NCBI RefSeq assembly: GCF_016863275.1
Contig: NZ_BOOO01000004.1
Location: 248,001-312,000 of the forward strand
Direction of reading: 5' to 3'
Source of the DNA: Planotetraspora mira
GTDB lineage: Bacteria > Actinomycetota > Actinomycetes > Streptosporangiales > Streptosporangiaceae
DNA length: 64,000 nt
A model generated the notes under the pieces. That model was given only the letters and a program-made list of their open reading frames with translations, was not told where the DNA came from and searched no databases. The translations under genes were made by a program, and so were the position numbers. Below, piece by piece: positions 1-64,000 of this stretch (position 1 is its first letter; every line of letters begins with the position of its first letter).

Positions 1-750
1 GGAAGAGCCGTCGCGATCGAACTGCTCCGTCGCGGCGTCGACGTCACGATCGCCGACATCTCGGGCGCCGAGTCGGCGGCTCGCGAGCTCGGATGCTCCG
101 GAGCGCGAGTGGACGTCACGGACGCGACGGCCGTGGAGGATCTGGTGAGGGGCCTCAAGGCGGACCGCGGGCGGCTGGACTTCATGTTCAACAATGCCGG
201 CATCGCGGTCGCGGGCCGGACCGACGAGCTGACTCTCGACCACTGGAACCGGATGCTCGACGTCAACCTGCGCGGCGTGGTGCACGGCGTCCATGCGGCA
301 TATCCGATCATGGTCGAGCAGGGGTTCGGATACATCGTCAACACCGCCTCCCTGGCCGGGCTGATCCCCGCGCCGCTGATGTTGCCATACACCACCACCA
401 AGTACGCCGTCGTCGGCCTGTCCCTCGCCCTGCGGGTCGAGGCGGCGGCGCACGGTGTCAAGGTGAGCGCCATCTGTCCCGGCTTCGTCGACACGCCGCT
501 GCTCGACCACGCCAACCCCGGCCTGCCGCAGACCGAGATCGGCCGCCTTGCCCGGACGATCGGGGTCAGGGTGCAGAAGCGGCTCTACCCCGCCGACGCC
601 GTGGCGCGTGACGTCATCCGGGGCATGGAGCATGACCAGGCGCTCATCGTGGTGCCGTCGTTCGCCAGGCGGGCATGGAGTCTCGTACGGCTCTCGCCGG
701 CTCTGGCCGTCCACGTGACCCGCCAAGCCACCCGCCGAGCCCTCCCCTGA
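1..750 (+). CDS. SDR family oxidoreductase (5' end outside window)
   Basis: Frame 1 is open from the first base to the TGA at 748-750. A short-chain dehydrogenase reduces or oxidises a carbonyl or alcohol using NAD(P)H on a Rossmann fold. Visible here are the NNAGIA motif, an N-x-S stretch (NTASLAG) that supplies the catalytic serine, and YTTTK with the active-site Tyr at about residue 130 and Lys at 134 of the visible part. The glycine-rich cofactor loop lies before the window. A GTG at 109 is internal and not a likely start. The C-terminus is basic (RQATRRALP). The substrate cannot be told. Confidence 0.9.
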   Translation, partial: GRAVAIELLRRGVDVTIADISGAESAARELGCSGARVDVTDATAVEDLVRGLKADRGRLDFMFNNAGIAVAGRTDELTLDHWNRMLDVNLRGVVHGVHAAYPIMVEQGFGYIVNTASLAGLIPAPLMLPYTTTKYAVVGLSLALRVEAAAHGVKVSAICPGFVDTPLLDHANPGLPQTEIGRLARTIGVRVQKRLYPADAVARDVIRGMEHDQALIVVPSFARRAWSLVRLSPALAVHVTRQATRRALP

Positions 751-763
751 CCCTCCCCTCGGG

Positions 764-934
764 CGTGATCATGCACAGGTTCGGAGAAGTGGCCACTGAC
801 CTGCCACAACCCCGGCCGTGATCATGCACACTTTCTGCGACTTGCACGCTGAGCTGCGCCGATCCATTTTGTGATCATGCACAGGTTCTTGGAAACGGCC
901 GCCGACCAGGCCTGACACGTTTGATGATCATGCA
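764..934 (-). repeat. ~52-bp repeat cluster, minus orientation (4 cores)
   Basis: Four copies of a core read on the minus strand as about CGAACCTGTGCATGATCACG. They lie near 764-784, 817-830, 871-890 and 922-934, so the period is about 51-54 bp. Between the first two cores the intervening DNA (GGCCGG, then GTGGCAGGTCAG) matches the intervals of the cluster at 1021-1140 when reverse complemented, so the unit is about 52 bp rather than just the core. The cluster starts right after the SDR gene. I see no gene in 751-1382. Confidence 0.8.
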
Positions 935-1020
935 GTGGTCGTTCAATCAGCGCCAATGTTCTCGCTCAGGGCGCTCACTCCGCGCCCCGCTCGCCACGCG
1001 GCGTGCCCGTGGACGGCCAG

Positions 1021-1140
1021 CGCATGATCACGTATGCCGTTTCGGCTGGTCAGCGGGCGTACGGCAGAACTTGCGCATGATCACGGCCGGTGTCGTGGCA
1101 GGTCAGCGACCGTTTCCCCGAACCTGTGCATGATCACGGG
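1021..1140 (+). repeat. ~52-bp repeat cluster, plus orientation (3 cores)
   Basis: Cores lie at 1021-1032, 1067-1086 and 1118-1140, in the opposite orientation to the cluster at 764-934, so the two clusters form a head-to-head inverted arrangement. The last interval carries GGCCGGTGTCGTGGCAGGTC. Every core keeps the palindrome TGATCA. All frames give short ORFs that repeat the peptide NLCMIT, which is a by-product of the repeat and not evidence of a gene. Confidence 0.8.
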
Positions 1141-1219
1141 TTGGAGAGGGAGTTCTCCATGTTCGTTCAGCCAGCCGGGGAGGGTCGGACGCCGACCTGT
1201 CCGGCCCTCCACACGGCTT

Positions 1220-1251
1220 CCGAAATTTTCGGCTATTAACCGAATGTTTCG
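1220..1251 (+). promoter_or_regulatory. paired operator-like palindromes upstream of lacI-type gene
   Basis: CCGAAATTTTCGG at 1220-1232 is a near-perfect dyad. CGAATGTTTCG at 1241-1251 is a weaker copy of the same CGAA(A)-N-TTTCG pattern. Both resemble LacI-family operators and lie about 130-160 bp before the regulator start. The DNA around them is AT-rich for this genome, as expected of a promoter. Binding is inferred. Confidence 0.55.
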
Positions 1252-1354
1252 TGACCCGGAGAATAAATAAGCCGAGTGACATCGTCAAGGGTCTCGTGGG
1301 AGCGATCCCACCACCTGATCTCCACCATACGGCCCCCACCCTGCGAGAAGAGCC

Positions 1355-1368
1355 CCGAAAGTTTTCGG
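1355..1368 (+). promoter_or_regulatory. proximal operator-like palindrome of the lacI-type gene
   Basis: CCGAAAGTTTTCGG sits 14 bp before the ATG at 1383. It is the best-centred of three similar dyads (see 1220-1251). Its position over the probable transcription start or ribosome binding region suggests autoregulation. Confidence 0.6.
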
Positions 1369-1382
1369 ATACGCTCTGACGC

Positions 1383-2393
1383 ATGCCAGCAAAAAGGCGG
1401 GTGACGATCGCCCTCATCGCCCAGGAGGCCGGCGTCTCCGTACCGACCGTCTCCAAAGTGATCAACGGCCGCCCCGAGGTCGCTCCGGATACCCGGCAGC
1501 GCGTGGAGCGCCTGCTGCACAAGCACGGCTACCAGCGCAGGACCGGACAGGGCGACGGACCAGTGGGGCTGCTCGACCTGGTCTTCGCGGAGATCGAGAG
1601 CCCGTGGGCGATGGAACTGGTCCGGGGGGCCGAGACCGTGGCCCACGAGGCCGGCGCGAGCGTCGTCATCTCGGTTCTGCACACCCACGCCGGCCCCGGG
1701 CGCGACTGGCTGGAGCGCATCGCGGCACGGCGCACCGACGGGGTGATCATCGTCGGCTCCCGGCTCTCCGTGCGGCAGCAGGGGCAGCTCAGCGCCCGCT
1801 CGATTCCGTTCGTCGTCGTCGACCCCGAAGGTGAGCCGGCGCCGGGTGTCGCGTCCGTCGGCGCCACGAACTGGCACGGCGGCCTGGCCGCCACGCGCCA
1901 CCTCCTCAGCCTCGGTCACACGAGGATCGGCATGATCGGCGGGCCGTCCGACATGTTGTGCAGCCGGGCCAGGATCGACGGTTACCGTGCGGCGCTGGAG
2001 ACCGCGGGCCTCGCCATCGATCCCGAGCTCATCCGGAACGGCGACTTCCTGGTCAACTCCGGCCACGACCACGGGCACAGCCTGCTGTCGCTTCCTGAGC
2101 CGCCCACCGCCATCTTCGCCGGGAGCGACCTGCAGGCGTTCGGTGTGTTCGAGGCCGCACGCCAGCGCGGCCTCCGGGTCCCCGAGGACCTGAGCGTCGT
2201 CGGCTTCGACGACCTGCCGCTGGCCCGGTCGGCCTGGCCGCCGCTGACCACCGTCCGGCAGCCGCTTCAGGAGATGGCCGCCCTCGCGGCGCGCATGGTG
2301 CTCGCCATGGGGCGCGGAGAAGGGTCCGATGCCCGCCGCGTCGAACTGGCGACCGACCTCGTCATCCGCGAAAGCACCGAGCCGCCTCGCTGA
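1383..2393 (+). CDS. LacI/GalR family transcriptional regulator
   Basis: This is a 336-aa protein of normal length for the family. The N-terminal helix-turn-helix is clear: TIALIAQEAGVSVPTVSKVI at residues 8-27, followed by the hinge region. The rest is a periplasmic-binding-protein-like sugar-sensing domain ending in the typical VVGFDDLPLA and P-LTTVRQP signatures. It should bind a palindromic operator as a dimer and be released by a sugar or related ligand. Three CGAAA/TTTCG dyads lie upstream, so autoregulation is likely. No sugar transporter or glycosidase is adjacent, so the regulated pathway cannot be read from context. Confidence 0.93.
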   Translation: MPAKRRVTIALIAQEAGVSVPTVSKVINGRPEVAPDTRQRVERLLHKHGYQRRTGQGDGPVGLLDLVFAEIESPWAMELVRGAETVAHEAGASVVISVLHTHAGPGRDWLERIAARRTDGVIIVGSRLSVRQQGQLSARSIPFVVVDPEGEPAPGVASVGATNWHGGLAATRHLLSLGHTRIGMIGGPSDMLCSRARIDGYRAALETAGLAIDPELIRNGDFLVNSGHDHGHSLLSLPEPPTAIFAGSDLQAFGVFEAARQRGLRVPEDLSVVGFDDLPLARSAWPPLTTVRQPLQEMAALAARMVLAMGRGEGSDARRVELATDLVIRESTEPPR

Positions 2394-2493
2394 CGCCCCT
2401 GTTGAGATGCGGAAATCAGCCGAAAACACTCCTCGGGCCCAAGCCGAGCTGCTGAGGCAGATCCCTCAGTCGGGAAATTCCACTACCGGGTTA

Positions 2494-2527
2494 ACCCGCT
2501 TGTACGGCCATAGCCGTACAAGCGGGT
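2494..2527. terminator. strong hairpin terminator after LacI gene
   Basis: Arms 2494-2508 (ACCCGCTTGTACGGC) and 2513-2527 form a perfect 15-bp stem with a 4-nt loop, about 100 bp after the LacI stop. A second palindrome, GGGTTAACCC at 2488-2497, overlaps its left arm. There is no U tract, as is usual for high-GC terminators. The rest of 2394-2714 shows nothing recognisable. Confidence 0.7.
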
Positions 2528-2714
2528 GGGCCCGGCCGGGTCCGTGCCGCAGGGGCCATCCATGGCCGGGTGGCGACCGGAAATCGACGGTCCTCCAGCG
2601 GGAGGAACCCGGCTCGACCCCTTCATTCACGCTTGAACCCTTTGCTCCGACCGTGTGGTGTTCGCGCTATGGTTTCTGCGAAATTGCAGGGTTTCGGTGA
2701 AACGGGGCTGACGG

Positions 2715-4958
2715 TTGCAGGGCATACGTGGAGCGGCCGTCACGGCATTTGTCACGGCACTTGTTCTGACTTCTCTTGTCATGCCGGGTGCACAGGCGGC
2801 AGCGCGCGCCGAGCGAGTCACCGCGGACCCCACACCGCAGACGACCGGCGGAGCCACACCACAGACGACCGGCCGCGCCAAACCGCACGCCACCGGCCGA
2901 CCCACGCCGAAGGCCACCCGCACCGCTGGATCGACGTCGCAGGCGCCCGGCGCCGTCTCCACGAAGCAGGCCCGGGTCGAGCAGCACCCCTGCTCCAAGC
3001 AGCTTCCGGCCGGGACCATCTGCGGATTCCTCATCGTCCCCGAACGGCGTGACGTGCCGTCCGGCCCGACCATCAAGGTCGGCTACGCCGTACACCACGC
3101 GGAGGGCCCCGGACGCAAGGCCGACGCGGTCGTCTACATGGGTGGCGGCCCGGGGTCGTCGTCGCAGCAGCTGACAGGGTTCCTCGCGGAGATGCTGCCC
3201 AACCGTGACGTGATCACGATCGAGCAGCGCGGCGATCGTTACTCCGAGCCCCGGCTCCAGTGCCCCGAGATCGCCGAGGGCCTCGTCCAGACGCTCCAGA
3301 CCACCGGCCAGGCGGCGCAGGAGAGCGCGCTGCTCGCCAAGGATGCCCTGACCTGCCAGGATCGCCTCTCGGGACAGGCCTCCCTCTCCGGCTACCGGAC
3401 CTCCGAGATCGCCGCAGACGTGGTCGATCTCCGCAAGGCGCTCGGCTACTCGAAGTGGAACCTTCTGGGCGTCAGCTACTCCACGCGTGTGATGCTCCAG
3501 GCCGCCGCCAAGGACCCGCAGGGCACCAGGAGCGTGGTGCTCGACTCCCTGGTGACCGGCCGGGTGGCGCCGAACGGCGACGGCTGGCCCAGGCTCGCGG
3601 CGACCATCGCGAAACTGGGGATCACCGCCCGCTTCGACGCGATGGTCGCGCGGTTGAACGCGAAGCCGGTCACGCTCACCACCCGCAACCCGATCACGGG
3701 CGCTGAGGTGACGCTGCTCCTCGACGGGGCGGACGTGGCCACGATCCTGGCGGAGTCCCTCCAGTCGTCCGACGTCATCCCGATCTTCCCCGCGCTCGTC
3801 GACGGTGTCGCCGACGGCCGAACCGGGCTGCTTCAGCCGCTCCTGGACGAGGTGGGCAACGACCTTCTGTCGCACGAGTGGGGCCTGTACTACACGGTCC
3901 TGTGCCAGGACCAGCCGCCCTCGGCCCCGGCGCCCGGGAGCCGGCCGCTGTTCACCTATGCCGCCGACGCCGCCGTGTGTCCGGCATGGCCTGCCCCTCC
4001 GAAGACGGCGGTCAGCTCGCCCCCGGCCTCCACACCCGGGAAGACGCCAGGCACCGGGAGCACAACCCCCAATCGTGCGACCGGGACCCCGGGCAAGGGC
4101 ACGACCGGCACCAACACCACCGGCACCGGCACGACCGGGACCGGCGGTTCCGCGGTCGGCGCCTCCGGTACGGGTACGGGCAAGACCGGCACCGTCCAGG
4201 GCCGGACTCCGAGGGCCCGCACGACGCCCGGCGCGACCGGATCAGGAAACACACGCGGGACGGGACGGACCGGGAGGGTCAAGTCCAGGACCCCCCGCAC
4301 CCCGAGGCCACCGGTGCGCAAGCCGGCCCTCGCCGCGCCCGTACTCGTCGTGGGCGGTCAGTTCGACGCCACCACCCCTCCCGAGGCCGCCCGCGAGACC
4401 GCCTTGCGCACGCCGTCCGCGCGCTTCGTCGAGTTCGCCGGGGTGGGGCACGCGGTCTTCCTCAACAGCGGCTGCGGGCGCCGTACGATCGCGGCGTTCC
4501 TCGACGACCCGGCCGCGAGCGCGCCCTGCGACCCCGCGGAGGCGCCCCGGCCGATGGTCCAGCCCGGCACGATCTTGCTGACCTCGTCCGCGTACGAGAT
4601 CACGAAGCATCCGGTGATGCTGATCCCGCTGCTGGGGTTCGCGCTCATATCGGCGCTCCAGCTTCTGCTCGGCCTGGTGGCGCTGGTCCGGCGGCGCGGC
4701 GACTGGCTCGCCGTCCTCGGCGGTGTGCTGGGGCTGGCCTTCATCGGGCTCGTCATCGACAGCCTGCGTGGCTTCGCGCCGATGACGCTGGCGATCGGCC
4801 TTCCGGAGGAGATCCCCTGGTACGGCCTGATCGCCATCGCCGCATGGCTGGTGTCCACCGTGTCCGCCTTCCGGTTGCGGGCTCGCGCGTTCGCGATCGT
4901 CCCGTGCCTGGCCGGGCTGGCCTTCATCACCTGGATGTACGGCTGGCTGGTGGTGTAG
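2715..4958 (+). CDS. secreted/membrane alpha/beta hydrolase, tripeptidyl-aminopeptidase-like
   Basis: This is a 747-aa protein starting at TTG 2715. An in-frame stop at 2709 excludes earlier starts, and the first about 28 residues form a good signal peptide ending AQA. The oxyanion GGGPGSS is followed by the nucleophile in GVSYS (Ser254), Asp551 in GGQFDATTP and His579 in GVGHAVF, the triad order of proline-iminopeptidase/TAP-type hydrolases. Between nucleophile and acid there is an insert of about 100 residues rich in Gly, Thr and Pro. The C-terminus (from about residue 635) has about four hydrophobic segments, so the enzyme is probably anchored with the catalytic part outside. Such enzymes cleave short peptides or esters; the substrate is unknown. 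Confidence 0.85.
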   Translation: MQGIRGAAVTAFVTALVLTSLVMPGAQAAARAERVTADPTPQTTGGATPQTTGRAKPHATGRPTPKATRTAGSTSQAPGAVSTKQARVEQHPCSKQLPAGTICGFLIVPERRDVPSGPTIKVGYAVHHAEGPGRKADAVVYMGGGPGSSSQQLTGFLAEMLPNRDVITIEQRGDRYSEPRLQCPEIAEGLVQTLQTTGQAAQESALLAKDALTCQDRLSGQASLSGYRTSEIAADVVDLRKALGYSKWNLLGVSYSTRVMLQAAAKDPQGTRSVVLDSLVTGRVAPNGDGWPRLAATIAKLGITARFDAMVARLNAKPVTLTTRNPITGAEVTLLLDGADVATILAESLQSSDVIPIFPALVDGVADGRTGLLQPLLDEVGNDLLSHEWGLYYTVLCQDQPPSAPAPGSRPLFTYAADAAVCPAWPAPPKTAVSSPPASTPGKTPGTGSTTPNRATGTPGKGTTGTNTTGTGTTGTGGSAVGASGTGTGKTGTVQGRTPRARTTPGATGSGNTRGTGRTGRVKSRTPRTPRPPVRKPALAAPVLVVGGQFDATTPPEAARETALRTPSARFVEFAGVGHAVFLNSGCGRRTIAAFLDDPAASAPCDPAEAPRPMVQPGTILLTSSAYEITKHPVMLIPLLGFALISALQLLLGLVALVRRRGDWLAVLGGVLGLAFIGLVIDSLRGFAPMTLAIGLPEEIPWYGLIAIAAWLVSTVSAFRLRARAFAIVPCLAGLAFITWMYGWLVV

Positions 4959-5016
4959 CGACCCCTCCGGGCGGCTCCAGAGTCGGGTCTCCTGCGCCTC
5001 CGCTTCGGCTGGGATT

Positions 5017-5190
5017 TCGTGCATGATCACGCTCGGCGTTCACCCTGGTCGTACGGCATGATCCCGAATCTGCGCATGATCACGGCGAGAGTTCGCGCTG
5101 GCCGGACGGCGTGTCGCCGAACCTGTGCATGATCACGCCCGGTGTGGGGGCACGCCAGAGGGCTTGATCACGAATCTGTGCATGATCACG
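5017..5190 (+). repeat. ~52-bp repeat cluster (4 cores), same family as 764-1140
   Basis: Cores with GCATGATCACG lie near 5017-5032, 5063-5085, 5116-5136 and 5171-5190, again 51-54 bp apart and all on the plus strand. The preceding bases (CGAATCTG or CGAACCTG) match the first clusters. The cluster begins about 60 bp after the hydrolase stop, so both repeat sites follow the 3' end of a plus-strand gene. Confidence 0.8.
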
Positions 5191-5240
5191 CGGGAAGGGG
5201 CTTAAAGGGGGCTTAAGGGAGGGTCAAGAGGCTAACTATC

Positions 5241-5290
5241 AGGAAAGTTTCCTTATAGAGAGCATTGACGGGCCTGGTCACACGGGCTTA
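5241..5290 (+). promoter_or_regulatory. orphan operator plus promoter-like sequence
   Basis: AGGAAAGTTTCCT at 5241-5253 is a perfect dyad. It is followed by TTGACG at 5264-5269 and TTACTT about 18 bp later, plausible -35 and -10 boxes. The region is AT-rich for this genome. Nothing longer than a 9-codon ORF (ATG at 5354) follows before two hairpins, so the promoter has no evident gene. It may serve a small RNA, a leader for copC, or be a leftover of a lost gene. Confidence 0.45.
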
Positions 5291-5397
5291 CTTTCCGATC
5301 AACCGGCTGGGAGCCGAAGGCCCCGTCCTCTGGAAGAAGATCTGAACCCAGGCATGCCCGCCACGACGGGTGACCCACCCTGACTGCGGGCAGACGC

Positions 5398-5486
5398 CTC
5401 CGGGCCGCGTGAGACCGGTGACACTCGCGCGGCCCGGAGCCTCCCGGCCGATGCCCGGCGATCCCCCGACGGATCGCCGGGCATCG
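5398..5486 (+). terminator. two tandem hairpins, terminator-like
   Basis: The first hairpin has 12-bp arms at 5398-5409 and 5428-5439. The second has perfect 16-bp arms at 5449-5464 and 5471-5486 with a 6-nt loop. They lie between the orphan promoter at 5241 and copC, so they would end any transcript begun there and insulate copC. The rest of 5487-5633 shows only short TCACCC/GAATTC-like tracts and no gene. Confidence 0.65.
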
Positions 5487-5633
5487 GCGTCTCAGGCGGC
5501 GGAGACGGGCCCCTGGCGGCACCGCGCACGATCAGTGGGACCATGGCTGGACTCCACGACTCACCCAGATTCACCCGAATTCACGAAGACTCACCGGGTC
5601 TCAGCGAGGCTCGCGAAGCGGAGGTCGACTCAG

Positions 5634-6254
5634 GTGTTCCAGGTCGCGCGTGCCGGGACGTCCGGCCGCAGCCCGATCATGCGCGCGGCCGTAGTCGTGC
5701 TGACCGCATGTGCCGCCACATTGCTGATCGCGACGCCCGCGCGGGCGCACAACGTGCTGACCGGCAGCGATCCCCGTCAGGGCGCGGTGCTCGCGGCGAT
5801 GCCCGGGAAAGTGACCCTGACCTTCGACCAGGCCGTCCGGCGCGACTTCGCGAGGATCGCCGTGACGGGCCCCGACGGGGCCCACTACGAGCAGGGCGAC
5901 GTGGGAGTGAGCGGCAGCGGCATCTTCGTCGCCCTCCGCGGCCAGGGGCCGTCCGGAACCTACGTCATCGGCTACCGGATCGTCTCCAACGACGGGCATC
6001 CCGTGACGGGCACCGTCTCCTTCGCCGTCGGGAACGCCACGGGCGGCCAGACCGCCACGAACGCCGCTCCCCCGGTCCCCGGGACGACCATGGGACCCGC
6101 GACGGGCCCGCCTGTGGCCGCCGGCATCGCACCGCCCGTGAGCCCGTCCAGCGGCGCCTGGGTCTGGGGCCTGCTCGCCGCCACGGCGGCGCTGCTCGCC
6201 CTGGCCGCCTTCGGGCTCGTACGGCACGACCGGCGCGTGGGGAGCGGCGCATGA
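5634..6254 (+). CDS. copC: CopC-type copper-binding protein
   Basis: About 206 aa. The GTG at 5634 is chosen because GGAGG lies 9 bp before it; an ATG at 5679 is the alternative. A signal peptide ends in ARA, leaving His as the first mature residue, the usual Cu(II) ligand of CopC. The domain is an immunoglobulin-like beta sandwich of about 95 residues with the conserved late NDGHP motif. A Pro/Gly/Thr-rich linker, one transmembrane helix and a basic tail follow. The protein should hold copper outside the membrane and pass it to CopD. Its stop overlaps the copD start (ATGA), so the two are translationally coupled. Confidence 0.9.
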   Translation: MFQVARAGTSGRSPIMRAAVVVLTACAATLLIATPARAHNVLTGSDPRQGAVLAAMPGKVTLTFDQAVRRDFARIAVTGPDGAHYEQGDVGVSGSGIFVALRGQGPSGTYVIGYRIVSNDGHPVTGTVSFAVGNATGGQTATNAAPPVPGTTMGPATGPPVAAGIAPPVSPSSGAWVWGLLAATAALLALAAFGLVRHDRRVGSGA

Positions 6255-7288
6255 CCACGACGGCCGCGCAGCAACAGATACGGGGCGGCATCCCGGAAAG
6301 GTCCAGGTCGAGGTTCCCGATCGCGGGAGCCTCGGCGGCCGGGCTGCTCGCGGTCCTCATCGCGACGTGGGTCACGCGCCCGGGGCCGGCCGAGGGGATC
6401 CCGATGCCGGACGGGTTCGTCGAGTACGGCCTGCCCGTCGCCCGGCTCGTCCTCGACCTGTCCGCGACGGCCGCCGTCGGCCTGAGCCTGCTGCCCAAGT
6501 TCCTCGGCTTCGACGATCCCGACCGGACGGAACCGATCGCGGCCCGGGCCAGGCACTGGGCCGTGTTGAGCGCACTGCTCTGGTGCGCCGCCGCGCTCGT
6601 CTCCACGATCCTGAGCGCCGCGGAGGTGCAGCCGGGCACGTTCCCCGACGTCGCCACCTACGTCGACCGCATCGGCTCCGGCCAGGGGCTCATCATCAGC
6701 GCGTCGTGCGCCCTGGTCAGCGCGACCGTGGGCATGCTGGCCGTGCGGTTCGGCGAGAAGGTGCCCGCGGAGTTGCGGGTGCTCGTCGCGGCGTTCGGCC
6801 TGCTCCCCATCCCCGTCACCGGGCACGCCTCGAACTGGTACTGGCACGACCTGACCATGGTCTCGATGGAGTTGCACGTCATCGGCGCCGCCGTATGGAC
6901 CGGCGGGCTTGCGGCGCTCGCCGTGCTGCTGGTGCGCGACCGCGGACTCCTGGCCCGCGCCCTGCCCCGGTTCTCCCGGCTCGCCACGGTGGCCCTGATC
7001 GTCGTGGGCCTGTCCGGTGTCTTCAACGCCCTGGTCGAGTTGCTGCTCGCCCCCGCCCAGAGCTTCCCCGAGTCGCTGGTGACCACCCGGTACGGCTGGC
7101 TCGTGCTGGCCAAGACCGTGTTCGTCGTCGTGATCGCGCTGCTCGGCGCCAACATCCGGTGGCGGCTGCTGCCCGCGATCACCCGGCAGGCCCCCACCGC
7201 CTTCGCGGCATGGGCGGCGTTCGAACTGGCGGTGATGGGCCTCGCCTTCGGCGTCGCGGTGGCGCTCACGAGAGCGCCCATCGCCTGA
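6251..7288 (+). CDS. copD: CopD family copper-import membrane protein
   Basis: This is a 345-aa integral membrane protein with about eight hydrophobic helices. It starts at the ATG that overlaps the copC stop. Conserved features include histidines near GHASNWYWHD and the MELHVIGAAVWTGGL segment, typical of the CopD domain, where they are thought to bind copper within the membrane. Together with CopC it probably takes copper into the cell, for example for cuproenzymes. A strong terminator follows at 7340-7375. Confidence 0.9.
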   Translation: MTTTAAQQQIRGGIPERSRSRFPIAGASAAGLLAVLIATWVTRPGPAEGIPMPDGFVEYGLPVARLVLDLSATAAVGLSLLPKFLGFDDPDRTEPIAARARHWAVLSALLWCAAALVSTILSAAEVQPGTFPDVATYVDRIGSGQGLIISASCALVSATVGMLAVRFGEKVPAELRVLVAAFGLLPIPVTGHASNWYWHDLTMVSMELHVIGAAVWTGGLAALAVLLVRDRGLLARALPRFSRLATVALIVVGLSGVFNALVELLLAPAQSFPESLVTTRYGWLVLAKTVFVVVIALLGANIRWRLLPAITRQAPTAFAAWAAFELAVMGLAFGVAVALTRAPIA

Positions 7289-7339
7289 CGGCCGTCCCGA
7301 GTCCCGCGACGAAGGCGCACACACCCGGGGCATGATGAC

Positions 7340-7375
7340 GACGGCCCGGCAGGCCACCAAGCCTGCCGGGCCGTC
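7340..7375. terminator. bidirectional terminator between copD and facing gene
   Basis: A perfect 15-bp stem (GACGGCCCGGCAGGC at 7340-7354 with 7361-7375) and a 6-nt loop. It lies between the convergent ends of copD (7288) and the minus-strand membrane protein (stop at 7401), so it can serve both. Confidence 0.8.
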
Positions 7376-7400
7376 CACACCGGTGGTCCGCGGTCCGCCG

Positions 7401-8714
7401 CTAGACGTCGCCTCCGTCGGACGCGGTGGCCGCACCCGAGTCACGCACGGGCGCGGTGGTCGGCACCGGCTCGGCACCCGGCTCCCGCGCCGGTTCGTCC
7501 CCTGTCTCCGCCCTCGTCTCCGCGGCCCCGCCCAAGGCGGCCCCGCTCAAAGCCGACCCGCTCACTGACGACCCGCTCACGGACACGGCCGACGCCTGGC
7601 GCCTGCCGACGAGCCATTCGGCGAGCAGCCACGCCGCCGCCAGGGCGGCGGCGGTCACCGGCCACGACGCCGCCGCGTACGGCGGAGCGTCCAGGAGTCG
7701 GTCCTGAAGGGCGAGCCCGCCGTACACCCCGGCCGTCACGAGCGCCGCACCCAGGACCGGCCTGAAGTACGGAACCCGCACGAAGAAGGCAAGGTCGACG
7801 GCGAGTCCGGCGAGCAGGAAGAAGAACGGGATCGCCGACGGGGGGAAGGTCGTCCCGACGAGCAGCGGCCACACCAGGCAGCGATAGGCGACGTAGACCG
7901 CCGCGATCGACGTCGCCGTCCAGCGCTTGCCCACGATCATCCGGGCGACCACCAGGATGATCATGCCGGCCACGCCCGCGTAGACCGGGTAGACGTAGTC
8001 GGGCACCGGCAGCGAGAACTTGAGGATCATGGGCCGATCCACCGCCCGGCCCATCTGGTTGGCCGCGAACTGGAGCAGGCTCGGCTCGGCGTACGGCTGA
8101 CCCCGATCCCACGAGGCCAGTTCCAGCACGCCGTACTCCTGGTGCTGCTCGGGGAAGTGCACGTTCTCGAAGAAGAACGTGAACAACACCGCGAGCACGA
8201 TGGTCCGCCGCCGGTCGGAGATCACGCCGTAGGACGCGGCCCCCAGATACCAGCCCCGGATCACTCCGGCGATCATCAGGGCGGTCCCGATGAACAGCAG
8301 GGCGTGCGAGGGACTCCAGGCGGTGATGTCGAGGCCGTTGACCCGGTGGTTGATCAGGTCCAGCGGGATCGCGATGAGGAAGATCCCCGTCCCCCACTGG
8401 ATCAGCCGGGAGGCGAGGCGGTCGACGCCGTAACCCGTGTACCAGTGCACGATCGCCAGCCCGACGGCGATGACCGTGCCGACCGTGTTGAGCATGTGCG
8501 GCGGGGCGAGGTCGTCACGCAGCCACTTGAAGTGCCACGAGACGTCCCACGTCGACCCGAGCACCTTCAGGACGAACGCCGCGAGCCAGCCGAGATAGAG
8601 GACCCTGAACAGATCAGCCGGGGTCTGCCTCCCCGCCTCCCCGCGGGTCCAGTAGGGGAGGGCCCACTCGATGACGCGAGCGGGGACCTGCTTGAGCGTC
8701 GTTCCTGTCGTCAC
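7401..8714 (-). CDS. multi-pass membrane protein of unrecognised family
   Basis: A 437-aa protein from GTG 8714, chosen because coding character begins there. It has about ten hydrophobic segments. Conserved-looking polar residues lie in or next to the membrane: WHFKW, HWYTGY, SPSHALLF and ENVHFPEQHQEYG. The many His and Trp residues at helix edges recall haem- or metal-handling proteins, but I do not recognise the family. The last about 65 residues are a Ser/Gly/Ala- and Glu/Pro-rich tail. It converges on copCD, which hints at copper, but this is only position. Confidence 0.75.
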   Translation of the reverse strand: MTTGTTLKQVPARVIEWALPYWTRGEAGRQTPADLFRVLYLGWLAAFVLKVLGSTWDVSWHFKWLRDDLAPPHMLNTVGTVIAVGLAIVHWYTGYGVDRLASRLIQWGTGIFLIAIPLDLINHRVNGLDITAWSPSHALLFIGTALMIAGVIRGWYLGAASYGVISDRRRTIVLAVLFTFFFENVHFPEQHQEYGVLELASWDRGQPYAEPSLLQFAANQMGRAVDRPMILKFSLPVPDYVYPVYAGVAGMIILVVARMIVGKRWTATSIAAVYVAYRCLVWPLLVGTTFPPSAIPFFFLLAGLAVDLAFFVRVPYFRPVLGAALVTAGVYGGLALQDRLLDAPPYAAASWPVTAAALAAAWLLAEWLVGRRQASAVSVSGSSVSGSALSGAALGGAAETRAETGDEPAREPGAEPVPTTAPVRDSGAATASDGGDV

Positions 8715-9011
8715 GCGCGAAATGATGCCGCTCCGCCGGTTGTAGGCGCAATCGGGGATGTCCCGGAGAAGCGTCCGGCGTTCTTGTGCAAGACCCCTCA
8801 CCGACGATCCGACGGCTCGTGACGAAGGCCCTCTCCGAGATCCGCGCGCTCGCCCGGAAACGCTCGGCGAGGGTCCGCGGGATCCTACGGAGGCCCCACT
8901 CCAGTTATCCGCGGGTTCGGACGGACACCTGAGCTCAATCGAGACCCGGCCCGGCCCGAAAACCCGGCTCGTGTGGATCGATCTCCTCTGATCGCTCAGT
9001 AGCATCGCGAT

Positions 9012-11615
9012 ATGACGTTTCCGGGCGGGCGGCGGGCCCTGACTGCCGTGGTCGCACTGGTCCTCGTGGTCGTGGGCGGCCTGGCATGGGCGTTGTGGCC
9101 GTCCGGGCACCCGGTCCGGGGCCAGGACACGGCCATCACCGTGGTGGACGGCCCCGCGGACGACCAGCACGTGACCCTCGACGCCACCTTCTTCCCGCCC
9201 GCCTCCGGCGGGAAGGCTCCCGCGGTGCTGCTGGCACACGGCTTCGGCGGGAGCAAGCAGAGCGTGCGCGACCTCGCCGTACGACTGTCCCAGCGGGGCT
9301 ATGCCGTGCTCACCTGGTCGGCGCGCGGATTCGGCCGCTCCACCGGCGAGATCGCGCTGAACTCCCCCGACTACGAGGTCAAGGACGTCCGCCAGCTCGT
9401 CGACTGGCTGGCGAAGCGCCCCGAGGTCCGCCTCGACCGGGCGGGCGACCCGCGCGTCGGCATCGCGGGCGGCTCGTACGGCGGGGCCATCGCCCTCATG
9501 ACCGCGGCCTACGACAGCCGGATCGACGCGATCGCCCCCGAGATCACCTGGAACGACCTCGCGGACGCGCTCTTCCCCGACGCCGGGGGCAACGGCCCCA
9601 TGAACGGCGTCTTCAAGAAGATGTGGGCGGGGATCTTCTTCAGCTCCGGCGGCAGCGACCTCGCCCCCGACGGCGGCCTCGACGCGGCGAGCCTGGCCGG
9701 ACTGTCCGGACCCTCCGGCGCCGCCAAGGCTCTGACTCCCCAGCAGGTGCAGTGCGGGCGGTTCCTCCCGGCGATCTGTGAGATGTACCAGACCGTCGCC
9801 TCGACCGGACGGGCGACACCGGAGGCCATCAGCCTGCTGCGCCGGTCGAGCCCCTCCTCGGTGCCGGACGGGATCCGCATTCCCACGCTCCTGATCCAGG
9901 GCCAGCGCGACTCGCTGTTCCCCCTCGGGCAGGCCGACGCCAACGCACGGCAGATCGCCGCGACCGGCGCGCCCGTCGAGATTGCCTGGATCAACGGCGG
10001 GCACGACGGCGGCGACAGCGAGCCCGACTGGGTCTTCGACCGTACGGCCGGCTGGTTCGACCGCTGGCTCAAGAACAGCCCCGGCACGACGGCGGACGCG
10101 AACGGCGCGGGAACGGGCACGGGAACGGGCTCTGACGCCTTCACCGTGAGCCGCGACGGCGGACGCGACCCCGGCACACGGCAGACCGTGCTCGTGCACG
10201 CCGCCGCGGGCGGCTATCCGGGCCTGTCCGGCACCGACAAGACGACGGTGACGCTCTCCGGGCCCGAACAGCAGGTCGCGAACCCTCCGGGCGGCTCGCC
10301 CGCGTCCATCTCCTCGGTCCCGGGATTCGGCGGCCTTCTGCGCAGCAGCGGCGGCCTCGGCGTCTCCATCGACGTCCCCGGACAGGCGGCCGCGTTCGAG
10401 TCCGCTCCCCTGGCCGCTCCCGCGCACGTCACCGGCAGCCCCACCGTCCAGGTCAAGGTGTACGGCACGGGCGAGGCGACGTTGTTCGCCAAGCTCTACG
10501 ACTCCTCCGGCGGACCGGTGGCCGTGCTGCCGTCGAGCCTGGTCGCGCCGTTCCGGGTCACCGCGACGGAGGCGGGGACGCCGGTCACCGTGACGCTTCC
10601 GGCGATCGACAGGACGTTCGACGCCGGCCATCGGATGCGGGTGGTCATCTCGACCACCGACCTCGGGTTCAGCACGCCGGCCGCGCCCGCGGTCTACCGG
10701 ATCGGGCTGGCCTCACCCGAGCTGACGGTGCCCGCCGACCCGGCGCTGATCACCCCGTCGACCGGCCCCGCGTGGTGGACCTGGGCCCTGCCGCTCGCCG
10801 CGATCGTGGCCGCAGCGGCCATCGTCCTGACCCGGCGCGCCCGCCCCGCCAGATCGGCCGGAGACCGCCCCGACCTGGCCGACGTGCCGCTGGTGATCAC
10901 CGGCCTGGGCAAGCGCTACAGCAACGGCGAGAAGGCGGTCGACGACCTGTCCTTCCGGGTGGACAAGGGCCAGGTGCTGGGCCTGCTCGGCCCGAACGGC
11001 GCCGGCAAGACCACGACGATGCGCATGCTGATGGGGCTCATCCTCCCCGACGAGGGTGAGATCCGGATCTTCGGCCATCCGGTGGTGCCCGGCGCCCCCG
11101 TGTTGTCCCGGCTCGGGTCGTTCGTGGAGGGGCCCGGCTTCCTCCCGCACCTGTCGGGCCGGGCCAACCTCGAGCTCTACTGGCAGGCCACGGGCCGGCC
11201 GGCCGAGGACTCGCACCTGGAGGAGGCGCTGGAGATCGCCGGGCTGGGCGCCGCTCTGGAGCGCGCGGTGCGCACCTACTCCCAGGGGATGCGGCAGCGG
11301 CTGGCCATCGCCCAGGCCATGCTCGGCCTGCCCGACCTGCTCGTGCTCGACGAACCCACCAACGGGCTCGACCCGCCCCAGATCGCGGAGATGCGCAAGG
11401 TGCTCAAGGCCTACGCGCAGCGCGGCCGCACGGTGATCGTCTCCAGTCACCTGCTCGGCGAGGTCGAGCAGACCTGCAGCCACGTGGTCGTGATGCACCG
11501 CGGGCGGCTGGTCTCCGAGGGACCGGTCGACGGCCTGCTCGGCTCCTCCACGCCGAACGGCTCCGGCCACCGCCTGGAGGACGTCTTCCTTGACCTGATC
11601 GGAGAGAGCAGATGA
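9012..11615 (+). CDS. fusion: extracellular alpha/beta hydrolase + ABC transporter ATPase
   Basis: An 867-aa protein. A signal-anchor helix (residues 8-30) leads into an X-Pro-dipeptidyl-peptidase-like hydrolase with nucleophile Ser155 (GGSYGG), Asp300 (GQRDSLF) and His331 (NGGHDGG), then a beta-sandwich C-terminal domain. A second transmembrane helix at about 592-614 is followed by a full ABC ATPase: Walker A GPNGAGKTT (Lys666), signature YSQGMRQR and Walker B LLVLDEPTNGLDP. Topology would put the hydrolase outside and the ATPase inside. The next gene is the permease, overlapping by 4 bp. Export linked to peptide or ester processing is an inference. Confidence 0.9.
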   Translation: MTFPGGRRALTAVVALVLVVVGGLAWALWPSGHPVRGQDTAITVVDGPADDQHVTLDATFFPPASGGKAPAVLLAHGFGGSKQSVRDLAVRLSQRGYAVLTWSARGFGRSTGEIALNSPDYEVKDVRQLVDWLAKRPEVRLDRAGDPRVGIAGGSYGGAIALMTAAYDSRIDAIAPEITWNDLADALFPDAGGNGPMNGVFKKMWAGIFFSSGGSDLAPDGGLDAASLAGLSGPSGAAKALTPQQVQCGRFLPAICEMYQTVASTGRATPEAISLLRRSSPSSVPDGIRIPTLLIQGQRDSLFPLGQADANARQIAATGAPVEIAWINGGHDGGDSEPDWVFDRTAGWFDRWLKNSPGTTADANGAGTGTGTGSDAFTVSRDGGRDPGTRQTVLVHAAAGGYPGLSGTDKTTVTLSGPEQQVANPPGGSPASISSVPGFGGLLRSSGGLGVSIDVPGQAAAFESAPLAAPAHVTGSPTVQVKVYGTGEATLFAKLYDSSGGPVAVLPSSLVAPFRVTATEAGTPVTVTLPAIDRTFDAGHRMRVVISTTDLGFSTPAAPAVYRIGLASPELTVPADPALITPSTGPAWWTWALPLAAIVAAAAIVLTRRARPARSAGDRPDLADVPLVITGLGKRYSNGEKAVDDLSFRVDKGQVLGLLGPNGAGKTTTMRMLMGLILPDEGEIRIFGHPVVPGAPVLSRLGSFVEGPGFLPHLSGRANLELYWQATGRPAEDSHLEEALEIAGLGAALERAVRTYSQGMRQRLAIAQAMLGLPDLLVLDEPTNGLDPPQIAEMRKVLKAYAQRGRTVIVSSHLLGEVEQTCSHVVVMHRGRLVSEGPVDGLLGSSTPNGSGHRLEDVFLDLIGESR

Positions 11616-12493
11616 GCGCGCCCGCGAGCCCCGCCGCCGGCGAGAACACCCTGGGGTACGCCCCCGGGTACACCCCCGGGCGGACCCTGCCGCTGCGCGT
11701 GGAGATCGTGCGCCAGTTCAGGCGGCGTCGCACGATGGCGATGTTCGCCCTGCTGCTGGCCCTGCCCTGGGTGCTCGTGGTGGCCTTCCAGTTCGGGCCG
11801 GGATCGAACGGCGGCAACTCGCTCAGGTTGTCCGACCTGGCCACCGCGGGCGGGCTCAACTTCGCCGCGTTCGCCCTGTCGGTGTCGGCCAGCTTCCTGC
11901 TCGTCGTCGCCGTCGCCCTGTTCTGCGGCGACACGGTGGCGAGCGAGGCGAACTGGTCGTCGCTGCGCTACCTGCTGGCCGCGCCGATCCCCCGCGACCG
12001 GCTGCTGCGCCAGAAGCTGATCGTCGCGCTCGGGTACTCGGCGGCCGCGGTGACCGTGCTGCCGCTTATGGCGCTGCTGGCCGGCACCCTGGCGTTCGGC
12101 TGGAACGACATCCGGGTGCCGGGCACCGGAGAGATCATCGCGGCGTCGGACGTGCTGCCCAAGTTCGCCCTCGTCATCGGGTACGCGCTGGTCAGCCAGC
12201 TCGTCGTCGCGGCGATGGCCTTCCTGCTCTCGGTCAGCACCGACTCCCCCCTGGGCGCGGTCGGGGGCGCCGTTGGGCTGGTGATCGTGAGCAGCATCCT
12301 CCAGGCCGTCGAGGCCCTCGGCTCGTTCCGCGAGTTCCTGCCCACCTTCTGGAACACCGCATGGCTGGACGCGCTGTCGCCCCAGCCCGACTACAGCGGG
12401 ATGATCAAGGGCGTGTCGGTCTCGGTGACCTACTCGGTGATCCTGATCGCGTTCGCCTTCCGGCGCTTCCGCCGCAAGGACGTGGTGTCCTAG
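11612..12493 (+). CDS. ABC transporter permease
   Basis: A 293-aa membrane protein that starts at an ATG overlapping the stop of the hydrolase-ATPase fusion (ATGA), so the two are coupled. After a basic N-terminal stretch (EIVRQFRRRR) there are about six helices, the ABC-2 type arrangement. It should form the membrane channel for the ATPase domain of the preceding protein. The cargo is unknown. Confidence 0.85.
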   Translation: MSAPASPAAGENTLGYAPGYTPGRTLPLRVEIVRQFRRRRTMAMFALLLALPWVLVVAFQFGPGSNGGNSLRLSDLATAGGLNFAAFALSVSASFLLVVAVALFCGDTVASEANWSSLRYLLAAPIPRDRLLRQKLIVALGYSAAAVTVLPLMALLAGTLAFGWNDIRVPGTGEIIAASDVLPKFALVIGYALVSQLVVAAMAFLLSVSTDSPLGAVGGAVGLVIVSSILQAVEALGSFREFLPTFWNTAWLDALSPQPDYSGMIKGVSVSVTYSVILIAFAFRRFRRKDVVS

Positions 12494-12514
12494 ACGCGAT
12501 GCCGGAAGGACGCG

Positions 12515-12682
12515 CTAGTCCCAATGAGGCGGGCGCTCCTCCAGGAAACGGGAGTCGTCGGAGCCGGAGCTCCACTCGCCCCACCCCAGGTCGGTGTCGT
12601 CACTGGTCTGGTCGGGAAGCACCGGCAATCCCTCGTCGAAGAGGTCCACCGGACGCATGTCATCCGGATGCTGCGCAGTCAC
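12515..12682 (-). CDS. small conserved acidic protein (55 aa)
   Basis: GTG at 12682, with an in-frame TAG four codons upstream that fixes the start. The protein is acidic. It has an LGWGEW segment in the middle and ends in RFLEERPPHWD, a pattern I associate with short actinobacterial hypothetical proteins ending in an ERPPH-type tail. The function is unknown. It converges on the ABC permease with a 21-bp gap and lacks signal or membrane segments. Confidence 0.65.
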   Translation of the reverse strand: MTAQHPDDMRPVDLFDEGLPVLPDQTSDDTDLGWGEWSSGSDDSRFLEERPPHWD

Positions 12683-12916
12683 GGTCCAATGCTATCCGGC
12701 CGTGTCGGGGGGGCGCGGCCAGACCGGGTGCCTGCTCCGGGGCGAGGACGCCGGCCGGATGTTTCTCCCGTGCGGGGGCGGGGATCCGGGCCGCAGGGGT
12801 GCGGAGTTTTCCCCCGGAGCGGAAACGTCGCGACCGCACATCCGGACATCTATCGGTCGCCGAAGGTACGATGCGGGAACAGACAGCACGCCGGACGATC
12901 CCCCCCGTGAGGCGGC

Positions 12917-15031
12917 ATGGCAACGCCATCAGGATGGCGACGAGAGGGCAACCTGCCCACTGAGCTGACCAGCTTCGTAGGCCGCACGCGCCTGCTGGCC
13001 TCGTTCAGGCAGCGACTTCAGGATTCCCGGCTGGTCACCGTGACCGGGATCGGCGGAGTCGGGAAGTCGCGGACGGCCCTCCGCATCGCCCACCAGGTTC
13101 GCGGCAAGTACAAGGACGGCGTCTGGTACGCCGACCTCGCCCGGCTGCAGGACCCGGGAATGGTGCACCACGCGATCACCTCGGCTCTCGGCATCGCCGA
13201 CCAGTCGTCCCGGGACGAGGCCGACACCCTGGCCGAGTGGCTGGGCGATCGCGAGCTCCTGCTGATCCTGGACACGTGCGAGCACCTCGTCGAGGCCTGC
13301 GCCCGCCTGGCCGACCAGTTGCTCGACCGCGCGCCCAACCTGCGCATCATCGCGACCAGCCGCCGATCGCTCAACGCGCGCCATGAGTACACCCTGGCGG
13401 TCCCGCCGCTGACCGTCCCCAGTGAGGACCCGGCGGACAACCCGTACAACAACGAAGCGGTCGAGCTGTTCAGCGAGCGCGCCTCCGTCGTCGTGCCCGA
13501 CTTCGTGCTCGACGAGGACAACGTCGTCGCCGTGGCCGAGTTGTGCCGCCGCCTCGACGGCATCCCCCTGGCCATCGAGCTCGCCGCGGTCCGCCTTCGG
13601 ACGCTGTCGGTCGAGCAGATCCTCGCGCTGCTGGCCGACCGGTTCAGCCTGCTCGCCGGTGCCAGCCGTACGGCGTTGCCGAGGCACCAGACGCTCCGCG
13701 CGGCCATCGGCTGGAGCCACGAGCTGTGTGAGCCCGCCGAGCGCCTGCTGTGGGCGCGGCTGTCGGTCTTCTCCGGAGACTTCGAGCTGGAGGCCGCCCG
13801 ATCGGTGTGCGCGGGCGACAACCTCGCGCCGGCCACCATCGCGGACGTGCTGTCCGGCCTGGTCGACAAGTCGGTGCTGCTCAGCTTCGCGACGGCGGCG
13901 GGCCAGCGGTACCGGCTGATCGACACGCTCCGGCAGTACGGCGGGGAGTGGCTCGACAAGCTCGGCGAGACCGCGGCCCTGCGCCGCCGCCATCGCGACT
14001 ACTACCTCCAGCTCGCCGAGCGCAGCGAGAAGTCGTGGTCGGGCCCGCGGCAGGTGCACTGGTACACCCGCATGCGCCAGGAGCACGACAACATCCGCAT
14101 CGCCGTCGACTACTGCCTGACCACCCCGGGCGAGGCCCGGATCGGGCTGGAGCTGCTGTCGTCGCTGTGGTTCCTCTGGGTCGCCTGCGGGTTCGCCAGG
14201 GAGGGCGCTCTCTATCTGGAGCGGGCGCTGAAGGGCTGCCCCACCCCGAGCAAGGAGCGCTGCAAGGCGTTGTGGGTGCTCGCCTACCTGCGCAGCGCCC
14301 AGGGCGACTTGCCGGGGTCGCTCGCCGCGGCCGAGGAGTGCAGCACCGACGCCGTCCAGGTGGGTGACTCCGTCGCCGTCCTGCTGGCCACCCAGATGCA
14401 GGGCACCGCCGCCATGCTGCAGGGGGACGCCAAGAAGGCGACCGCTCTGCTCGGCGTCGCCATCGAGTTCCACCGCGGCGGACGTGAGCTCAACCCCGGC
14501 CTGCTCCCGGCGATCGTGGAGCTGTCGATGGTCCTGCTCGCCCAGGGCGACTACATGGAGGCCGAGACGCTGCTGGCCGACTGTCTCAAGGTCTGCCAGG
14601 AGCGCGGTGAGCTGTGGTTGCGGTCGTACGCCTGGTACGTCACCTCGCTCGTCCGGCGCGGGACCGACCGCCGTGACGAGGCCCTGGCGGCGTGCAAGGA
14701 GGCATTGCGCATCAAGCGCCACTTCCACGACGTGCTGGGCGTGGTGTTGTGCGTGGACCAGTTGGCGGGGCTGAGCCTCGACCTCGGCTGGCCCGAGCGC
14801 ACGGCGTTCCTGCTGGGCGCGGCCCAGGCCAACTGGAAGACCTTCGGGTTGCCCCAGTTCGGCTCGCCGTTCTTCACCACGGAGCACGAGCAGTGCGTGA
14901 AGGAGTGCAAGAAGGCGATCGGCGACGCCGCCTATGACGACGCCTACGCCGAGGGAGCGCGGCTGAGCCTGAGCGACCTCATCGAGTACGCGCTGGACGA
15001 CTTCGACGATTTCCGCGCTCCCGTCGACTGA
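12917..15031 (+). CDS. STAND (NB-ARC-like) ATPase with TPR-like repeats, no DNA-binding domain
   Basis: A 704-aa protein. The N-terminus NLPTELTSFVGR, Walker A GIGGVGKS (Lys50), Walker B LLLILD and the sensor ATSRRSL are those of ATPases normally fused to LuxR or SARP DNA-binding domains. After the ATPase and winged-helix regions come helical repeats to the end. No LuxR helix-turn-helix is present: the C-terminus ends in an acidic EYALDDFDDF. It may act as a signalling switch rather than a direct transcription factor. No partner lies next to it. Confidence 0.85.
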   Translation: MATPSGWRREGNLPTELTSFVGRTRLLASFRQRLQDSRLVTVTGIGGVGKSRTALRIAHQVRGKYKDGVWYADLARLQDPGMVHHAITSALGIADQSSRDEADTLAEWLGDRELLLILDTCEHLVEACARLADQLLDRAPNLRIIATSRRSLNARHEYTLAVPPLTVPSEDPADNPYNNEAVELFSERASVVVPDFVLDEDNVVAVAELCRRLDGIPLAIELAAVRLRTLSVEQILALLADRFSLLAGASRTALPRHQTLRAAIGWSHELCEPAERLLWARLSVFSGDFELEAARSVCAGDNLAPATIADVLSGLVDKSVLLSFATAAGQRYRLIDTLRQYGGEWLDKLGETAALRRRHRDYYLQLAERSEKSWSGPRQVHWYTRMRQEHDNIRIAVDYCLTTPGEARIGLELLSSLWFLWVACGFAREGALYLERALKGCPTPSKERCKALWVLAYLRSAQGDLPGSLAAAEECSTDAVQVGDSVAVLLATQMQGTAAMLQGDAKKATALLGVAIEFHRGGRELNPGLLPAIVELSMVLLAQGDYMEAETLLADCLKVCQERGELWLRSYAWYVTSLVRRGTDRRDEALAACKEALRIKRHFHDVLGVVLCVDQLAGLSLDLGWPERTAFLLGAAQANWKTFGLPQFGSPFFTTEHEQCVKECKKAIGDAAYDDAYAEGARLSLSDLIEYALDDFDDFRAPVD

Positions 15032-15037
15032 CGGCGG

Positions 15038-16018
15038 TCAGACGTCGAAGTACCTCGAGCTGGTCAGCGAGTAGTCGACGCTGCCGCTGATCCAGTACTC
15101 CAGGCCGCGGGCGTAGGCCGTGACGGCGGGCGAGCCGAGTGACTCCAGGACCGGCCCGAGCGTCACCATGTCGGCGACGGCCTGGTCGCGCATCTGGCCG
15201 ATCCGGTCCATCGCCTCCTGGATGGAGCGGCCGGTGTGGCCGGACAGGACGCTGACCAGGTTGTTGCGGACGTTGGCCCCGCTCTGCTCCTTGGCGTAGG
15301 AGATGAGGTCGTTGTCCCACACGACGACGTCGTTGGCGTGCTCGGTCATCGCGTGGACCGCGGGGTGGCGCCACTCTTCGGGAGTGAGCCGCTCCCCGGC
15401 CGCCACGTCGATCAGCGCGAAGACGGTGAGCATCGCACCGGTCCTGCGCCGCATGAAGAGGTAGTCGTCCACCGTCGGGACGACATCGTCCTCCCGGTTG
15501 GCCGCCTCCCACACCTGGGCGAACAGGTAGTCCTTGGTGACGGTGCGCCACCGGTCGAGTTGGTCGGGACCGCCGTGGACGGTGATGCGCGCCTTGATGT
15601 CCAGCAGGGCGCGGGCGAAGGGGTCGTCGACCTGTTTCGAGCCGTGGGGATCGTCTCCGGCGAGATCGTCCACCACGACGTAGAGCTGGGGCAGCGCCCG
15701 GGCGATCTCGGCCGCGCGCCTGTCGGACTCGCAGAACGCGTCGTCGAACGCGAACAGCCAGACGCACCAGTCGGTGACGAGCTGACACAGTTCCCGGGAC
15801 GCGTACGGATAGGTCCGGGCGCCCAGCCATCCGTACGCGGCTCGCTGGAACCGCTCCAGTTGCTCCGGATCGTCGACCATTCCTGAGGTCGCAAGCCACG
15901 CCAGCGTGTCTCTGTCGACCTCGTCCACATGCGGATTCACGGCGCTGGGGAAGGGGCAGGTGAGAGAGGGGATGCGGATCGGGTCCCTACCGATCTGTAC
16001 CACAGAGGGAGTCGCCAT
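15038..16018 (-). CDS. class I terpene synthase (terpene cyclase)
   Basis: A 326-aa all-helical cyclase. It has the aspartate-rich metal motif DDAFCE (Asp92-Asp93, Glu97) and the NSE triad NDLISYAKE (Asn236, Ser240, Glu244), plus the C-terminal RY pair (Arg322-Tyr323). These bind three Mg ions and the diphosphate of a prenyl substrate, which the enzyme ionises and cyclises. The size and motifs fit bacterial sesquiterpene synthases using farnesyl diphosphate, but the product cannot be predicted. No prenyl transferase or P450 is adjacent, so it stands alone. It converges with the STAND ATPase with a 6-bp gap. Confidence 0.93.
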   Translation of the reverse strand: MATPSVVQIGRDPIRIPSLTCPFPSAVNPHVDEVDRDTLAWLATSGMVDDPEQLERFQRAAYGWLGARTYPYASRELCQLVTDWCVWLFAFDDAFCESDRRAAEIARALPQLYVVVDDLAGDDPHGSKQVDDPFARALLDIKARITVHGGPDQLDRWRTVTKDYLFAQVWEAANREDDVVPTVDDYLFMRRRTGAMLTVFALIDVAAGERLTPEEWRHPAVHAMTEHANDVVVWDNDLISYAKEQSGANVRNNLVSVLSGHTGRSIQEAMDRIGQMRDQAVADMVTLGPVLESLGSPAVTAYARGLEYWISGSVDYSLTSSRYFDV

Positions 16019-16028
16019 CCGCCAAGCA

Positions 16029-16042
16029 TGACCATTAGGTCA
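16029..16042. promoter_or_regulatory. dyad upstream of terpene synthase
   Basis: TGACCATTAGGTCA is a 5-bp inverted repeat with a 4-bp spacer, 11 bp before the terpene synthase start codon, in an AT-rich stretch. ATTAG is also directly repeated there. It could be a repressor site over the promoter; no regulator is assigned. Confidence 0.4.
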
Positions 16043-16089
16043 TTAGAGCGCTAGACCGACAGCATTTACGGAAATTTCGGCCCTCAACC

Positions 16090-16485
16090 TCAACCTGGCC
16101 CTAACAAGCCCACAATGTCCGAACTGCCGAATAACCGGGCAGTGTCGAGCGCGGACGGCGTGCCCGCGGTGGGATCGGCACCCGCGTCCATCAGCGCCCG
16201 GATCACCTCAGGCTCCTTCTTGAACACGGCTCCGGCGAGTGGCGTCTGCCCGCGGTCGTTCGCGAGATCCGGGTCCGCGCCGCGTTCGGTGAGAGCGCGG
16301 ACGGTCGCCGCGTGCCCGTGGTAGGCCGCCAGCATCAGCAGCGTGTCGCCCCTGTCATTCCTCAGATTGACGGGCACTCCCGCGTCCACGTAGGCGCACA
16401 GCACCTCGGTCTCCCCCGCCCGTGCGAGGCCGAAGACCTTGGTGGCGAACTCTTCGAGCTCCGGATCCGGCTCCATACCGACCAT
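16090..16485 (-). CDS. ankyrin repeat protein
   Basis: A 131-aa protein with about three ankyrin repeats. The pattern D-x-G-x-T-x-L-x-x-A-A-x-x-G-H appears at GDTLLMLAAYHGH, with later copies at GQTPLAGAVF and in the last repeat (ADPTAGTPSALDTARLFG). The N-terminus is acidic. Such proteins bind partners. No signal peptide is present. Terpene synthase lies downstream on the same strand, 71 bp away. Confidence 0.85.
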   Translation of the reverse strand: MVGMEPDPELEEFATKVFGLARAGETEVLCAYVDAGVPVNLRNDRGDTLLMLAAYHGHAATVRALTERGADPDLANDRGQTPLAGAVFKKEPEVIRALMDAGADPTAGTPSALDTARLFGSSDIVGLLGPG

Positions 16486-16588
16486 TGTCCACCGGTAAGG
16501 TCACCTCCATCACACGGAATCCAGGCGGCTCCCCAGCGGTTCAGTAGGTAACAGTTGGCAAAGCCCCCTTGAGAAAGGCTGGAACACG

Positions 16589-17494
16589 GTGTTCGACCCC
16601 ACGGATCTCTACCGGCTCGACGGGGACGTCCCGGAGCTGACCGATCCGGTGCTGCTCTACCACTTCGAGGGGTTCGTGGACGCGGGAGGCGCCGGCAGGC
16701 TGGCTCTCGGACACCTGCTCGCCGAGCTGGAGCACCGGGTCGTCGCGACCTTCGACGTGGACCGCCTGATCGACTACCGCTCCCGCCGTCCCGTGATGAC
16801 CTTCGACTCCGACCACTGGGTCGACTACGACAGCCCCGAACTCGTGGTCTATCTCACTCGCGACGTGACGGGGACGCCGTTCCTCATCATGACGGGCCCC
16901 GAGCCCGACCGCGAGTGGGAGCTGTTCACGGAGGCCATCGGCATGCTGGCCACGCGGCTCGGCGTCGGCAGGCTCGTCACGATGCACGGCGTCCCGATGG
17001 GCGTTCCCCACACCCGCCCCCTCGGCCTCACCTCGCACGGCAGCCGGAGCGAGCTCGTCGTCGGCCCGCCGAGCCCCTTCGGAAGGGTGCAGGTGCCCGG
17101 CAGCGTGGCGGGGCTGATCGAGTTACGCCTCGGCGCCAAGGGCCACGACGCCGTGGGTTACGCCATCCACGTGCCGCACTATCTCGCGCAGGCCGAATAC
17201 CCCCAGTCCGCCGTCACGGCTCTGGAGGCGGTGACGCGCGGCACCGGGCTGGTCTTCCCCATGGACAGTCTCCGGGGCGCCGCCGAGGAGACCACGGCCG
17301 AGATCGAGCAGCAGATCAGCGCCTCCACCGAGCTCTCCGGCGCCATCCAGGGCCTGGAGCAGCAGTACGACGCGTTCCAGTCGGGAACCGAACGGGAGAA
17401 CCTCCTCGCCGAGAGCACCCCGATGCCGACGGGTGACGAGCTGGCCGCCCAGTTCGAGGCCTTCCTCGCGGAACGGGACGACCACGACAACTGA
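16589..17494 (+). CDS. PAC2 family protein
   Basis: A 301-aa protein from GTG 16589 with GAAAGG upstream. It starts with the typical LYRLDGDVPEL and carries LYHFEGFVDAGGAG and TFDVDRLIDYR-type motifs of the PAC2 (proteasome assembly chaperone-like) family, common in actinobacteria that have proteasomes. The C-terminus has a helical region and an acidic tail. A role in proteasome biology is assumed from the family name and not shown here. Confidence 0.85.
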   Translation: MFDPTDLYRLDGDVPELTDPVLLYHFEGFVDAGGAGRLALGHLLAELEHRVVATFDVDRLIDYRSRRPVMTFDSDHWVDYDSPELVVYLTRDVTGTPFLIMTGPEPDREWELFTEAIGMLATRLGVGRLVTMHGVPMGVPHTRPLGLTSHGSRSELVVGPPSPFGRVQVPGSVAGLIELRLGAKGHDAVGYAIHVPHYLAQAEYPQSAVTALEAVTRGTGLVFPMDSLRGAAEETTAEIEQQISASTELSGAIQGLEQQYDAFQSGTERENLLAESTPMPTGDELAAQFEAFLAERDDHDN

Positions 17495-17517
17495 TCCATG
17501 CCGCATATGGTGTGTCC

Positions 17518-18582
17518 ATGCCGACCTCTGAGATCCGCGTCGGGCTGATCGGCTACGGCCCGGCGGGATCGTTCTTCCATGCGCCTCTGATCGCCGCTAC
17601 CCCGGGATTGCGGCTCGCCGCCGTGGTGACGCGCGACCCCGCCAGGGCCGAGCAGGTACGGCAGGACCATCCCGGCGCCGAGGTCGTGGGAACGGCCGAC
17701 GACCTGTGGAGCCGTTCGGACCTGGTGGTGATCGCCTCGCCCAACCGCACGCACGTGCCGCTGGCGCAGGAGGCGATCAAGCAGGGTCTCGCGGTCGTCG
17801 TGGACAAGCCGCTCACCGGGACGGCCGCGGACGCCCGCGACCTCGTACGGCTGGCCCGCGACCGCGGATCGATGCTGACGGTCTTCCAGAACCGGCGATG
17901 GGACGGGGACTTCCTGACGATCCGCCGCCTGCTGCCGGAACTTGGGGACGTCCACCGCTTCGAGTCGCGGTTCGAGCGCTGGCGCCCGGTCCCGAAGGGC
18001 GGCTGGCGCGAGATGGGCGGGCCCGACGAGATCGCGGGTGTGCTCTACGACCTCGGCAGCCACCTGGTCGACCAGGCGTTGCAGTTGTTCGGCCCGGTTT
18101 CGCACGTCCACGCGGAGAGCGACGTCAGGCGGTCCGGAGTCCGGGCCGACGACGACGCGTTCATCGCGCTGACCCACACCGGAGGGACGCGCTCGCACCT
18201 GTGGATGAGCGCGGTCACCGCACAACTCGGCCCCCGGTTCCGGGTGCTCGGATCCCGGGGCGCCTACGTCAAGTGGGGTCTCGACCCGCAGGAGGAGCGC
18301 CTGCGCGCGGGCGAGCGCCCGGGCACGGACGGAGCCGTCTGGGGCGCCGAGCCCTCCGAGCGCTGGGGCATGCTGGGGGCCGGGGACGACGTCCGCGCAG
18401 TCCCCACGGAGCCGGGCGCCTACCAGGAGTTCTACGCGGGTGTGGCGGCCTGCCTGCGGGACGGGACGCCTCCGCCCGTGGCCCCCGAGAGCGCGGCCGA
18501 GACCGTCGCCGTGCTGGAGGCGGCGGCCCGTTCCGCGGCCACCGGTTCCACCGTGGTCATGGACCAGGCGGACCCGGCTTAG
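17518..18582 (+). CDS. Gfo/Idh/MocA family oxidoreductase
   Basis: About 354 aa, from ATG 17518 (a GTG at 17512 is possible). The N-terminus RVGLIGYGPAG is the NAD(P)-binding Rossmann loop. VVVDKPLTG is the family's catalytic-lysine (E/D)KP motif. DLGSHLVDQAL fits the substrate-side helix. It probably oxidises or reduces a sugar, inositol or related polyol. It lies 23 bp after the PAC2 gene and may be co-transcribed with it. Confidence 0.9.
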   Translation: MPTSEIRVGLIGYGPAGSFFHAPLIAATPGLRLAAVVTRDPARAEQVRQDHPGAEVVGTADDLWSRSDLVVIASPNRTHVPLAQEAIKQGLAVVVDKPLTGTAADARDLVRLARDRGSMLTVFQNRRWDGDFLTIRRLLPELGDVHRFESRFERWRPVPKGGWREMGGPDEIAGVLYDLGSHLVDQALQLFGPVSHVHAESDVRRSGVRADDDAFIALTHTGGTRSHLWMSAVTAQLGPRFRVLGSRGAYVKWGLDPQEERLRAGERPGTDGAVWGAEPSERWGMLGAGDDVRAVPTEPGAYQEFYAGVAACLRDGTPPPVAPESAAETVAVLEAAARSAATGSTVVMDQADPA

Positions 18583-18603
18583 GCCGCGACTCCCCAGGCA
18601 CGT

Positions 18604-19401
18604 TCAGCTCAGGAGACGGGCGCGCATCGCCTCGGTGTCGCCGTCGGTCCAGCCGTTGGCCGCGAGCCAGCCGAGCGGGCCGCCGAACCTGTCCTCGAGG
18701 GTGGCGAAGAACTGCGCCATGTACTCGGGCCGGGGAAGGTGGCTGTCGGCCGGCTTGCCGTCGAGGTCGGCACGGTAGGTCTCGCTCGACCGCAACCGCG
18801 CGAGGATCGCCTCGATGCGCTCGCCCGTGGCCGCGTAGTCGGCGATGATCGCCTCCTTGGCGACTCCGGCCACGGCCAGCGCCAGGGCGCTCACCACGCC
18901 GGTCCGGTCCTTGCCCGCGGCGCAGTGGACCAGCGCCATGCCGTCGTTCTCCGCGAGCACCCGCAGCGCCCCCACGACCGAGTCGGGACGGTCGCGGAGA
19001 TAGCCGTAGTAGTAACCGGTGACCCGCAACTCGGCGAGGGTCTCCTCGTCGAGCCGGTCCTGCCACGGCAGCGCCTTGGCGTCGATGGTGTCCGCGTCGA
19101 CGTCGGTCAGATGGCCGCCCTCGGCGAAGAGGCTGAGGTGGTGGATGCCGACGTCGGCCACCTGATGGAGAGGGCCGGGGCCTTCCAGCCGGACCTCAGT
19201 GTCGGACCGGAGGTCGACGACGTGCCTCAGCTTGAGCTCCCCGACCAGGCGGGTGACGTCTCCGCCGGTCAGCCCTTGGAGGTTGTCGCCCCGCAGGATC
19301 CGTCCGAACCGCGTGGTGCCTCCGTCGGTGGTGGGGAGGCCGCCGAGGTCCCGCACGTTGACCGCACCTTCGAGAACTATCCAACGCTCATAGTTGTTCA
19401 T
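18604..19401 (-). CDS. tyrosine-protein phosphatase
   Basis: A 265-aa protein starting NNYERWIVLEGAVNVRDLGG, typical of bacterial Tyr/Ser phosphatases of the MptpB type. The P-loop HCAAGKDRTG has the nucleophile Cys160 and Arg166. It acts in the cytoplasm and removes phosphate from protein tyrosine or from phosphoinositide-like substrates. It converges on the Gfo/Idh gene with a 21-bp gap. Confidence 0.92.
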   Translation of the reverse strand: MNNYERWIVLEGAVNVRDLGGLPTTDGGTTRFGRILRGDNLQGLTGGDVTRLVGELKLRHVVDLRSDTEVRLEGPGPLHQVADVGIHHLSLFAEGGHLTDVDADTIDAKALPWQDRLDEETLAELRVTGYYYGYLRDRPDSVVGALRVLAENDGMALVHCAAGKDRTGVVSALALAVAGVAKEAIIADYAATGERIEAILARLRSSETYRADLDGKPADSHLPRPEYMAQFFATLEDRFGGPLGWLAANGWTDGDTEAMRARLLS

Positions 19402-19472
19402 CGCTTATGAGCCTATCTGTCGGCATGTGTCAGCGGCGTGATCGCCCAATGAACGTCTGCCCCATACCGGCG

Positions 19473-22016
19473 TCACGGACGCATGGCCCGTTCGAGGACC
19501 TCCTGGGCACGTGACACTCCGGCCTCGTTCTCGAGGCTCCGGTAGATCTCCAGCGCCTGCTCGACCGGCTCCCGCGCCTCCTGCCGCCGCCCCGCGTCCA
19601 CGAGTGCCTCACCGAGGGTGCGCAGGCTGCGCGCCTGCCACCAGCGGTCGCCGAGTTCCTCGAAGTCCTCCACGGCGCCGCGCAGGGCCTTGACGGCCTC
19701 CGTCGTACGGCCGAGCCGGGCGAGGACCCTGCCCTCCGAGAGCTCCGTCCTCGCCACACCCCAGGAGTCACCGAGCTTCACGAGCCGCTCCTTGGCCCGG
19801 CGCATGGAGGCGTACTCCTGCAGGCCGTTCTGCGGGTCGCCGATCTCCCCCGCCGCCCGCAGGCATCTGGCCTCCTCCCACTCCTCGTGCCGGTCGCGGA
19901 AGGCACGGATGGCGAAGCGGAGGGCGTTGCCCGCCAGGATGAACTTCCGCTCCGCCTCCAGGGCCTCTCCGTCCCTGAGGTGGCCGCGCGCCTCGGCGGC
20001 GAGGACCTCGCCGAGGACACGCTGGGTCTGAGCCTCCGAGTAGCGGTTGGCGTCGGACTGGAAGACGCCGAGTGAGTCCTCCAGCAACTCCCTCGCCTCG
20101 CCGTACCGGCGCTGCGCCAGGCGCAGCTCGGCCAGGTTGCGCTGGGTCCTCGCCTGCCACCATCGGTCGTCCTCGGCCTTGAAGGCCGCGATGGCGTCGA
20201 TCAGATGGCCCTGACCGCGGTCGAGGTTGCCGTCGCTGAACAGTGACATGCCGACCGAACGCGTGGCCCGCGCCGCCCACCAGGACTCGCCGAGGCCGGT
20301 GAAGATCTCCAGCGCCCGCTCGGCGTCGTGCCTGGCCTCCGCCGGCCGGCCCATGCCTCCCACGACGGCCGACCGCTCCATGAGCGCGATCCCGAGCGCG
20401 CGGGGGTCGTCCGCCCGGGTCGCCGCCTCGCAGACGACGTCGGCCACCACCTGCCAGTCCGACCAGTAGGCGCGCAGCGAGTGGCAGAGCGAGCAGAAGG
20501 CGCGGCCCGTCCCCCACGCGAGGTCCCAGAGCTCGGCGTCCCTCGCCAGGTGGATCGCCGACAGCAGCGCCACGCGCTCGGCGGCGAACCACTCGGCCGA
20601 CGAGATCTCGGCCGGCGACTCCGGTCCGCTCGCGACAGGTCCCCTGCGGGTGCCCCTGCGGCGCCAGTCCTGCGGCCACCGGTCGGTCGCGGCGGCCTCC
20701 GCCCGGCGACGATAGCCGTACAGGACCCGCTCGATGGCGGCGCGGCGATGGCTCTCCGGCTCTTCCTCCACGGCCAGCTCACGGGCGAACAGGCGCACCA
20801 GGTCATGCAGGCGGTAGCGCATCTCACCGGTGCCGTCGCGCCCGGAGCACTCGGCGAGCTGGGTGTCGACCAGGGCCTCGAGCTGGTCGGCGCCGTCCAG
20901 CACCGAGGTGTCGAGCAGGTCGCCCGCCACCCAGCCCTGCACGTCGGGCGCCGTCAGCAGGCCCATCAGCCGGAGCAGGCGGCGCTGGACGTCCGTGCAG
21001 TCCTCGTAGCTGAGCTGCAGGGAGGCGCGGACGCTCTTGTCGATGCGCCGGCCGACCTCCAGGTGGTCGAGGCGGCGGCGCTCGTCGCCCAGCCGGTCGG
21101 CCAGCTCCTTCAGCGACCAGTTCTCCCTGGTCGCCAGGCGGCCGCCGCAGATGCTGATGGCGAGCGGCAGACGGTCGCAGAGCCGCACGATCGCGAGGGC
21201 GGAGTCGAGATCCCCCGCCACCCTCTCGTCGCCCGCGAGCCGCGCGAGCAGCTCGACGCCCTGCGCCTCGGTGAAGGCTCCCAGCTGGCGGTCGTGGCGG
21301 TTGCGGAGGAACAGCGGCTGCCGGGAGGTCACGATGACCGCGCACCGGGCCTCGGGCGGAATCAGGGCCTTGACGTCGTCACCATTCTGGGCGTTGTCAA
21401 GAAAAATCAGGATCTGGCGGTCCTTGGTCCAGGTCCACCAGAGCTTCTGCAACTCGGCGAGGCCGCCGGGGTCGGTGGTGAGGCGGACACCCAGGGCGCG
21501 CAGGAACCCGAGCAACACGTCCTCGGGCCCGGCGGTGCCGTCCGGTCCGCGCAGGTCGAAGTAGAGCTGGCCGTCGGGGAACGCGCCGATGATCTCGTGG
21601 GCGAACTTCGTCGCGAGCGCGGACTTCCCCACCCCGCCCTGGCCGTAGATCGACACCACCAGCGGCGAGTCGTCCGCGCGGTCGGCGAACTGCTCGCGCA
21701 ACTCGGCGAGGGCCTCCCCCCGCCCGGTGAAGTGAGCGATCGCCGGGGGGAGCTGGGCGGGAGGCGGGACGGCCTCGGGACCGGGCGGCGCGGCGGGCGG
21801 CGCCGGCCGCGGATCCGTCGTCGCCCAGGCCAGCGCTCCGACCAGTACGGCGGAGACCACAGTGATCACAACCCGGGCGCTAACGGGGAGCGTCCAGATG
21901 TTGAGGGAGGTGCCGAGCGCGCTGGCGACGGCGGCGAGCAGGCCCGCCGCGGCCGGGCCCGCGATCGACGACCGTCGCCGGGCGGGAAGTCTGTCATCGT
22001 GCCTGGACCGGCGCAT
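19473..22016 (-). CDS. membrane-anchored NB-ARC/TPR STAND protein
   Basis: An 847-aa protein. After a basic start there are two hydrophobic helices (about residues 18-65), then a Pro-rich linker. The ATPase module begins at HFTGRGEALAEL with Walker A IYGQGGVGKSA, the hydrophobic LIFLDNA and VTSRQPLFLR. A winged-helix region and tetratricopeptide repeats follow to the C-terminus. The AfsR/SARP DNA-binding domain usual in this architecture is replaced by membrane anchors, so it probably works in signalling at the membrane. The GC-rich coding sequence is intact. Confidence 0.88.
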   Translation of the reverse strand: MRRSRHDDRLPARRRSSIAGPAAAGLLAAVASALGTSLNIWTLPVSARVVITVVSAVLVGALAWATTDPRPAPPAAPPGPEAVPPPAQLPPAIAHFTGRGEALAELREQFADRADDSPLVVSIYGQGGVGKSALATKFAHEIIGAFPDGQLYFDLRGPDGTAGPEDVLLGFLRALGVRLTTDPGGLAELQKLWWTWTKDRQILIFLDNAQNGDDVKALIPPEARCAVIVTSRQPLFLRNRHDRQLGAFTEAQGVELLARLAGDERVAGDLDSALAIVRLCDRLPLAISICGGRLATRENWSLKELADRLGDERRRLDHLEVGRRIDKSVRASLQLSYEDCTDVQRRLLRLMGLLTAPDVQGWVAGDLLDTSVLDGADQLEALVDTQLAECSGRDGTGEMRYRLHDLVRLFARELAVEEEPESHRRAAIERVLYGYRRRAEAAATDRWPQDWRRRGTRRGPVASGPESPAEISSAEWFAAERVALLSAIHLARDAELWDLAWGTGRAFCSLCHSLRAYWSDWQVVADVVCEAATRADDPRALGIALMERSAVVGGMGRPAEARHDAERALEIFTGLGESWWAARATRSVGMSLFSDGNLDRGQGHLIDAIAAFKAEDDRWWQARTQRNLAELRLAQRRYGEARELLEDSLGVFQSDANRYSEAQTQRVLGEVLAAEARGHLRDGEALEAERKFILAGNALRFAIRAFRDRHEEWEEARCLRAAGEIGDPQNGLQEYASMRRAKERLVKLGDSWGVARTELSEGRVLARLGRTTEAVKALRGAVEDFEELGDRWWQARSLRTLGEALVDAGRRQEAREPVEQALEIYRSLENEAGVSRAQEVLERAMRP

Positions 22017-22128
22017 CCGTCCTGTCCTTCAGGGCCTCGGGGATTCGGGCGTCGTGGACGACCGCTTCTCACCCGTGATTCAAGCAGAATCGATCTACCT
22101 ATGGGCGACCGCGTCCGCATCCCGTCTG

Positions 22129-22152
22129 CCGATGTCAAAACATCGGTAAGGT
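22129..22152 (+). promoter_or_regulatory. inverted repeat over promoter of the SGNH hydrolase
   Basis: CCGATGT at 22129-22135 and ACATCGG at 22140-22146 form a 7-bp dyad with a 4-bp AAA-containing spacer. TAAGGT at 22147-22152 directly after it looks like a -10 box. A regulator bound here would block transcription. Confidence 0.45.
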
Positions 22153-22217
22153 ATGGCACCGCAGACGCTCTTCCCGCCGCGGGAGCCTTCCGCGGTCACA
22201 TGTTGTGGAGGAACTGG

Positions 22218-23480
22218 ATGGCACGGCCGGTTCACCGGTTGTCCGTGGTGGCCCTGGCGCTCGCGGCGTCCATGATCGCGACTGTCGCGGCCGCGACCCC
22301 CTTCTCGGCGGCCGAGGCCCGGCGCCTGGACGGCACGCCGTCGCCGTCGTCCACGACGCCCCCGAGCGAGCCGCCCGCGGACGAGCACCTGGTCGGCACC
22401 TGGTCGGCCGCGACCACCCGCGTGGCGACGGCCGTCGGCGGCCAGACCGTCCGGATGGTCGTCCGGGCGAGCCTCGGCGGCTCGCAGGCGCGCATCCACC
22501 TGTCCAACGTGTTCGGCCTCGCTCCCGTGACGTTCGCCGACGTCCATCTCGGCATCCAGGGCTCGGGCGCCAAGGTCCGCGCGGGCACCAACCGCCCGGT
22601 GACGTTCGACGGCGCCCCGTCGGTGACGGTCCCCGCCGGGCAGAGCGTCTGGAGCGACATGGTGCCCGGGAAGGTCGCCGGCGGTCAGGACCTCGTCGTC
22701 AGCGTCCACCTCCCCGCCTATGTCCACGGAGTGACCGGTCACGACCGCGCCTACGCGACCACCTACATGTCCGGTCCCGGCGACCACGCGGCGGAGGAGT
22801 CCGCGAAGGGCTACACCTACACCAGCAACCAGTGGTTCTTCCTGGACCGCGTCGCGGTCAGCGCGGCGTCCACGATCGGATCCGTCGCGGTGCTGGGCGA
22901 CTCGCTCACCGACGGGACCGGACAGGCAAACGACGCCAACCGGCGCTGGACCGACTACCTTCACCGGCGGCTGTCGGGAGCGGCCAAGCCGACCAGGCTC
23001 GGCGTGCTCAACGCCGGCATGGCGGGGAACCGGATCCTGCGCCCCACCGTCGGCCCCAGCGGGGTCGTCCGGTTCGAGCGCGACGTCCTGTCCCAGCCCG
23101 GTGTCCGCACGGTCGTGGTCTACGAAGGCATCAACGACATCTCCCGGGGCTCCTACGACTCGGCCACACCGCTGATCGACGGTTACAAGAAGCTGATCGA
23201 GGCCGCCCACGCCAAGGATCTGCGGGTGATCGGCGCCACGCTGACCCCGTTCCACGGCTTCGGTTCCTGGACCAAGAAGCGGGAGAAGATCCGGCAGCAG
23301 GTCAACCGGTGGATCAGGACCGGCGGCGCCTTCGACGCCGTCGCCGACTTCGACAAGGCGGTCCGCGACCCCCGTTCTCCGCAGCGACTGGCCCGCGCCT
23401 ACGACGCCGGCGACCACCTGCACATGAGCGACGCCGGACGCCGGAGGCTGGCTGACGCGGTCGTCCTGCGGGAACTCTGA
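22218..23480 (+). CDS. secreted SGNH/GDSL hydrolase
   Basis: About 420 aa. ATG 22218 is preferred because GGAGG lies 6 bp upstream and a signal peptide follows. Block I is VLGDSLTDG (catalytic Ser), then MAGNR, block III YEGINDIS, and the DAGDHLHMS block with the Asp-His pair. The N-terminal half is a beta-rich domain. These enzymes hydrolyse esters of sugars or lipids outside the cell. The natural substrate is not clear. Confidence 0.9.
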   Translation: MARPVHRLSVVALALAASMIATVAAATPFSAAEARRLDGTPSPSSTTPPSEPPADEHLVGTWSAATTRVATAVGGQTVRMVVRASLGGSQARIHLSNVFGLAPVTFADVHLGIQGSGAKVRAGTNRPVTFDGAPSVTVPAGQSVWSDMVPGKVAGGQDLVVSVHLPAYVHGVTGHDRAYATTYMSGPGDHAAEESAKGYTYTSNQWFFLDRVAVSAASTIGSVAVLGDSLTDGTGQANDANRRWTDYLHRRLSGAAKPTRLGVLNAGMAGNRILRPTVGPSGVVRFERDVLSQPGVRTVVVYEGINDISRGSYDSATPLIDGYKKLIEAAHAKDLRVIGATLTPFHGFGSWTKKREKIRQQVNRWIRTGGAFDAVADFDKAVRDPRSPQRLARAYDAGDHLHMSDAGRRRLADAVVLREL

Positions 23481-23511
23481 GTCTCGGACAACCTGCCGGG
23501 ATCGCTACGGT

Positions 23512-25107
23512 ATGACCATGGTCGCCCCTCTGGCCCCCGATGACCCGACCACGCTCGGCGTATTCCGCCTGACCGGACGCCTCGGCGAGGGCGGTCAGGG
23601 AGTCGTCTATCTCGGCTACGCCTCCGACGGCGAACCCGTGGCCGTGAAGGTCATCAAGACCGGGCTCGACCCGGCCGTCCGCACCCGGCTCGCCCGCGAG
23701 TTGGACGCGATGCGGAGCGTCGCCCCCTTCTGCACCGCCCGCGTGCTGACGGCGGTGGTGGACCGGAGCGAGCCGTACATCGTGAGCGAGTACGTCGACG
23801 GGCCCTCGCTGCAGCAGCGGGTGTCCGACGGCGGTCCGCTGCGAGGCGGAGAGCTGGAACGGCTCGCGGTCGGCACCGCGACCGCCCTGACCGCGATCCA
23901 CGCGGCCGGGATCGTCCACCGTGACTTCAAGCCGGGGAACGTCCTGCTCGGCCCGGACGGCCCGCGTGTCGTCGACTTCGGCATCGCCCGGCAGGGCGAG
24001 AGCGAAACGATCACGGCGGGCCCGATCGGCACTCCGGCCTACCTGGCTCCCGAGCAGATCGCCGGAAGCCCGGCGAGCCCGGCGTCCGACGTCTTCGCGT
24101 GGGGCGCCACGATCGTCTTCGCCGCCACCGGCCATCGAGCCTTCGGCGGCGACAGCGTCGCCGCCGTGCTGCACAAGATCATGACGATGGACCCGGACGT
24201 CACGGGGGTCCCGGCGCCCCTCCAGGCCACGGTCCGGCGTTGCCTGGCCAAGGATCCGGCGGTGCGGCCCACGGCCCGCGACCTGCTTCTGGGCCTGGTG
24301 GGATCCGCGCCCGACCCGCTCGTGGCCGGTGTGGCGGCCGCGGACGGCGGAGGGCACGAGAGCGGTCAGGACCACCCGGACGACGACCGGACCCAGCCCC
24401 GGCGGCCCGCCGGACAGGCGATGGCGCATCCCGTGAGCGCGGAGCCTCAGCCCGGGCCACCGGCGGGGCCGGGCAGGCCGGAGCCGCTGGGCACCGAGCC
24501 GGCTAGTGGACGGCGCGGCTCCCGGACCACAGTGATCGCCGGGCTCGTCGCCCTCGTGGCGGCCGTGGCGGTCGCGGCGGCGCTCCTCGTGCCCCGGCTG
24601 TTCCCTCCGTCCGGTTCCGTCGCGTCATCCGACTCCACGACCCCCACGACGTCCCGCACCACGCCCGGGGTGGCGGAGACCCCGGATCCCACGACCACCG
24701 GCCCGTACGACACCACCGACGGTTCCACGGACCCGGCCCCCGCCACAGGCTCCGGCGGCGACGCGAACGAGGGCGGCTCGGGCAAGAGAGTCTCCGCGGC
24801 CTTCGCGGGAACCTGGCGCGGGCACATCACGCCGACTCCGGCAGGCCTGACGGGCGACTACGACATCGAGATCGACCTGGAGTCCGGAGACGACAAGGGA
24901 ACGTGGAAGGAGCCGGCCAACTCCTGCGAGGGGACCCTGAAGCTCACCGAGGCCACCGGCTCCACGCTGACCTTCGACCTCGTGGACGCGGGCCAGTGCG
25001 TACCGGGGACGGTCCGCCTGCAGCGCAAGGGCGGCGGACTCGCCTACCGGTGGAACGACGACGCCGGCCTGCTGGAGTACAACGGCGATCTGACCAAGGC
25101 AGGCTAG
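23512..25107 (+). CDS. transmembrane Ser/Thr protein kinase (PknB-like)
   Basis: A 531-aa protein. The kinase domain covers about residues 15-265, with glycine loop GEGGQGVVY, Lys46 in VAVKVIK, catalytic loop HRDFKPGN (Asp138) and DFG at Asp155. A Pro-rich linker precedes one transmembrane helix at about 340-361, a Thr/Ser-rich stretch and a small extracellular domain of about 100 residues that may sense a ligand. Start at ATG 23512 or 23518. It lies 31 bp after the SGNH hydrolase. Confidence 0.92.
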   Translation: MTMVAPLAPDDPTTLGVFRLTGRLGEGGQGVVYLGYASDGEPVAVKVIKTGLDPAVRTRLARELDAMRSVAPFCTARVLTAVVDRSEPYIVSEYVDGPSLQQRVSDGGPLRGGELERLAVGTATALTAIHAAGIVHRDFKPGNVLLGPDGPRVVDFGIARQGESETITAGPIGTPAYLAPEQIAGSPASPASDVFAWGATIVFAATGHRAFGGDSVAAVLHKIMTMDPDVTGVPAPLQATVRRCLAKDPAVRPTARDLLLGLVGSAPDPLVAGVAAADGGGHESGQDHPDDDRTQPRRPAGQAMAHPVSAEPQPGPPAGPGRPEPLGTEPASGRRGSRTTVIAGLVALVAAVAVAAALLVPRLFPPSGSVASSDSTTPTTSRTTPGVAETPDPTTTGPYDTTDGSTDPAPATGSGGDANEGGSGKRVSAAFAGTWRGHITPTPAGLTGDYDIEIDLESGDDKGTWKEPANSCEGTLKLTEATGSTLTFDLVDAGQCVPGTVRLQRKGGGLAYRWNDDAGLLEYNGDLTKAG

Positions 25108-25125
25108 CGACGCCCGGTGATCGGC

Positions 25126-25770
25126 TCAGCCGAGCCGCGTGACGAGTTCGGCGAGATCGTCGACGACCAGATCGGCCTGGTCCGCATCGGGACGAGCGGC
25201 GTGGAGGAAGCCCCAGGGGCCGCGGCGCAGCAGTGCGGCCCGCATGCCGGCCTTCCTCGCGGGGAGCACGTCGTTGTCGAGCCGGTCCCCCACGTAGAGG
25301 ATCGCCTCCGGAGCGTGCCCGGCCACCTCGGAGACCTTGGCGAAGAATCCGGGCTCCGGCTTCTCGACCCGCCAGGCCGCCGAGGTGTGGACGCCGTCCA
25401 CGGGCAGGTTCATCGCGGCGAGCGCGTCATAGGCCTGCGGCGGCTGGTTCCCCGCGACGATCAGCCGGTATCCGGCGTCGCGGAGCGCGCCGAGGCCCGG
25501 CCGTACGTCGGGATAGAGGTCGTCCTCGTCGAAGTTCTCGCGCAGACCGGCGGGGTCGTCGGCGCGCCAGGCGGCGATCTCCGCCTCCAGGTCGAATCCG
25601 GGCCGGACCAGTTCGAACGCGTCACGGAGCGGCCGGTCGAGGGCGGCCATGCCGCCGACGAGCCCCAGGAAGGTCCCCCGGGGAACTCCCAGCCTGTCGG
25701 CCCAGCGCGTCCAGATGCGAGTCTCGTCGATCAGCGTCTCCCCCACGTCGAACACCAGCACCCGGATCAC
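25126..25770 (-). CDS. HAD-superfamily hydrolase
   Basis: A 214-aa protein with the core nucleophile Asp8 in FDVGETLID, a helical cap, the Lys motif VEKPEPGFF and the acid motif YVGDRLDNDV. The second acid of the classical DxDxT is Gly10 here, as in some HAD subfamilies, so acid catalysis may differ. It is probably a small phosphatase. It converges on the kinase gene with an 18-bp gap. Confidence 0.88.
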   Translation of the reverse strand: MIRVLVFDVGETLIDETRIWTRWADRLGVPRGTFLGLVGGMAALDRPLRDAFELVRPGFDLEAEIAAWRADDPAGLRENFDEDDLYPDVRPGLGALRDAGYRLIVAGNQPPQAYDALAAMNLPVDGVHTSAAWRVEKPEPGFFAKVSEVAGHAPEAILYVGDRLDNDVLPARKAGMRAALLRRGPWGFLHAARPDADQADLVVDDLAELVTRLG

Positions 25771-25867
25771 GGCAATTCCTTTGCATTCGTCACTGTTTCG
25801 TCACTATCGCGGCCACTCTAGGGGGCGGACTCGTCCAGGCGATCCCCCCGTCATAGAGTCCCCAATC

Positions 25868-27406
25868 GTGAGCGAAACGCGGTATGCCCTGAACGGCATG
25901 GTCTCCACCGTCGACCATCTGGCGTCCTCCGCCGGGGTGTCCGTCCTGGAGCGGGGGGGCAACGCGGTGGACGCCGCGATCGCGGCCAACGCGGTGCTCG
26001 CCGTCACGTCCCCGCACCTGTGCGGACTCGGCGGCGACCTGTTCGCTCTCGTCCACGACGGATCCGCCACCACCGCGCTCAACGCGTCGGGCAGGTCGGG
26101 TTCGGGCGCCGATCCTGACCGGCTTCGCGCCGAGGGCCTGGACCGCATGCCGCACCTCTACGACATCCGGTCGGTGCCGGTGCCCGGCTGCGTCGACGGC
26201 TGGTCGGCCCTGCACGAGCGCTTCGGACGGCTCCCGCTCGCCGATCTGCTCGCCCCGGCGATCCGGCATGCCGCGGCGGGCTTCCCCGCCTCGCCGCTGC
26301 TGGCACCAGGCGGCGAGTTCATCGGCTCACTCCCCGGAGCGGGCGACTTCGCCTCGGCCAGGCGCGCCGGCGACATCATCCGCCGCCCGGGCGTCGCGCG
26401 GACACTCGAGGCGATCGCCTCGGGCGGCCGGGCCGCCTTCTACGAGGGCGAGTTCGGCGAGGGCCTGCTCACGCTCGGCGCCGGCGAGTACGTCCCCGAG
26501 GACCTGGCCCGGCCGAACGCCGACTGGGTGGACCCCATCCAGGCGGAGGCCTTCGGTCACCGGATCTGGACCGTCCCGCCGAACTCGCAGGGTTACCTGC
26601 TGCTGCTCTCCCTGGCGATCCTCGACAAGCTCGACCTGCCCGACGACCCCGGTGACCCCCGATGGGCGCACCTCCTCGTCGAGTCGGCCCGCGCGGCCGG
26701 CCACGACCGGCTGGACGTGCTCCACGAGGGCGCCGTCGCGCCCCTGGGCTCGGCCGACGCCAGGCGCGCGATGATCGATCCCGAACGGCGCTCGCCGTTC
26801 GTCGACCACACGGCTCCGGGCGACACCACCTACCTGTGCGCCGTGGACGGCGACGGGATGGGCGTCTCCCTCATCCAGTCGAACGCGGCGGGCTTCGGCA
26901 GCCTGCTCTTCGAACCGAGCACCGGCATCAACCTGCACAACCGCGGCATCGGCTTCTCGCTCACGCCCGATCACCCCGCCGAGTACGGCCCGCGCAGGCG
27001 GCCGCCCCACACGCTCTCCCCCGCGCTGATCACGCGCCAGGACGGCTCGCTGCGGTCGGTCGTCGGCACCATGGGCGGCGACGCCCAGCCGCAGATCCTG
27101 CTGCAACTGATCACCCGGCTCCTGCATCACGACCAGGCCCCGGGACAGGTCATCGACGCCCCGCGGTGGGCGCTCGGCGTGAGCGGCGCCGACACGGGCT
27201 TCGACACCTGGCGGCAGGAGGCCGTCGTCGAGGTCGAGGACGGCGCGCCGTGGTCCGACGGCCTGCGCGAGCGCGGCCACCCGGTCACGGCCGTCGAGTA
27301 CGGCTCCAACTTCGGCCACGCCCACCTGATCGACGTCCTGCCCTCGGGTGTGCTCGCGGGAGCCGCCGACCCCCGTGCGCTGATCGGCGCCGCTCTCGGT
27401 CGCTAG
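25868..27406 (+). CDS. gamma-glutamyltransferase-family protein
   Basis: A 512-aa protein from GTG 25868. The N-terminus ASSAGVSVLERGGNAVDAAI and LCGLGGDLF are typical of the GGT large subunit. GDTTYLCAVDGDG carries the probable autocatalytic and nucleophilic Thr320. There is no signal peptide, so it may be a cytoplasmic acylase-like member rather than a periplasmic enzyme. It is divergent from the HAD gene. Activity on glutathione or on beta-lactam-like amides cannot be decided. Confidence 0.88.
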   Translation: MSETRYALNGMVSTVDHLASSAGVSVLERGGNAVDAAIAANAVLAVTSPHLCGLGGDLFALVHDGSATTALNASGRSGSGADPDRLRAEGLDRMPHLYDIRSVPVPGCVDGWSALHERFGRLPLADLLAPAIRHAAAGFPASPLLAPGGEFIGSLPGAGDFASARRAGDIIRRPGVARTLEAIASGGRAAFYEGEFGEGLLTLGAGEYVPEDLARPNADWVDPIQAEAFGHRIWTVPPNSQGYLLLLSLAILDKLDLPDDPGDPRWAHLLVESARAAGHDRLDVLHEGAVAPLGSADARRAMIDPERRSPFVDHTAPGDTTYLCAVDGDGMGVSLIQSNAAGFGSLLFEPSTGINLHNRGIGFSLTPDHPAEYGPRRRPPHTLSPALITRQDGSLRSVVGTMGGDAQPQILLQLITRLLHHDQAPGQVIDAPRWALGVSGADTGFDTWRQEAVVEVEDGAPWSDGLRERGHPVTAVEYGSNFGHAHLIDVLPSGVLAGAADPRALIGAALGR

Positions 27407-27437
27407 TGCGCCCGTCCCTGACCGTCCATCCCGCCCA

Positions 27438-27557
27438 CTGGAGGTCCGCCGTCTCCCCAAGCGCCTTGCGCAGGAGATCGTCGAGGAACGAGGGCACTCC
27501 CTGGGTAACTCACAGCGCCGACATGCAGTGATTTCGGCCATATTCGGACACGCCTAG
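27438..27557 (+). other. coding-like fragment without start codon
   Basis: In the frame ending at TAG 27555 the DNA reads VRRLPKRLAQEIVEERGHSL, then NSQRRHAVISAIFGHA, which looks like a protein C-terminus. No ATG or GTG lies upstream before the gamma-glutamyltransferase stop; CTG 27438 is the only near-start. It could be a gene remnant or a very short gene. I do not recognise it. Confidence 0.25.
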
Positions 27558-27615
27558 AACGCACCCGGCCCGGAATGTCATGGCCGAGGGCGGGACCCCG
27601 CTTCCGGGACTTCTC

Positions 27616-31503
<3,888 letters not shown>

Positions 31504-31575
31504 TCCAGGCTCAAGGATAGGCACCCGCCCCCACGGTTCCGCCAGCCGATTTTTCCGGGGCCCGGCGGGCGGCGC

Positions 31576-32319
31576 CTAGGAACGCGGCGGCTGGTACTTG
31601 TAGCCGACGTTCCGCACCGTCACGATCCGCCCGGCGTGCGGGCCCAGCTTGCGCCGGAGCCGGAGGACGTGCACGTCGACGGTTCTGGCGCCCTCGTCGC
31701 CGTACCTGTCCCAGATGGCGGCCATCAGCTGCCGACGGTTGAAGACCCGGCCCGGCGCCGAGCACAGGTAGTCGAGCAGCTCGAACTCGCGGTAGGTGAG
31801 GTCGATCTCCACACCGTCCACCCGGACCACGCGGGAGGCCCGGTCCACGACGAGCTCCTCCACCGGTGCGGACGCCCGGCCATGGCGGGAGGCGTGGCCT
31901 CCGCGATCGGGGTGCGCCACGAGGCCGGGGGCGGCTCCGGCCCCACGTGCGGCCCTCGCCGGCCTGTCGGCGCCGGACGCCTCGGAGCCTTCATGGACCT
32001 CCGCGACTCCCGTGGCGGCGCTCTGGAACGCCGCGAGGCCCTCCGGCAGCTCGGCTTCCTGGACCAGTGCGATCCCGTGGGGCCACTTCACGTCCTGGGC
32101 CCGCTCCGCGCCCCCCTCCGGCAGGGTGACCCCCTGCGGGAGCCGGAGACCCCGGGCGGACCGCGATCCGCCGTCCAGCGGGACCACGTAACCGACGATC
32201 ACGAGCGCGGCGTCCGCCCCGGGCATGGGCAGCACGCTGAGCACGGTCCCCTCGTCGGGGGGTGAGGGGTCGTAGCCGGGCTCACGCCGGCGCGCGACGA
32301 AATCAATGACATGTGACAT
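31576..32319 (-). CDS. winged-helix (OmpR-C type) transcriptional regulator without receiver
   Basis: A 247-aa protein. ATG 32319 has AAGGAG 10 bp upstream. The C-terminal 95 residues are a trans-reg-C winged helix with LTYREFELLDYLCSAPGRVF, RQLMAAIWD and TVDVHVLRLRRKLG. The N-terminal 140 residues contain a hydrophobic beta-strand-like start (TVLSVLPMPGADAALVIVGY) but no response-regulator Asp pocket. It therefore does not look like a two-component partner. It is separated from ppgK by an AT-rich region with an inverted repeat. Confidence 0.85.
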   Translation of the reverse strand: MSHVIDFVARRREPGYDPSPPDEGTVLSVLPMPGADAALVIVGYVVPLDGGSRSARGLRLPQGVTLPEGGAERAQDVKWPHGIALVQEAELPEGLAAFQSAATGVAEVHEGSEASGADRPARAARGAGAAPGLVAHPDRGGHASRHGRASAPVEELVVDRASRVVRVDGVEIDLTYREFELLDYLCSAPGRVFNRRQLMAAIWDRYGDEGARTVDVHVLRLRRKLGPHAGRIVTVRNVGYKYQPPRS

Positions 32320-32456
32320 TTCGTGGTTTCTCCTTGCCTGAAGCATTTCCGGATGGGGTGATCCCGGCGATCAACAGGCGGCGCCGCAGACGCGGAGCAG
32401 GTCGATGTGACGACGCTCGGTCAGTCTTCGCCATGAAGCCATGAAGGCATCGTGAC

Positions 32457-32501
32457 ACGAGTATTCCATGCTTTTCAAGTAGGGATTAAGGTAATACTCG
32501 T
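32457..32501. repeat. long inverted repeat in AT-rich spacer
   Basis: ACGAGTATT at 32457-32465 and AATACTCGT at 32493-32501 are perfect 9-bp arms with a 27-bp AT-rich centre. It sits just after the ppgK stop and about 140 bp before the winged-helix gene start, so it could be an operator or a weak terminator. Confidence 0.4.
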
Positions 32502-32502
32502 C

Positions 32503-33228
32503 TCACCGGTCGACAGCGGTCATGGCCGCTCCGATGATGCCCGCCTCGTTGCGCAGCACGGCGGGCACGACCGGCGTGTCACCGAGGTCGATCAGCGGAA
32601 GGAACCTGTCGGCCTTCTTGCTGACGCCGCCGCCGATGATGATCAGGGAGGGCCAGAGCAGGTCGCGCATGTGCACCAGGTACTCCTGAACGTGCTCGGC
32701 CCACTTCTCCCAGCTCAGGTCGTGCTTCTCGCGCACATGGTCGGAGGCCCGGTGTTCGGCCTCCTTGCCGCGGATCTCGACGTGCCCGAACTCCGTGTTG
32801 GGCACCAGTCGCCCACCGGTGAACAGAGCACTGCCGATGCCGGTGCCGAAGGTCAGCATGAGCACCGCGCCGGCACGGTCACGGCCCGCACCGAAGGCGA
32901 CCTCGGCGACGCCCGCCGCGTCGGCGTCGTTGAGCAGGGCGGCTCCGGCGCCGAACAACTCCTCGCCCTTGACGCCGATCCACGATCGGTCGACGTTGGC
33001 CGCGGTCCTGATGACGCCGTTCAGCACGACGCCGGGGAAGGTCACCCCCACGGGCCCCGTCCACGAGAAGTGGTCGATGATCTCCCGCACGACCGTCGCG
33101 ACCGCCGCGGGCGTGGACGGCTCCGGCGTCGGTATGCGCAACCGCTCCCGCGTGAGCTCGCCCGCCACCGTGTCCACAGTGGCGCCCTTGATCCCCGAGC
33201 CGCCGATATCTATGCCCAGCGCTTCCAT
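32503..33228 (-). CDS. ppgK: polyphosphate glucokinase
   Basis: A 241-aa ROK-family kinase. ATG 33228 has GGAGG close upstream. It shows the phosphate-binding [12 protein letters not shown] at residues 4-15, LNDADAAG with the catalytic Asp, and [12 protein letters not shown]. The [13 protein letters not shown] stretch is typical of PPGK, which phosphorylates glucose with polyphosphate or ATP. It acts in the cytoplasm and feeds glycolysis. Length and motifs match the actinobacterial enzyme. Confidence 0.95.
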
Positions 33229-33372
33229 GGCTTCCTCCAGAGTCCGCCGATCAACGCTACCCGTACAGAGAGGTCGTAAGCATGGCCGTACGGGCGGGGT
33301 GATCACTCAGCGTGTCGCGGACGGGGACACGGGGTAGCGAGGTAGGTAGAAATCGCTACAAAGGGGGACAAA

Positions 33373-33669
33373 ATGATCCGCCAGCTTCACCGAATGGGCG
33401 TCCGCTCCAGCATGATGTACACGGCCGGCATCGCGTCGATCGGCCTGACGGCCGCCTCCTGGTTCCTGTCGAAGAACTACGAGTCGGCGGGCATGGACCG
33501 TGCGGACCGCTGGGGCCTGTTCGTGGGCGAGTGGGCCCCGACGTTCTTCGCGATGGGCGTGGCCCTTCGCATGGAGGAGATGCACGCCGAGAAGGGGCGC
33601 GTGACGGAGGAATGGGAGGACCCCAACATGGAACGGGGAATCCGCATGCCCTCCCGCGCGGGCGTCTAG
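33373..33669 (+). CDS. small conserved membrane protein
   Basis: A 98-aa protein with GGGGG 8 bp before ATG 33373. It has a hydrophobic segment at about residues 16-33 and a second at about 50-65. Charged, Glu- and Arg-rich ends follow (EWEDPNMERG). I do not recognise the function. Its 3' end overlaps the start of the following P-loop kinase-like gene, so the two may be co-translated. Confidence 0.7.
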   Translation: MIRQLHRMGVRSSMMYTAGIASIGLTAASWFLSKNYESAGMDRADRWGLFVGEWAPTFFAMGVALRMEEMHAEKGRVTEEWEDPNMERGIRMPSRAGV

Positions 33670-34214
33670 CCGACGGGCACGCGGCGGGCGAGGTCGCCGC
33701 CTGGCTGCGCGGCCGTCCCGCACGGGCGCGCACGACCCGTGTCCTCGCCGTCGAAGGGCGATCGGGAGCGGGCAAGTCCACCTTCGCCGCCGCCGTCGCC
33801 GCGGAACTCGGCGCTCCGGTGATCCGGATGGACGACCTCTACGACGGCTGGGACGGCCTGCTCGCCGGAGTGGACGCCCTGCTGGATTGGGTGCTCCGGC
33901 CCCTCGCCGCCGGCCGGCCCGCACGGTGGCGGCGATACGACTGGGAGCGGAGCGAGTATGCGGAATGGCATGAGGCCCCGCCCGCCGCCGCTCTCATCGT
34001 GGAAGGCGTCGGATCCGGCGCCCGCCAGGCCGCGCCCCACCTCAGCGGGCTCGTGTGGCTGGAGGCGGGCGCGGGCGTGCGCCGGGCCAGGGCGCTGGCA
34101 CGCGACGGGGACGTCTACGCACCGCACTGGCTGCGCTGGGCACGCCAGGAAGACCGGTACTACGCCGCCCATGACGTGCGCGCCCGCGCCGACCTGACCG
34201 TCACCACCGGCTGA
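33612..34214 (+). CDS. uridine kinase-like P-loop protein
   Basis: About 200 aa. The P-loop is AVEGRSGAGKST, followed by VIRMDDLYDGWDGL, the substrate-side motif of uridine/cytidine-kinase-like proteins, and LIVEGVGSG and RYYAAHDVRA. ATG 33612 overlaps the preceding gene by 58 bp; the ribosome site is close and the exact start is uncertain. It probably phosphorylates a nucleoside or related small molecule. Confidence 0.8.
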   Translation: MGGPQHGTGNPHALPRGRLADGHAAGEVAAWLRGRPARARTTRVLAVEGRSGAGKSTFAAAVAAELGAPVIRMDDLYDGWDGLLAGVDALLDWVLRPLAAGRPARWRRYDWERSEYAEWHEAPPAAALIVEGVGSGARQAAPHLSGLVWLEAGAGVRRARALARDGDVYAPHWLRWARQEDRYYAAHDVRARADLTVTTG

Positions 34215-34363
34215 CCCCCGGCCGCCGTCACCCCGGGCCTGCCCGCCGCCACAGGCCGGGCACCACAGGCTCGCCACCACAGGCCCGCCGCCACAAGCAG
34301 GGCGGCCCGGCGCGCGGGCCCGCGGAACCGCGGGAGACCGGACGGCGGAGTTAGGCTCCTCAG

Positions 34364-34807
34364 GTGACCGATCTCGCGGAATTCGCCGGCCTCGTCTCCG
34401 GTGACCACGGCCTCTGCGTGGTCTCGACCCTGCGTCCCGACGGAGGCATCCGCTCCTCCGTGGTCAATGCGGGGGTCCTCGACCATCCGGCCACCGGCCA
34501 GTCGGTGGTCGGGTTCGTCGCGCGGGGAACGGCCCGCAAACTGGCCGACATGCGCGCTAGGCCGCAGGCCACCATCGTGGTGCGCAGCGGCTGGCAGTGG
34601 ACGGCCGCAGAGGGTGGGATCGACCTGGCCGGCCCCGACGACCCGCTCGAGGGGCTCGACGCGGAGGGCCTCCGGCTTCTGCTCAGGAACATCTTCAAAG
34701 CCGCGGGCGGCACCCACGACGACTGGGACGACTACGACCGGGTGATGGCCGCGGAGCGGCGCACCGCCGTCCTGCTCACCCCTCGGCGGGTGTACTCCAA
34801 CCCCTGA
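34364..34807 (+). CDS. PPOX-class F420-dependent protein
   Basis: A 147-aa split-barrel protein of the pyridoxamine 5'-phosphate oxidase-like class, from GTG 34364. It shows VVSTLRPDGGIRSSVVNAG at the start and VVGFVARGTARKLADMR, which in this class binds flavin or F420. It probably catalyses an F420-dependent reduction. The upstream 34215-34363 contains imperfect short repeats of CCGCCACAGG. Confidence 0.85.
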   Translation: MTDLAEFAGLVSGDHGLCVVSTLRPDGGIRSSVVNAGVLDHPATGQSVVGFVARGTARKLADMRARPQATIVVRSGWQWTAAEGGIDLAGPDDPLEGLDAEGLRLLLRNIFKAAGGTHDDWDDYDRVMAAERRTAVLLTPRRVYSNP

Positions 34808-34949
34808 CCCGTAGGGGAACCCTCGATCGAAACAGATGCCCGCAGTGGCCGAACGGCCCTGGCACTCGGGGACCTCCGCCTCCTGTGCGGAGCGCCGCTC
34901 TCCGGTGGAATGGGAGGCGTGGCCGCGTCGCGGACGTGAGGGGCTGATC

Positions 34950-35645
34950 ATGCACATGAAGGTGCGGGACGTCATGTCCAGGCAGATCGTGTCCGTCAAC
35001 GGCTGCACGCCGTTCAGGGACGTCGCCGAGGTGCTGCACACCCACGGCGTGAGCGCCGTACCGGTGGTCGACGGCGAGGGCCACGTGCTCGGCGTCGTCT
35101 CGGAGGCCGATCTGCTCCGCAAGGAGGAGTTCAGGGAGCAGTTCTACGGCGAGGGCTACCGTCCTCCCCTGCGTGTGCGGCTCCGTGAGCGCATCGGCTC
35201 GCCCGGCAGGAGTCCCGCGGTGAAGGCCCGGGGCGAGACCGCCGCCCAGTTGATGACGGCGCCCGCCATCACGGCCAGGCCGTACACCAGCGCCGTGAGC
35301 GCGGCCCGGCTCATGAGCGAGCACGGCGTCAAGCGGCTGCCCGTGGTCGACGACGAGGGACGGCTCGAGGGCGTGGTCAGCCGTACCGACCTGCTCAAGA
35401 CGATCGTCAGGAGCGACGAGGAGGTGGCCCGCGAGATCCGTGACGACATCGTCGAGGGCGCCCTGTGGGCGGACACCTCGCACGTCCGCGTGTCGGTGGC
35501 CGACGCCGTGGTCACGCTCAGCGGCACGATGCCCCTGCGGGGCGACGTCCTGACGCTCGTACGGATGACCGAACGCGTCAACGGCGTGGTCGACGTGGTC
35601 GACAGGATGGACTGGGAGCGTGACGACACGCCCGAGGACGGGTGA
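34950..35645 (+). CDS. CBS-domain pair plus BON domain protein
   Basis: A 231-aa protein. ATG 34950 has GAGGGG about 6 bp upstream; ATG 34956 is possible. Two CBS domains (about 5-60 and 92-145) carry VSAVPVVDGEGHVLGVVSEADLL-type and VKRLPVVDDEGRL motifs. The last 70 residues are a BON-like domain (VSVADAVVTLSGTM). CBS pairs sense adenosine ligands. The start codon lies in TGATCATGCACA, identical to the core of the 52-bp repeats. Universal stress and DUF1876 genes lie next door. Confidence 0.9.
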   Translation: MHMKVRDVMSRQIVSVNGCTPFRDVAEVLHTHGVSAVPVVDGEGHVLGVVSEADLLRKEEFREQFYGEGYRPPLRVRLRERIGSPGRSPAVKARGETAAQLMTAPAITARPYTSAVSAARLMSEHGVKRLPVVDDEGRLEGVVSRTDLLKTIVRSDEEVAREIRDDIVEGALWADTSHVRVSVADAVVTLSGTMPLRGDVLTLVRMTERVNGVVDVVDRMDWERDDTPEDG

Positions 35646-35655
35646 CGACCGCCGC

Positions 35656-36501
35656 TCAGGGGCGGACCACGGCCACCGGGCACTGGGCGTGATGCAGGAC
35701 CGCCCGGCTGACCGATCCCAGCATCACCGACCCGAGGGCGCCTCGGCCGTGTGAGCCCACCACGAGCAGGTCCGCGGCCTTGGACGCGTCGGTCAGCGCG
35801 TCGACGGGGTGTCCGCACACGACGTCCTCCAGCATCGTCACCTCGGACCGCCGCCGCCAGGGGGCGAGCTTCTCCGCCGCCACCCGGTGCTGGGCCTCGC
35901 GCACCCCGTCGATGTCGTATGTGATCTCGGGGGCGAGCGCGTGGACGGGAAGCTGCCACGCGTAGACCGCCCGGAGCACGCTGCCGCGGAAGCGGGCCTG
36001 CGCGACGGCGTACTCGATCGCGGCCTCGCATTCGGCCGAGTCGTCGATGCCGACGACCACTTCGCCGTGCGTGTCCCTCCATCCGGGGCGCACGACGACG
36101 ACCGGGCCGTGCGTCTGGCCGGCCACATGGGTGCTGACCGAGCCGATCAGGATTCCGGCGAACCCGCCGAGGCCTCTCGTGCCGAGCACGATCTCGGCCG
36201 CTTCCTTGGCCTTGTCACGAAGGATCTTGGCGGGCAGCCCCTCGATGATCTCGATGCTGACCGTCACGTCGGGCTGGCGCTTGTTCGCCGCCGCCTCCGC
36301 CTCGGCCAGCGCCCGCTCGGCGTGCAGCGTCAAGGGGTCGCCCGCGGTGGTGGGGAACTTCACGATGCCGTACGCCCAGCGATCGACGACGTACACAAGG
36401 CGCAACGGGCGTCCCTGCCGGACGGCGTCGTCCGCCGCCCATTCCACGGCTGCCAGCGCGGCGGCCGAGCCGTCGGTGCCGACGATGATCGGATCGGGCA
36501 T
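35656..36501 (-). CDS. universal stress protein, tandem UspA domains
   Basis: A 281-aa protein with two UspA domains. ATG 36501 follows an AGGAAG-type ribosome site; a start at 36519 is also possible. The first domain begins IIVGTDGSAAALAAVEWA and ends VLGTRGLGGFAGILIGSVS; the second has VVGSHGRGALGSVMLGSVS, both with the ATP-binding G-x2-G-x9-G-(S/T) pattern. It converges on the CBS gene with a 10-bp gap. Dormancy or stress induction is likely but not shown. Confidence 0.92.
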   Translation of the reverse strand: MPDPIIVGTDGSAAALAAVEWAADDAVRQGRPLRLVYVVDRWAYGIVKFPTTAGDPLTLHAERALAEAEAAANKRQPDVTVSIEIIEGLPAKILRDKAKEAAEIVLGTRGLGGFAGILIGSVSTHVAGQTHGPVVVVRPGWRDTHGEVVVGIDDSAECEAAIEYAVAQARFRGSVLRAVYAWQLPVHALAPEITYDIDGVREAQHRVAAEKLAPWRRRSEVTMLEDVVCGHPVDALTDASKAADLLVVGSHGRGALGSVMLGSVSRAVLHHAQCPVAVVRP

Positions 36502-36623
36502 GGGCTTTCCTTCCTTCATCGGGCGTTGCCGCGCGGTTCCCGGCCGGCCGGCGTCGCAGGAGGCCGAAAGTCCCTTCCGGCCGCGATTCCCCTGGGGGGA
36601 TGCTGGAGCGGGAGGTGTTCGTC

Positions 36624-36893
36624 ATGGAAACCAAACGATGGACGGTGGAGGTCTTCCTGACCGAGGACGAGAGCGACAACGTCACCAGCGCGACCGCGGT
36701 GCTGTACACCGACGCGGGACGCAGGCACGAGAGCGTCGCCCACGCCCGCCGCAATCCCACGGACCGCCCGGTGCCGGAGATCGGCGACGAACTGGCCGTC
36801 GGCCGGGCGTTGTCGGATCTGGCGGCCAAGCTGATCGGCGACGGGGCCGAGGACGTCGCCCAGTTGGCCGGATCGGCGCGCGAGCGGCGCTGA
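36624..36893 (+). CDS. DUF1876 domain protein
   Basis: An 89-aa protein. ATG 36624 is preceded by GGAGG at 8 bp. The sequence begins ETKRWTVEVFLTEDESDN and contains HARRNPTDRPVPEIGDELA, the usual DUF1876 pattern, a dsRNA-binding-like fold of unknown job. The family often lies near universal stress and CBS genes in actinobacteria, as here. Confidence 0.9.
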   Translation: METKRWTVEVFLTEDESDNVTSATAVLYTDAGRRHESVAHARRNPTDRPVPEIGDELAVGRALSDLAAKLIGDGAEDVAQLAGSARERR

Positions 36894-36919
36894 CGGCGTC
36901 CCGGTCACGGGCCACGCGC

Positions 36920-39178
36920 TCAATGGAGCGGGTCAGCGGCTCGCTGGCCGGCGATGAGCCCCGCTGCGCCCATCTCCCTGGTCAGCCACGCGAGCGCGGC
37001 CTCCCCGTCCTGCTGCCGGTTCCGTACGCCTCCCTCATGGGCCGCGCCTCCCTCATGGGCCGCGTGTCCCCCTGATGTCACACCCGCCGCCGGAACCCCG
37101 TCGGACGCGTGAGTCGCGTTCGCCGTCGGCACGCCATCCGCATCGGCGCCCTGTCCCGCCGCCTTCGCCGGGTCACCGTCACCGGCCGGTACGGCGCCCG
37201 CCATCGGATCCGAGCCGTTCGAGGCCGTGGGGGCGCTCCCGGCCGCCCCGCCGCCGGGTGTCTGCCCGGGGTGGTCGGCAGGCGTGAGCCCGTTGGCCGG
37301 CATGAGCCCGTCGAAGGGCACGGGACCGTTCATGACGGCCATGCCGTCCTGCGGCGCGAAGCCGTTGACCGCCGCGAGCGTGACCCCCGTCCCGGGGACG
37401 GTGCCCGCCGCCTGGACGTCCCCGGACATGGCCGCCCGGCCCGTGGCGAGGGGCAGCAGCCCGGCGAGGCCCATCTCGGCGGTGAGTTCGGCGGACAGCC
37501 TCCGCACCTCCTCAGGCTGCGGCCTCACCCGCATGAGCGCCGGGCCCAGGGCGCGCAGCACATTCGGCAGCCCCGCTCCCGTCCGGTACGGATCACCGAG
37601 ATCGAGCGCCTGACAACTGGCCCTGATGACGTGGAAGAGTCGGTCGACCCTGCGGGCGTCGCGCCGGCCGTACGCGTAGTGGAAGTCATCGTGATGGGCG
37701 AGCACCAGAGCGGCCAGCCCGGTGACGTGCGGCGCGGCCATGGAGGTTCCGTCCCAGGCGGCGTACGTCTCCGGAGGGACGCACGACAGGACGGCGACTC
37801 CCGGAGCGCACACGTCCACCTCGGGCCCGCGGCACGTGAATCGGGGCGAGAAGTAGCCCTCGCCCGTCACCGGCCCCCGGATCTCGGCGGCGTGCCCGCT
37901 GCCGCCGGGGAACGTCCCCACCTTCCCGATCGCGGCCACCGTCAGCACGGTCGGAAGGTTGCCGGGGAAGCCGACGGAGCCGCCGTCGCTTCCGGCGGCG
38001 ACCACGCACGCCACCCCCGCCCGGCGCGCCTCCTCGATCTTCGCGGCGACGAGCCGCGAGGAATGGCGGCTGCCGAGGCTGAGGTTCATCACGTCGATGC
38101 GCTGCTCGATGCAGTAGTCGAGCGCCTCGATGAGGTCGCTGAACCGGCCACCGGGGAATATCTTGCAGGCGTGGACCTCCGCCTCCGCGGCGAAGCCCAC
38201 GATGCCCCGCCCGTCGTCCCCACCCGCGATGATCCCGGCGCAGTGAGAGCCGTGGTGGGCGGTGTCGTCCGTCCAGCCGTCCGGCTTTCCCCCCGCCAGA
38301 TCGATGCCGCACGTCACCCGGCCGAGGAGATCGGAATGCTCGGCCGCCGCCCCCGAGTCGATGATCGCGATCTTGACTCCCGCGCCGCTCAGGGCCCGCG
38401 GGAGACGGTCGAGATCCATCGCCCTCTGTCCCCAGCCGAAGACCTGCCGCCCGGGGAATCCCTCGAGTCCGTCGGACAACCCCGCAGCCTCGATCAGGTT
38501 CTCCCGGCTCGACGACAGGGCCGGTCGCTCCACATACGAGCTCCAGTGGCCGGATCGCGGCCTGACCAGCAGGCTGACGATCGACTCCGCCGTCTCGCCC
38601 ACCATCGTGACCGTGGCGCGGCCGTCCGGCCCGGTCACCGCCTGGGCGGGCCAGCCGGACCCGGTCAGCATGACGACGGCCCCCGGCACCGGCGTGCCGT
38701 CGGAGCCCTGGACCAGGAACGCGAAGGTGCTCTCCGTCCCCAGAGGCGGCGCGGCCGACGCCTGCCTCCTCTTCCGTGGCGGCGAAGGGACCTCGCTGTA
38801 GGTCAGCAGCCGGTCGCGTTCGATGTGCACCTGGGGCAGCCGCCGTCGCAGGGCGGCCGCGTGCTCGACGGTCATGTCCGCGACCACGACGGCCGGGAAG
38901 GCCCGGGCTCCCATGCCCGGCTCCGCGGCCGTCGTGGGAAGCCTGCGGCGTACGGCGACCTCGGGATCGCTCTCGAGCAGCCGGTGCAGCCCGTCGGCGT
39001 CGAGAGCCTGGCCGTCCGTCCCCGCCTGCGGATGAGCCTGGGGTGGCAGCGCGACCATGTAGCGCAGCGGACGCGGCAGCACCGGCTGCGGGCCCTGCCG
39101 CGACGTCTGCCGCGACCGGTTCGGGCCCGGCGGGCGCGACTGCCCGCTTCCGTTCTTGGGCTTGTCGTCACTGGTCAC
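36920..39178 (-). CDS. leaderless subtilisin-like (S8) serine protease
   Basis: A 752-aa protein without a signal peptide. Residues about 40-130 look like a prodomain, about 150-205 like a small beta-sandwich (DGTPVPGAVVMLTG, DGRATVTM), then the S8 catalytic domain: Asp274 (IIDSG), His309 (HGSHCAG) and Ser479 (GTSMAAPH). The position of the usual oxyanion Asn is Ser397 (VVAAGSDGG). The C-terminal 190 residues are Gly/Ala/Asp-rich. They are bounded by two related pieces, LTAEMGLAGLL (565-575) and LTREMGAAGLI near the end. It is the last gene of a three-gene operon with a Gln-rich protein. Confidence 0.9.
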   Translation of the reverse strand: MTSDDKPKNGSGQSRPPGPNRSRQTSRQGPQPVLPRPLRYMVALPPQAHPQAGTDGQALDADGLHRLLESDPEVAVRRRLPTTAAEPGMGARAFPAVVVADMTVEHAAALRRRLPQVHIERDRLLTYSEVPSPPRKRRQASAAPPLGTESTFAFLVQGSDGTPVPGAVVMLTGSGWPAQAVTGPDGRATVTMVGETAESIVSLLVRPRSGHWSSYVERPALSSSRENLIEAAGLSDGLEGFPGRQVFGWGQRAMDLDRLPRALSGAGVKIAIIDSGAAAEHSDLLGRVTCGIDLAGGKPDGWTDDTAHHGSHCAGIIAGGDDGRGIVGFAAEAEVHACKIFPGGRFSDLIEALDYCIEQRIDVMNLSLGSRHSSRLVAAKIEEARRAGVACVVAAGSDGGSVGFPGNLPTVLTVAAIGKVGTFPGGSGHAAEIRGPVTGEGYFSPRFTCRGPEVDVCAPGVAVLSCVPPETYAAWDGTSMAAPHVTGLAALVLAHHDDFHYAYGRRDARRVDRLFHVIRASCQALDLGDPYRTGAGLPNVLRALGPALMRVRPQPEEVRRLSAELTAEMGLAGLLPLATGRAAMSGDVQAAGTVPGTGVTLAAVNGFAPQDGMAVMNGPVPFDGLMPANGLTPADHPGQTPGGGAAGSAPTASNGSDPMAGAVPAGDGDPAKAAGQGADADGVPTANATHASDGVPAAGVTSGGHAAHEGGAAHEGGVRNRQQDGEAALAWLTREMGAAGLIAGQRAADPLH

Positions 39179-39242
39179 TGCGTCCCGACTTTCCCCAGCT
39201 CAGGCTGGTCTCACTGGCCGCACCCTCGCGGGCTCGACCGGA

Positions 39243-39581
39243 TCAGGCGATCGGCCGGGTCACCGGGGCTGCGGACCAGTGACCCGTGGCGATGCTGTCG
39301 AGCACCGACTGGATCTGCGCCACGCACGCCTCGTGCTGCCCGGCCCGGTAGAGCTGCACCGCCCGCACCACCAGAGGAACGATCCCGGCGACCTGCGGCG
39401 CCTGTGGGATGGTCGCCTGCAGCCAGCCGTAGAGCTGCTGCAGGCTCATGGCGCAGTGCACCTGCAGGAGGCCGGATGGTCCGGGCCGCCCCGGGCCCGG
39501 CGACATCGCCGGGCCCGTGACCGCACCCATCCCACCCGAGCCGGCACCGGGACCCAGCGGTCCCCCACCGATCGAGTCCAC
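39243..39581 (-). CDS. 112-aa protein of the Gln-rich/protease operon
   Basis: GTG 39581 follows GGAGG by 7 bp and lies 14 bp after the stop of the Gln-rich gene, 64 bp before the protease gene. The first 40 residues are Gly/Pro-rich. The rest is helical (SLQQLYGWLQ, VAGIVPLVVRAVQLYRAG, EACVAQIQSVLDSI). I do not recognise a family. Its placement suggests an adaptor between substrate and protease; this is only inference. Confidence 0.7.
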   Translation of the reverse strand: MDSIGGGPLGPGAGSGGMGAVTGPAMSPGPGRPGPSGLLQVHCAMSLQQLYGWLQATIPQAPQVAGIVPLVVRAVQLYRAGQHEACVAQIQSVLDSIATGHWSAAPVTRPIA

Positions 39582-39595
39582 CTCGCGTCCTCCGC

Positions 39596-40375
39596 TCAGA
39601 ACCCGGAGCCGGCGGCCACCGGAGCCTGCTGGGGGGACACCTGCTGGCCGGCCTGGCCGAACGCCATGGGCATCTGCTGCTGCAGGTGATGTACGGCCTG
39701 GCCGTACACCATGGGCTGCTGCTGCAGCGCCTGGCCGAACGCCGCCGGCACCTGCTGCTGCAGGTGGTGCGGGGCGACCTGACCCTGCTGCTGCGGGAAG
39801 TGCTGGGCCTGGCCGAACGCCATGGCCGTCTGCTGCAGCGACTGCGGCAGCTGCTGAGCCATCTGGTTGGCCATCTGGTGCTGAGCCAACTGATGCTGGG
39901 CCAGCTGCTGGAGTGGCGACACCTGACCGAGCTGCTGGAAGGCGACCTGCTGAGAGGCCACCTGCTGGAGCTGGATGCCGTCGAGGATCTGCCTGACGAC
40001 GGCGGCGCCATGCCGGGCACCGATGTGAGCGACCTTGTTCCAGAAGGTGACCGGGCTCAGCACGTGTTCCTGCGGCAGGATCTGCTCATCCTGCGGCACC
40101 ACGGCCCCGAGCGGCGACATCTGCTGCAGCGCCTGCGCCTGCTGCAGTGCCTGGACCTGAGCCTGTGCCTGCTGCAAGGCCTGGAGCTGAGCCTGTGCCT
40201 GCTGCAGGACCTGAGCCTGCTGCAGCACCTGTAGCTGCTGAAGCGCCTGCATGTTCGGCGCGTGGATCGAGGATGCCGGGGACATCTGACCGAGGTGCTG
40301 AGGAGAGAGCTGCTGCTGAGAGCCGAATCCCAGCGGCATGGCCATGGACGTGGGGTTCATCGTCGTGAACGTCAT
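39596..40375 (-). CDS. glutamine-rich repeat protein (259 aa)
   Basis: First gene of the operon; GGAGA precedes ATG 40375. By my hand count about 73 of 259 residues are Gln. It has almost no charged residues (one Lys, two Arg) and no Cys. Residues about 42-88 are a coiled-coil-like LQQ-AQ heptad stretch. A short folded-looking segment follows (FWNKVAHIGARHGAAVVRQI). The C-terminal 75 residues repeat a unit of the type MAFGQA-HHLQQQ-P about four times. There is no signal peptide. It resembles prion-like or phase-separating proteins; no function is known to me. Confidence 0.75.
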   Translation of the reverse strand: MTFTTMNPTSMAMPLGFGSQQQLSPQHLGQMSPASSIHAPNMQALQQLQVLQQAQVLQQAQAQLQALQQAQAQVQALQQAQALQQMSPLGAVVPQDEQILPQEHVLSPVTFWNKVAHIGARHGAAVVRQILDGIQLQQVASQQVAFQQLGQVSPLQQLAQHQLAQHQMANQMAQQLPQSLQQTAMAFGQAQHFPQQQGQVAPHHLQQQVPAAFGQALQQQPMVYGQAVHHLQQQMPMAFGQAGQQVSPQQAPVAAGSGF

Positions 40376-40572
40376 AGTGTCTCCTTCGAGCCAGGTAGGT
40401 CTGGCTCATCGCCCATGCGATTACACCCCGTGACAATTCAGACACGCAACGCTATATGCGTAATGATATGACTAAGCCCGATTTGACCTGATTCATCGTG
40501 GCCCGGAAAGATCAGAACGAAGATCGCGGAGGACTCGGCGGTCACCCAACGTCACCACGAGGAGGGGCGCGG

Positions 40573-41391
40573 ATGAACGACCTGCCCATCTGCCTGACCT
40601 GTGGCGTCCAGTACGCCGGCAGCCGCGAGGACTGCCCGATCTGCGAGGACGAGCGGCAGTACGTCGGCTGGGACGGCCAGCGGTGGACCTCGCTCGACGC
40701 GTTGCGCCGGGCGGGACATCGGGCCCGGATCGAGGAGGAGGGCCCGGGCGTCGTCGGCGTCGGTACGGTGCCGGCCACCGGGATCGGCCAGCGGGCGCTG
40801 CTCGTCCGGACGCCTGCGGGAAACGTGTTGTGGGACATGGTCACCTACCTCGACGACGACGTCATCAGGCAGGTGCGCGATCTCGGCGGGATCAGCGCGA
40901 TCGCGATCAGCCACCCGCACTACTACGGCACCATGGTCGACTGGGCGCACGCGTTCGACGCACCCGTCTACATCCACGCGCTGGACCGCGAGTGGGTGGC
41001 GCGTCCCGACGACTCGGTCGTCTTCTGGGAGGGCGACACCCATGAGATCGGCGACGGTCTCACCCTGGTCAACGCCGGGGTCCACTTCGCGGGCGGCCAG
41101 GTGCTGCACTGGCGGGACGCCCCGGACAGCGCCGGCGCCCTGTTCTCCGGCGACATCCTGCAGGTCGTCAAGGACCGCCGCTGGGTCGGCTTCATGTACA
41201 GCTACCCGAACCTCATCCCGGAGCGGCCCCGCACCGTGCGCCGGGCCCTGTCACTGCTGGAGCGGTACCCGTTCGACCAGGTCTACGGAGCCTGGTGGAA
41301 GCACGTGGTGCGCACCGACGGGTCGGAGGCCGTCCGCCGCTCCGCGGAGCGCTACCTGGACTTCGCCCTGGACGACGCGCCGCCCGTGTGA
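40573..41391 (+). CDS. MBL-fold hydrolase with N-terminal zinc ribbon
   Basis: A 272-aa protein. ATG 40573 has GGAGGGG 8 bp upstream, which is better than GTG 40498. The N-terminus has CLTC and CPIC (Cys7, Cys10, Cys21, Cys24), a probable zinc ribbon. The metallo-beta-lactamase core shows SHPHYYG (His114, His116) in place of HxHxDH and LFSGDIL. The Asp and His of the second metal site are absent, so a single-metal or altered reaction is possible. It is divergent from the Gln-rich operon across 197 bp. Confidence 0.85.
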   Translation: MNDLPICLTCGVQYAGSREDCPICEDERQYVGWDGQRWTSLDALRRAGHRARIEEEGPGVVGVGTVPATGIGQRALLVRTPAGNVLWDMVTYLDDDVIRQVRDLGGISAIAISHPHYYGTMVDWAHAFDAPVYIHALDREWVARPDDSVVFWEGDTHEIGDGLTLVNAGVHFAGGQVLHWRDAPDSAGALFSGDILQVVKDRRWVGFMYSYPNLIPERPRTVRRALSLLERYPFDQVYGAWWKHVVRTDGSEAVRRSAERYLDFALDDAPPV

Positions 41392-41399
41392 CCCGTGGT

Positions 41400-41864
41400 T
41401 CAAAAGCCCAGGTCGCCGAGCCCGGGGTGGTCGTCGGGCCGGCGGCCGAGGGGCCAGTGGTAGGCGCGCTCCGACTCCTTGATGGGCAGGTCGTTGATGC
41501 TGGCCAGCCGTACGCGCATGAGCCCCTGCTCGCCGAACTCCCAGTTCTCGTTGCCGTAGGAGCGGAACCAGTTGCCCGCCTCGTCGCGGCACTCGTAGGC
41601 GAACCGCACGGCGATGCGATTGCCGCCGAAGGCCCACAACTCCTTGATCAGCCGGTAGTCGAGTTCTCTCGCCCACTTGCGGCTCAGGAACGCGACGATC
41701 TCGTCCCTGCCGGTGAGGAACTCCGAACGGTTCCTCCAGCGACTGTCGGTCGTGTAGCCGAGCGACACCTTCTCCGGATCACGCGAGTTCCAGGCGTCCT
41801 CTGCCAGGCGGACCTTCTCGACGGCCGTCTGGTGAGTGAAGGGAGGGACCGGAGGGCGAGTCAT
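41400..41864 (-). CDS. DUF1348 (NTF2-like) protein
   Basis: A 154-aa protein. ATG 41864 has AAGGAG 5 bp upstream. It starts [20 protein letters not shown] and contains [20 protein letters not shown] and [20 protein letters not shown], typical of DUF1348, an NTF2-like alpha+beta barrel. The reaction is unknown. It converges on the MBL gene with an 8-bp gap. Confidence 0.85.
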
Positions 41865-42067
41865 GCGTGCTCCTTGGTTCGCTCGGAATGACCGCGCGCG
41901 TCGCACAAGGCCGCACCCGGGCCGACTAGCGGACAAAACGCCCGCTCACCGGCCAACGTATCCTCCGGCGGCCGCGGGACCCTGCCGTCGCTCATCAGGG
42001 GCCCGCAAGTATTCGCCCAAGGGATGGCTCACGCCCACTGCTCGCCCAGTGGTGGCTCAGGCTCGGT

Positions 42068-42361
42068 TCAGTAGCGGCCCAGCCGGGCGGAGGTCTCGGT
42101 GACCAGTTCGAGCAGGGCGGGCTGGACGTCCGGGCGGACCCGGAGCAGATCCTCCAGACGTACCCGCCACGCGCCGATCTCGGCGAGTGACGCCTCTTCC
42201 CGCTGCAGGCGCGTCCGCGTCGTGGCCAGGCACACCTGGTAGGTGCGGCCGAGGTTCCGCTCGAGCATCTCGCTGAGCCACCAATAGGTGTCGGCGCCGG
42301 ACGCGGCGACGAAGGCGCGTGCGCCTTCCCACGCCACACGTTCCTGATGGATGACGTCCAT
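42068..42361 (-). CDS. small hypothetical protein
   Basis: A 97-aa protein from ATG 42361. It is mainly helical, with no membrane segment. GADTYWWLSEMLERNLGRTY and WRVRLEDLLRVRPDVQPALL are the most distinctive stretches. I do not recognise it. The codon bias is normal for the window. The 203 bp upstream of DUF1348 (41865-42067) show nothing clear. Confidence 0.6.
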   Translation of the reverse strand: MDVIHQERVAWEGARAFVAASGADTYWWLSEMLERNLGRTYQVCLATTRTRLQREEASLAEIGAWRVRLEDLLRVRPDVQPALLELVTETSARLGRY

Positions 42362-42435
42362 GGCTGGAAGCTACGCCCGCCGATCACCCCGTGCAATGGC
42401 CCTCGACGCCCTCATTCACAAGCGTTCCCGAGCGG

Positions 42436-42480
42436 CCGGCGTTTCGCCGGGATCGCCGGGATCGGCAGGGTGATCACCCT
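42436..42480. terminator. hairpins between propeller gene and hypothetical gene
   Basis: CCGGCG at 42436-42441 and CGCCGG at 42445-42450 form a 6-bp stem with a TTT loop. AGGGTGATCACCCT at 42467-42480 is a perfect 14-bp palindrome. Both follow the stop of the minus-strand beta-propeller gene at 42503, so they are probable terminators. Confidence 0.45.
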
Positions 42481-42502
42481 GGTCACGGCATACCCGGGGT
42501 GA

Positions 42503-43597
42503 TCAGAATCCGGGGTCCTCCACAGACGGGGAGTTGGCTCCCGGGACCAGCAGTCGCGGGCCGCCGCTCCCGTCGGCGGGGACGGCCCACACGTCGTTGA
42601 CGCCGTCGCTGCGCTGCAGGCCGTAGGCGACCGTGCGATCGTCGAGCCAGATGGCCTGGTCGTCCACGCTGCGGCTCTCCGCCGTCGCGACGACCTTCTT
42701 GCCCGCCAGGTCGAGCACCGACAGCCGCCACCCTTGGGCGGGGTCGCCGTCGATCGCCGCCTTGAACGCGACGCGGGTGCCGTCCGGTGACAGGGAGGGG
42801 CACTCGACGCCGTCCGCCACGGTTTTGAGCGTCCTGGCCGCGAAGTCGCCCTCGACGAGGTAGCGGTGCCCGGCGGTCGCCATCGTGGCGTAGAACCGGT
42901 TGTCGTCGCGGGTGAAGGTGACGCCCCACACGTTGACGTCCGCCGCCCGGTACGGCCGGCCGTCGACGACGGCCGCGAACTCCTCCACGGAGGAGGCCAT
43001 CCGGCCGGTGCGGGTGTCCAGGATGCCGGCCCGCGTGGAGAACTCTCCGCCCGCGTAGGAGTCACCGCTGACGAACAACGTCCAGGCGATCATCCGTCCG
43101 CTGTCGGACACACGCAGACGATTGGGGAAGCCGGTCAGCCGGATCGACCGTCTCTCCCGCATGTCGTCGTCGAGCACGGCGAGCCGGGTGGCCCCGAGGG
43201 CGCTCGCCGGACGGAGGCAGGCCACCGTGCCGGCGGCCGCGTAGGCGCGGTCGCAGCGCTGCGAGGTGACGATCCGGGGTCCGCGCGGATCGCCGAGTGA
43301 GACGGCGGCCACCATGCCGTTGTCGAGCATCCGGAGCCTGGGGCCGCCGGCACTGATCGTGCCCGCGTCCGCGGCATTCGGTTCCGCGATCGCCGGTGAG
43401 CCGGTCGGGGCCCGGAGGATGTACACGACCCCCACCACCGCCAGCAGGACGGCCGCGGCGAACGCGATGGACACCCTGGCCCGCAGGCTCAGCCCGCCGC
43501 CGGAGCCGGACACGCCGGAACCTCCGCCGGTGTCGCCCGGCACGCTGGACGGACCGGTTTCGCTGGACCCGCTCGGGTCGTTCATGACGTCGCTCAT
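42503..43597 (-). CDS. membrane-anchored beta-propeller (TolB/WD40-like) protein
   Basis: A 364-aa protein from ATG 43597, which overlaps the MFS stop (ATGA). A Gly/Ser-rich N-terminus and one transmembrane helix (about residues 41-63) precede an extracellular domain of propeller-like blades, for example CPSLSPDGTRVAF and DDRTVAYGLQRSDGVNDVW. It probably binds something on the cell surface, and the coupling suggests a link to the transporter. Confidence 0.75.
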   Translation of the reverse strand: MSDVMNDPSGSSETGPSSVPGDTGGGSGVSGSGGGLSLRARVSIAFAAAVLLAVVGVVYILRAPTGSPAIAEPNAADAGTISAGGPRLRMLDNGMVAAVSLGDPRGPRIVTSQRCDRAYAAAGTVACLRPASALGATRLAVLDDDMRERRSIRLTGFPNRLRVSDSGRMIAWTLFVSGDSYAGGEFSTRAGILDTRTGRMASSVEEFAAVVDGRPYRAADVNVWGVTFTRDDNRFYATMATAGHRYLVEGDFAARTLKTVADGVECPSLSPDGTRVAFKAAIDGDPAQGWRLSVLDLAGKKVVATAESRSVDDQAIWLDDRTVAYGLQRSDGVNDVWAVPADGSGGPRLLVPGANSPSVEDPGF

Positions 43598-44892
43598 GCC
43601 GTCGCCTCCTCCGTTCCGCTCGTCCGCCGGTCCTGTCCGGACAGCAGCACCGCCGTCGCCGTGATCGCGACTCCCCCGGCCAGTACGGCGAGCAGGATCG
43701 CGGCACCGGTCCCCCACAACTGCCACGCGACGCCGAACAGGACGGACGACCCCAGATAAGCCATGGCCTGGCCGGTCTGCACGAGTGCGAGCCCTGTCGT
43801 GCGCAGCCGTTCCGGCAGGAGAGGCGCCGCCAGGGCCATCAGGATGCCGTCGGTCGCGGCGTAGAAGAGTCCGTAGAGCCCGAGCACGCCGATGACGAGC
43901 ACGGGCCCGCCGACCGGCCCGAGCAGCGCCAGGTACACCAGGATCAGTGCGCCGTAGCCGCAGAGCGTCACAGGGAGCCGGCCCACGCGGTCGGCCAGGA
44001 CGCCCAGCGGTGCGGCGAGCAGCAGGTACGCCAGGCTCGTCCCCACGGCGAGCAGCGGGAACCAGCCGAGCGACAGGTCTTCCCTGCGCTGGAGCAGGAG
44101 GTAGACGAAACCGTCGCCCACCGTGGCCAGGCCCAGCAGGCACGCCGCGGCGAGGAGTCTGCGCACGCCGGGGATGCGCAGCAGACCGGCGGCCTGACGC
44201 ACCGAGACCGCCTTCCGGGACGGATCCGGCCCGGTGGCCGGCCCCGCGTGGTCCCGGACGAACAGCGCCAGGATCACCACGGCGAACGCGGCGACGCAGA
44301 AACTCGTGACGAACACGGCGTCGTACTGCTGCCCGGCCAGAGCGAGCACGGCCAGGGCGACCAGCGGGCCGAGGAAGGCGCCCACGCTGTCCATCGTCCG
44401 GTGCACCCCGAAGGCCCGGCCCAGCTGGTCCGGCGGGGCGGACAGGGTGATCAGCGCGTCACGCGGGGCGGTGCGCAGGCCCTTGCCCGCCCGGTCGGCG
44501 GCGATCACCAGGCCGATCGCGGTGACCGATCCGCCCGCCGCGAGCAGCCCGAGCTTCGCGACCGCGGAGATGCCGTAGCCGAGGCCGGCGACGGCCTTGC
44601 GCCTCCGCACCCGGTCGGCCAGGTATCCGCCGACGAGGCGCAACAACACCGTGGCCCCCGTGTAGGCGCCGTCGATGACGCCGTAGGCCGCGGGGCTGAA
44701 CTGCAGGCCGACGACGAGGTAGACGGGCAGGATCGCGGTGACCATCTCCGATGAGATGTCGGTGACGAGGCTGACGGTGCCGAGAGCGAACACGTTGGCG
44801 CCGATCGCCGTCCAGCGGCGCCGACCGGCCTGGCCGTCGCCGGTGCGCGTCCTCTGCCGGCCGATCGTGGACAGGTACACGGGTGTGCACAC
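43594..44892 (-). CDS. MFS transporter
   Basis: A 432-aa protein from GTG 44892 with about 12 helices. GGYLADRVRRRKAVAGLGYG is the MFS loop 2-3 motif, and DRAGKGLRTAPRDALI recalls uncharacterised permeases of the EmrB/MdfA-like group. The substrate cannot be predicted. Its stop overlaps the propeller protein's start, so the two are coupled. Confidence 0.85.
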   Translation of the reverse strand: MCTPVYLSTIGRQRTRTGDGQAGRRRWTAIGANVFALGTVSLVTDISSEMVTAILPVYLVVGLQFSPAAYGVIDGAYTGATVLLRLVGGYLADRVRRRKAVAGLGYGISAVAKLGLLAAGGSVTAIGLVIAADRAGKGLRTAPRDALITLSAPPDQLGRAFGVHRTMDSVGAFLGPLVALAVLALAGQQYDAVFVTSFCVAAFAVVILALFVRDHAGPATGPDPSRKAVSVRQAAGLLRIPGVRRLLAAACLLGLATVGDGFVYLLLQRREDLSLGWFPLLAVGTSLAYLLLAAPLGVLADRVGRLPVTLCGYGALILVYLALLGPVGGPVLVIGVLGLYGLFYAATDGILMALAAPLLPERLRTTGLALVQTGQAMAYLGSSVLFGVAWQLWGTGAAILLAVLAGGVAITATAVLLSGQDRRTSGTEEATA

Positions 44893-44913
44893 CTTCCCGA
44901 GTGGGGGTGGGAT

Positions 44914-44950
44914 GCCGCGCCCGGTGTGCGAGGGGCACGCCGGGCGCGGC
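44914..44950 (-). terminator. terminator after the phosphoesterase gene
   Basis: Arms GCCGCGCCCGGTGTGC (44914-44929) and 44935-44950 form a 16-bp stem with a single G-U pair and a 5-nt loop. It follows the minus-strand phosphoesterase stop at 44966, before the MFS start at 44892. Confidence 0.75.
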
Positions 44951-44965
44951 GCCGTACGGCCGGGA

Positions 44966-46375
44966 TCAGTGGCAGGAGTTGGTGCCGCCGTCGGTGAAGG
45001 TCTTGCCCGACTGAGGCACGAACTGCCAGGTGTAGCTGTTGGAGTGCAGGGTGAACTTCAGCACGCCGAAGGTGTTGTTGTTACGGACTTCGCTGTTGGG
45101 CTGGATCGTGCCGAAGTTGTACATTCCGGCGCCGCCCGTGCCCACGACGAAGTGCCTGATGCCGCGCGTGTTGTCGAGCTGGCCACTCGGGTTCATCGGG
45201 GCGAACCGCTCGTACTGGTGGTTGTGACCGGTGACGATCACCTCGGCGTTGTTGTCGTACAGCGCCTGCACCAGCGGGCCGACGGAGGTCGTCGGCGCGT
45301 GGTTGGAGCCCGAGGTGAAGCGCGGGTGGTGCCAGATCGCGAGGGTGCACGGCCGGGTGTTGGCCGCGAGGTCGGAGCGCAGCCACTGCTCCTGCGCCGA
45401 ACCGGCGTTGCAGCCGCCGATCGAGGAGCAGTTGGAGTTCAGCGCCACGATGTGCCAGTTGCCGAGGTTGTAGGAGTAGTAGCCCTTGCCGGGCTCGCCC
45501 GCGGACGACCCGAAGTAGCCGAAGTAGCCCGAGGCGCCCGAGGTGTTGTACTCGTGGTTGCCTGCCACCGGGCGCGTGCGCGCCTTGTGCCGGCCCCAGG
45601 TGGGCGCGTAGTAGTTGTTGAAGTCCGCGGTGGACCCGTTGTCGTAGGCGTCGTCGCCCGCGGTGAACACGGTGCCGGGGATGCCGTCGAGCAGGGCGGC
45701 GGTCGCGGTGTCGCCGGATCCGGAGTTCGCGATGTCGCCCGCGCCGACCAGCACGGGGTCCCCGGAAGTCGGGGTCGGGGTGGGTGTGGGGGTCGACGTC
45801 GTGCCGGTCGTGATGACCAACTGCGGAGCGGTGGACCCCGACTCGCGTGAGTCGAAGTCGGCGCCGTCGCTGCTCGACGACGTGACGCCGATGCTGAATG
45901 TGCCGTTGCCCTTGACGTAGGAGGTCACGTCGACCTCGTACCAGGCGTTGCGCACGACCGAGCCGACCGAGCCGAGGGTCGCGCCGTCGATGGCGGGCTG
46001 GTCGGCCCAGGTCACCCCGGTCTCCGACCAGGTGGTGTTGCTCATCGCCTTGTAGGTGCCGCCGCTGGGGCTCTCCGCGCCCGAGACGTCGTCGGTGTGG
46101 ACCCGCAGCTTGGCCCCGGTCACCGTTCCGGTCACGCCGGACACGGTGAACCTGAGGAACATCCGCTTGACGGGAGAGTTGTCCACGCCGAGTTGAGCCG
46201 ATGTGCCGTAGTTGGTGGTGGTCACGGAGTTGTCGACATAGGTGTCGGCCACCGGGGTGAAGGTGGCGGTCGCCGCCGACGCGACTGTGGCGTCGCCCAG
46301 CACCGCGACCACGGTGCCGGCTGCCACGCTTGCGGCCGCAAGAAATGTCGCGATCGCGGCCTTGCGCCTCAACAT
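44966..46375 (-). CDS. secreted purple-acid-phosphatase-like metallophosphoesterase with DNRLRE domain
   Basis: A 469-aa protein with a signal peptide ending SAA. Residues about 38-185 form a DNRLRE-type beta-sandwich (TPVADTYVDNS, KRMFLRF). A Thr/Pro linker (PTPTPTP) follows. The metallophosphoesterase domain has GDIANSG, GDDAYDNG, GNHEY, WHHPRF and GHNHQYER, which supply the dinuclear metal site. It acts outside the cell, probably freeing phosphate. The enzyme's substrate specificity is unknown. Confidence 0.92.
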   Translation of the reverse strand: MLRRKAAIATFLAAASVAAGTVVAVLGDATVASAATATFTPVADTYVDNSVTTTNYGTSAQLGVDNSPVKRMFLRFTVSGVTGTVTGAKLRVHTDDVSGAESPSGGTYKAMSNTTWSETGVTWADQPAIDGATLGSVGSVVRNAWYEVDVTSYVKGNGTFSIGVTSSSSDGADFDSRESGSTAPQLVITTGTTSTPTPTPTPTSGDPVLVGAGDIANSGSGDTATAALLDGIPGTVFTAGDDAYDNGSTADFNNYYAPTWGRHKARTRPVAGNHEYNTSGASGYFGYFGSSAGEPGKGYYSYNLGNWHIVALNSNCSSIGGCNAGSAQEQWLRSDLAANTRPCTLAIWHHPRFTSGSNHAPTTSVGPLVQALYDNNAEVIVTGHNHQYERFAPMNPSGQLDNTRGIRHFVVGTGGAGMYNFGTIQPNSEVRNNNTFGVLKFTLHSNSYTWQFVPQSGKTFTDGGTNSCH

Positions 46376-46656
46376 CGTCCAGGCCCTCCCATTATTGACT
46401 TGTGGTTACTGGGGGCTTTTCGGACGGTAAAGAGGCGTCCCGACAGCGCGATGACGGCCGATGGATTAACCGGTGGCCGCCTGGTGAACGACTGAAGATC
46501 ACCTGAACGTTCGCTGGGACCGAGCCGTCACTCCGCCGCGCGGCGTCACATCGTGCGCGGCCGCGTCCTTCCCGGGACTGCCGCGCCCACGTGTTCCGGC
46601 GTTTGGGACTATCCTCCCGTTCGCCGCGAAAGCCGTTCTCGTGCCCGAGGAGCCCG

Positions 46657-47322
46657 ATGACCGACACCGAATCGTCTGACGTGACCACCGCCGCGCCGGG
46701 GCTGACCCATGAGCGGGTGGGCATGTTCACCGACGCGGTCTTCGCCATCGCCATGACCCTGCTCGTCATCGAGATCCCCCGCCCGGAGGGTCACTCCCGC
46801 GGGGACCGCGGCGACCGCATGGCGATGGCCCGCGAACTCTGGCACTTCCTCGGCGAGAACGCCGGCATCTTCCTGGCGTTCTTCATCGCGTTCATGGTGC
46901 TGTGGGCGACCTGGCGTCAGCATCATCGGCTGTTCGACCAGATCACCAAGGTGAGTCCGGGGATGCTGCGCATCCACATCCCGTTGCTGATCCTCGTCGT
47001 GCTGCTGCCGTACCCGACGGCCTTGATCGGCGAGTCCTCACTGAACCCGCTGTCGGTGACCCTGTTCGCCGGCGCGGAGGCGGGCCTGCTGTTCTGCCAG
47101 GCCGGCCTGAACCTCTCCGTCGTGCGCGGCGGAGTCGCCAGGCCGGGCACCGACACCCATCACCTGCGCGTCACAGCGGTCATGTTGTCCATGGTCGGCG
47201 TCTTCTGGCTGATCACGGCTGCTCTGAGCTGGCTGGCGGACGGCGTCCCGTACCTCTGGCTGCTGACGCCCCTCATCATCCTCGGCGGGAACCGGGCGGG
47301 ACGCCGCTTCGTGACCGCCTGA
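46657..47322 (+). CDS. TMEM175-type potassium channel family protein
   Basis: A 221-aa protein. ATG 46657 has GAGGAG upstream. It carries the family signature FTDAVFAIAMTLLVIEI near residue 23, the filter-lining helix, and about six transmembrane segments. Bacterial members form tetrameric K+ channels. The last residues are basic. It converges on the LLM gene with a 6-bp gap. Confidence 0.85.
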   Translation: MTDTESSDVTTAAPGLTHERVGMFTDAVFAIAMTLLVIEIPRPEGHSRGDRGDRMAMARELWHFLGENAGIFLAFFIAFMVLWATWRQHHRLFDQITKVSPGMLRIHIPLLILVVLLPYPTALIGESSLNPLSVTLFAGAEAGLLFCQAGLNLSVVRGGVARPGTDTHHLRVTAVMLSMVGVFWLITAALSWLADGVPYLWLLTPLIILGGNRAGRRFVTA

Positions 47323-47328
47323 CGCCGG

Positions 47329-48219
47329 TCAGCCCGCGCGTTCCTGGGCGACCCGTTCCCGTACGGCCGGCACGACCTCCTCGGCGAACCGGCGGAGTTG
47401 GGTCTCCTGGTCTCCTTCGCCCCAGAAGACGAACGTGTCCATCCCGTAGCCGACCGCGACATCGGTCAGTTCGTCGGCCCACTGGTCCGCGGGGCCGTTG
47501 AGGAACCCCGACGACGAGCCGTCGGTGATCGTGCCGTTGACGTTGTACAGCCTCCGGATGTCCCGCGGCTCACGCCCGGCCGCGGCCGCGGCGTCGTCGA
47601 TGCGGGCGTTGAGTCCGGGCAGCGACTCCGGCGGAGCCCACCCGCTCGAGGGAAGCCAGCCGTCCGCCAGCCTGCCGGTGAGCGCGAGCGCCCTCGGCCC
47701 GCGTACGCCGAGCCAGATCTCGATCGGATGCGCGGGCGCCGGGCCCGGCTTCGCGCCCTTCAACCGGTAATGCGCGCCCTCGAAGCGCAGGGCGGGCTCG
47801 CCGCTCCACACTCCGCGGATGACCTCGACGGCCTCCTCCAGCGCGTCGATGGCCTCCTTGGGCGTACGGCGCGGCCCGCCGTACGCCTCGATGGCGTCCC
47901 AGAAGCCGCCCGCGCCGAGTCCCAGTTCGACCCGCCCGCCGCTGAGCAGGTCCAGACTCGCGGCGGACTTGGCCAGGACCGCCGGCGGTCGCAGGGGCAG
48001 GTTCGCGACATCGGGAAAGACCCTGATGCGCTCGGTGCCGGCCGCGATGACGCTCAGGAGCGTCCACGTGTCGACGTAGCGCCGTTGATAGGGATGGTCC
48101 TGGACGCCGATCAGGTCGAGCCCGAGCCGGTCGGCCGCCTGCGCGGTCCGCAGCAGGGGATCCCCCGCGTTCGGCACGAGGAAGTATCCGAATTCGACAT
48201 CACGCCCATAGTCACCCAT
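47329..48219 (-). CDS. LLM-class F420-dependent oxidoreductase
   Basis: A 296-aa TIM-barrel protein from ATG 48219. It shows LIGVQDHPYQ, GGRVELGLGAGG and the EIWLGVRGPRAL segment of luciferase-like monooxygenases that use F420 or FMN. It probably oxidises an alcohol or aldehyde with F420. A second LLM protein lies at 61747; they are not close copies. Confidence 0.88.
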   Translation of the reverse strand: MGDYGRDVEFGYFLVPNAGDPLLRTAQAADRLGLDLIGVQDHPYQRRYVDTWTLLSVIAAGTERIRVFPDVANLPLRPPAVLAKSAASLDLLSGGRVELGLGAGGFWDAIEAYGGPRRTPKEAIDALEEAVEVIRGVWSGEPALRFEGAHYRLKGAKPGPAPAHPIEIWLGVRGPRALALTGRLADGWLPSSGWAPPESLPGLNARIDDAAAAAGREPRDIRRLYNVNGTITDGSSSGFLNGPADQWADELTDVAVGYGMDTFVFWGEGDQETQLRRFAEEVVPAVRERVAQERAG

Positions 48220-48643
48220 GCCCGCGAGAACCTCCCGGGACGTGCGGTTGTTCCCCGAGCCCGTGGCGCGCTCCGGAGACACCTTTTCAGTTCATCAGCC
48301 GAAACCAGCGGCACAACCCCTTTGTCTTTCTTAACGCATTTATGCAGGCAATTCCACTTGTCGGGATGCAAGGATATTTGGATGACACATCGGACATGTC
48401 CGAGCGCGCACACAAAATACGACAGGAGGGATATTCGGCCTGGCTCGACACGGGATTCGCGTGGCTTCATCAATAAAGTGGCAGCCGAACGGCAAAAGCC
48501 GCTGATGATCGTTTGCGGGAGGGATCGCCGGGAAACAAGACAACGCAGTGTTGATCTGCAGGGTTTTTCAGAAAATGCAATTCTTGCCAATTCTGAAAAA
48601 TATCAGAATGCAGGGCAGTAATCCTTTCTAGGAGAGAAACCAA
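48220..48643. other. AT-richer intergenic region
   Basis: This is the promoter region for the LLM gene and the repeat-rich secreted protein. It is less GC-rich than its surroundings. TTCAGAAAATGCAATTC at about 48567 and CAATTCTGAAAAATATCAGA just after it share TTCAGAA/TTCTGAA halves and may be an operator. No ORF with convincing coding character was seen. Confidence 0.4.
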
Positions 48644-49519
48644 ATGCCCAAGGCTCATGGCCTCATCGCGGTGCTCGCCACCACCGCCACCCTGACGGGT
48701 GGCGCCCTCGTGTTCGGCGCTGCCGTCACCGCCTCTTCCGCCGGCGCCTCCGCCGGAGCCATCAGCGGCGTCTCGAGCCAGGTTCGCCACGTCGCCGATG
48801 ACGACGATGACGACGACGACGCGAGCTGGGACTCCGAGCACCGCAACCGTAACCGCAACTTCAACCGCAACCGCGACAGGCAGCGGCAGCACGGCCGCCT
48901 GAACATGCGCGAGCGGCAGCACATGCTGCACGACATCAACGTCAACCTGACGCCGTCCCAGACGTCGGACACGACCGCGACCACGGACCAGACCTCGGAC
49001 CAGACCTCGGACGCTTCCCTTACGGGGCCGACCGACCCGCCGGTCACGAACGTCAACAACTCGAACAACGCCAGCAATGAGGGCACGATCGACCAAACGG
49101 CCAGCGCCGCGGCCAGCAGCTCGTCCAGCAGTTCGGCCTCCACCCAGCAGCAACAGCAACAGCAGCAGCAGCAGAACGACGACCCTGTGAACGGCGGCGG
49201 CACCGTCACGCAGAGCCTGCCGACCACGACCACCAGCACGGTCACGACGCTGCCAGCCACGACGAACAACAGCACCAACACCACGGTGACGACGCTGCCG
49301 GCCACGACGAACAACACCACCACCACGGTGACGACCGTGCCGACCACGACGAACACCACCACGTCGGTGCTGTACACGCCGCGGCCGGTCACGACCACCA
49401 CGCTGTATGCGCCGACCTACACCCCGCTGGCGACGGCCGACGTCGCCGCGAACGTCCGGCTGGCCCTCGCGCTGCGGCTCCGCCTGGCCCTCGGCCTCGG
49501 CCTCGGGCTCGGCCTCTAG
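48644..49519 (+). CDS. secreted low-complexity repeat protein
   Basis: A 291-aa protein with AGGAGAG before ATG 48644 and a signal peptide. It is built of simple blocks: eight Asp in a row (about 53-60), an RN/RQ-rich basic part (RNRNRNFNRNRDRQRQ), seven Ser, ten Gln, then Thr-rich repeats of TVTTLPATTNN and TTNTT. It ends in alternating Leu/Ala/Arg and Leu/Gly (LALGLGLGLGL). I know no family with this order. It may be a cell-surface or wall-exposed protein. Terminator at 49584-49619. Confidence 0.75.
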   Translation: MPKAHGLIAVLATTATLTGGALVFGAAVTASSAGASAGAISGVSSQVRHVADDDDDDDDASWDSEHRNRNRNFNRNRDRQRQHGRLNMRERQHMLHDINVNLTPSQTSDTTATTDQTSDQTSDASLTGPTDPPVTNVNNSNNASNEGTIDQTASAAASSSSSSSASTQQQQQQQQQQNDDPVNGGGTVTQSLPTTTTSTVTTLPATTNNSTNTTVTTLPATTNNTTTTVTTVPTTTNTTTSVLYTPRPVTTTTLYAPTYTPLATADVAANVRLALALRLRLALGLGLGLGL

Positions 49520-49583
49520 GCACGAGGACCGGCGGGCCGGCGCCTTCGGGCCCGGCGCATCGCAGGTCAAAGAGGGGTCGTCC

Positions 49584-49619
49584 GCTGGACGAGGTGGCAA
49601 CATGGGCACCTCGTCCGGC
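49584..49619. terminator. convergent terminator before erm-type gene
   Basis: GGACGAGGTG (49587-49596) pairs with CACCTCGTCC (49607-49616) across a 10-nt loop, extended to 13 bp by flanking pairs. It lies between the converging ends of the low-complexity gene and the methyltransferase. Confidence 0.7.
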
Positions 49620-49678
49620 GGGCGCCCCCTCCCCGTTTTTCCGGCTCCCGGACCGGCGCCGGTGAACACGAGCCTCGA

Positions 49679-50461
49679 TCAGCGGTTGCGCGGGTCGCCT
49701 CCGCCGGCCGTGTTCCACAGCGTGGCCCACTGCTCGGCGGTCAGGTCCTTCGGCAGCAGGTGCGGCGACACGCGTTCCCTCCTCAGCCAGTCGCGTACGG
49801 CCGCGCGGTCGTCGCGTGCGACCCTGCCGAGGATCTCGCCGAGCCCGCGTCCACGGCCGGTGAAGACCTGGCGCACGAAATCCTGATACCGCCCGCGCTC
49901 CTCGATGAGAGGGACGGCTCGGCGCGTCATCGTCAGCAGGCCGCCGTCGACCGACGGCATCGGGCGGAAGGACCGGGCGGGCACCCGGCGGCGCAGTCCG
50001 AACTCGTACCAGGGCCACCAGGCCGCCGTCAGCATGCTGGCGCCGCCGACTCCCGCTCGCCTGCGGGCGACCTCCCACTGCACCAGCAGCACCGCCGTCC
50101 GCCAGTGGCCCGCGGGCAGGATCCTCCGCAGAATCGCGGTCGTCAGATGGAACGGAATGTTTCCGACGATCACGTGCGGATGCCGGGGGAACCGGTATCT
50201 CAAGATGTCCGCATTGACGACGGTGACGTTCTGAGGCGTCCGGCGGACGAGCCGTGACGCACGCAGGGGGTCGACTTCGACGGCGGTCATCGGCCTGCCG
50301 GAGCGGCTCAGCGGCAGCGTCAGCGCGCCGTCGCCGGGGCCGATCTCGATGATCGGGCCGGTCGTCAGGGCGACCAGTTCTTCGATGGTGGCGATGACCG
50401 AGCGATCGACCAGGAAATTCTGGCCGAGTTCGTGCCGCCCGCCCTGGTAGGGGTGATGCAT
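49679..50461 (-). CDS. erm: Erm-type 23S rRNA (adenine-N6) methyltransferase
   Basis: A 260-aa protein; GGAGAG lies 6 bp before ATG 50461. It begins HELGQNFLVDRSVI and shows the SAM site EIGPGDGALT and the catalytic NIPFHLTT. It methylates one adenine near the peptide exit tunnel and so protects ribosomes from macrolide-lincosamide-streptogramin-B drugs. KsgA is a relative, but the length and motifs fit Erm better. An upstream leader peptide with RIR suggests drug-induced translation. Confidence 0.9.
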   Translation of the reverse strand: MHHPYQGGRHELGQNFLVDRSVIATIEELVALTTGPIIEIGPGDGALTLPLSRSGRPMTAVEVDPLRASRLVRRTPQNVTVVNADILRYRFPRHPHVIVGNIPFHLTTAILRRILPAGHWRTAVLLVQWEVARRRAGVGGASMLTAAWWPWYEFGLRRRVPARSFRPMPSVDGGLLTMTRRAVPLIEERGRYQDFVRQVFTGRGRGLGEILGRVARDDRAAVRDWLRRERVSPHLLPKDLTAEQWATLWNTAGGGDPRNR

Positions 50462-50464
50462 GGA

Positions 50465-50583
50465 TGCTCTCCGCGTGGACCCGGAATAGCGCCGGGCAGC
50501 ACGAAGAGCCGCACCGGCGAGGACACCGAAGGCGGCAGAGCTGTGGTGATGAACGCGAATCAGCCCGCCGCTAGAAGCGGCGG
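50465..50583 (-). promoter_or_regulatory. attenuator hairpins of erm leader
   Basis: CCGCCGCT (50565-50572) and AGCGGCGG (50576-50583) form an 8-bp stem over the last leader codons and stop. CCCGG (50480-50484) and CCGGG (50492-50496) form a second stem near the erm ribosome site. The layout, leader peptide then hairpins before the ribosome site, matches translational attenuation, which other erm genes use. The exact base-pairing switch is not shown. Confidence 0.5.
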
Positions 50584-50618
50584 ATCCTGATGAAGAACGA
50601 GCAGTTCATGTACGGCAC
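50571..50618 (-). CDS. erm leader peptide
   Basis: From ATG 50609 it encodes MNCSFFIRIRRF and a TAG; an in-frame GTG at 50618 adds MPY and has a GGGAGGG ribosome site at 10 bp, so I prefer it. The RIR/RR run resembles the +x+ macrolide-arrest motif seen in some erm leader peptides (RLR type). Stalling here would open the erm translation start. The gene is about 110 bp upstream of erm, on the same strand. Confidence 0.6.
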   Translation of the reverse strand: MPYMNCSFFIRIRRF

Positions 50619-50776
50619 GCTAGCAAGACCCTCCCGGCATGGCGCAATTCAATTGATGTCGCGGCGCGGCACCGCTAAAAAAAGCGGGCGAACGCAAGCT
50701 TCCTCACTCCATGCGAGCCTTTTCGGCTCACGTCCGTTCCATCCGCTTAAGGACGTAGAGCCCCCTGTAGCCGTGT

Positions 50777-51406
50777 TCAGCCTTCGGGCAGATCCGGCGG
50801 CACGACTCCGCTGACACCCACCGTGGGCCGGCGCGGCACGTCACCTGGGCCCCGGTCGTTGAGAATGCGCTGGAACAGACGATTCTCGCGCCACGCCCCG
50901 TTGATGTGAAGGTAGTCGGGCGCGGTGCCGATCAGCCGGAACCCACACGTGGTCAGGACCCGTTGCGATCGGACGTTGTCGATCAGAGTGCTGGCTTCGA
51001 TCCGGTGAAGGCCGAGGTGCTCGTCGGCCGTGCGGCACACGAACTCGACGCCTCTGGTGGCGAGACCGCGGCCGTTGTAGTCGGCGTCGATCCAGTAGCC
51101 GAGGCTCGCGCTGCGGAACGGCCCCAGCACGATGTTCGAGAGGGTCATGGTGCCGACGACCCGATCGCCATCGGCGAAGACCCACGGCAGCGCCCGGCCG
51201 GAGTCCTGCTGCGCCAGCAGGGCGCGCACGCGGTCGGCCTGGCCGTCGAGGGTGTAGAAGTGCTCATCCCGGTCCGGGTCCCAGGGCAGCAGGTGCTCGC
51301 GATTGCGCAGGTACGCCTGCCGCAGGGCTTCCGCGTCGGCCGGCGTCACCAGTCGCATCCGGATCTCGTCGATCACGGTCTCAGGGGGAGAGATCACGCC
51401 GGCCAT
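50777..51406 (-). CDS. GNAT acetyltransferase (RimJ/RimL-like)
   Basis: A 209-aa protein that begins RMRLVTPADAEALRQAY and has GYWIDADYNGRGLATRGVEF and LHRIEASTLIDNVRSQRVL, the acetyl-CoA loop and the end of the RimJ/RimL-type fold. It acetylates N-termini or small molecules. About 160 bp separates it from the erm leader start, on the same strand. Confidence 0.88.
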   Translation of the reverse strand: MAGVISPPETVIDEIRMRLVTPADAEALRQAYLRNREHLLPWDPDRDEHFYTLDGQADRVRALLAQQDSGRALPWVFADGDRVVGTMTLSNIVLGPFRSASLGYWIDADYNGRGLATRGVEFVCRTADEHLGLHRIEASTLIDNVRSQRVLTTCGFRLIGTAPDYLHINGAWRENRLFQRILNDRGPGDVPRRPTVGVSGVVPPDLPEG

Positions 51407-51486
51407 CCTAGGCAGCGAGCCGGTGTTCGGGGTTCAAGGCGGTGTTCCTCGTACCGGTCCTCGTCCTGGTCCTCGTGCGGGACGGG

Positions 51487-52086
51487 CTACTGGCCCACTC
51501 GCCCGTCGATCCGCTCGCGCAGAAAGTCGGCATGACCGTTGTGCCGCGCGTACTCCTCGATCATGTGCACCAGGACTTCGCGCAGGCAGTCCCCCTGCTT
51601 CCCGACAAGGTCGAGATCGGGCGCCTCGGCCACGAACCGCTCCGCGAACGCGACCTCGGCCCGCCACGTCTCCCACGCGTGGGCGACGACGGCGGGGTCG
51701 GGAACCGCACCGTTGAAGTCTCCGTCGCGGTCGTCTTCGGTGCGATAGTGCCGGGGTCCGTCCTGACCTGCCAGCCTGATCCGGAACCAGCTCTGCTCAA
51801 CCCCGGCCATGTGGCGCACCAGCCCCAGCAATGACATGTTGGACGGCTCGACCGAGCCGCGAGCCAGGTCGGCGGCGTCGAGGCCGGAGCACTTCATCTC
51901 CAGCGTCAGGCGCTGATCGCGCAGGTATCCGACGAGCGTGGCGCGCTCGCCCTGGAACCCACCCTCGCTCCGCTGATCCTCATCGGGGTGCACGAACATG
52001 TCCCACCATCCGAATCGCCGGGCGGGCTCTCCCTCTGCCGAGGTCTCCGCGCGGGGGTCGTTCTCCGGCTCGGGCGTATGCGACAT
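51487..52086 (-). CDS. DinB/DUF664 family protein
   Basis: A 199-aa protein from ATG 52086. RHMAGVEQSWFR and HMIEEYARHNGHADFLRE supply the three His metal-binding residues of the DinB four-helix bundle. These proteins are often thiol-dependent transferases (mycothiol or bacillithiol). The acidic N-terminus is not part of the fold. Confidence 0.87.
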   Translation of the reverse strand: MSHTPEPENDPRAETSAEGEPARRFGWWDMFVHPDEDQRSEGGFQGERATLVGYLRDQRLTLEMKCSGLDAADLARGSVEPSNMSLLGLVRHMAGVEQSWFRIRLAGQDGPRHYRTEDDRDGDFNGAVPDPAVVAHAWETWRAEVAFAERFVAEAPDLDLVGKQGDCLREVLVHMIEEYARHNGHADFLRERIDGRVGQ

Positions 52087-52416
52087 GCCCCCCAAACTAC
52101 CGACGAGCCGCCGGGCCTCCGCAACAGGTTTTCCCTGCACGCCCCTACCTGCTCCGGGCGGCCGCAGACACGGGCGACATCGAGTCGCCCGTCGAGGTTC
52201 ATCGAGGCGACCGCCGGCACCCGGAGACGCGGACAGTCGCCATCCTGGTGAAATGCCTGACCGGTCGACGCGAAAACTCGCGTTCGCCGCCTATGCCTTA
52301 GCTCGCGCCGATATCCACTTATGCACCGAATGTCACATCGACTGTCAACTTTGCGCTGATATCGTTCACTCAAGTGTTCCTGTCACGCGAATAAATGAGC
52401 GAAGCCGGGAGTCTAC
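52087..52416. other. divergent promoter region
   Basis: The 330 bp between the DinB gene and the next gene become AT-richer towards the right. TTTGCGCTGATATCGTTC at about 52353-52370 is the best promoter candidate for the plus gene. No coding ORF or hairpin stands out. Confidence 0.35.
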
Positions 52417-53043
52417 GTGGGGTTGTTCAGCTCTGGGTGGCGACGCGAGCGGCGGTTGCAGGCTTTACAGGACGCCTCCAACAAGCACGCGGAGACAGCG
52501 CTGCTCCTCTGGCGGGCGGGACACGCGGATGAGGCACTGGTCCACAACCGGCAGGCGCTCACCGTCATCCGCCGGCTTCGAGCCGAGGAACCGAACAACG
52601 AGCAGCACCTCGCTCAACTCGCGGGCAAGCTCTACAACCACGCGGGAATGCTGACGCAGAGCGGGCAGTTCGCCGAGGCCGCCGACACCGCCCGCGCCTG
52701 CCTGGACAGCTATCTGGAACTCACCGGCGGCGAGGTCAGTCAGGCGGCGATCCTGGAGGATCGGCTGATGAGGCTGTCCCATTCGCCCCGCCCGACGCTG
52801 ACGCCCCGAGGCGACCTCATCCGGCTTGCCGCCATGACCGCCGACGCCAAGGGCAGGCTTGCGTCGATTCTGGCGGTCCTGCGATCACCCGGCGCGGCCG
52901 AGGAGGCTCTGCGGCTCGGCTCTGAGGCCGTCTCGACGTACCAGATCCTGGCCAGGGCCGACAACGATTACGGCGCCGATCTGGCCAGGGTGCAGGAGCA
53001 GTACGCCGTCACAGTCCGCCGACTCCTCGGCGAGAAGGCCTAG
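52417..53043 (+). CDS. helical (TPR-like) protein
   Basis: A 208-aa protein from GTG 52417. It has helix pairs such as HAETALLLWRAGHADEALVHN and YNHAGMLTQSGQFAEAADTA, which look like tetratricopeptide repeats. Later helices have less regular repeats. No signal or membrane segment. I do not recognise a closer family or an operon partner. Confidence 0.65.
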   Translation: MGLFSSGWRRERRLQALQDASNKHAETALLLWRAGHADEALVHNRQALTVIRRLRAEEPNNEQHLAQLAGKLYNHAGMLTQSGQFAEAADTARACLDSYLELTGGEVSQAAILEDRLMRLSHSPRPTLTPRGDLIRLAAMTADAKGRLASILAVLRSPGAAEEALRLGSEAVSTYQILARADNDYGADLARVQEQYAVTVRRLLGEKA

Positions 53044-53303
53044 CACCGATCACACCCGGGCCTCACCGGCTCCCCTCCCCCGGAGTCGTCGCCGTCCCGT
53101 CTGGAACCGGACGCTCGACGTGGGGGACACAGCAGGCGGCGGACGCCATGAAAGGCGCCTGCAAATCTTGGTCAACTGTTTCGAGCAGAGACGCGCCCTG
53201 AACATTCATTCAGCTCGGGCGTGTTTCCCTAATTGTCGGCGATGTCGACAGGGCATTCGTTTAGCGGCAGGACAAATGTCCATTTCTATATAGAGGCGGC
53301 CCG

Positions 53304-54203
53304 ATGGGCTATTTTTCTAGAATTATCGGCGGCATGGGCGCCCTTGCGCTGGCGGGGATGACACTGGGTGCGGCGGCGCCGTCGGCGCAGGCGATGCCCC
53401 GTCTGGCGCAGGCCGTGAACGTCCCGTGCGACGCGGCCACGCTCGCCACGGCGATCCAGACAGCCAACGGGGCCGGGGTCGCCACGCTTTTTCTCGCGCC
53501 GAACTGCATCTACAACTACTCCACCGCGACCGTCCCCGACGACGCCCTCCCGATCATCACGGGCGATATCGCTCTGGTTGGCGGGCTGAACACGACGATC
53601 AGGCGCGATCCGGCCGCACCCGGCTTCCGCATCCTGGAAGTGGCATCCGGGGCGACGCTCCGTGTCCAACGCGTCTCCATCGTGGGCGGAAGCACGACGG
53701 GCTTTGGCGGCGGGATCTCCAACGCCGGCACCGTGGTCCTGGACCACACCATCCTGTCCGGCAACCAGGCGGCGAACGGTGGTGCGTTCGCCAATCTCGC
53801 GGGATCCAACGCGATGATCTCCCACAGCGTGCTCAAGGAGAACGCGGCCGGGAGCATCGGAGGCGGCGCCGTCATCAACTTCGGGACGCTGACGCTGTCC
53901 GGCGTCATCCTGACCAAGAACACCGCGCCGATCAACGGCGGCGCTCTGAACACCCAGCCGGGCGGCGTGTCGAACCTCATCAAGGGCGCCGTGCAGAACA
54001 ACACGGCCGGCGGCCTGGGAGGAGGCATCTCCAACCTGGGAACCGTCAGCCTCGACGGCACCGTGGTCGGGCAGAACAGGGGATCCGGTGGCGGCGGGAT
54101 CGCCACCGGCAACGCGGATGTCACCCTCCGGAAATCGATCGTCAATGACAACTTCCCCGACAACTGCAGTCCGCTGAACACCATCCCGGGCTGCGTCAAC
54201 TAG
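53304..54203 (+). CDS. secreted right-handed beta-helix protein
   Basis: A 299-aa protein with a signal peptide ending AQA. From residue 130 to 280 it has about six short repeats of the type GGGISNAGTVVLDHTILSGN, which are coils of a parallel beta-helix (polymorphic outer-membrane-protein or pectate-lyase-like). No catalytic residues are clear; a surface-binding role is likely. A terminator follows at 54206-54254. Confidence 0.8.
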   Translation: MGYFSRIIGGMGALALAGMTLGAAAPSAQAMPRLAQAVNVPCDAATLATAIQTANGAGVATLFLAPNCIYNYSTATVPDDALPIITGDIALVGGLNTTIRRDPAAPGFRILEVASGATLRVQRVSIVGGSTTGFGGGISNAGTVVLDHTILSGNQAANGGAFANLAGSNAMISHSVLKENAAGSIGGGAVINFGTLTLSGVILTKNTAPINGGALNTQPGGVSNLIKGAVQNNTAGGLGGGISNLGTVSLDGTVVGQNRGSGGGGIATGNADVTLRKSIVNDNFPDNCSPLNTIPGCVN

Positions 54204-54361
54204 CCGTCCGGTGGACCCTTGTCCGGGTGCACCACGAACAAGGATCCACCGGACACACCCCAGAGCTGAATGATGTCCTGACCCGTTTCGAGCACAACTG
54301 GGTCCCCAGAGATCGCTGAGATCATCTCACCGACCGGCACAGGACCTGCCGCCCAGCACAT
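54200..54361 (-). CDS. possible 53-aa protein overlapping a terminator
   Basis: ATG 54361 has a good GGAG ribosome site at 7 bp and the frame is open to TAG 54200. The sequence begins MCWAAGPVPVGEMIS and ends HPDKGPPDG. It overlaps the terminator of the beta-helix gene, and its codon use is less GC-biased. It may be real or chance; the ribosome site is the only good argument. Confidence 0.4.
   Translation of the reverse strand: MCWAAGPVPVGEMISAISGDPVVLETGQDIIQLWGVSGGSLFVVHPDKGPPDG
54206..54254 (+). terminator. terminator after the beta-helix gene
   Basis: A 17-bp stem (GTCCGGTGGACCCTTGT at 54206-54222 with 54238-54254) with one mismatch and a 15-nt loop, directly after the stop of the beta-helix gene. 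Confidence 0.7.
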
Positions 54362-54614
54362 ATCTTCACTCCTCGATCTTGAATTGCATTCATTCGCAAC
54401 AGGAATGCCCCGCCTCACATGGCGCGGTAAACCATGGTGCGATGGCGGGAGTCGTATATAGGCGCGCCCATTGTGGCTGCCGCCGTAAACGCGACTTGTG
54501 ATTCCAACTGAATCGCCGAAAGCTGATCAGCAGGAAGGCTCTGGACCGCGCCCGGGGACGTTCTGCCGCTTTTGTCGGAAACCGCCGACAATTCACCCCC
54601 CGGAAAGAGGATCC

Positions 54615-55589
54615 ATGCGCAAGCGCACCCGAATTGTCGCCATCACCGCCGGCGTCGCAGTCGTGGCGGTCGGTGGCTACGCCGCGTCGACGGCGATCGC
54701 CGCGACGAAGACGCGGCCGAACACCTCCGCCGCGACCATGGACTCCAAACACCAGCCCGATGCCGTGGGTCTCTGCTTCAACATCAAAAGCCGGGCCATC
54801 AGGTCGGCGTCGGTGGATCCCGGCTACTCGTCGAAGGCGACCTGCGCACAGGACGGCTCCGAGCAATTCGTGCTCCTCCCCACTCAGTGGGCGATCGACA
54901 AGCTCAAGCTGAAGGCCGGTCCCGCGGGTCCTGCCGGCCCGAAGGGCGCGATTGGACACACCGGTCCTCAGGGGCCCGCGGGGCCGATCGGACCTCAGGG
55001 GCCCAAGGGCGACAAGGGCGACAACGGCGCACCCGCCCCGGTCGCGAAGAAGACCTTCAAGGCGACCACGCACCTGACGAACCGGTCCGACTCCGGGACC
55101 AGCGGGGAGACGTGGGCGAAGGACACGATGGACCGTACGGTCACCATCACCCGCGAGTACGGCGTCCCCAAGGAGACCTGCGGTGCGGGCGCGACGGTCT
55201 GCTACTACTACACCGGCACGCTGGTGGACGACGGCACGTTCACGACGATCGCAGGAGCCAAGACGCCCGCCGACCCGTCCAAGACGATCGGCGCGGCCAT
55301 CACGGGCGGCATCGAGGGCGGAACAGAAGGCATCTCCTTCTACGCGGACTCCAAGACCCCGGACGAGCTGGCCGTGCCGGCGACCGGTGCGGGTGACCCG
55401 CCGCTGACCTCGTCGACCGGCGAGTGGGTGAAGCAGTTCTTCCCGGCCGGCACCAAGTTCGCGCAGCTGGACCTGGGCGGCTGGTCGTGGACGTACAAGA
55501 CGTCGCCGAGCTGCGACCTCGTCGAAACGCACACGCAGACAACGGCGGGTGTGTCCGGCAACATCACCGCCCCGGTGGCTTGCTCGTAG
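54615..55589 (+). CDS. secreted/anchored collagen-like protein
   Basis: A 324-aa protein; GAAAGAGG precedes ATG 54615. It starts with a signal or anchor helix (residues 5-30). Then comes an about 70-residue part with two Cys, then 13 Gly-X-Y triplets (about 102-140) such as GPAGPAGPK and GPKGDKGDN, then an about 180-residue beta-rich C-terminal domain with several Cys. Bacterial collagen-like proteins form triple helices and act at the surface. I do not recognise the C-terminal domain. Confidence 0.85.
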   Translation: MRKRTRIVAITAGVAVVAVGGYAASTAIAATKTRPNTSAATMDSKHQPDAVGLCFNIKSRAIRSASVDPGYSSKATCAQDGSEQFVLLPTQWAIDKLKLKAGPAGPAGPKGAIGHTGPQGPAGPIGPQGPKGDKGDNGAPAPVAKKTFKATTHLTNRSDSGTSGETWAKDTMDRTVTITREYGVPKETCGAGATVCYYYTGTLVDDGTFTTIAGAKTPADPSKTIGAAITGGIEGGTEGISFYADSKTPDELAVPATGAGDPPLTSSTGEWVKQFFPAGTKFAQLDLGGWSWTYKTSPSCDLVETHTQTTAGVSGNITAPVACS

Positions 55590-55722
55590 GCGCACACAGC
55601 GCGGGATCGACGCCCTGCCCGTCTCCGCGGAGGACCACGACACGGTCGGCCGGGACCCTGCTCCACACGACGCTTCCGGACACGGTCCCGGCCGGCTGCT
55701 CAACGTGGTGGAAACTGTGACG

Positions 55723-56295
55723 ATGAATCCGTCTGGAGGCCTGCCGACCATCGGCGCCCTCGATATCGCGCTGGACAGCTCGGCCGGTCTCGTCAGACGG
55801 ATCACCGCCTCACAGCTACACCTGATCACACCGAATCCGGGCTGGACGGTGCGCGACGTCATCGGCCATTCGATCGGAGTCACGCTCAAGTTCGCCGCGT
55901 TCGCCGCCGGAGCGACAGATCAGCCCAGGACTCCGAAGGGCGATCTTGTCGGAGCGGACCACCATCGGGCGTTCGAGAAGGCGGTCCAGGCAGCCAAGGT
56001 CTCCTGGGCCGGCGCCGACCTGTCCCGTACCTGTTTCCTGCCCTTCGGTGAGTTCTCGGCCGATCTCGCGGCCGGAATCAACCTCTTCGATCTGCTCGCG
56101 CACGGCTGGGACCTCGAAGCCGCAGTGGGAGCGGAGTACTCCTGTCCGGACGAGGTCTGGGCCGTTGGCCTCAAGACGGCCCGCCAGGTCATCGGGAAGG
56201 ACCGCGATCCGCGCCACTACGCCCCCGAACTGGCCACAGGCGCTGACCCCACCATCCGCTCCCAGTTCCTGAGATTCCTCGGACGTCAGGGCTGA
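55723..56295 (+). CDS. TIGR03086-like DinB/mycothiol-type metal-binding protein
   Basis: A 190-aa protein; ATG 55723 preferred (GTG 55717 or 55708 possible). It shows GWTVRDVIGHSIGVTLKFA (His metal ligand) and LFDLLAHGWDLEAAVG, the pattern of TIGR03086/mycothiol-dependent maleylpyruvate-isomerase-like proteins. These bind a metal in a DinB-like fold. The substrate is unknown. Confidence 0.8.
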   Translation: MNPSGGLPTIGALDIALDSSAGLVRRITASQLHLITPNPGWTVRDVIGHSIGVTLKFAAFAAGATDQPRTPKGDLVGADHHRAFEKAVQAAKVSWAGADLSRTCFLPFGEFSADLAAGINLFDLLAHGWDLEAAVGAEYSCPDEVWAVGLKTARQVIGKDRDPRHYAPELATGADPTIRSQFLRFLGRQG

Positions 56296-56347
56296 CCTCT
56301 GTACGGCTCTGCCTGAGGCCCGGTGGACTCGCCGCTTCCCATTTATG

Positions 56348-56388
56348 GAAGGACGTATTAAAGTACGACTTCATCATGAAGGACGTAC
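56348..56388. promoter_or_regulatory. MarR operator overlapping marR-type start codon
   Basis: Half-sites GAAGGACGTA (56348-56357), TACGACTTC (56364-56372) and GAAGGACGTAC (56378-56388) alternate in orientation. Together they form two overlapping dyads over the -10-like TATTAA and the ATG at 56376. A dimeric regulator bound here would block its own transcription and translation. Confidence 0.65.
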
Positions 56389-56921
56389 ATAATGTCTCCG
56401 CCGACGCGGACGGCCGTCTCTTCGACCCTCAGGCAAGAGCCGCGTTGGTCCAGTTCATCGGCGGCGACGACACCCTTGCCATGGAGGCTGCCGCGGCCGT
56501 CCGCACCGCTTCCCACGCGATCGAGCGCATGCGCGCCCAGGGCTCCGAAAATCGCGGGCTCAGCTCGGGGACGCTGGACGTTCTCCTGCGCCTGAGCGCC
56601 TCGGCTGACGGGATGACCATCGGCGACCTGGCCAAATCGGCGGGGGTGAGCTCCCGCAACGTCACCGGGCTGGTCGACACCCTTGAACGCGACGGCCTGG
56701 TGCAGCGGGCTCCCGCCCCCCACGACCGGCGCTCCGTCCTGGCCAGGATCACGCCGGCCGGGCAGGAGTGGATCGAGAACTGGCGGCGGCCGACCCAGCT
56801 CGCCATGGGAGCGATCTTCCGCGACTTCACCCCCGACGACCTGGCGCAACTGCGCCACCTGTGCCTGCGTCTTGCCGACAACCATCACAAGCTCACCCAG
56901 TATCTGAACGGAGCCCGATGA
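56376..56921 (+). CDS. MarR family transcriptional regulator
   Basis: A 181-aa protein. The winged helix is clear: GMTIGDLAKSAGVSSRNVTGLVDTLERDGLV, then HDRRSVLARITPAG. The N-terminal extension is about 55 residues. No ribosome site precedes ATG 56376 and a -10-like TATTAA is close, so the mRNA may be nearly leaderless. The gene overlaps the following SnoaL-like gene (ATGA). It probably represses its own operon. Confidence 0.9.
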   Translation: MKDVHNVSADADGRLFDPQARAALVQFIGGDDTLAMEAAAAVRTASHAIERMRAQGSENRGLSSGTLDVLLRLSASADGMTIGDLAKSAGVSSRNVTGLVDTLERDGLVQRAPAPHDRRSVLARITPAGQEWIENWRRPTQLAMGAIFRDFTPDDLAQLRHLCLRLADNHHKLTQYLNGAR

Positions 56922-57286
56922 CCACCGCACAGACCGTCCGCGGCTACCACGACGCCAGATTCCGAGGTGACGTGGCCGCAGCGGCCGCACACCTCGCGGA
57001 GCCCTTCAGCTTTCGCAGCCCGTTCATCACCTCCACCGACCCGGCCGGCCATCTGGCCGGGCTGCCGGGATTCGTCCAGGTGGTCACAGGCGTCGACATG
57101 ATCAGCGAGTTGTACGGCGAGGCCGAGGCCACCCTCGTCTACGACGTCCACACAGCCACGCCGGCCGGCACCCAGCGCACCGCCGAGCACTTCCACCTCG
57201 ACGAGAACGGCAAGATCAACAACATCATGCTGATCTTCGACACTGCGCCGTGGCAGTCGATGGCGGCATTGATTCAGGGCGAGTGA
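56918..57286 (+). CDS. SnoaL/NTF2-like protein
   Basis: A 122-aa protein starting at the ATG that overlaps the MarR stop. It begins TTAQTVRGYHDARFRGDVAA and contains the fold's AEPFSFRSPF and VYDVHTATPAGTQRTAEHFH. NTF2-like proteins are small barrels that bind or modify hydrophobic compounds. The MarR coupling suggests a role in response to such a compound. Confidence 0.75.
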   Translation: MTTAQTVRGYHDARFRGDVAAAAAHLAEPFSFRSPFITSTDPAGHLAGLPGFVQVVTGVDMISELYGEAEATLVYDVHTATPAGTQRTAEHFHLDENGKINNIMLIFDTAPWQSMAALIQGE

Positions 57287-57654
57287 CCGAACGGCCCGCG
57301 GCCCTCTGAGGCCGCGTGCCGGCCCCGTCCCTTGCGATGCGGGACAGCGGACCCTTCTCTGCCTTCCCCCGCATTCTGTGCGTCTGGCGGTGGAGCCTTC
57401 TTCTTCCTGATTTTCCGTACCAGCCAGGTGACAGCGGCAACCGCTCCGATCAATGCAACCAGACCGATGATCGCCAGAAGCCTGATGCTGGCGTTGTCGC
57501 CCGTCACAAGCGCTCTGGTCAGCCATGGCAGATGGAACAGCGCGGATACCGCGATGACGAAACCCGCTCCGATGACTGCGAGGACACCCCAGACAACGAA
57601 CTCCCCGACGAACTCCACCATGAAATCCATGAGGTGTCGGCCTAAGCGCCGCAT
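57274..57654 (-). CDS. small two-helix membrane protein
   Basis: A 126-aa protein from ATG 57654 (an upstream start at 57684 is possible). Two hydrophobic helices (FVVWGVLAVIGAGFVIAVSA and LLAIIGLVALIGAVAAVTWL) are followed by a basic KIRKKK and a charged tail. It overlaps the 3' end of the SnoaL-like gene by 13 bp on the opposite strand. The function is unknown. Confidence 0.65.
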   Translation of the reverse strand: MRRLGRHLMDFMVEFVGEFVVWGVLAVIGAGFVIAVSALFHLPWLTRALVTGDNASIRLLAIIGLVALIGAVAAVTWLVRKIRKKKAPPPDAQNAGEGREGSAVPHRKGRGRHAASEGRGPFGHSP

Positions 57655-57781
57655 TGCCGGCCTTTCGTGGACTGACGCAATCATGGCGGCTCCGCGAGTT
57701 CCCCGCGAGCATTCGCCGGGCGGGACTTACGTGACGACGGTTCCCTCCGCCTGGACCCCACCCAGGGCGGCGGTCGCGTGA

Positions 57782-58027
57782 ACGATCTCCGCTGCGCCGC
57801 CCGTACAGGCACGACTGACAGACGACCTCGCCGACGACGCCCGTTCGGCTTACAACAGCCGGCTCGATGAGCTGATCGCCGCGGGCGTTCCCGTCGGCGC
57901 CTGCATCAATGCGGCGAAGGAAGCCAACACGGACGAGGAACTGCTGAACTGTGGGTTCAATCTGGACGTGGCCCGAGATGCCTTCCTGCGCTTTGCGCTG
58001 GAAGGCGCCACCGTCATTACCTTCTGA
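57782..58027 (+). pseudogene. gene fragment, start missing
   Basis: Reading frame 57782-58027 has normal GC3 bias and ends in LDELIAAGVPVGACINAAKE, NCGFNLDVARDAF and EGATVITF. A TGA at 57779 precedes it and no ATG or GTG lies in the open frame; CTG 57815 is the only candidate start. It looks like the C-terminal part of a gene whose 5' end was lost or frameshifted. Immediately after it an IS remnant begins. Confidence 0.5.
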
Positions 58028-58032
58028 CCTGC

Positions 58033-58190
58033 AGGGAGGTGACGTCCCCTCGGGTGGTGTAACTCCAGGCTGGTGACGCAAGCCCCGGACATGGGGGCGA
58101 GCCATCGTGTGACGGTCAGCGAGTTCCCGACCAAAGGTTCTCGCGGAGGACACCACACGATGGCTCTGGATCAGTCTGCCCTGCTTCTCC
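58033..58190 (+). mobile_element. left-end remnant of an IS256-family insertion sequence
   Basis: The stretch has a left-end-like GAGGTGACGTCCCC and GGTGGTGTAACTCCAGG, then GGAGG at 58145 and ATG at 58160 that starts MALDQSALL, the usual N-terminus of IS256-type transposases of actinomycetes. The frame leaves the transposase after about 9 codons (about 58187) and runs into the antisense of the next gene. Only the 5' end remains. The exact borders are not fixed. Confidence 0.6.
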
Positions 58191-58230
58191 CGCACGCAGT
58201 GCACATCGTCCTCGTCTGCGGGCGGCGTGG

Positions 58231-59187
58231 TCAGACTTCGGGGGTGTGCCAGCGGATGCCGGTCAGCTGCTGCGAGCGCTCCCACAGGCGACGGCCGAGT
58301 TCTGGATCTTGGGCTGCCGCCGACAGTTGCACGGGTTTGGGATGTCCAGATCGTCCGCCCCGACCGTCAGGTCCGATGTAGGAGCCGCCGGCGAGATCGG
58401 GCTCGGTTGCCGCGAAAAGCTGGGGCAGAGCTCCCATCTCCGGACTCTGCGCGAAGAGCTTGCCGGAAACGCGCATGACGATTCCCGTGATCCCGGTGCC
58501 TTTGCTCTGCATCGGCGTGTTGCTGTAGCCCGGGTGCGCGAGAATGCTGGTGATCGGCGACGATGACGACCGCTCGCGCCGGGCCAACTCCACGCCGAAG
58601 ACGGCGTTGGCCAGTTTCGATGCCGAGTAGGCGGCGAGAGGCGTGTACTTCCGCATCCACGCGACATCGTCCAGATCAAGTTCGCCCTTCTCATGCATGT
58701 ACGAGGTCACGGTGACCACCCGCGGCGCCGGCGACCGGCGCAGCGCCGGTTCCAGCAACGCCGTGAGCGCGAAGTGGCCAAGGTGATTCGCAGCGAGATG
58801 GCGCTCTGCGCCCTGCGCGGTCACGGAGTGCTCGACCATGGAGATGCCCGCGTTGTTGACCAGCACGTCGACGGACTCCTCCTCGCCGATTTCCTCCGCC
58901 GCCCGGCGGATCGAGTCCAAATCCAGCAGATCGACCTGACGCACCTCTACCTCAACCCCGGGATACGCCCTACGCAGCGAGGACGCCACCACTTCTCCCC
59001 GCGCCGCGTCACGAACAGCGAGCAGCACCCGACCGCCGTGCGCCGCGAGTTCGCGCGCCGTCACCAGGCCGAGACCGCTGGTCGCGCCCGTCACGACGAA
59101 GGTACGGCCCTTCTGATCGGCCATTCGGTCCGCGGTCCATCCACCACTGCCCGGCTTGCTTGGGTTTGTTATGGAACCCGTCGTCAT
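58231..59187 (-). CDS. SDR family oxidoreductase (retinol-dehydrogenase-like)
   Basis: A 318-aa protein. The N-terminus shows TFVVTGATSGLG (cofactor loop), VNNAGIS, SYMHEKG and the YSASKLAN active site (Tyr, Lys). The fold matches retinol-dehydrogenase/oxidoreductase-type SDRs. ATG 59187 is taken; ATG 59124 (MADQKG) is also plausible. It is transcribed divergently from a MerR regulator with a 19-bp-spacer promoter. The remaining IS fragment abuts its 3' end. Confidence 0.88.
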   Translation of the reverse strand: MTTGSITNPSKPGSGGWTADRMADQKGRTFVVTGATSGLGLVTARELAAHGGRVLLAVRDAARGEVVASSLRRAYPGVEVEVRQVDLLDLDSIRRAAEEIGEEESVDVLVNNAGISMVEHSVTAQGAERHLAANHLGHFALTALLEPALRRSPAPRVVTVTSYMHEKGELDLDDVAWMRKYTPLAAYSASKLANAVFGVELARRERSSSSPITSILAHPGYSNTPMQSKGTGITGIVMRVSGKLFAQSPEMGALPQLFAATEPDLAGGSYIGPDGRGGRSGHPKPVQLSAAAQDPELGRRLWERSQQLTGIRWHTPEV

Positions 59188-59256
59188 CTCTTGATCTCAC
59201 ATTCTTGTTGACGCGGTCTTGATCAACCCGCTTCGGCAGGTCTGGGAATGCGGAAA

Positions 59257-59287
59257 AGCTAAACCTTTCCATTAATGTGAAGGTCAA
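59257..59287 (-). promoter_or_regulatory. MerR-type promoter of the SDR gene (19-bp spacer)
   Basis: On the minus strand TTGACC (59282-59287) and TTAGCT (59257-59262) are separated by exactly 19 bp. The spacer carries the imperfect dyad ACCTTTCC/GAAGGT. MerR proteins act by twisting such over-long spacers. The adjacent regulator (59366) is the obvious candidate. Confidence 0.75.
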
Positions 59288-59365
59288 GCGGCCGACGGCG
59301 AGGTCGCCTACCGGTGCGACGGCGAGGCGCACCGCCTGAACGGACGCCTAGTTGAGGAGAGCGCT

Positions 59366-59782
59366 GTGAAGATCGGAGACCTGGCCGCTAAGACGGGTGT
59401 GGCGCCGCGACTGCTTCGTTACTACGAAGAGGTCGGCATCCTGCACCCGTTCCGGAGCAGCAATGGGTACCGCACCTACGGCGAGCCCGCTATCGACCGT
59501 GTATTGCAGATTCGCGAACTTCTCGAATCCGGCTTCACGACGGAGATGATCCGTGAGGTCCTGCCCTGTCTCGAGGCCGCGAAGGAGGAAACAGAGGCCC
59601 CGGCGTGCCCGGCGGTAAAAGATCTGGACGGACTGCGACGTCAACTCAGCAGCATCGAACGACGCATCGACGTGCTACAACGCAACCGGCACGCGATCGA
59701 GACATATCTGCGCGCCTGGGAGGACGCCATGGCCGCTACACCTACAGCCGCCGATGGAGTCCCGGTCCCGGTTTCGGAGTGA
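59366..59782 (+). CDS. MerR family transcriptional regulator
   Basis: A 138-aa protein from GTG 59366 with GAGGAG upstream. The N-terminal helix-turn-helix KIGDLAAKTGVAPRLLRYYE and the RYRTYG-like wing are typical. The coiled-coil helix is followed by a short C-terminus with two Cys-like positions (PCLEAAK, ACPAV). It resembles the MerR protein at 62849 over the whole length. It should regulate the divergent SDR gene. Confidence 0.92.
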   Translation: MKIGDLAAKTGVAPRLLRYYEEVGILHPFRSSNGYRTYGEPAIDRVLQIRELLESGFTTEMIREVLPCLEAAKEETEAPACPAVKDLDGLRRQLSSIERRIDVLQRNRHAIETYLRAWEDAMAATPTAADGVPVPVSE

Positions 59783-59834
59783 CAGGGGCGACATGCCGAG
59801 CGCCGGGACTGTAAGACGACACGGCGAGCGCGGT

Positions 59835-59862
59835 CATGTCCCGTCCCGGGACATGCTTGACA
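59835..59862. promoter_or_regulatory. inverted repeat upstream of S1 protein
   Basis: CATGTCCCG (59835-59843) and CGGGACATG (59847-59855) are perfect 9-bp arms with a 3-bp centre. TTGACA (59857-59862), a perfect -35 box, follows. The repeat may be an operator or the MerR gene's terminator; both fit. Confidence 0.5.
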
Positions 59863-59902
59863 GATCATTCCCGTCGTAACCACCTTGGGCAGGGTGGACG
59901 AA

Positions 59903-60508
59903 ATGAGTAGAGCGGAGGAAGAGCGGGGCGACTGGGGCGAGGTGCGGCCGGCCTTCGTCTCGACCGAGAATCCAGAACTCTGGGCGTTCCTCGAGTCGCT
60001 GCGCCCTGGTGAGATCCGTTCCGGCGTGGTGGCCGCGATCGAGTCCTTCGGGGTGTTCGTCGCTTTGGACGACGCTCCCGACCACCCCGTCTTCCCCGGT
60101 GTGGGCTTCATTTCGATTCCCGAGCTGTCTTGGCGGCGCTTCGACGCGCCGTCCGACGTTGTCCAGGTCGGACAGCGGGTCATATGCACGGTGTTGCAGT
60201 TCGACACCTGGAACGGAGAGGCCCGGCTGTCCCTTCGAGCGACACAACCGGACCCGTACCGGGAGATCTTCCTCAATCTTCACGTGGGTCAAGTACTGCA
60301 GGGAACGGTCTCCAAGATCGTCCCCTTCGGCGCCTTCATCCGCGTAGACGCCGGTATCGAGGGCCTGGTCCATCTTCGCGAGCTCGACTGGGGGTCCATC
60401 GAAGCCCCGGAGGAAGTCGTCCAACTCGGTGACCAAGTCACCGTTGTCGTTACCGAAATCGACGGACGCCGGCTTTCCCTGTCGCGAAAGCGAGCAGTTA
60501 CCTCCTAG
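59903..60508 (+). CDS. double S1 RNA-binding domain protein
   Basis: A 201-aa protein; ATG 59903 preferred with AGGGTGG at 6 bp (TTG 59885 possible). Two S1 domains are clear: GEIRSGVVAAIESFGVFVAL and LHVGQVLQGTVSKIVPFGAF with VDAGIEGLVHLREL. These bind RNA. It is much shorter than ribosomal protein S1, so a role in mRNA or sRNA handling is likely. No operon partner is seen. Confidence 0.88.
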   Translation: MSRAEEERGDWGEVRPAFVSTENPELWAFLESLRPGEIRSGVVAAIESFGVFVALDDAPDHPVFPGVGFISIPELSWRRFDAPSDVVQVGQRVICTVLQFDTWNGEARLSLRATQPDPYREIFLNLHVGQVLQGTVSKIVPFGAFIRVDAGIEGLVHLRELDWGSIEAPEEVVQLGDQVTVVVTEIDGRRLSLSRKRAVTS

Positions 60509-60514
60509 GCGAGC

Positions 60515-60676
60515 GCACTGTCTCAGATGCTCATGCAAGGTGCCGACACGATGGACGACCTCTTCTCCCGATAGCCGCCCATAGCTCGCCGAGAAGGCCT
60601 GGTCCAGCTGCGGGCACAGATGGTCCATCAGCTCCGACCAGACACCGCTCGGATCGTCCCCGAACCGGTCGACCTG
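60515..60676 (-). pseudogene. coding-like fragment downstream of S1 gene
   Basis: In one minus-strand frame the DNA reads QVDRFGDDPSGVWSELMDHL, then QAFSASYGRLSGEEVVHRVG, with protein-like composition. A TAG at 60677-60679 blocks it upstream, and downstream the frame runs antisense through the S1 gene. It looks like the remnant of a small gene. I do not recognise the family. Confidence 0.35.
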
Positions 60677-60821
60677 CTAGTACTCGCATCTCCCCAGGTC
60701 AAGGCGTGTGTTCGGGCGAGCCTCCCGTCGGCCGCGCCGTAAAGAACGAACGTCTTTGCGCCCGCTCACGAGCTCCCTCGTTTTGCATGGCTTTGACCTG
60801 ACGCTTCGTACTCTGTCCGGT

Positions 60822-61648
60822 ATGCGGAGCCCCCTTGCCGAGTTCCTTCGTGCTCGGCGTCAGGTCGTTTCCCCCGATGAGGTGGGTTTGCCAAGCGGTC
60901 ACGACCGTCGGCGTACGCCGGGCTTGCGCCGCGATGAGGTGGCCTTGCTGGCGGGGGTCAGTGTCGACTACTACACGAGGCTGGAGCAGGGCAGAGAACG
61001 CCGTCCGTCGGATCAGGTGCTCGACGCCCTGGCACGCGTGTTCCACCTCGACGCCGAAGCCTCCGAGCATCTTCACCAGCTCGCCCGTGCCCGGGCGCGC
61101 AGGTATGAAGTCGATGGCCAGGACGAACAGGTCAAGTCGCATGTGCTGCTGCTCCTGGACAGCTGGAGCCACGGGCCGGCGGCCGTGCTGAACCGTCGAA
61201 CGGACGTGCTGGCCCAAAACGCGCTGTCTCTCCCCTCATCGAAGGGTTAGACCACACGGACAACATTCTGCGGATGCTTTTTCTCAACCCGGTCGCCAAG
61301 AGGTTCTGGCAGGACTGGGAACAGGAGGCCCGTGCCATGGTGGCCCACCTACGTGCCGCCGTGGGGGCAGACCACGAAGATCCGTCCCTACTCGAGTTGG
61401 TCGAGGAACTCTCGGAGGAAAGCGAAGACTTTCAACAGATGTGGGCTCGCCACGACGTACGCTCCAGGCGCCACGACGTCGTTTACGTTCGCCACCCTCT
61501 TGTCGGTGACCTGACCCTCTGGCAAGCGTCGTTCTCCGTCGACAGCACGCCCGGCCAGATCCTTGTCACCAACCGGGCGGAGCCAGGCAGCCCCTCCGAA
61601 GAGGCCCTGGCCAAGTTGGGCGCCATGAAGAGGCCCTGTCTGCACTAG
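60822..61648 (+). pseudogene. frameshifted XRE/MmyB-type regulator
   Basis: The first part (60822-61250) encodes the XRE helix-turn-helix (LRRDEVALLAGVSVDYYTRLEQGRE region) and the start of the MmyB ligand-binding domain (NRRTDVLAQN). It stops at TAG 61248. The rest of the domain continues in another frame (from about 61235 to 61648; LFLNPVAKRFWQDWE, LWQASFS, AEPGSPSEEALAKLG). One added C in the run at 61232-61235 would restore a single ORF of about 275 aa. So this is a pseudogene or a base-call error. A TACTCT box at 60809 suggests a near-leaderless mRNA. Confidence 0.8.
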
Positions 61649-61750
61649 TCACAGGCGGCGATAGGTGCTGAAGTCCGTCACCTCAACCAGGTCCGCCAGG
61701 TCGACGTGGGCCGTCACCTCCGCGCCTACGGGGACACCGCGATCGGTCAT
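61649..61750 (-). CDS. 33-aa ORF coupled to LLM gene
   Basis: ATG 61750 overlaps the LLM stop (ATGA). The frame encodes MTDRGVPVGAEVTAHVDLAD and then LVEVTDFSTYRRL before TGA 61649, next to the XRE gene end. The overlap and composition suggest a real start of translation. The product is short and may be the truncated N-terminus of a longer lost protein. Confidence 0.4.
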   Translation of the reverse strand: MTDRGVPVGAEVTAHVDLADLVEVTDFSTYRRL

Positions 61751-62682
61751 GAGACCGCGGCCCGTTCGCGGATCTCCACCGCCGTCTCAAGCATCTGCCG
61801 CGTGCTGGTGAACCAGTCCTGCAGATTCAGATCCACGATGAGCTCGTCGGCGCCGGCCTCTGCGGCCGAGTGGATGTCGTCCATGATCTGGTCGAGAGTG
61901 CCGACGAACGGCGATCGGTCAGGTCCTGCCGGACGGTCGGTGAAGGTGACGTTTCCCACCACGACCATCTCCATCCGGCTTGTGTCCCGGCCATACTCAG
62001 AAGCCATTTCCCGAATACGGTCCCAGCGTGCGCGCAGTTCTGCGGCTCCAGCCGGCCCGGGCGTGGTGAGGAACGGCAGCCAGCCGTCTGCGCGTTTGGC
62101 AATGCGCTCGACGGCCTTGGCGCTGCCACCGCCGCCCAGCATCACGGGGATTTTCGAAACAGGCTTGGGCAGGACCGAGGCGTTGTCGATGACTACGCGA
62201 GGACTCCGGAAGGTCACCGGGTCCGGCCCCCACACGGCATCGAAGACGTCCAGCGTCTCGTCGAGGAAGCGGCCGCGATCCGCTCGGGTGGCGCCAGTGG
62301 CCTGGAGTTCGTCGGTGGACCAGCCGGTGCCAATACCTGCGATCATGCGGCCGCCGCTGATCTGATCGATCGTGGCCAGCGTCTTCGCCAGCTGGATGGG
62401 TGTGTGGAGTGCAGCGATCAGAACGGAAGTACCGAGGCGCACCTGTTCGGTTGCCACCGCCGCTGCCGTGAGGACTGCCAGGGGGTCGGCGGCCTGCCGC
62501 TGGGTTTCCGGCCACGGCACGTTCGGCGGGGCATATGGTTCGGCGGGCGTCTCCGGGAAGAGCAGCCGTTCGTACGTCCACAAACTGGCGTATCCGGCCG
62601 CTTCAGCCGTTCTAGCTGCTTCGACCAAGTCGTGTTGTAGGTCTACTCCCAATCTCTGGGGCAGACGAAGTCCGAGTCTCAT
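61747..62682 (-). CDS. LLM-class F420-dependent oxidoreductase
   Basis: A 311-aa TIM-barrel protein; GGAGG lies 7 bp before ATG 62682. It begins RLGLRLPQRLGVDLQ, with ASLWTYERLLFP, GGRMIAGIGTGWS and KIPVMLGGGGSAKAVERIA, all typical of F420-dependent LLM enzymes. It is transcribed divergently from the MerR regulator at 62849 and uses a 19-bp-spacer promoter. The substrate is unknown. Confidence 0.9.
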   Translation of the reverse strand: MRLGLRLPQRLGVDLQHDLVEAARTAEAAGYASLWTYERLLFPETPAEPYAPPNVPWPETQRQAADPLAVLTAAAVATEQVRLGTSVLIAALHTPIQLAKTLATIDQISGGRMIAGIGTGWSTDELQATGATRADRGRFLDETLDVFDAVWGPDPVTFRSPRVVIDNASVLPKPVSKIPVMLGGGGSAKAVERIAKRADGWLPFLTTPGPAGAAELRARWDRIREMASEYGRDTSRMEMVVVGNVTFTDRPAGPDRSPFVGTLDQIMDDIHSAAEAGADELIVDLNLQDWFTSTRQMLETAVEIRERAAVS

Positions 62683-62800
62683 TTGAGACCTCCGATGTAG
62701 TCGTGAATGTCGTGCCGCCGCAGGAACTGAGCCGAGCCCCACCTACCCCCGCTTTCCCGGCAGAGGGCAGATTTCGGCTGTTCTCGGCCCACCCAGCGAG

Positions 62801-62831
62801 TCTTAAACACTCACATTGATGTGAAGGTCAA
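62801..62831 (-). promoter_or_regulatory. MerR-type promoter of the LLM gene (19-bp spacer)
   Basis: TTGACC (62826-62831) and TTAAGA (62801-62806) on the minus strand are 19 bp apart. TCACATTGATGTGA within the spacer is a perfect 14-bp dyad. It is the same design as at 59257-59287, for the neighbouring MerR gene at 62849. Confidence 0.75.
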
Positions 62832-62848
62832 GGCGTAGGCTTGAGCAC

Positions 62849-63241
62849 ATGAGGATCGGAGAGCTCGCGGAGCGTACCGGCGTATCCCGCCGGCTACTGC
62901 GCTACTACGAGGAGCAGGGGCTGATCACATCCAGCCGCGCTCTCAATGGTTACCGTGAGTACAAAGAGTCACACGTGGACGTCGTGCTGCAGATCAAGGG
63001 ACTGCTCGATGCCGGGCTGCCGACCCGAATCATTCAGCAACTCCTGCCGTGCCTGGACAAGCCGCAGACCATCTACGTCCCCAATGTGACACCCGAAATG
63101 ATCGTCACACTGCAATGCGAACAAGCTCGGCTGTCCGAACGCATCGAGTCCCTGACCCGCAACAGAGACGCAATCGCCGACTACCTCGACACGGTTCTCA
63201 GCGTCAAGTCAGCGAACGCCAAGAGCAGGGCCACGTCATGA
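62849..63241 (+). CDS. MerR family transcriptional regulator
   Basis: A 130-aa protein: RIGELAERTGVSRRLLRYYE, YREYKESHVDVVLQIKGLLD, LLPCLDK and a C-terminal coiled coil. It is related to the MerR protein at 59366 along its length. No ribosome site precedes ATG 62849, and a TAGGCT box is 5 bp upstream, so the mRNA may be leaderless. The probable target is the divergent LLM gene. Confidence 0.92.
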   Translation: MRIGELAERTGVSRRLLRYYEEQGLITSSRALNGYREYKESHVDVVLQIKGLLDAGLPTRIIQQLLPCLDKPQTIYVPNVTPEMIVTLQCEQARLSERIESLTRNRDAIADYLDTVLSVKSANAKSRATS

Positions 63242-63280
63242 TTTGACGAGCGTCTCGCGGTCGGTCACCCGGCATCGTAG

Positions 63281-63415
63281 ATGCGCGTAGCGCGCAGCAA
63301 GTGGGCGCAAGCCAATCGCGGGCTCTGGACTCAACCTCGGGACTGCATCGCGACTCTCGGAGGTTTCGCCACCGTCGCGTCAGGCGTGACGGCGATTATC
63401 GCGCTGATGAAGTAG
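63281..63415 (+). CDS. possible 44-aa membrane peptide
   Basis: ATG 63281 opens a frame to TAG 63413 with a hydrophobic C-terminal helix (CIATLGGFATVASGVTAII) and a basic N-terminus. There is no ribosome site. It overlaps the end of the flavoprotein gene by 36 bp on the other strand. Only composition supports it. Confidence 0.35.
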   Translation: MRVARSKWAQANRGLWTQPRDCIATLGGFATVASGVTAIIALMK

Positions 63416-63946
63416 AGCATCGAGATCATCCAACGATCGCCGCCATGGATATGTATCGATGCGGTCGGCCCCGGTGCTGGGGGCGTGTGGCTCGAACTCG
63501 CCAGGGCCAAGGAGGATTCGAACGCCTTCAGCACGGAGCAGTTCGACAGCCTGCCGGAATGGTGCACGAGTAGCTAGAGCGCTGTTGACGAAGGGCAACA
63601 CCACCACGGGAATGCCGAGTCCTGGTGCTTCAGCGAGGAGCCCGAGAGCGTAGGTATCGGCGATGCCTTGGGCGAACTTGTTGATGGTGTTGTACGTCGC
63701 GGGGGCGACGATGATGGCGTCCGCCCGTGGGGGCTTGGGTTCGTCTGGCTTGCGGTACTGGCTCCGGACGGGGCGGCCGGCCTGCTTTTCCAGCGCGGGG
63801 ACGTCGATGAAGTCGAGCGCGGGCGGGGTGGCGACGATCTGGACGGTCCATCCCTCATCTTGGGCCATGGTGACGAGGCGGCCGACGTCGCCGGCAGGTC
63901 CGGCAGCGCACACGATCACATAGAGAACCTTGCCGGGCTGGGTCAC
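63380..63946 (-). CDS. flavoprotein (phosphopantothenoylcysteine decarboxylase-like)
   Basis: A 188-aa protein from GTG 63946. It starts VLYVIVCAAGPAGDVGRLV, with ADAIIVAPATYNTINKFAQG and VVVLPFVNSALA, the FMN-binding flavoprotein fold of PPC-decarboxylase/LanD-like enzymes. The active-site His and the substrate clamp of true Dfp cannot be assigned with certainty. Its start overlaps the stop of the upstream partial gene (GTGA). Confidence 0.88.
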   Translation of the reverse strand: MTQPGKVLYVIVCAAGPAGDVGRLVTMAQDEGWTVQIVATPPALDFIDVPALEKQAGRPVRSQYRKPDEPKPPRADAIIVAPATYNTINKFAQGIADTYALGLLAEAPGLGIPVVVLPFVNSALATRAPFRQAVELLRAEGVRILLGPGEFEPHAPSTGADRIDTYPWRRSLDDLDALLHQRDNRRHA

Positions 63947-64000
63947 GCGGTCACTCCTAGAGATTCGGCGTACTCGTGTGCCTCGCGCCTGACGCTGATG
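63943..64000 (-). CDS. C-terminal end of an upstream gene (partial)
   Basis: The minus frame ends in VRREAHEYAESLGVTA and TGA 63943-63945, overlapping the flavoprotein GTG. Only about 18 residues are in the window. In related genomes an XRE-type regulator often precedes such flavoproteins, but too little is visible to name it. Confidence 0.5.
   Translation of the reverse strand, partial: ISVRREAHEYAESLGVTA

Follow-up and report, generated by a model that had tools for sequence, protein, structure and literature searches.

A conserved three-gene set of a Gln-rich protein, a 112-aa protein and a subtilase without a signal peptide in Planotetraspora mira

Introduction

Do a subtilase without a signal peptide and the two unusual proteins encoded ahead of it form one functional unit, and is cutting all that the subtilase does there? 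This question is raised by three genes of Planotetraspora mira, a mycelial bacterium from soil, located in a 64,000-nucleotide stretch of contig NZ_BOOO01000004.1, the whole of which is referred to here as the window. A first-pass annotation read the genes as an operon in which a protease sets the assembly or turnover of a prion-like or phase-separating substrate, and knew of no described system with this set. A literature search agrees with the latter point, as no description of a Gln-rich/112-aa/subtilase three-gene set was found.

Gene layout and upstream region

All three genes lie on the minus strand. Gene 1 (39596..40375, ATG start) encodes a Gln-rich low-complexity protein of 259 aa, gene 2 (39243..39581, GTG start) encodes a 112-aa protein, and gene 3 (36920..39178, GTG start) encodes an S8 subtilase of 752 aa. 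The same-direction layout first described is confirmed, with gaps of 14 bp between genes 1 and 2 and 64 bp between genes 2 and 3. Each gene had also been credited with its own ribosome site. By eye, the Shine-Dalgarno sites of gene 1 (GAAGGAG) and gene 2 (GGAGG) are clear, but that of gene 3 is only weak.

The region upstream of gene 1 (40388..40465, minus strand) is conserved in alignments of 20 and 18 sequences and contains a CATTACGC element. Read by eye, it includes a promoter-like TTGCGT (40449-40444) that is followed, after 18 bp, by TGTAAT (40425-40420) on the same strand. Directly before the gene 1 Shine-Dalgarno site is a leader hairpin, GAGCCAG-ACCTAC-CTGGCTC (40388..40407, minus strand), with 137 of 140 standard pairs across 20 sequences. 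Its fold z is -3.07 in P. mira, and two relatives give -2.23 and -0.99. The genome holds no second copy at up to 3 mismatches, and a regulon with a common leader hairpin was rejected on this single copy. A search of the window against Rfam gave nothing that reached the gathering scores, and no tRNA was found there.

Distribution, selection and neighbors

Gene 2 is present in 39 of 297 sampled family genomes, and these 39 all encode the protease. A strong protease match is observed in 40 family genomes, and 39 of these also hold gene 2. Two weak matches and G133, a partial match (E 6.6e-11), were left out of the 42 family matches. In a class sample, the gene-2 profile matches 13 of 394 genomes, all 13 with the protease; seven of the 13 contributed rows to the profile and therefore match by construction. 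Also left out were 7 weak matches (E 4e-5 to 8e-4) among the 21 that the N-terminal region has in the class, including L097, where the three-gene set was not found, as well as 3 weak of 8 matches in a sample of 150 and a second place in plasmid record H2.

The three genes occur in the same order at 41/41 assessable loci (L069 falls outside the gene 1 assessment, as its contig ends there), and tblastn places the protease at 38/38 fetched family loci. Among five sequences of the genus (10 pairs for each gene), dN/dS is 0.30-0.62 for gene 1, 0.26-0.60 for gene 2, and 0.24-0.44 for gene 3. Given same-order orthologues, dN/dS below 1, and a conserved upstream region, the set exceeds chance. The annotation had named two findings that would speak against a functional unit, a protease mostly found without the other two genes and a Gln-rich ORF free of purifying selection. 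The co-occurrence and the gene 1 dN/dS values are the opposite of both and, together with gene order, support the operon as a functional unit. The three-gene set is a real unit.

The distribution is patchy in both the family and the class sample, as could be expected of an accessory defense or controlled cell-death module, where the gene 1 protein, once triggered, would assemble and switch the subtilase on. The two-gene version described below is carried on two plasmid records, transposase genes lie near L135 (annotated) and near L096 and L136 (by eye), and a PADLOC subtilase model matches with E 3.9e-22. However, this match is confined to the catalytic domain, and the IetS scores are weak. 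A search of 50,697 phage records gave no match to the N-terminal region of the protease. The neighboring clusters seen in at least three loci include no recurrent sensor or NTPase family, and the main-clade neighbors are stress-type genes, not a defense island. A defense role is improbable.

The stress-type neighbors fall into clusters C3 and C4. On the same strand, a gene of the universal-stress type comes after the set in 21 of 43 loci, and 18 of 43 have a small gene of this stress cluster that runs in the opposite direction. These neighbors would suit a developmental, dormancy, or stress set, where the gene 1 protein forms a cytoplasmic or spore structure that the subtilase matures or polices. 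The named carriers are mycelial actinomycetes and presumably spore-formers, and the conservation of the promoter region and of the leader hairpin suggests that expression is controlled. Nevertheless, about half of the loci are without adjoining stress genes, and gene 2 is missing from 258 of the 297 family genomes, which leaves this reading a slim chance. Hemopexin-repeat proteins are encoded beside L061 and L068 (2 of 43 loci).

The Gln-rich protein and its helical module

Gln accounts for 73 of the 259 residues of the gene 1 product (28.2%), in agreement with an earlier hand count of about 28%, and the four repeat units noted at first sight are confirmed as MAFGQA, AAFGQA, MVYGQA, and MAFGQA. 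Asn makes up 1.5%. Besides 12 His residues, the charged residues are limited to D96, E97, E103, K114, R121, R128, and D132. The first 60 residues have no hydrophobic segment (best 19-residue Kyte-Doolittle mean 0.36), and no segment of the window protein is hydrophobic enough to span a membrane. The window protein has no match at cut-off in Pfam and none in NCBIfam. Among 20 gene-1 members, Pfam finds nothing in common and one collagen-repeat match in one member.

Originally described as prion-like and coiled-coil-like, the protein was supported as neither, and both identities were dropped. The first was judged by composition only, i.e., the Gln and Asn contents. The second was judged by heptad hydrophobic periodicity in residues 41-92, where the moment at 102.9 degrees is 0.031, a value reached by 947 of 1000 shuffles. 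The moment of the same residues peaks at 112-114 degrees (0.30) and at 180 degrees (0.31). Bacterial prion-like proteins (PMC6400439) share the Gln-rich low-complexity composition of gene 1, whereas gene 1 is Asn-poor and has a conserved charged helical module.

This module was recognized by sequence comparison at residues 95-137 (39965..40093, minus strand) and contains all seven charged residues. Among 19 aligned relatives, the whole protein is 94 and 84% identical to two Planotetraspora proteins and 40-55% identical to the other 17, including two more from Planotetraspora. In 10 of 10 pairs, dN of the module is lower than that of the low-complexity rest. The window protein has one copy, and relatives have single or repeated copies, with two in L047, L049, L053, and L059 and 2-3 full copies in another clade. 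The module profiles of the clades match each other (hhalign probability 89.5, E 2e-6), and the Streptomycetaceae Gln-rich proteins show a weak likeness to the module (E 0.06 and P 0.007). Gene 1 is very variable outside the main clade, e.g., L095 is Gly/Ala-rich with little Gln and the L070 frame has 6% Gln.

Tandem units between Gln/Gly-rich linkers are observed in L066-L068 and L070, and Gly-rich units in L057, L058, L061, and L095. Such an arrangement could belong to a substrate-protease pair, where cleavage of the gene 1 protein would free short helices, amphipathic or hydrophobic and with a membrane or signaling activity, from Gln/Gly-rich spacers. The helical moment of the best 18 residues exceeds that of 2000 shuffles (p < 0.05) in 10 of 13 hand-chosen units. 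The remaining three are no more amphipathic than shuffles at this level, and the window protein, with one module and no membrane-spanning segment, is a poor fit.

The 112-aa protein

The gene 2 protein has a Gly/Pro-rich N-terminus and three predicted helices at residues 35-57, 62-79, and 83-99. The window protein has no match in Pfam (at cut-off), NCBIfam, or PADLOC. Twenty-five members give scattered Pfam matches only, the best with E 0.009 in 2 of 25. There is no PDB sequence match of note, and the best Foldseek E-value is 2.7. A known family for gene 2 was rejected after these comparisons. The protein has no likeness to the helical region of the Streptomycetaceae Gln-rich proteins.

The subtilase

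Gene 3 belongs to the S8 family, with a match to PF00082 (E 4.4e-38, 131.7 bits versus a cut-off of 21.8) that is shared by 25/25 aligned members and a match to PDB subtilisins at E 2.8e-34. Its first 60 residues have no hydrophobic segment (best 19-residue Kyte-Doolittle mean -0.07), and none of 37 homologous proteases reaches a mean of 1.6. By hydropathy, the claim that gene 1 protein and protease are without signal peptides is borne out. A secreted subtilisin was rejected, as neither the window protein nor the 37 homologues have a signal peptide by this hydropathy measure.

Subtilisin prodomains have a beta-alpha-beta-beta-alpha-beta topology and precede the catalytic domain. The N-terminal domain of gene 3 (residues 36-122; 38813..39073, minus strand) is predicted to have this prodomain-like topology, according to one low-depth model (mean pLDDT 46.8) in which the domain itself has a pLDDT of 53-88 by ten-residue block. 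The model as a whole is poor and the catalytic domain is not modeled; therefore, no claim is made on active-site geometry. Sequence searches with the domain recovered neither a known prodomain family (I9-like) nor a prosubtilisin. In five related loci (L067, L068, L069, L070, and L095), the prodomain-like domain is a gene of its own. Stand-alone subtilase propeptide-like inhibitors exist, e.g., that of SUB1 (PMC6993865). The five loci resemble it in having a free-standing prodomain-like gene apart from the protease, though here the likeness is one of predicted topology alone.

An Ig-like or CarboxypepD_reg-like beta domain follows (residues 149-231; 38486..38734, minus strand), matched below the curated cut-off in the window protein. 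The S8 catalytic domain (residues 265-499; 37682..38386, minus strand) contains the catalytic triad Asp274, His309, and Ser479. The triad is intact in 40 of 43 S8 proteins checked, as a substrate-protease pair would have it. The oxyanion-hole Asn is replaced by Ser in the window protease (VVAAGSDGG). Four others of the 43 (L034-L036 and L062) share this Ser, L060, L063, L071, and L096 have Asp, and the remaining 34 have Asn. The replacement is a substitution and no proof of inactivity.

The C-terminal region carries two copies of a motif, LSAELTAEMGLAGL at residues 561-574 (37457..37498, minus strand) and LTREMGAAGL at residues 732-741 (36956..36985, minus strand). The motif (LxxEMxxAGL) is found in 42/42 proteins of gene-2-bearing loci (L068 by eye) and is absent from L096, L135, and L136. 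By eye, the motif is also seen in two Streptomycetaceae loci that lack gene 2 (L146 and L147), so it need not bind gene 2, and a strict tie between the two is contradicted.

Catalytically dead versions

Streptomycetaceae have a two-gene version, where a Gln-rich gene is upstream of an S8 protein in 7/7 loci (one partial). In all seven, the catalytic Ser is replaced by Ala or Thr. One of them, L096, is also counted among the 43 triad-checked proteins. The seven S8 proteins form one clade (support 1.0). Their genome family, f18, is assigned to Streptomycetaceae because proteins of two named Streptomyces plasmids cluster with it. Two further dead copies, L063 and L071, retain the full set, and L063 keeps its repeats despite a catalytic His to Arg change.

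These losses speak against turnover by the protease as a general rule, though the Gln-rich protein of P. mira itself may be cut. They also weigh against the substrate-protease pair, since the gene pair persists beside a dead enzyme and the L063 repeats are retained; that reading is unlikely. As the Gln-rich gene stays beside an S8 protein without its Ser, cutting is not the whole story. The sequences suggest that the Gln-rich protein and the protease cooperate by more than simple cutting.

Comparison with known subtilases

Subtilisins of PF00082 with a removable prodomain share with gene 3 the S8 domain, the Asp/His/Ser triad, and, by prediction, a prodomain-like N-terminal domain. Gene 3 differs in having no signal peptide, an intervening Ig-like domain, the C-terminal motif, and fixed neighbors; the window protein also has Ser in place of the typical oxyanion Asn.

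QhpE and PatA/PatG are cytoplasmic subtilases that each mature a dedicated substrate. Like gene 3, they are leaderless and encoded beside a partner, and both models (NF049966 and TIGR03895) are matched by 25/25 aligned gene 3 members at E up to 0.001. Identity with either was rejected, as the window protein scores 63.5 versus 165 and 31.3 versus 421 bits. Moreover, the unit has no peptide-modifying gene, and its Streptomycetaceae version is catalytically dead.

CspC and CspBA are pseudoprotease subtilases of clostridial germination. As here, the subtilase fold survives the loss of catalytic residues, but they belong to other organisms and the window protein is far below the cut-offs (NF040808 and NF040809; 16.3 versus 675 and 22 versus 1250 bits). 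The IetAS anti-phage system (PADLOC, NF042956) shares the S8 domain; it was rejected, as the IetS score is 10.8 versus 900 bits and none of the three genes encodes an ATPase. A type VII secretion mycosin was likewise rejected (TIGR03921, 97.3 versus 278.75 bits).

Proposed mechanism and significance

The reading we tentatively prefer, at somewhat less than even odds, is that of a latent subtilase in the cytoplasm, bound to a multivalent scaffold and under its control. The operon would encode a two- or three-part cytoplasmic complex. The gene 1 protein may be a flexible multivalent scaffold, with Gln-rich linkers around copies of the helical module. The subtilase would be held latent by its N-terminal prodomain-like domain, as its predicted topology and its separate gene in some relatives suggest. 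The scaffold module, the three-helix 112-aa protein, or both may dock the subtilase, possibly via the conserved LxxEMxxAGL motif. Assembly on the scaffold could then hold or activate the subtilase; in lineages with intact catalysis, the enzyme might go on to cut the scaffold or a client. In Streptomycetaceae, only a non-catalytic binding role would be left.

It is a more doubtful proposition that this is a new system, where a Gln-rich scaffold with helical modules captures a subtilase, assembly sets its activity, and the enzyme of one lineage is now a pure binder. If true, the same machine would exist with a protease and with a pseudoprotease, open to direct comparison. Through a gene order found across families, the set ties bacterial low-complexity Gln-rich proteins to their own dedicated protease. 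The catalytic loss in Streptomycetaceae would be a natural experiment on the non-cutting role of the complex, and this version may provide a handle on scaffold-controlled proteolysis in bacteria.

Organization of the three-gene set

The set lies on the minus strand of the window. Gene 1 (40375-39596) encodes a Gln-rich protein of 259 aa, gene 2 (39581-39243) a protein of 112 aa, and gene 3 (39178-36920) an S8 subtilase of 752 aa. Gaps of 14 bp (gene 1/gene 2) and 64 bp (gene 2/gene 3) separate the genes, as the first-pass annotation had read them. The absence of a signal peptide from gene 1 and the protease, claimed there as well, agrees with the best 19-residue Kyte-Doolittle means over the first 60 residues, which are 0.36, 0.58, and -0.07 for genes 1, 2, and 3. 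By this measure, none of the three proteins has an N-terminal hydrophobic segment, and none of 37 homologous proteases attains a hydropathy of 1.6 in its N-terminal region. The genome is 9.03 Mb, and the closest named relative for gene 2 is from Planotetraspora silvatica (96% identical).

The three-gene set is a conserved unit. Genome samples were even draws from larger groups. In the family Streptosporangiaceae, gene 2 is present in 39 of 297 sampled genomes. At a threshold of E 1e-3 the protease N-terminal region matches 42 of the 297, and 40 remain at E 1e-10; all 39 gene-2 genomes fall within these 40. Among 394 genomes of the class, the gene-2 profile matches 13, and all 13 fall within the 14 strong matches (E 1e-14 or better) of the 21 found for the protease N-terminal region; seven of the 13 contributed rows to the profile, so for those the match is no independent test. 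In the phylum sample (296 genomes), the gene-2 profile matched solely the window's own genome. Named carriers are Planotetraspora, Microbispora, Sphaerimonospora, Acrocarpospora, Nonomuraea, Actinomadura viridilutea, and Thermomonospora echinospora.

The gene neighbourhood is near-constant. Loci of relatives (L numbers) were fetched from the family (38) and from another family (three, L093-L095), where gene 2 was first recognised as an open frame adjoining the protease. The protease adjoins gene 2 in 38/38 and 3/3 of these. A Gln-rich or repeat-bearing gene lies upstream of gene 2 in all 41 assessable loci, window included; L069, cut by a contig end, falls outside this count, and L094 contains the gene tail only. 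Gene 1 was recovered by tblastn alone in 30 of 38 loci, and the rest were read from open frames. A full-text literature search, over a collection with few subscription papers, gave no description of the set among the papers listed.

Two neighbours recur. Cluster C3, which we take to be a universal-stress-type gene, lies downstream on the same strand in 21/43 loci, and a small opposing gene (cluster C4) lies near the set in 18/43. Both occur chiefly in Planotetraspora, Microbispora, and Sphaerimonospora; flanks vary in the remaining loci. That the three genes form a developmental, dormancy, or stress set is the least probable of the readings considered here.

Other neighbours are recorded as observations. 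At 34836-36893, the window carries genes adjoining the set that presumably encode a CBS-pair/BON protein, a universal stress protein, and a small DUF1876-like protein. A divergent gene (40498-41391, plus strand; cluster C14), presumed to encode a zinc-ribbon plus metallo-beta-lactamase-like protein, is kept beside the set in 7/43 loci. Loci L061 and L068, from two different lineages, have same-strand genes nearby for hemopexin-like-repeat proteins, the repeats joined to what we take to be cell-wall-active or lysozyme-like domains. Downstream of the set in L057 and L058 are two tandem genes, presumably Ser/Thr-kinase-like with possible beta-propeller tails; the proteins were read for L057.

Selection and the upstream region

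The operon is under purifying selection. By simple methods, used for both trees and dN/dS, ten pairs from five sequences of the genus gave dN/dS of 0.30-0.62 for gene 1, on which the first-pass annotation had made a functional unit depend, 0.26-0.60 for gene 2, and 0.24-0.44 for gene 3.

About 80 bases upstream of gene 1 are conserved across 20 aligned loci. They hold the CATTACGC element, a promoter-like TTGCGT-18-TGTAAT (read by eye), and a leader hairpin, GAGCCAG-ACCTAC-CTGGCTC (40388-40407, minus strand), directly 5' of the gene 1 SD. In the 20 sequences, 137 of 140 hairpin pairs are kept; the pair-keeping changes are to G-U, with no double compensatory change. Fold energy z-scores in three sequences were -3.07, -2.23, and -0.99, and the last therefore lends the hairpin no support. 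No further copy was found in the window genome with up to 3 mismatches allowed. The hairpin is possibly a leader control element or an operator.

Gene 1 and gene 2

Gln makes up 73 of the 259 residues of gene 1, matching the roughly 28% counted by hand earlier. Its seven charged residues (His aside) all lie inside residues 96-132, within a short helical module (residues 95-137). Across 20 aligned sequences, the conserved parts are the start MTF and the module, built around LPQEHLVSPVTFWxKVARxxxRYGAPxxRQxLE; most also share the tail VPVxAGxG. Module dN is below that of the low-complexity rest in 10/10 pairs; between the window and its relative L115, for instance, dN is 0.156 for the module and 0.483 for the rest (dS 0.507 and 0.756).

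The module is repeated in relatives, as their sequences show. Two copies occur in L047, L049, L053, and L059. Another clade carries units of the MVPAELVSTLVGLGVTFGPSLVKGILDLF type, three in L066 (plus a partial fourth), three in L067, and two in L070, and these match the main module in profile comparison (probability 89.5, E 2e-6). Gly-rich repeats stand beside the module in L057, L058, and L061 and replace it in L095. From this conservation, the repeats, and the Gly-rich variants, gene 1 appears to consist of short helical units strung together by low-complexity linkers. Helical amphipathicity exceeded that of shuffles (p below 0.05) in 10 of 13 hand-chosen units. The coiled-coil likeness proposed for the LQQAQ region (residues 41-92) was not borne out. 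Heptad periodicity was not seen there (0.031 at 102.9 degrees, reached by 947/1000 shuffles), and hydrophobicity peaks at 112-114 and 180 degrees, not at the heptad angle. With such units in gene 1, the protease might free short helical pieces from it, a reading that we consider unlikely.

The conserved part of gene 2 is about 60 residues, modelled as three helices with a core pLDDT of 75-85 by block. Searches by sequence and by structure gave no noteworthy match to any family or solved structure.

Gene 3

Pfam places the S8 domain at residues 265-499. The model built for residues 1-581 is of low quality as a whole (mean pLDDT 46.8). In it, the first domain (residues 36-122) has the order beta-alpha-beta-beta-alpha-beta, the topology of subtilisin prodomains. 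Sequence searches found no prodomain family for this domain, so it may be called prodomain-like in topology only. In L067, L068, L069, L070, and L095, a related domain (about 75-105 residues) is encoded separately, by a gene between genes 2 and 3; in L066, a domain of this N-terminal type is in frame ahead of the protease. The second domain is modelled as a beta domain matching Ig-like domains in the PDB. Near residues 149-200, Pfam weakly matches an Ig-like or carboxypeptidase-regulatory domain, the window falling below the curated cut-off, and 25/25 members match Big_1 at E up to 0.1.

Of 43 proteins checked, 40 retain the full catalytic triad. At the oxyanion position, Ser replaces Asn in the window, in its three nearest relatives, and in L062, and Asp replaces it in L060, L063, L071, and L096. 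Changes of this Asn in subtilisin suggest an activity that is lowered, not necessarily abolished. All 42 proteins from gene-2 loci carry, once or twice, a C-terminal motif with the consensus aLxxLxxEMxxAGL (in L068 as read by eye; contig ends truncate L046 and L052, where the first copy is visible). The window protease scores below the NCBIfam cut-off for each of mycosin, QhpE, PatA, and IetS; that the set is a defence module seems to us distinctly unlikely.

A pseudoprotease branch

A two-gene version is carried by two Streptomyces plasmid records (L135, L136), the sampled genome G464 (L096), and four more genomes of G464's family (L145-L148), which is probably Streptomycetaceae, since the proteins of the two named plasmids cluster with it; 5/150 genomes sampled from that family gave a strong match. 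The upstream gene has 22-32% Gln (a partial reading frame only in L147), and between it and the S8 gene there is no coding-like frame that reaches 50 residues. The catalytic Ser is Ala in six of these S8 proteins and Thr in one, and in a tree of 49 catalytic domains the seven group as a single clade (support 1.0). The Gln-rich proteins of L135 and L145-L148 have a longer helical region ending in nearly the same register as the module, a weak alignment (E 0.06; P 0.007). Those of L096 and L136 differ from this type. Catalytic residues were lost independently in L071, where both His and Ser are Gly, and in L063, where His is Arg.

Judged by sequence, catalysis has been lost here while the Gln-rich/subtilase pair was kept. 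Since the pairing outlives catalysis, a binding role for the subtilase fold is argued for. The branch is no argument against catalysis by the window protease, whose triad is intact. We tentatively favour a reading, plausible as a whole though short of probable, in which the gene-1 protein would be a multivalent scaffold and the N-terminal domain would keep the subtilase latent. Gene 2 or the gene-1 module would dock the subtilase, perhaps via its C-terminal motif, and gathering on the scaffold would alter its activity.
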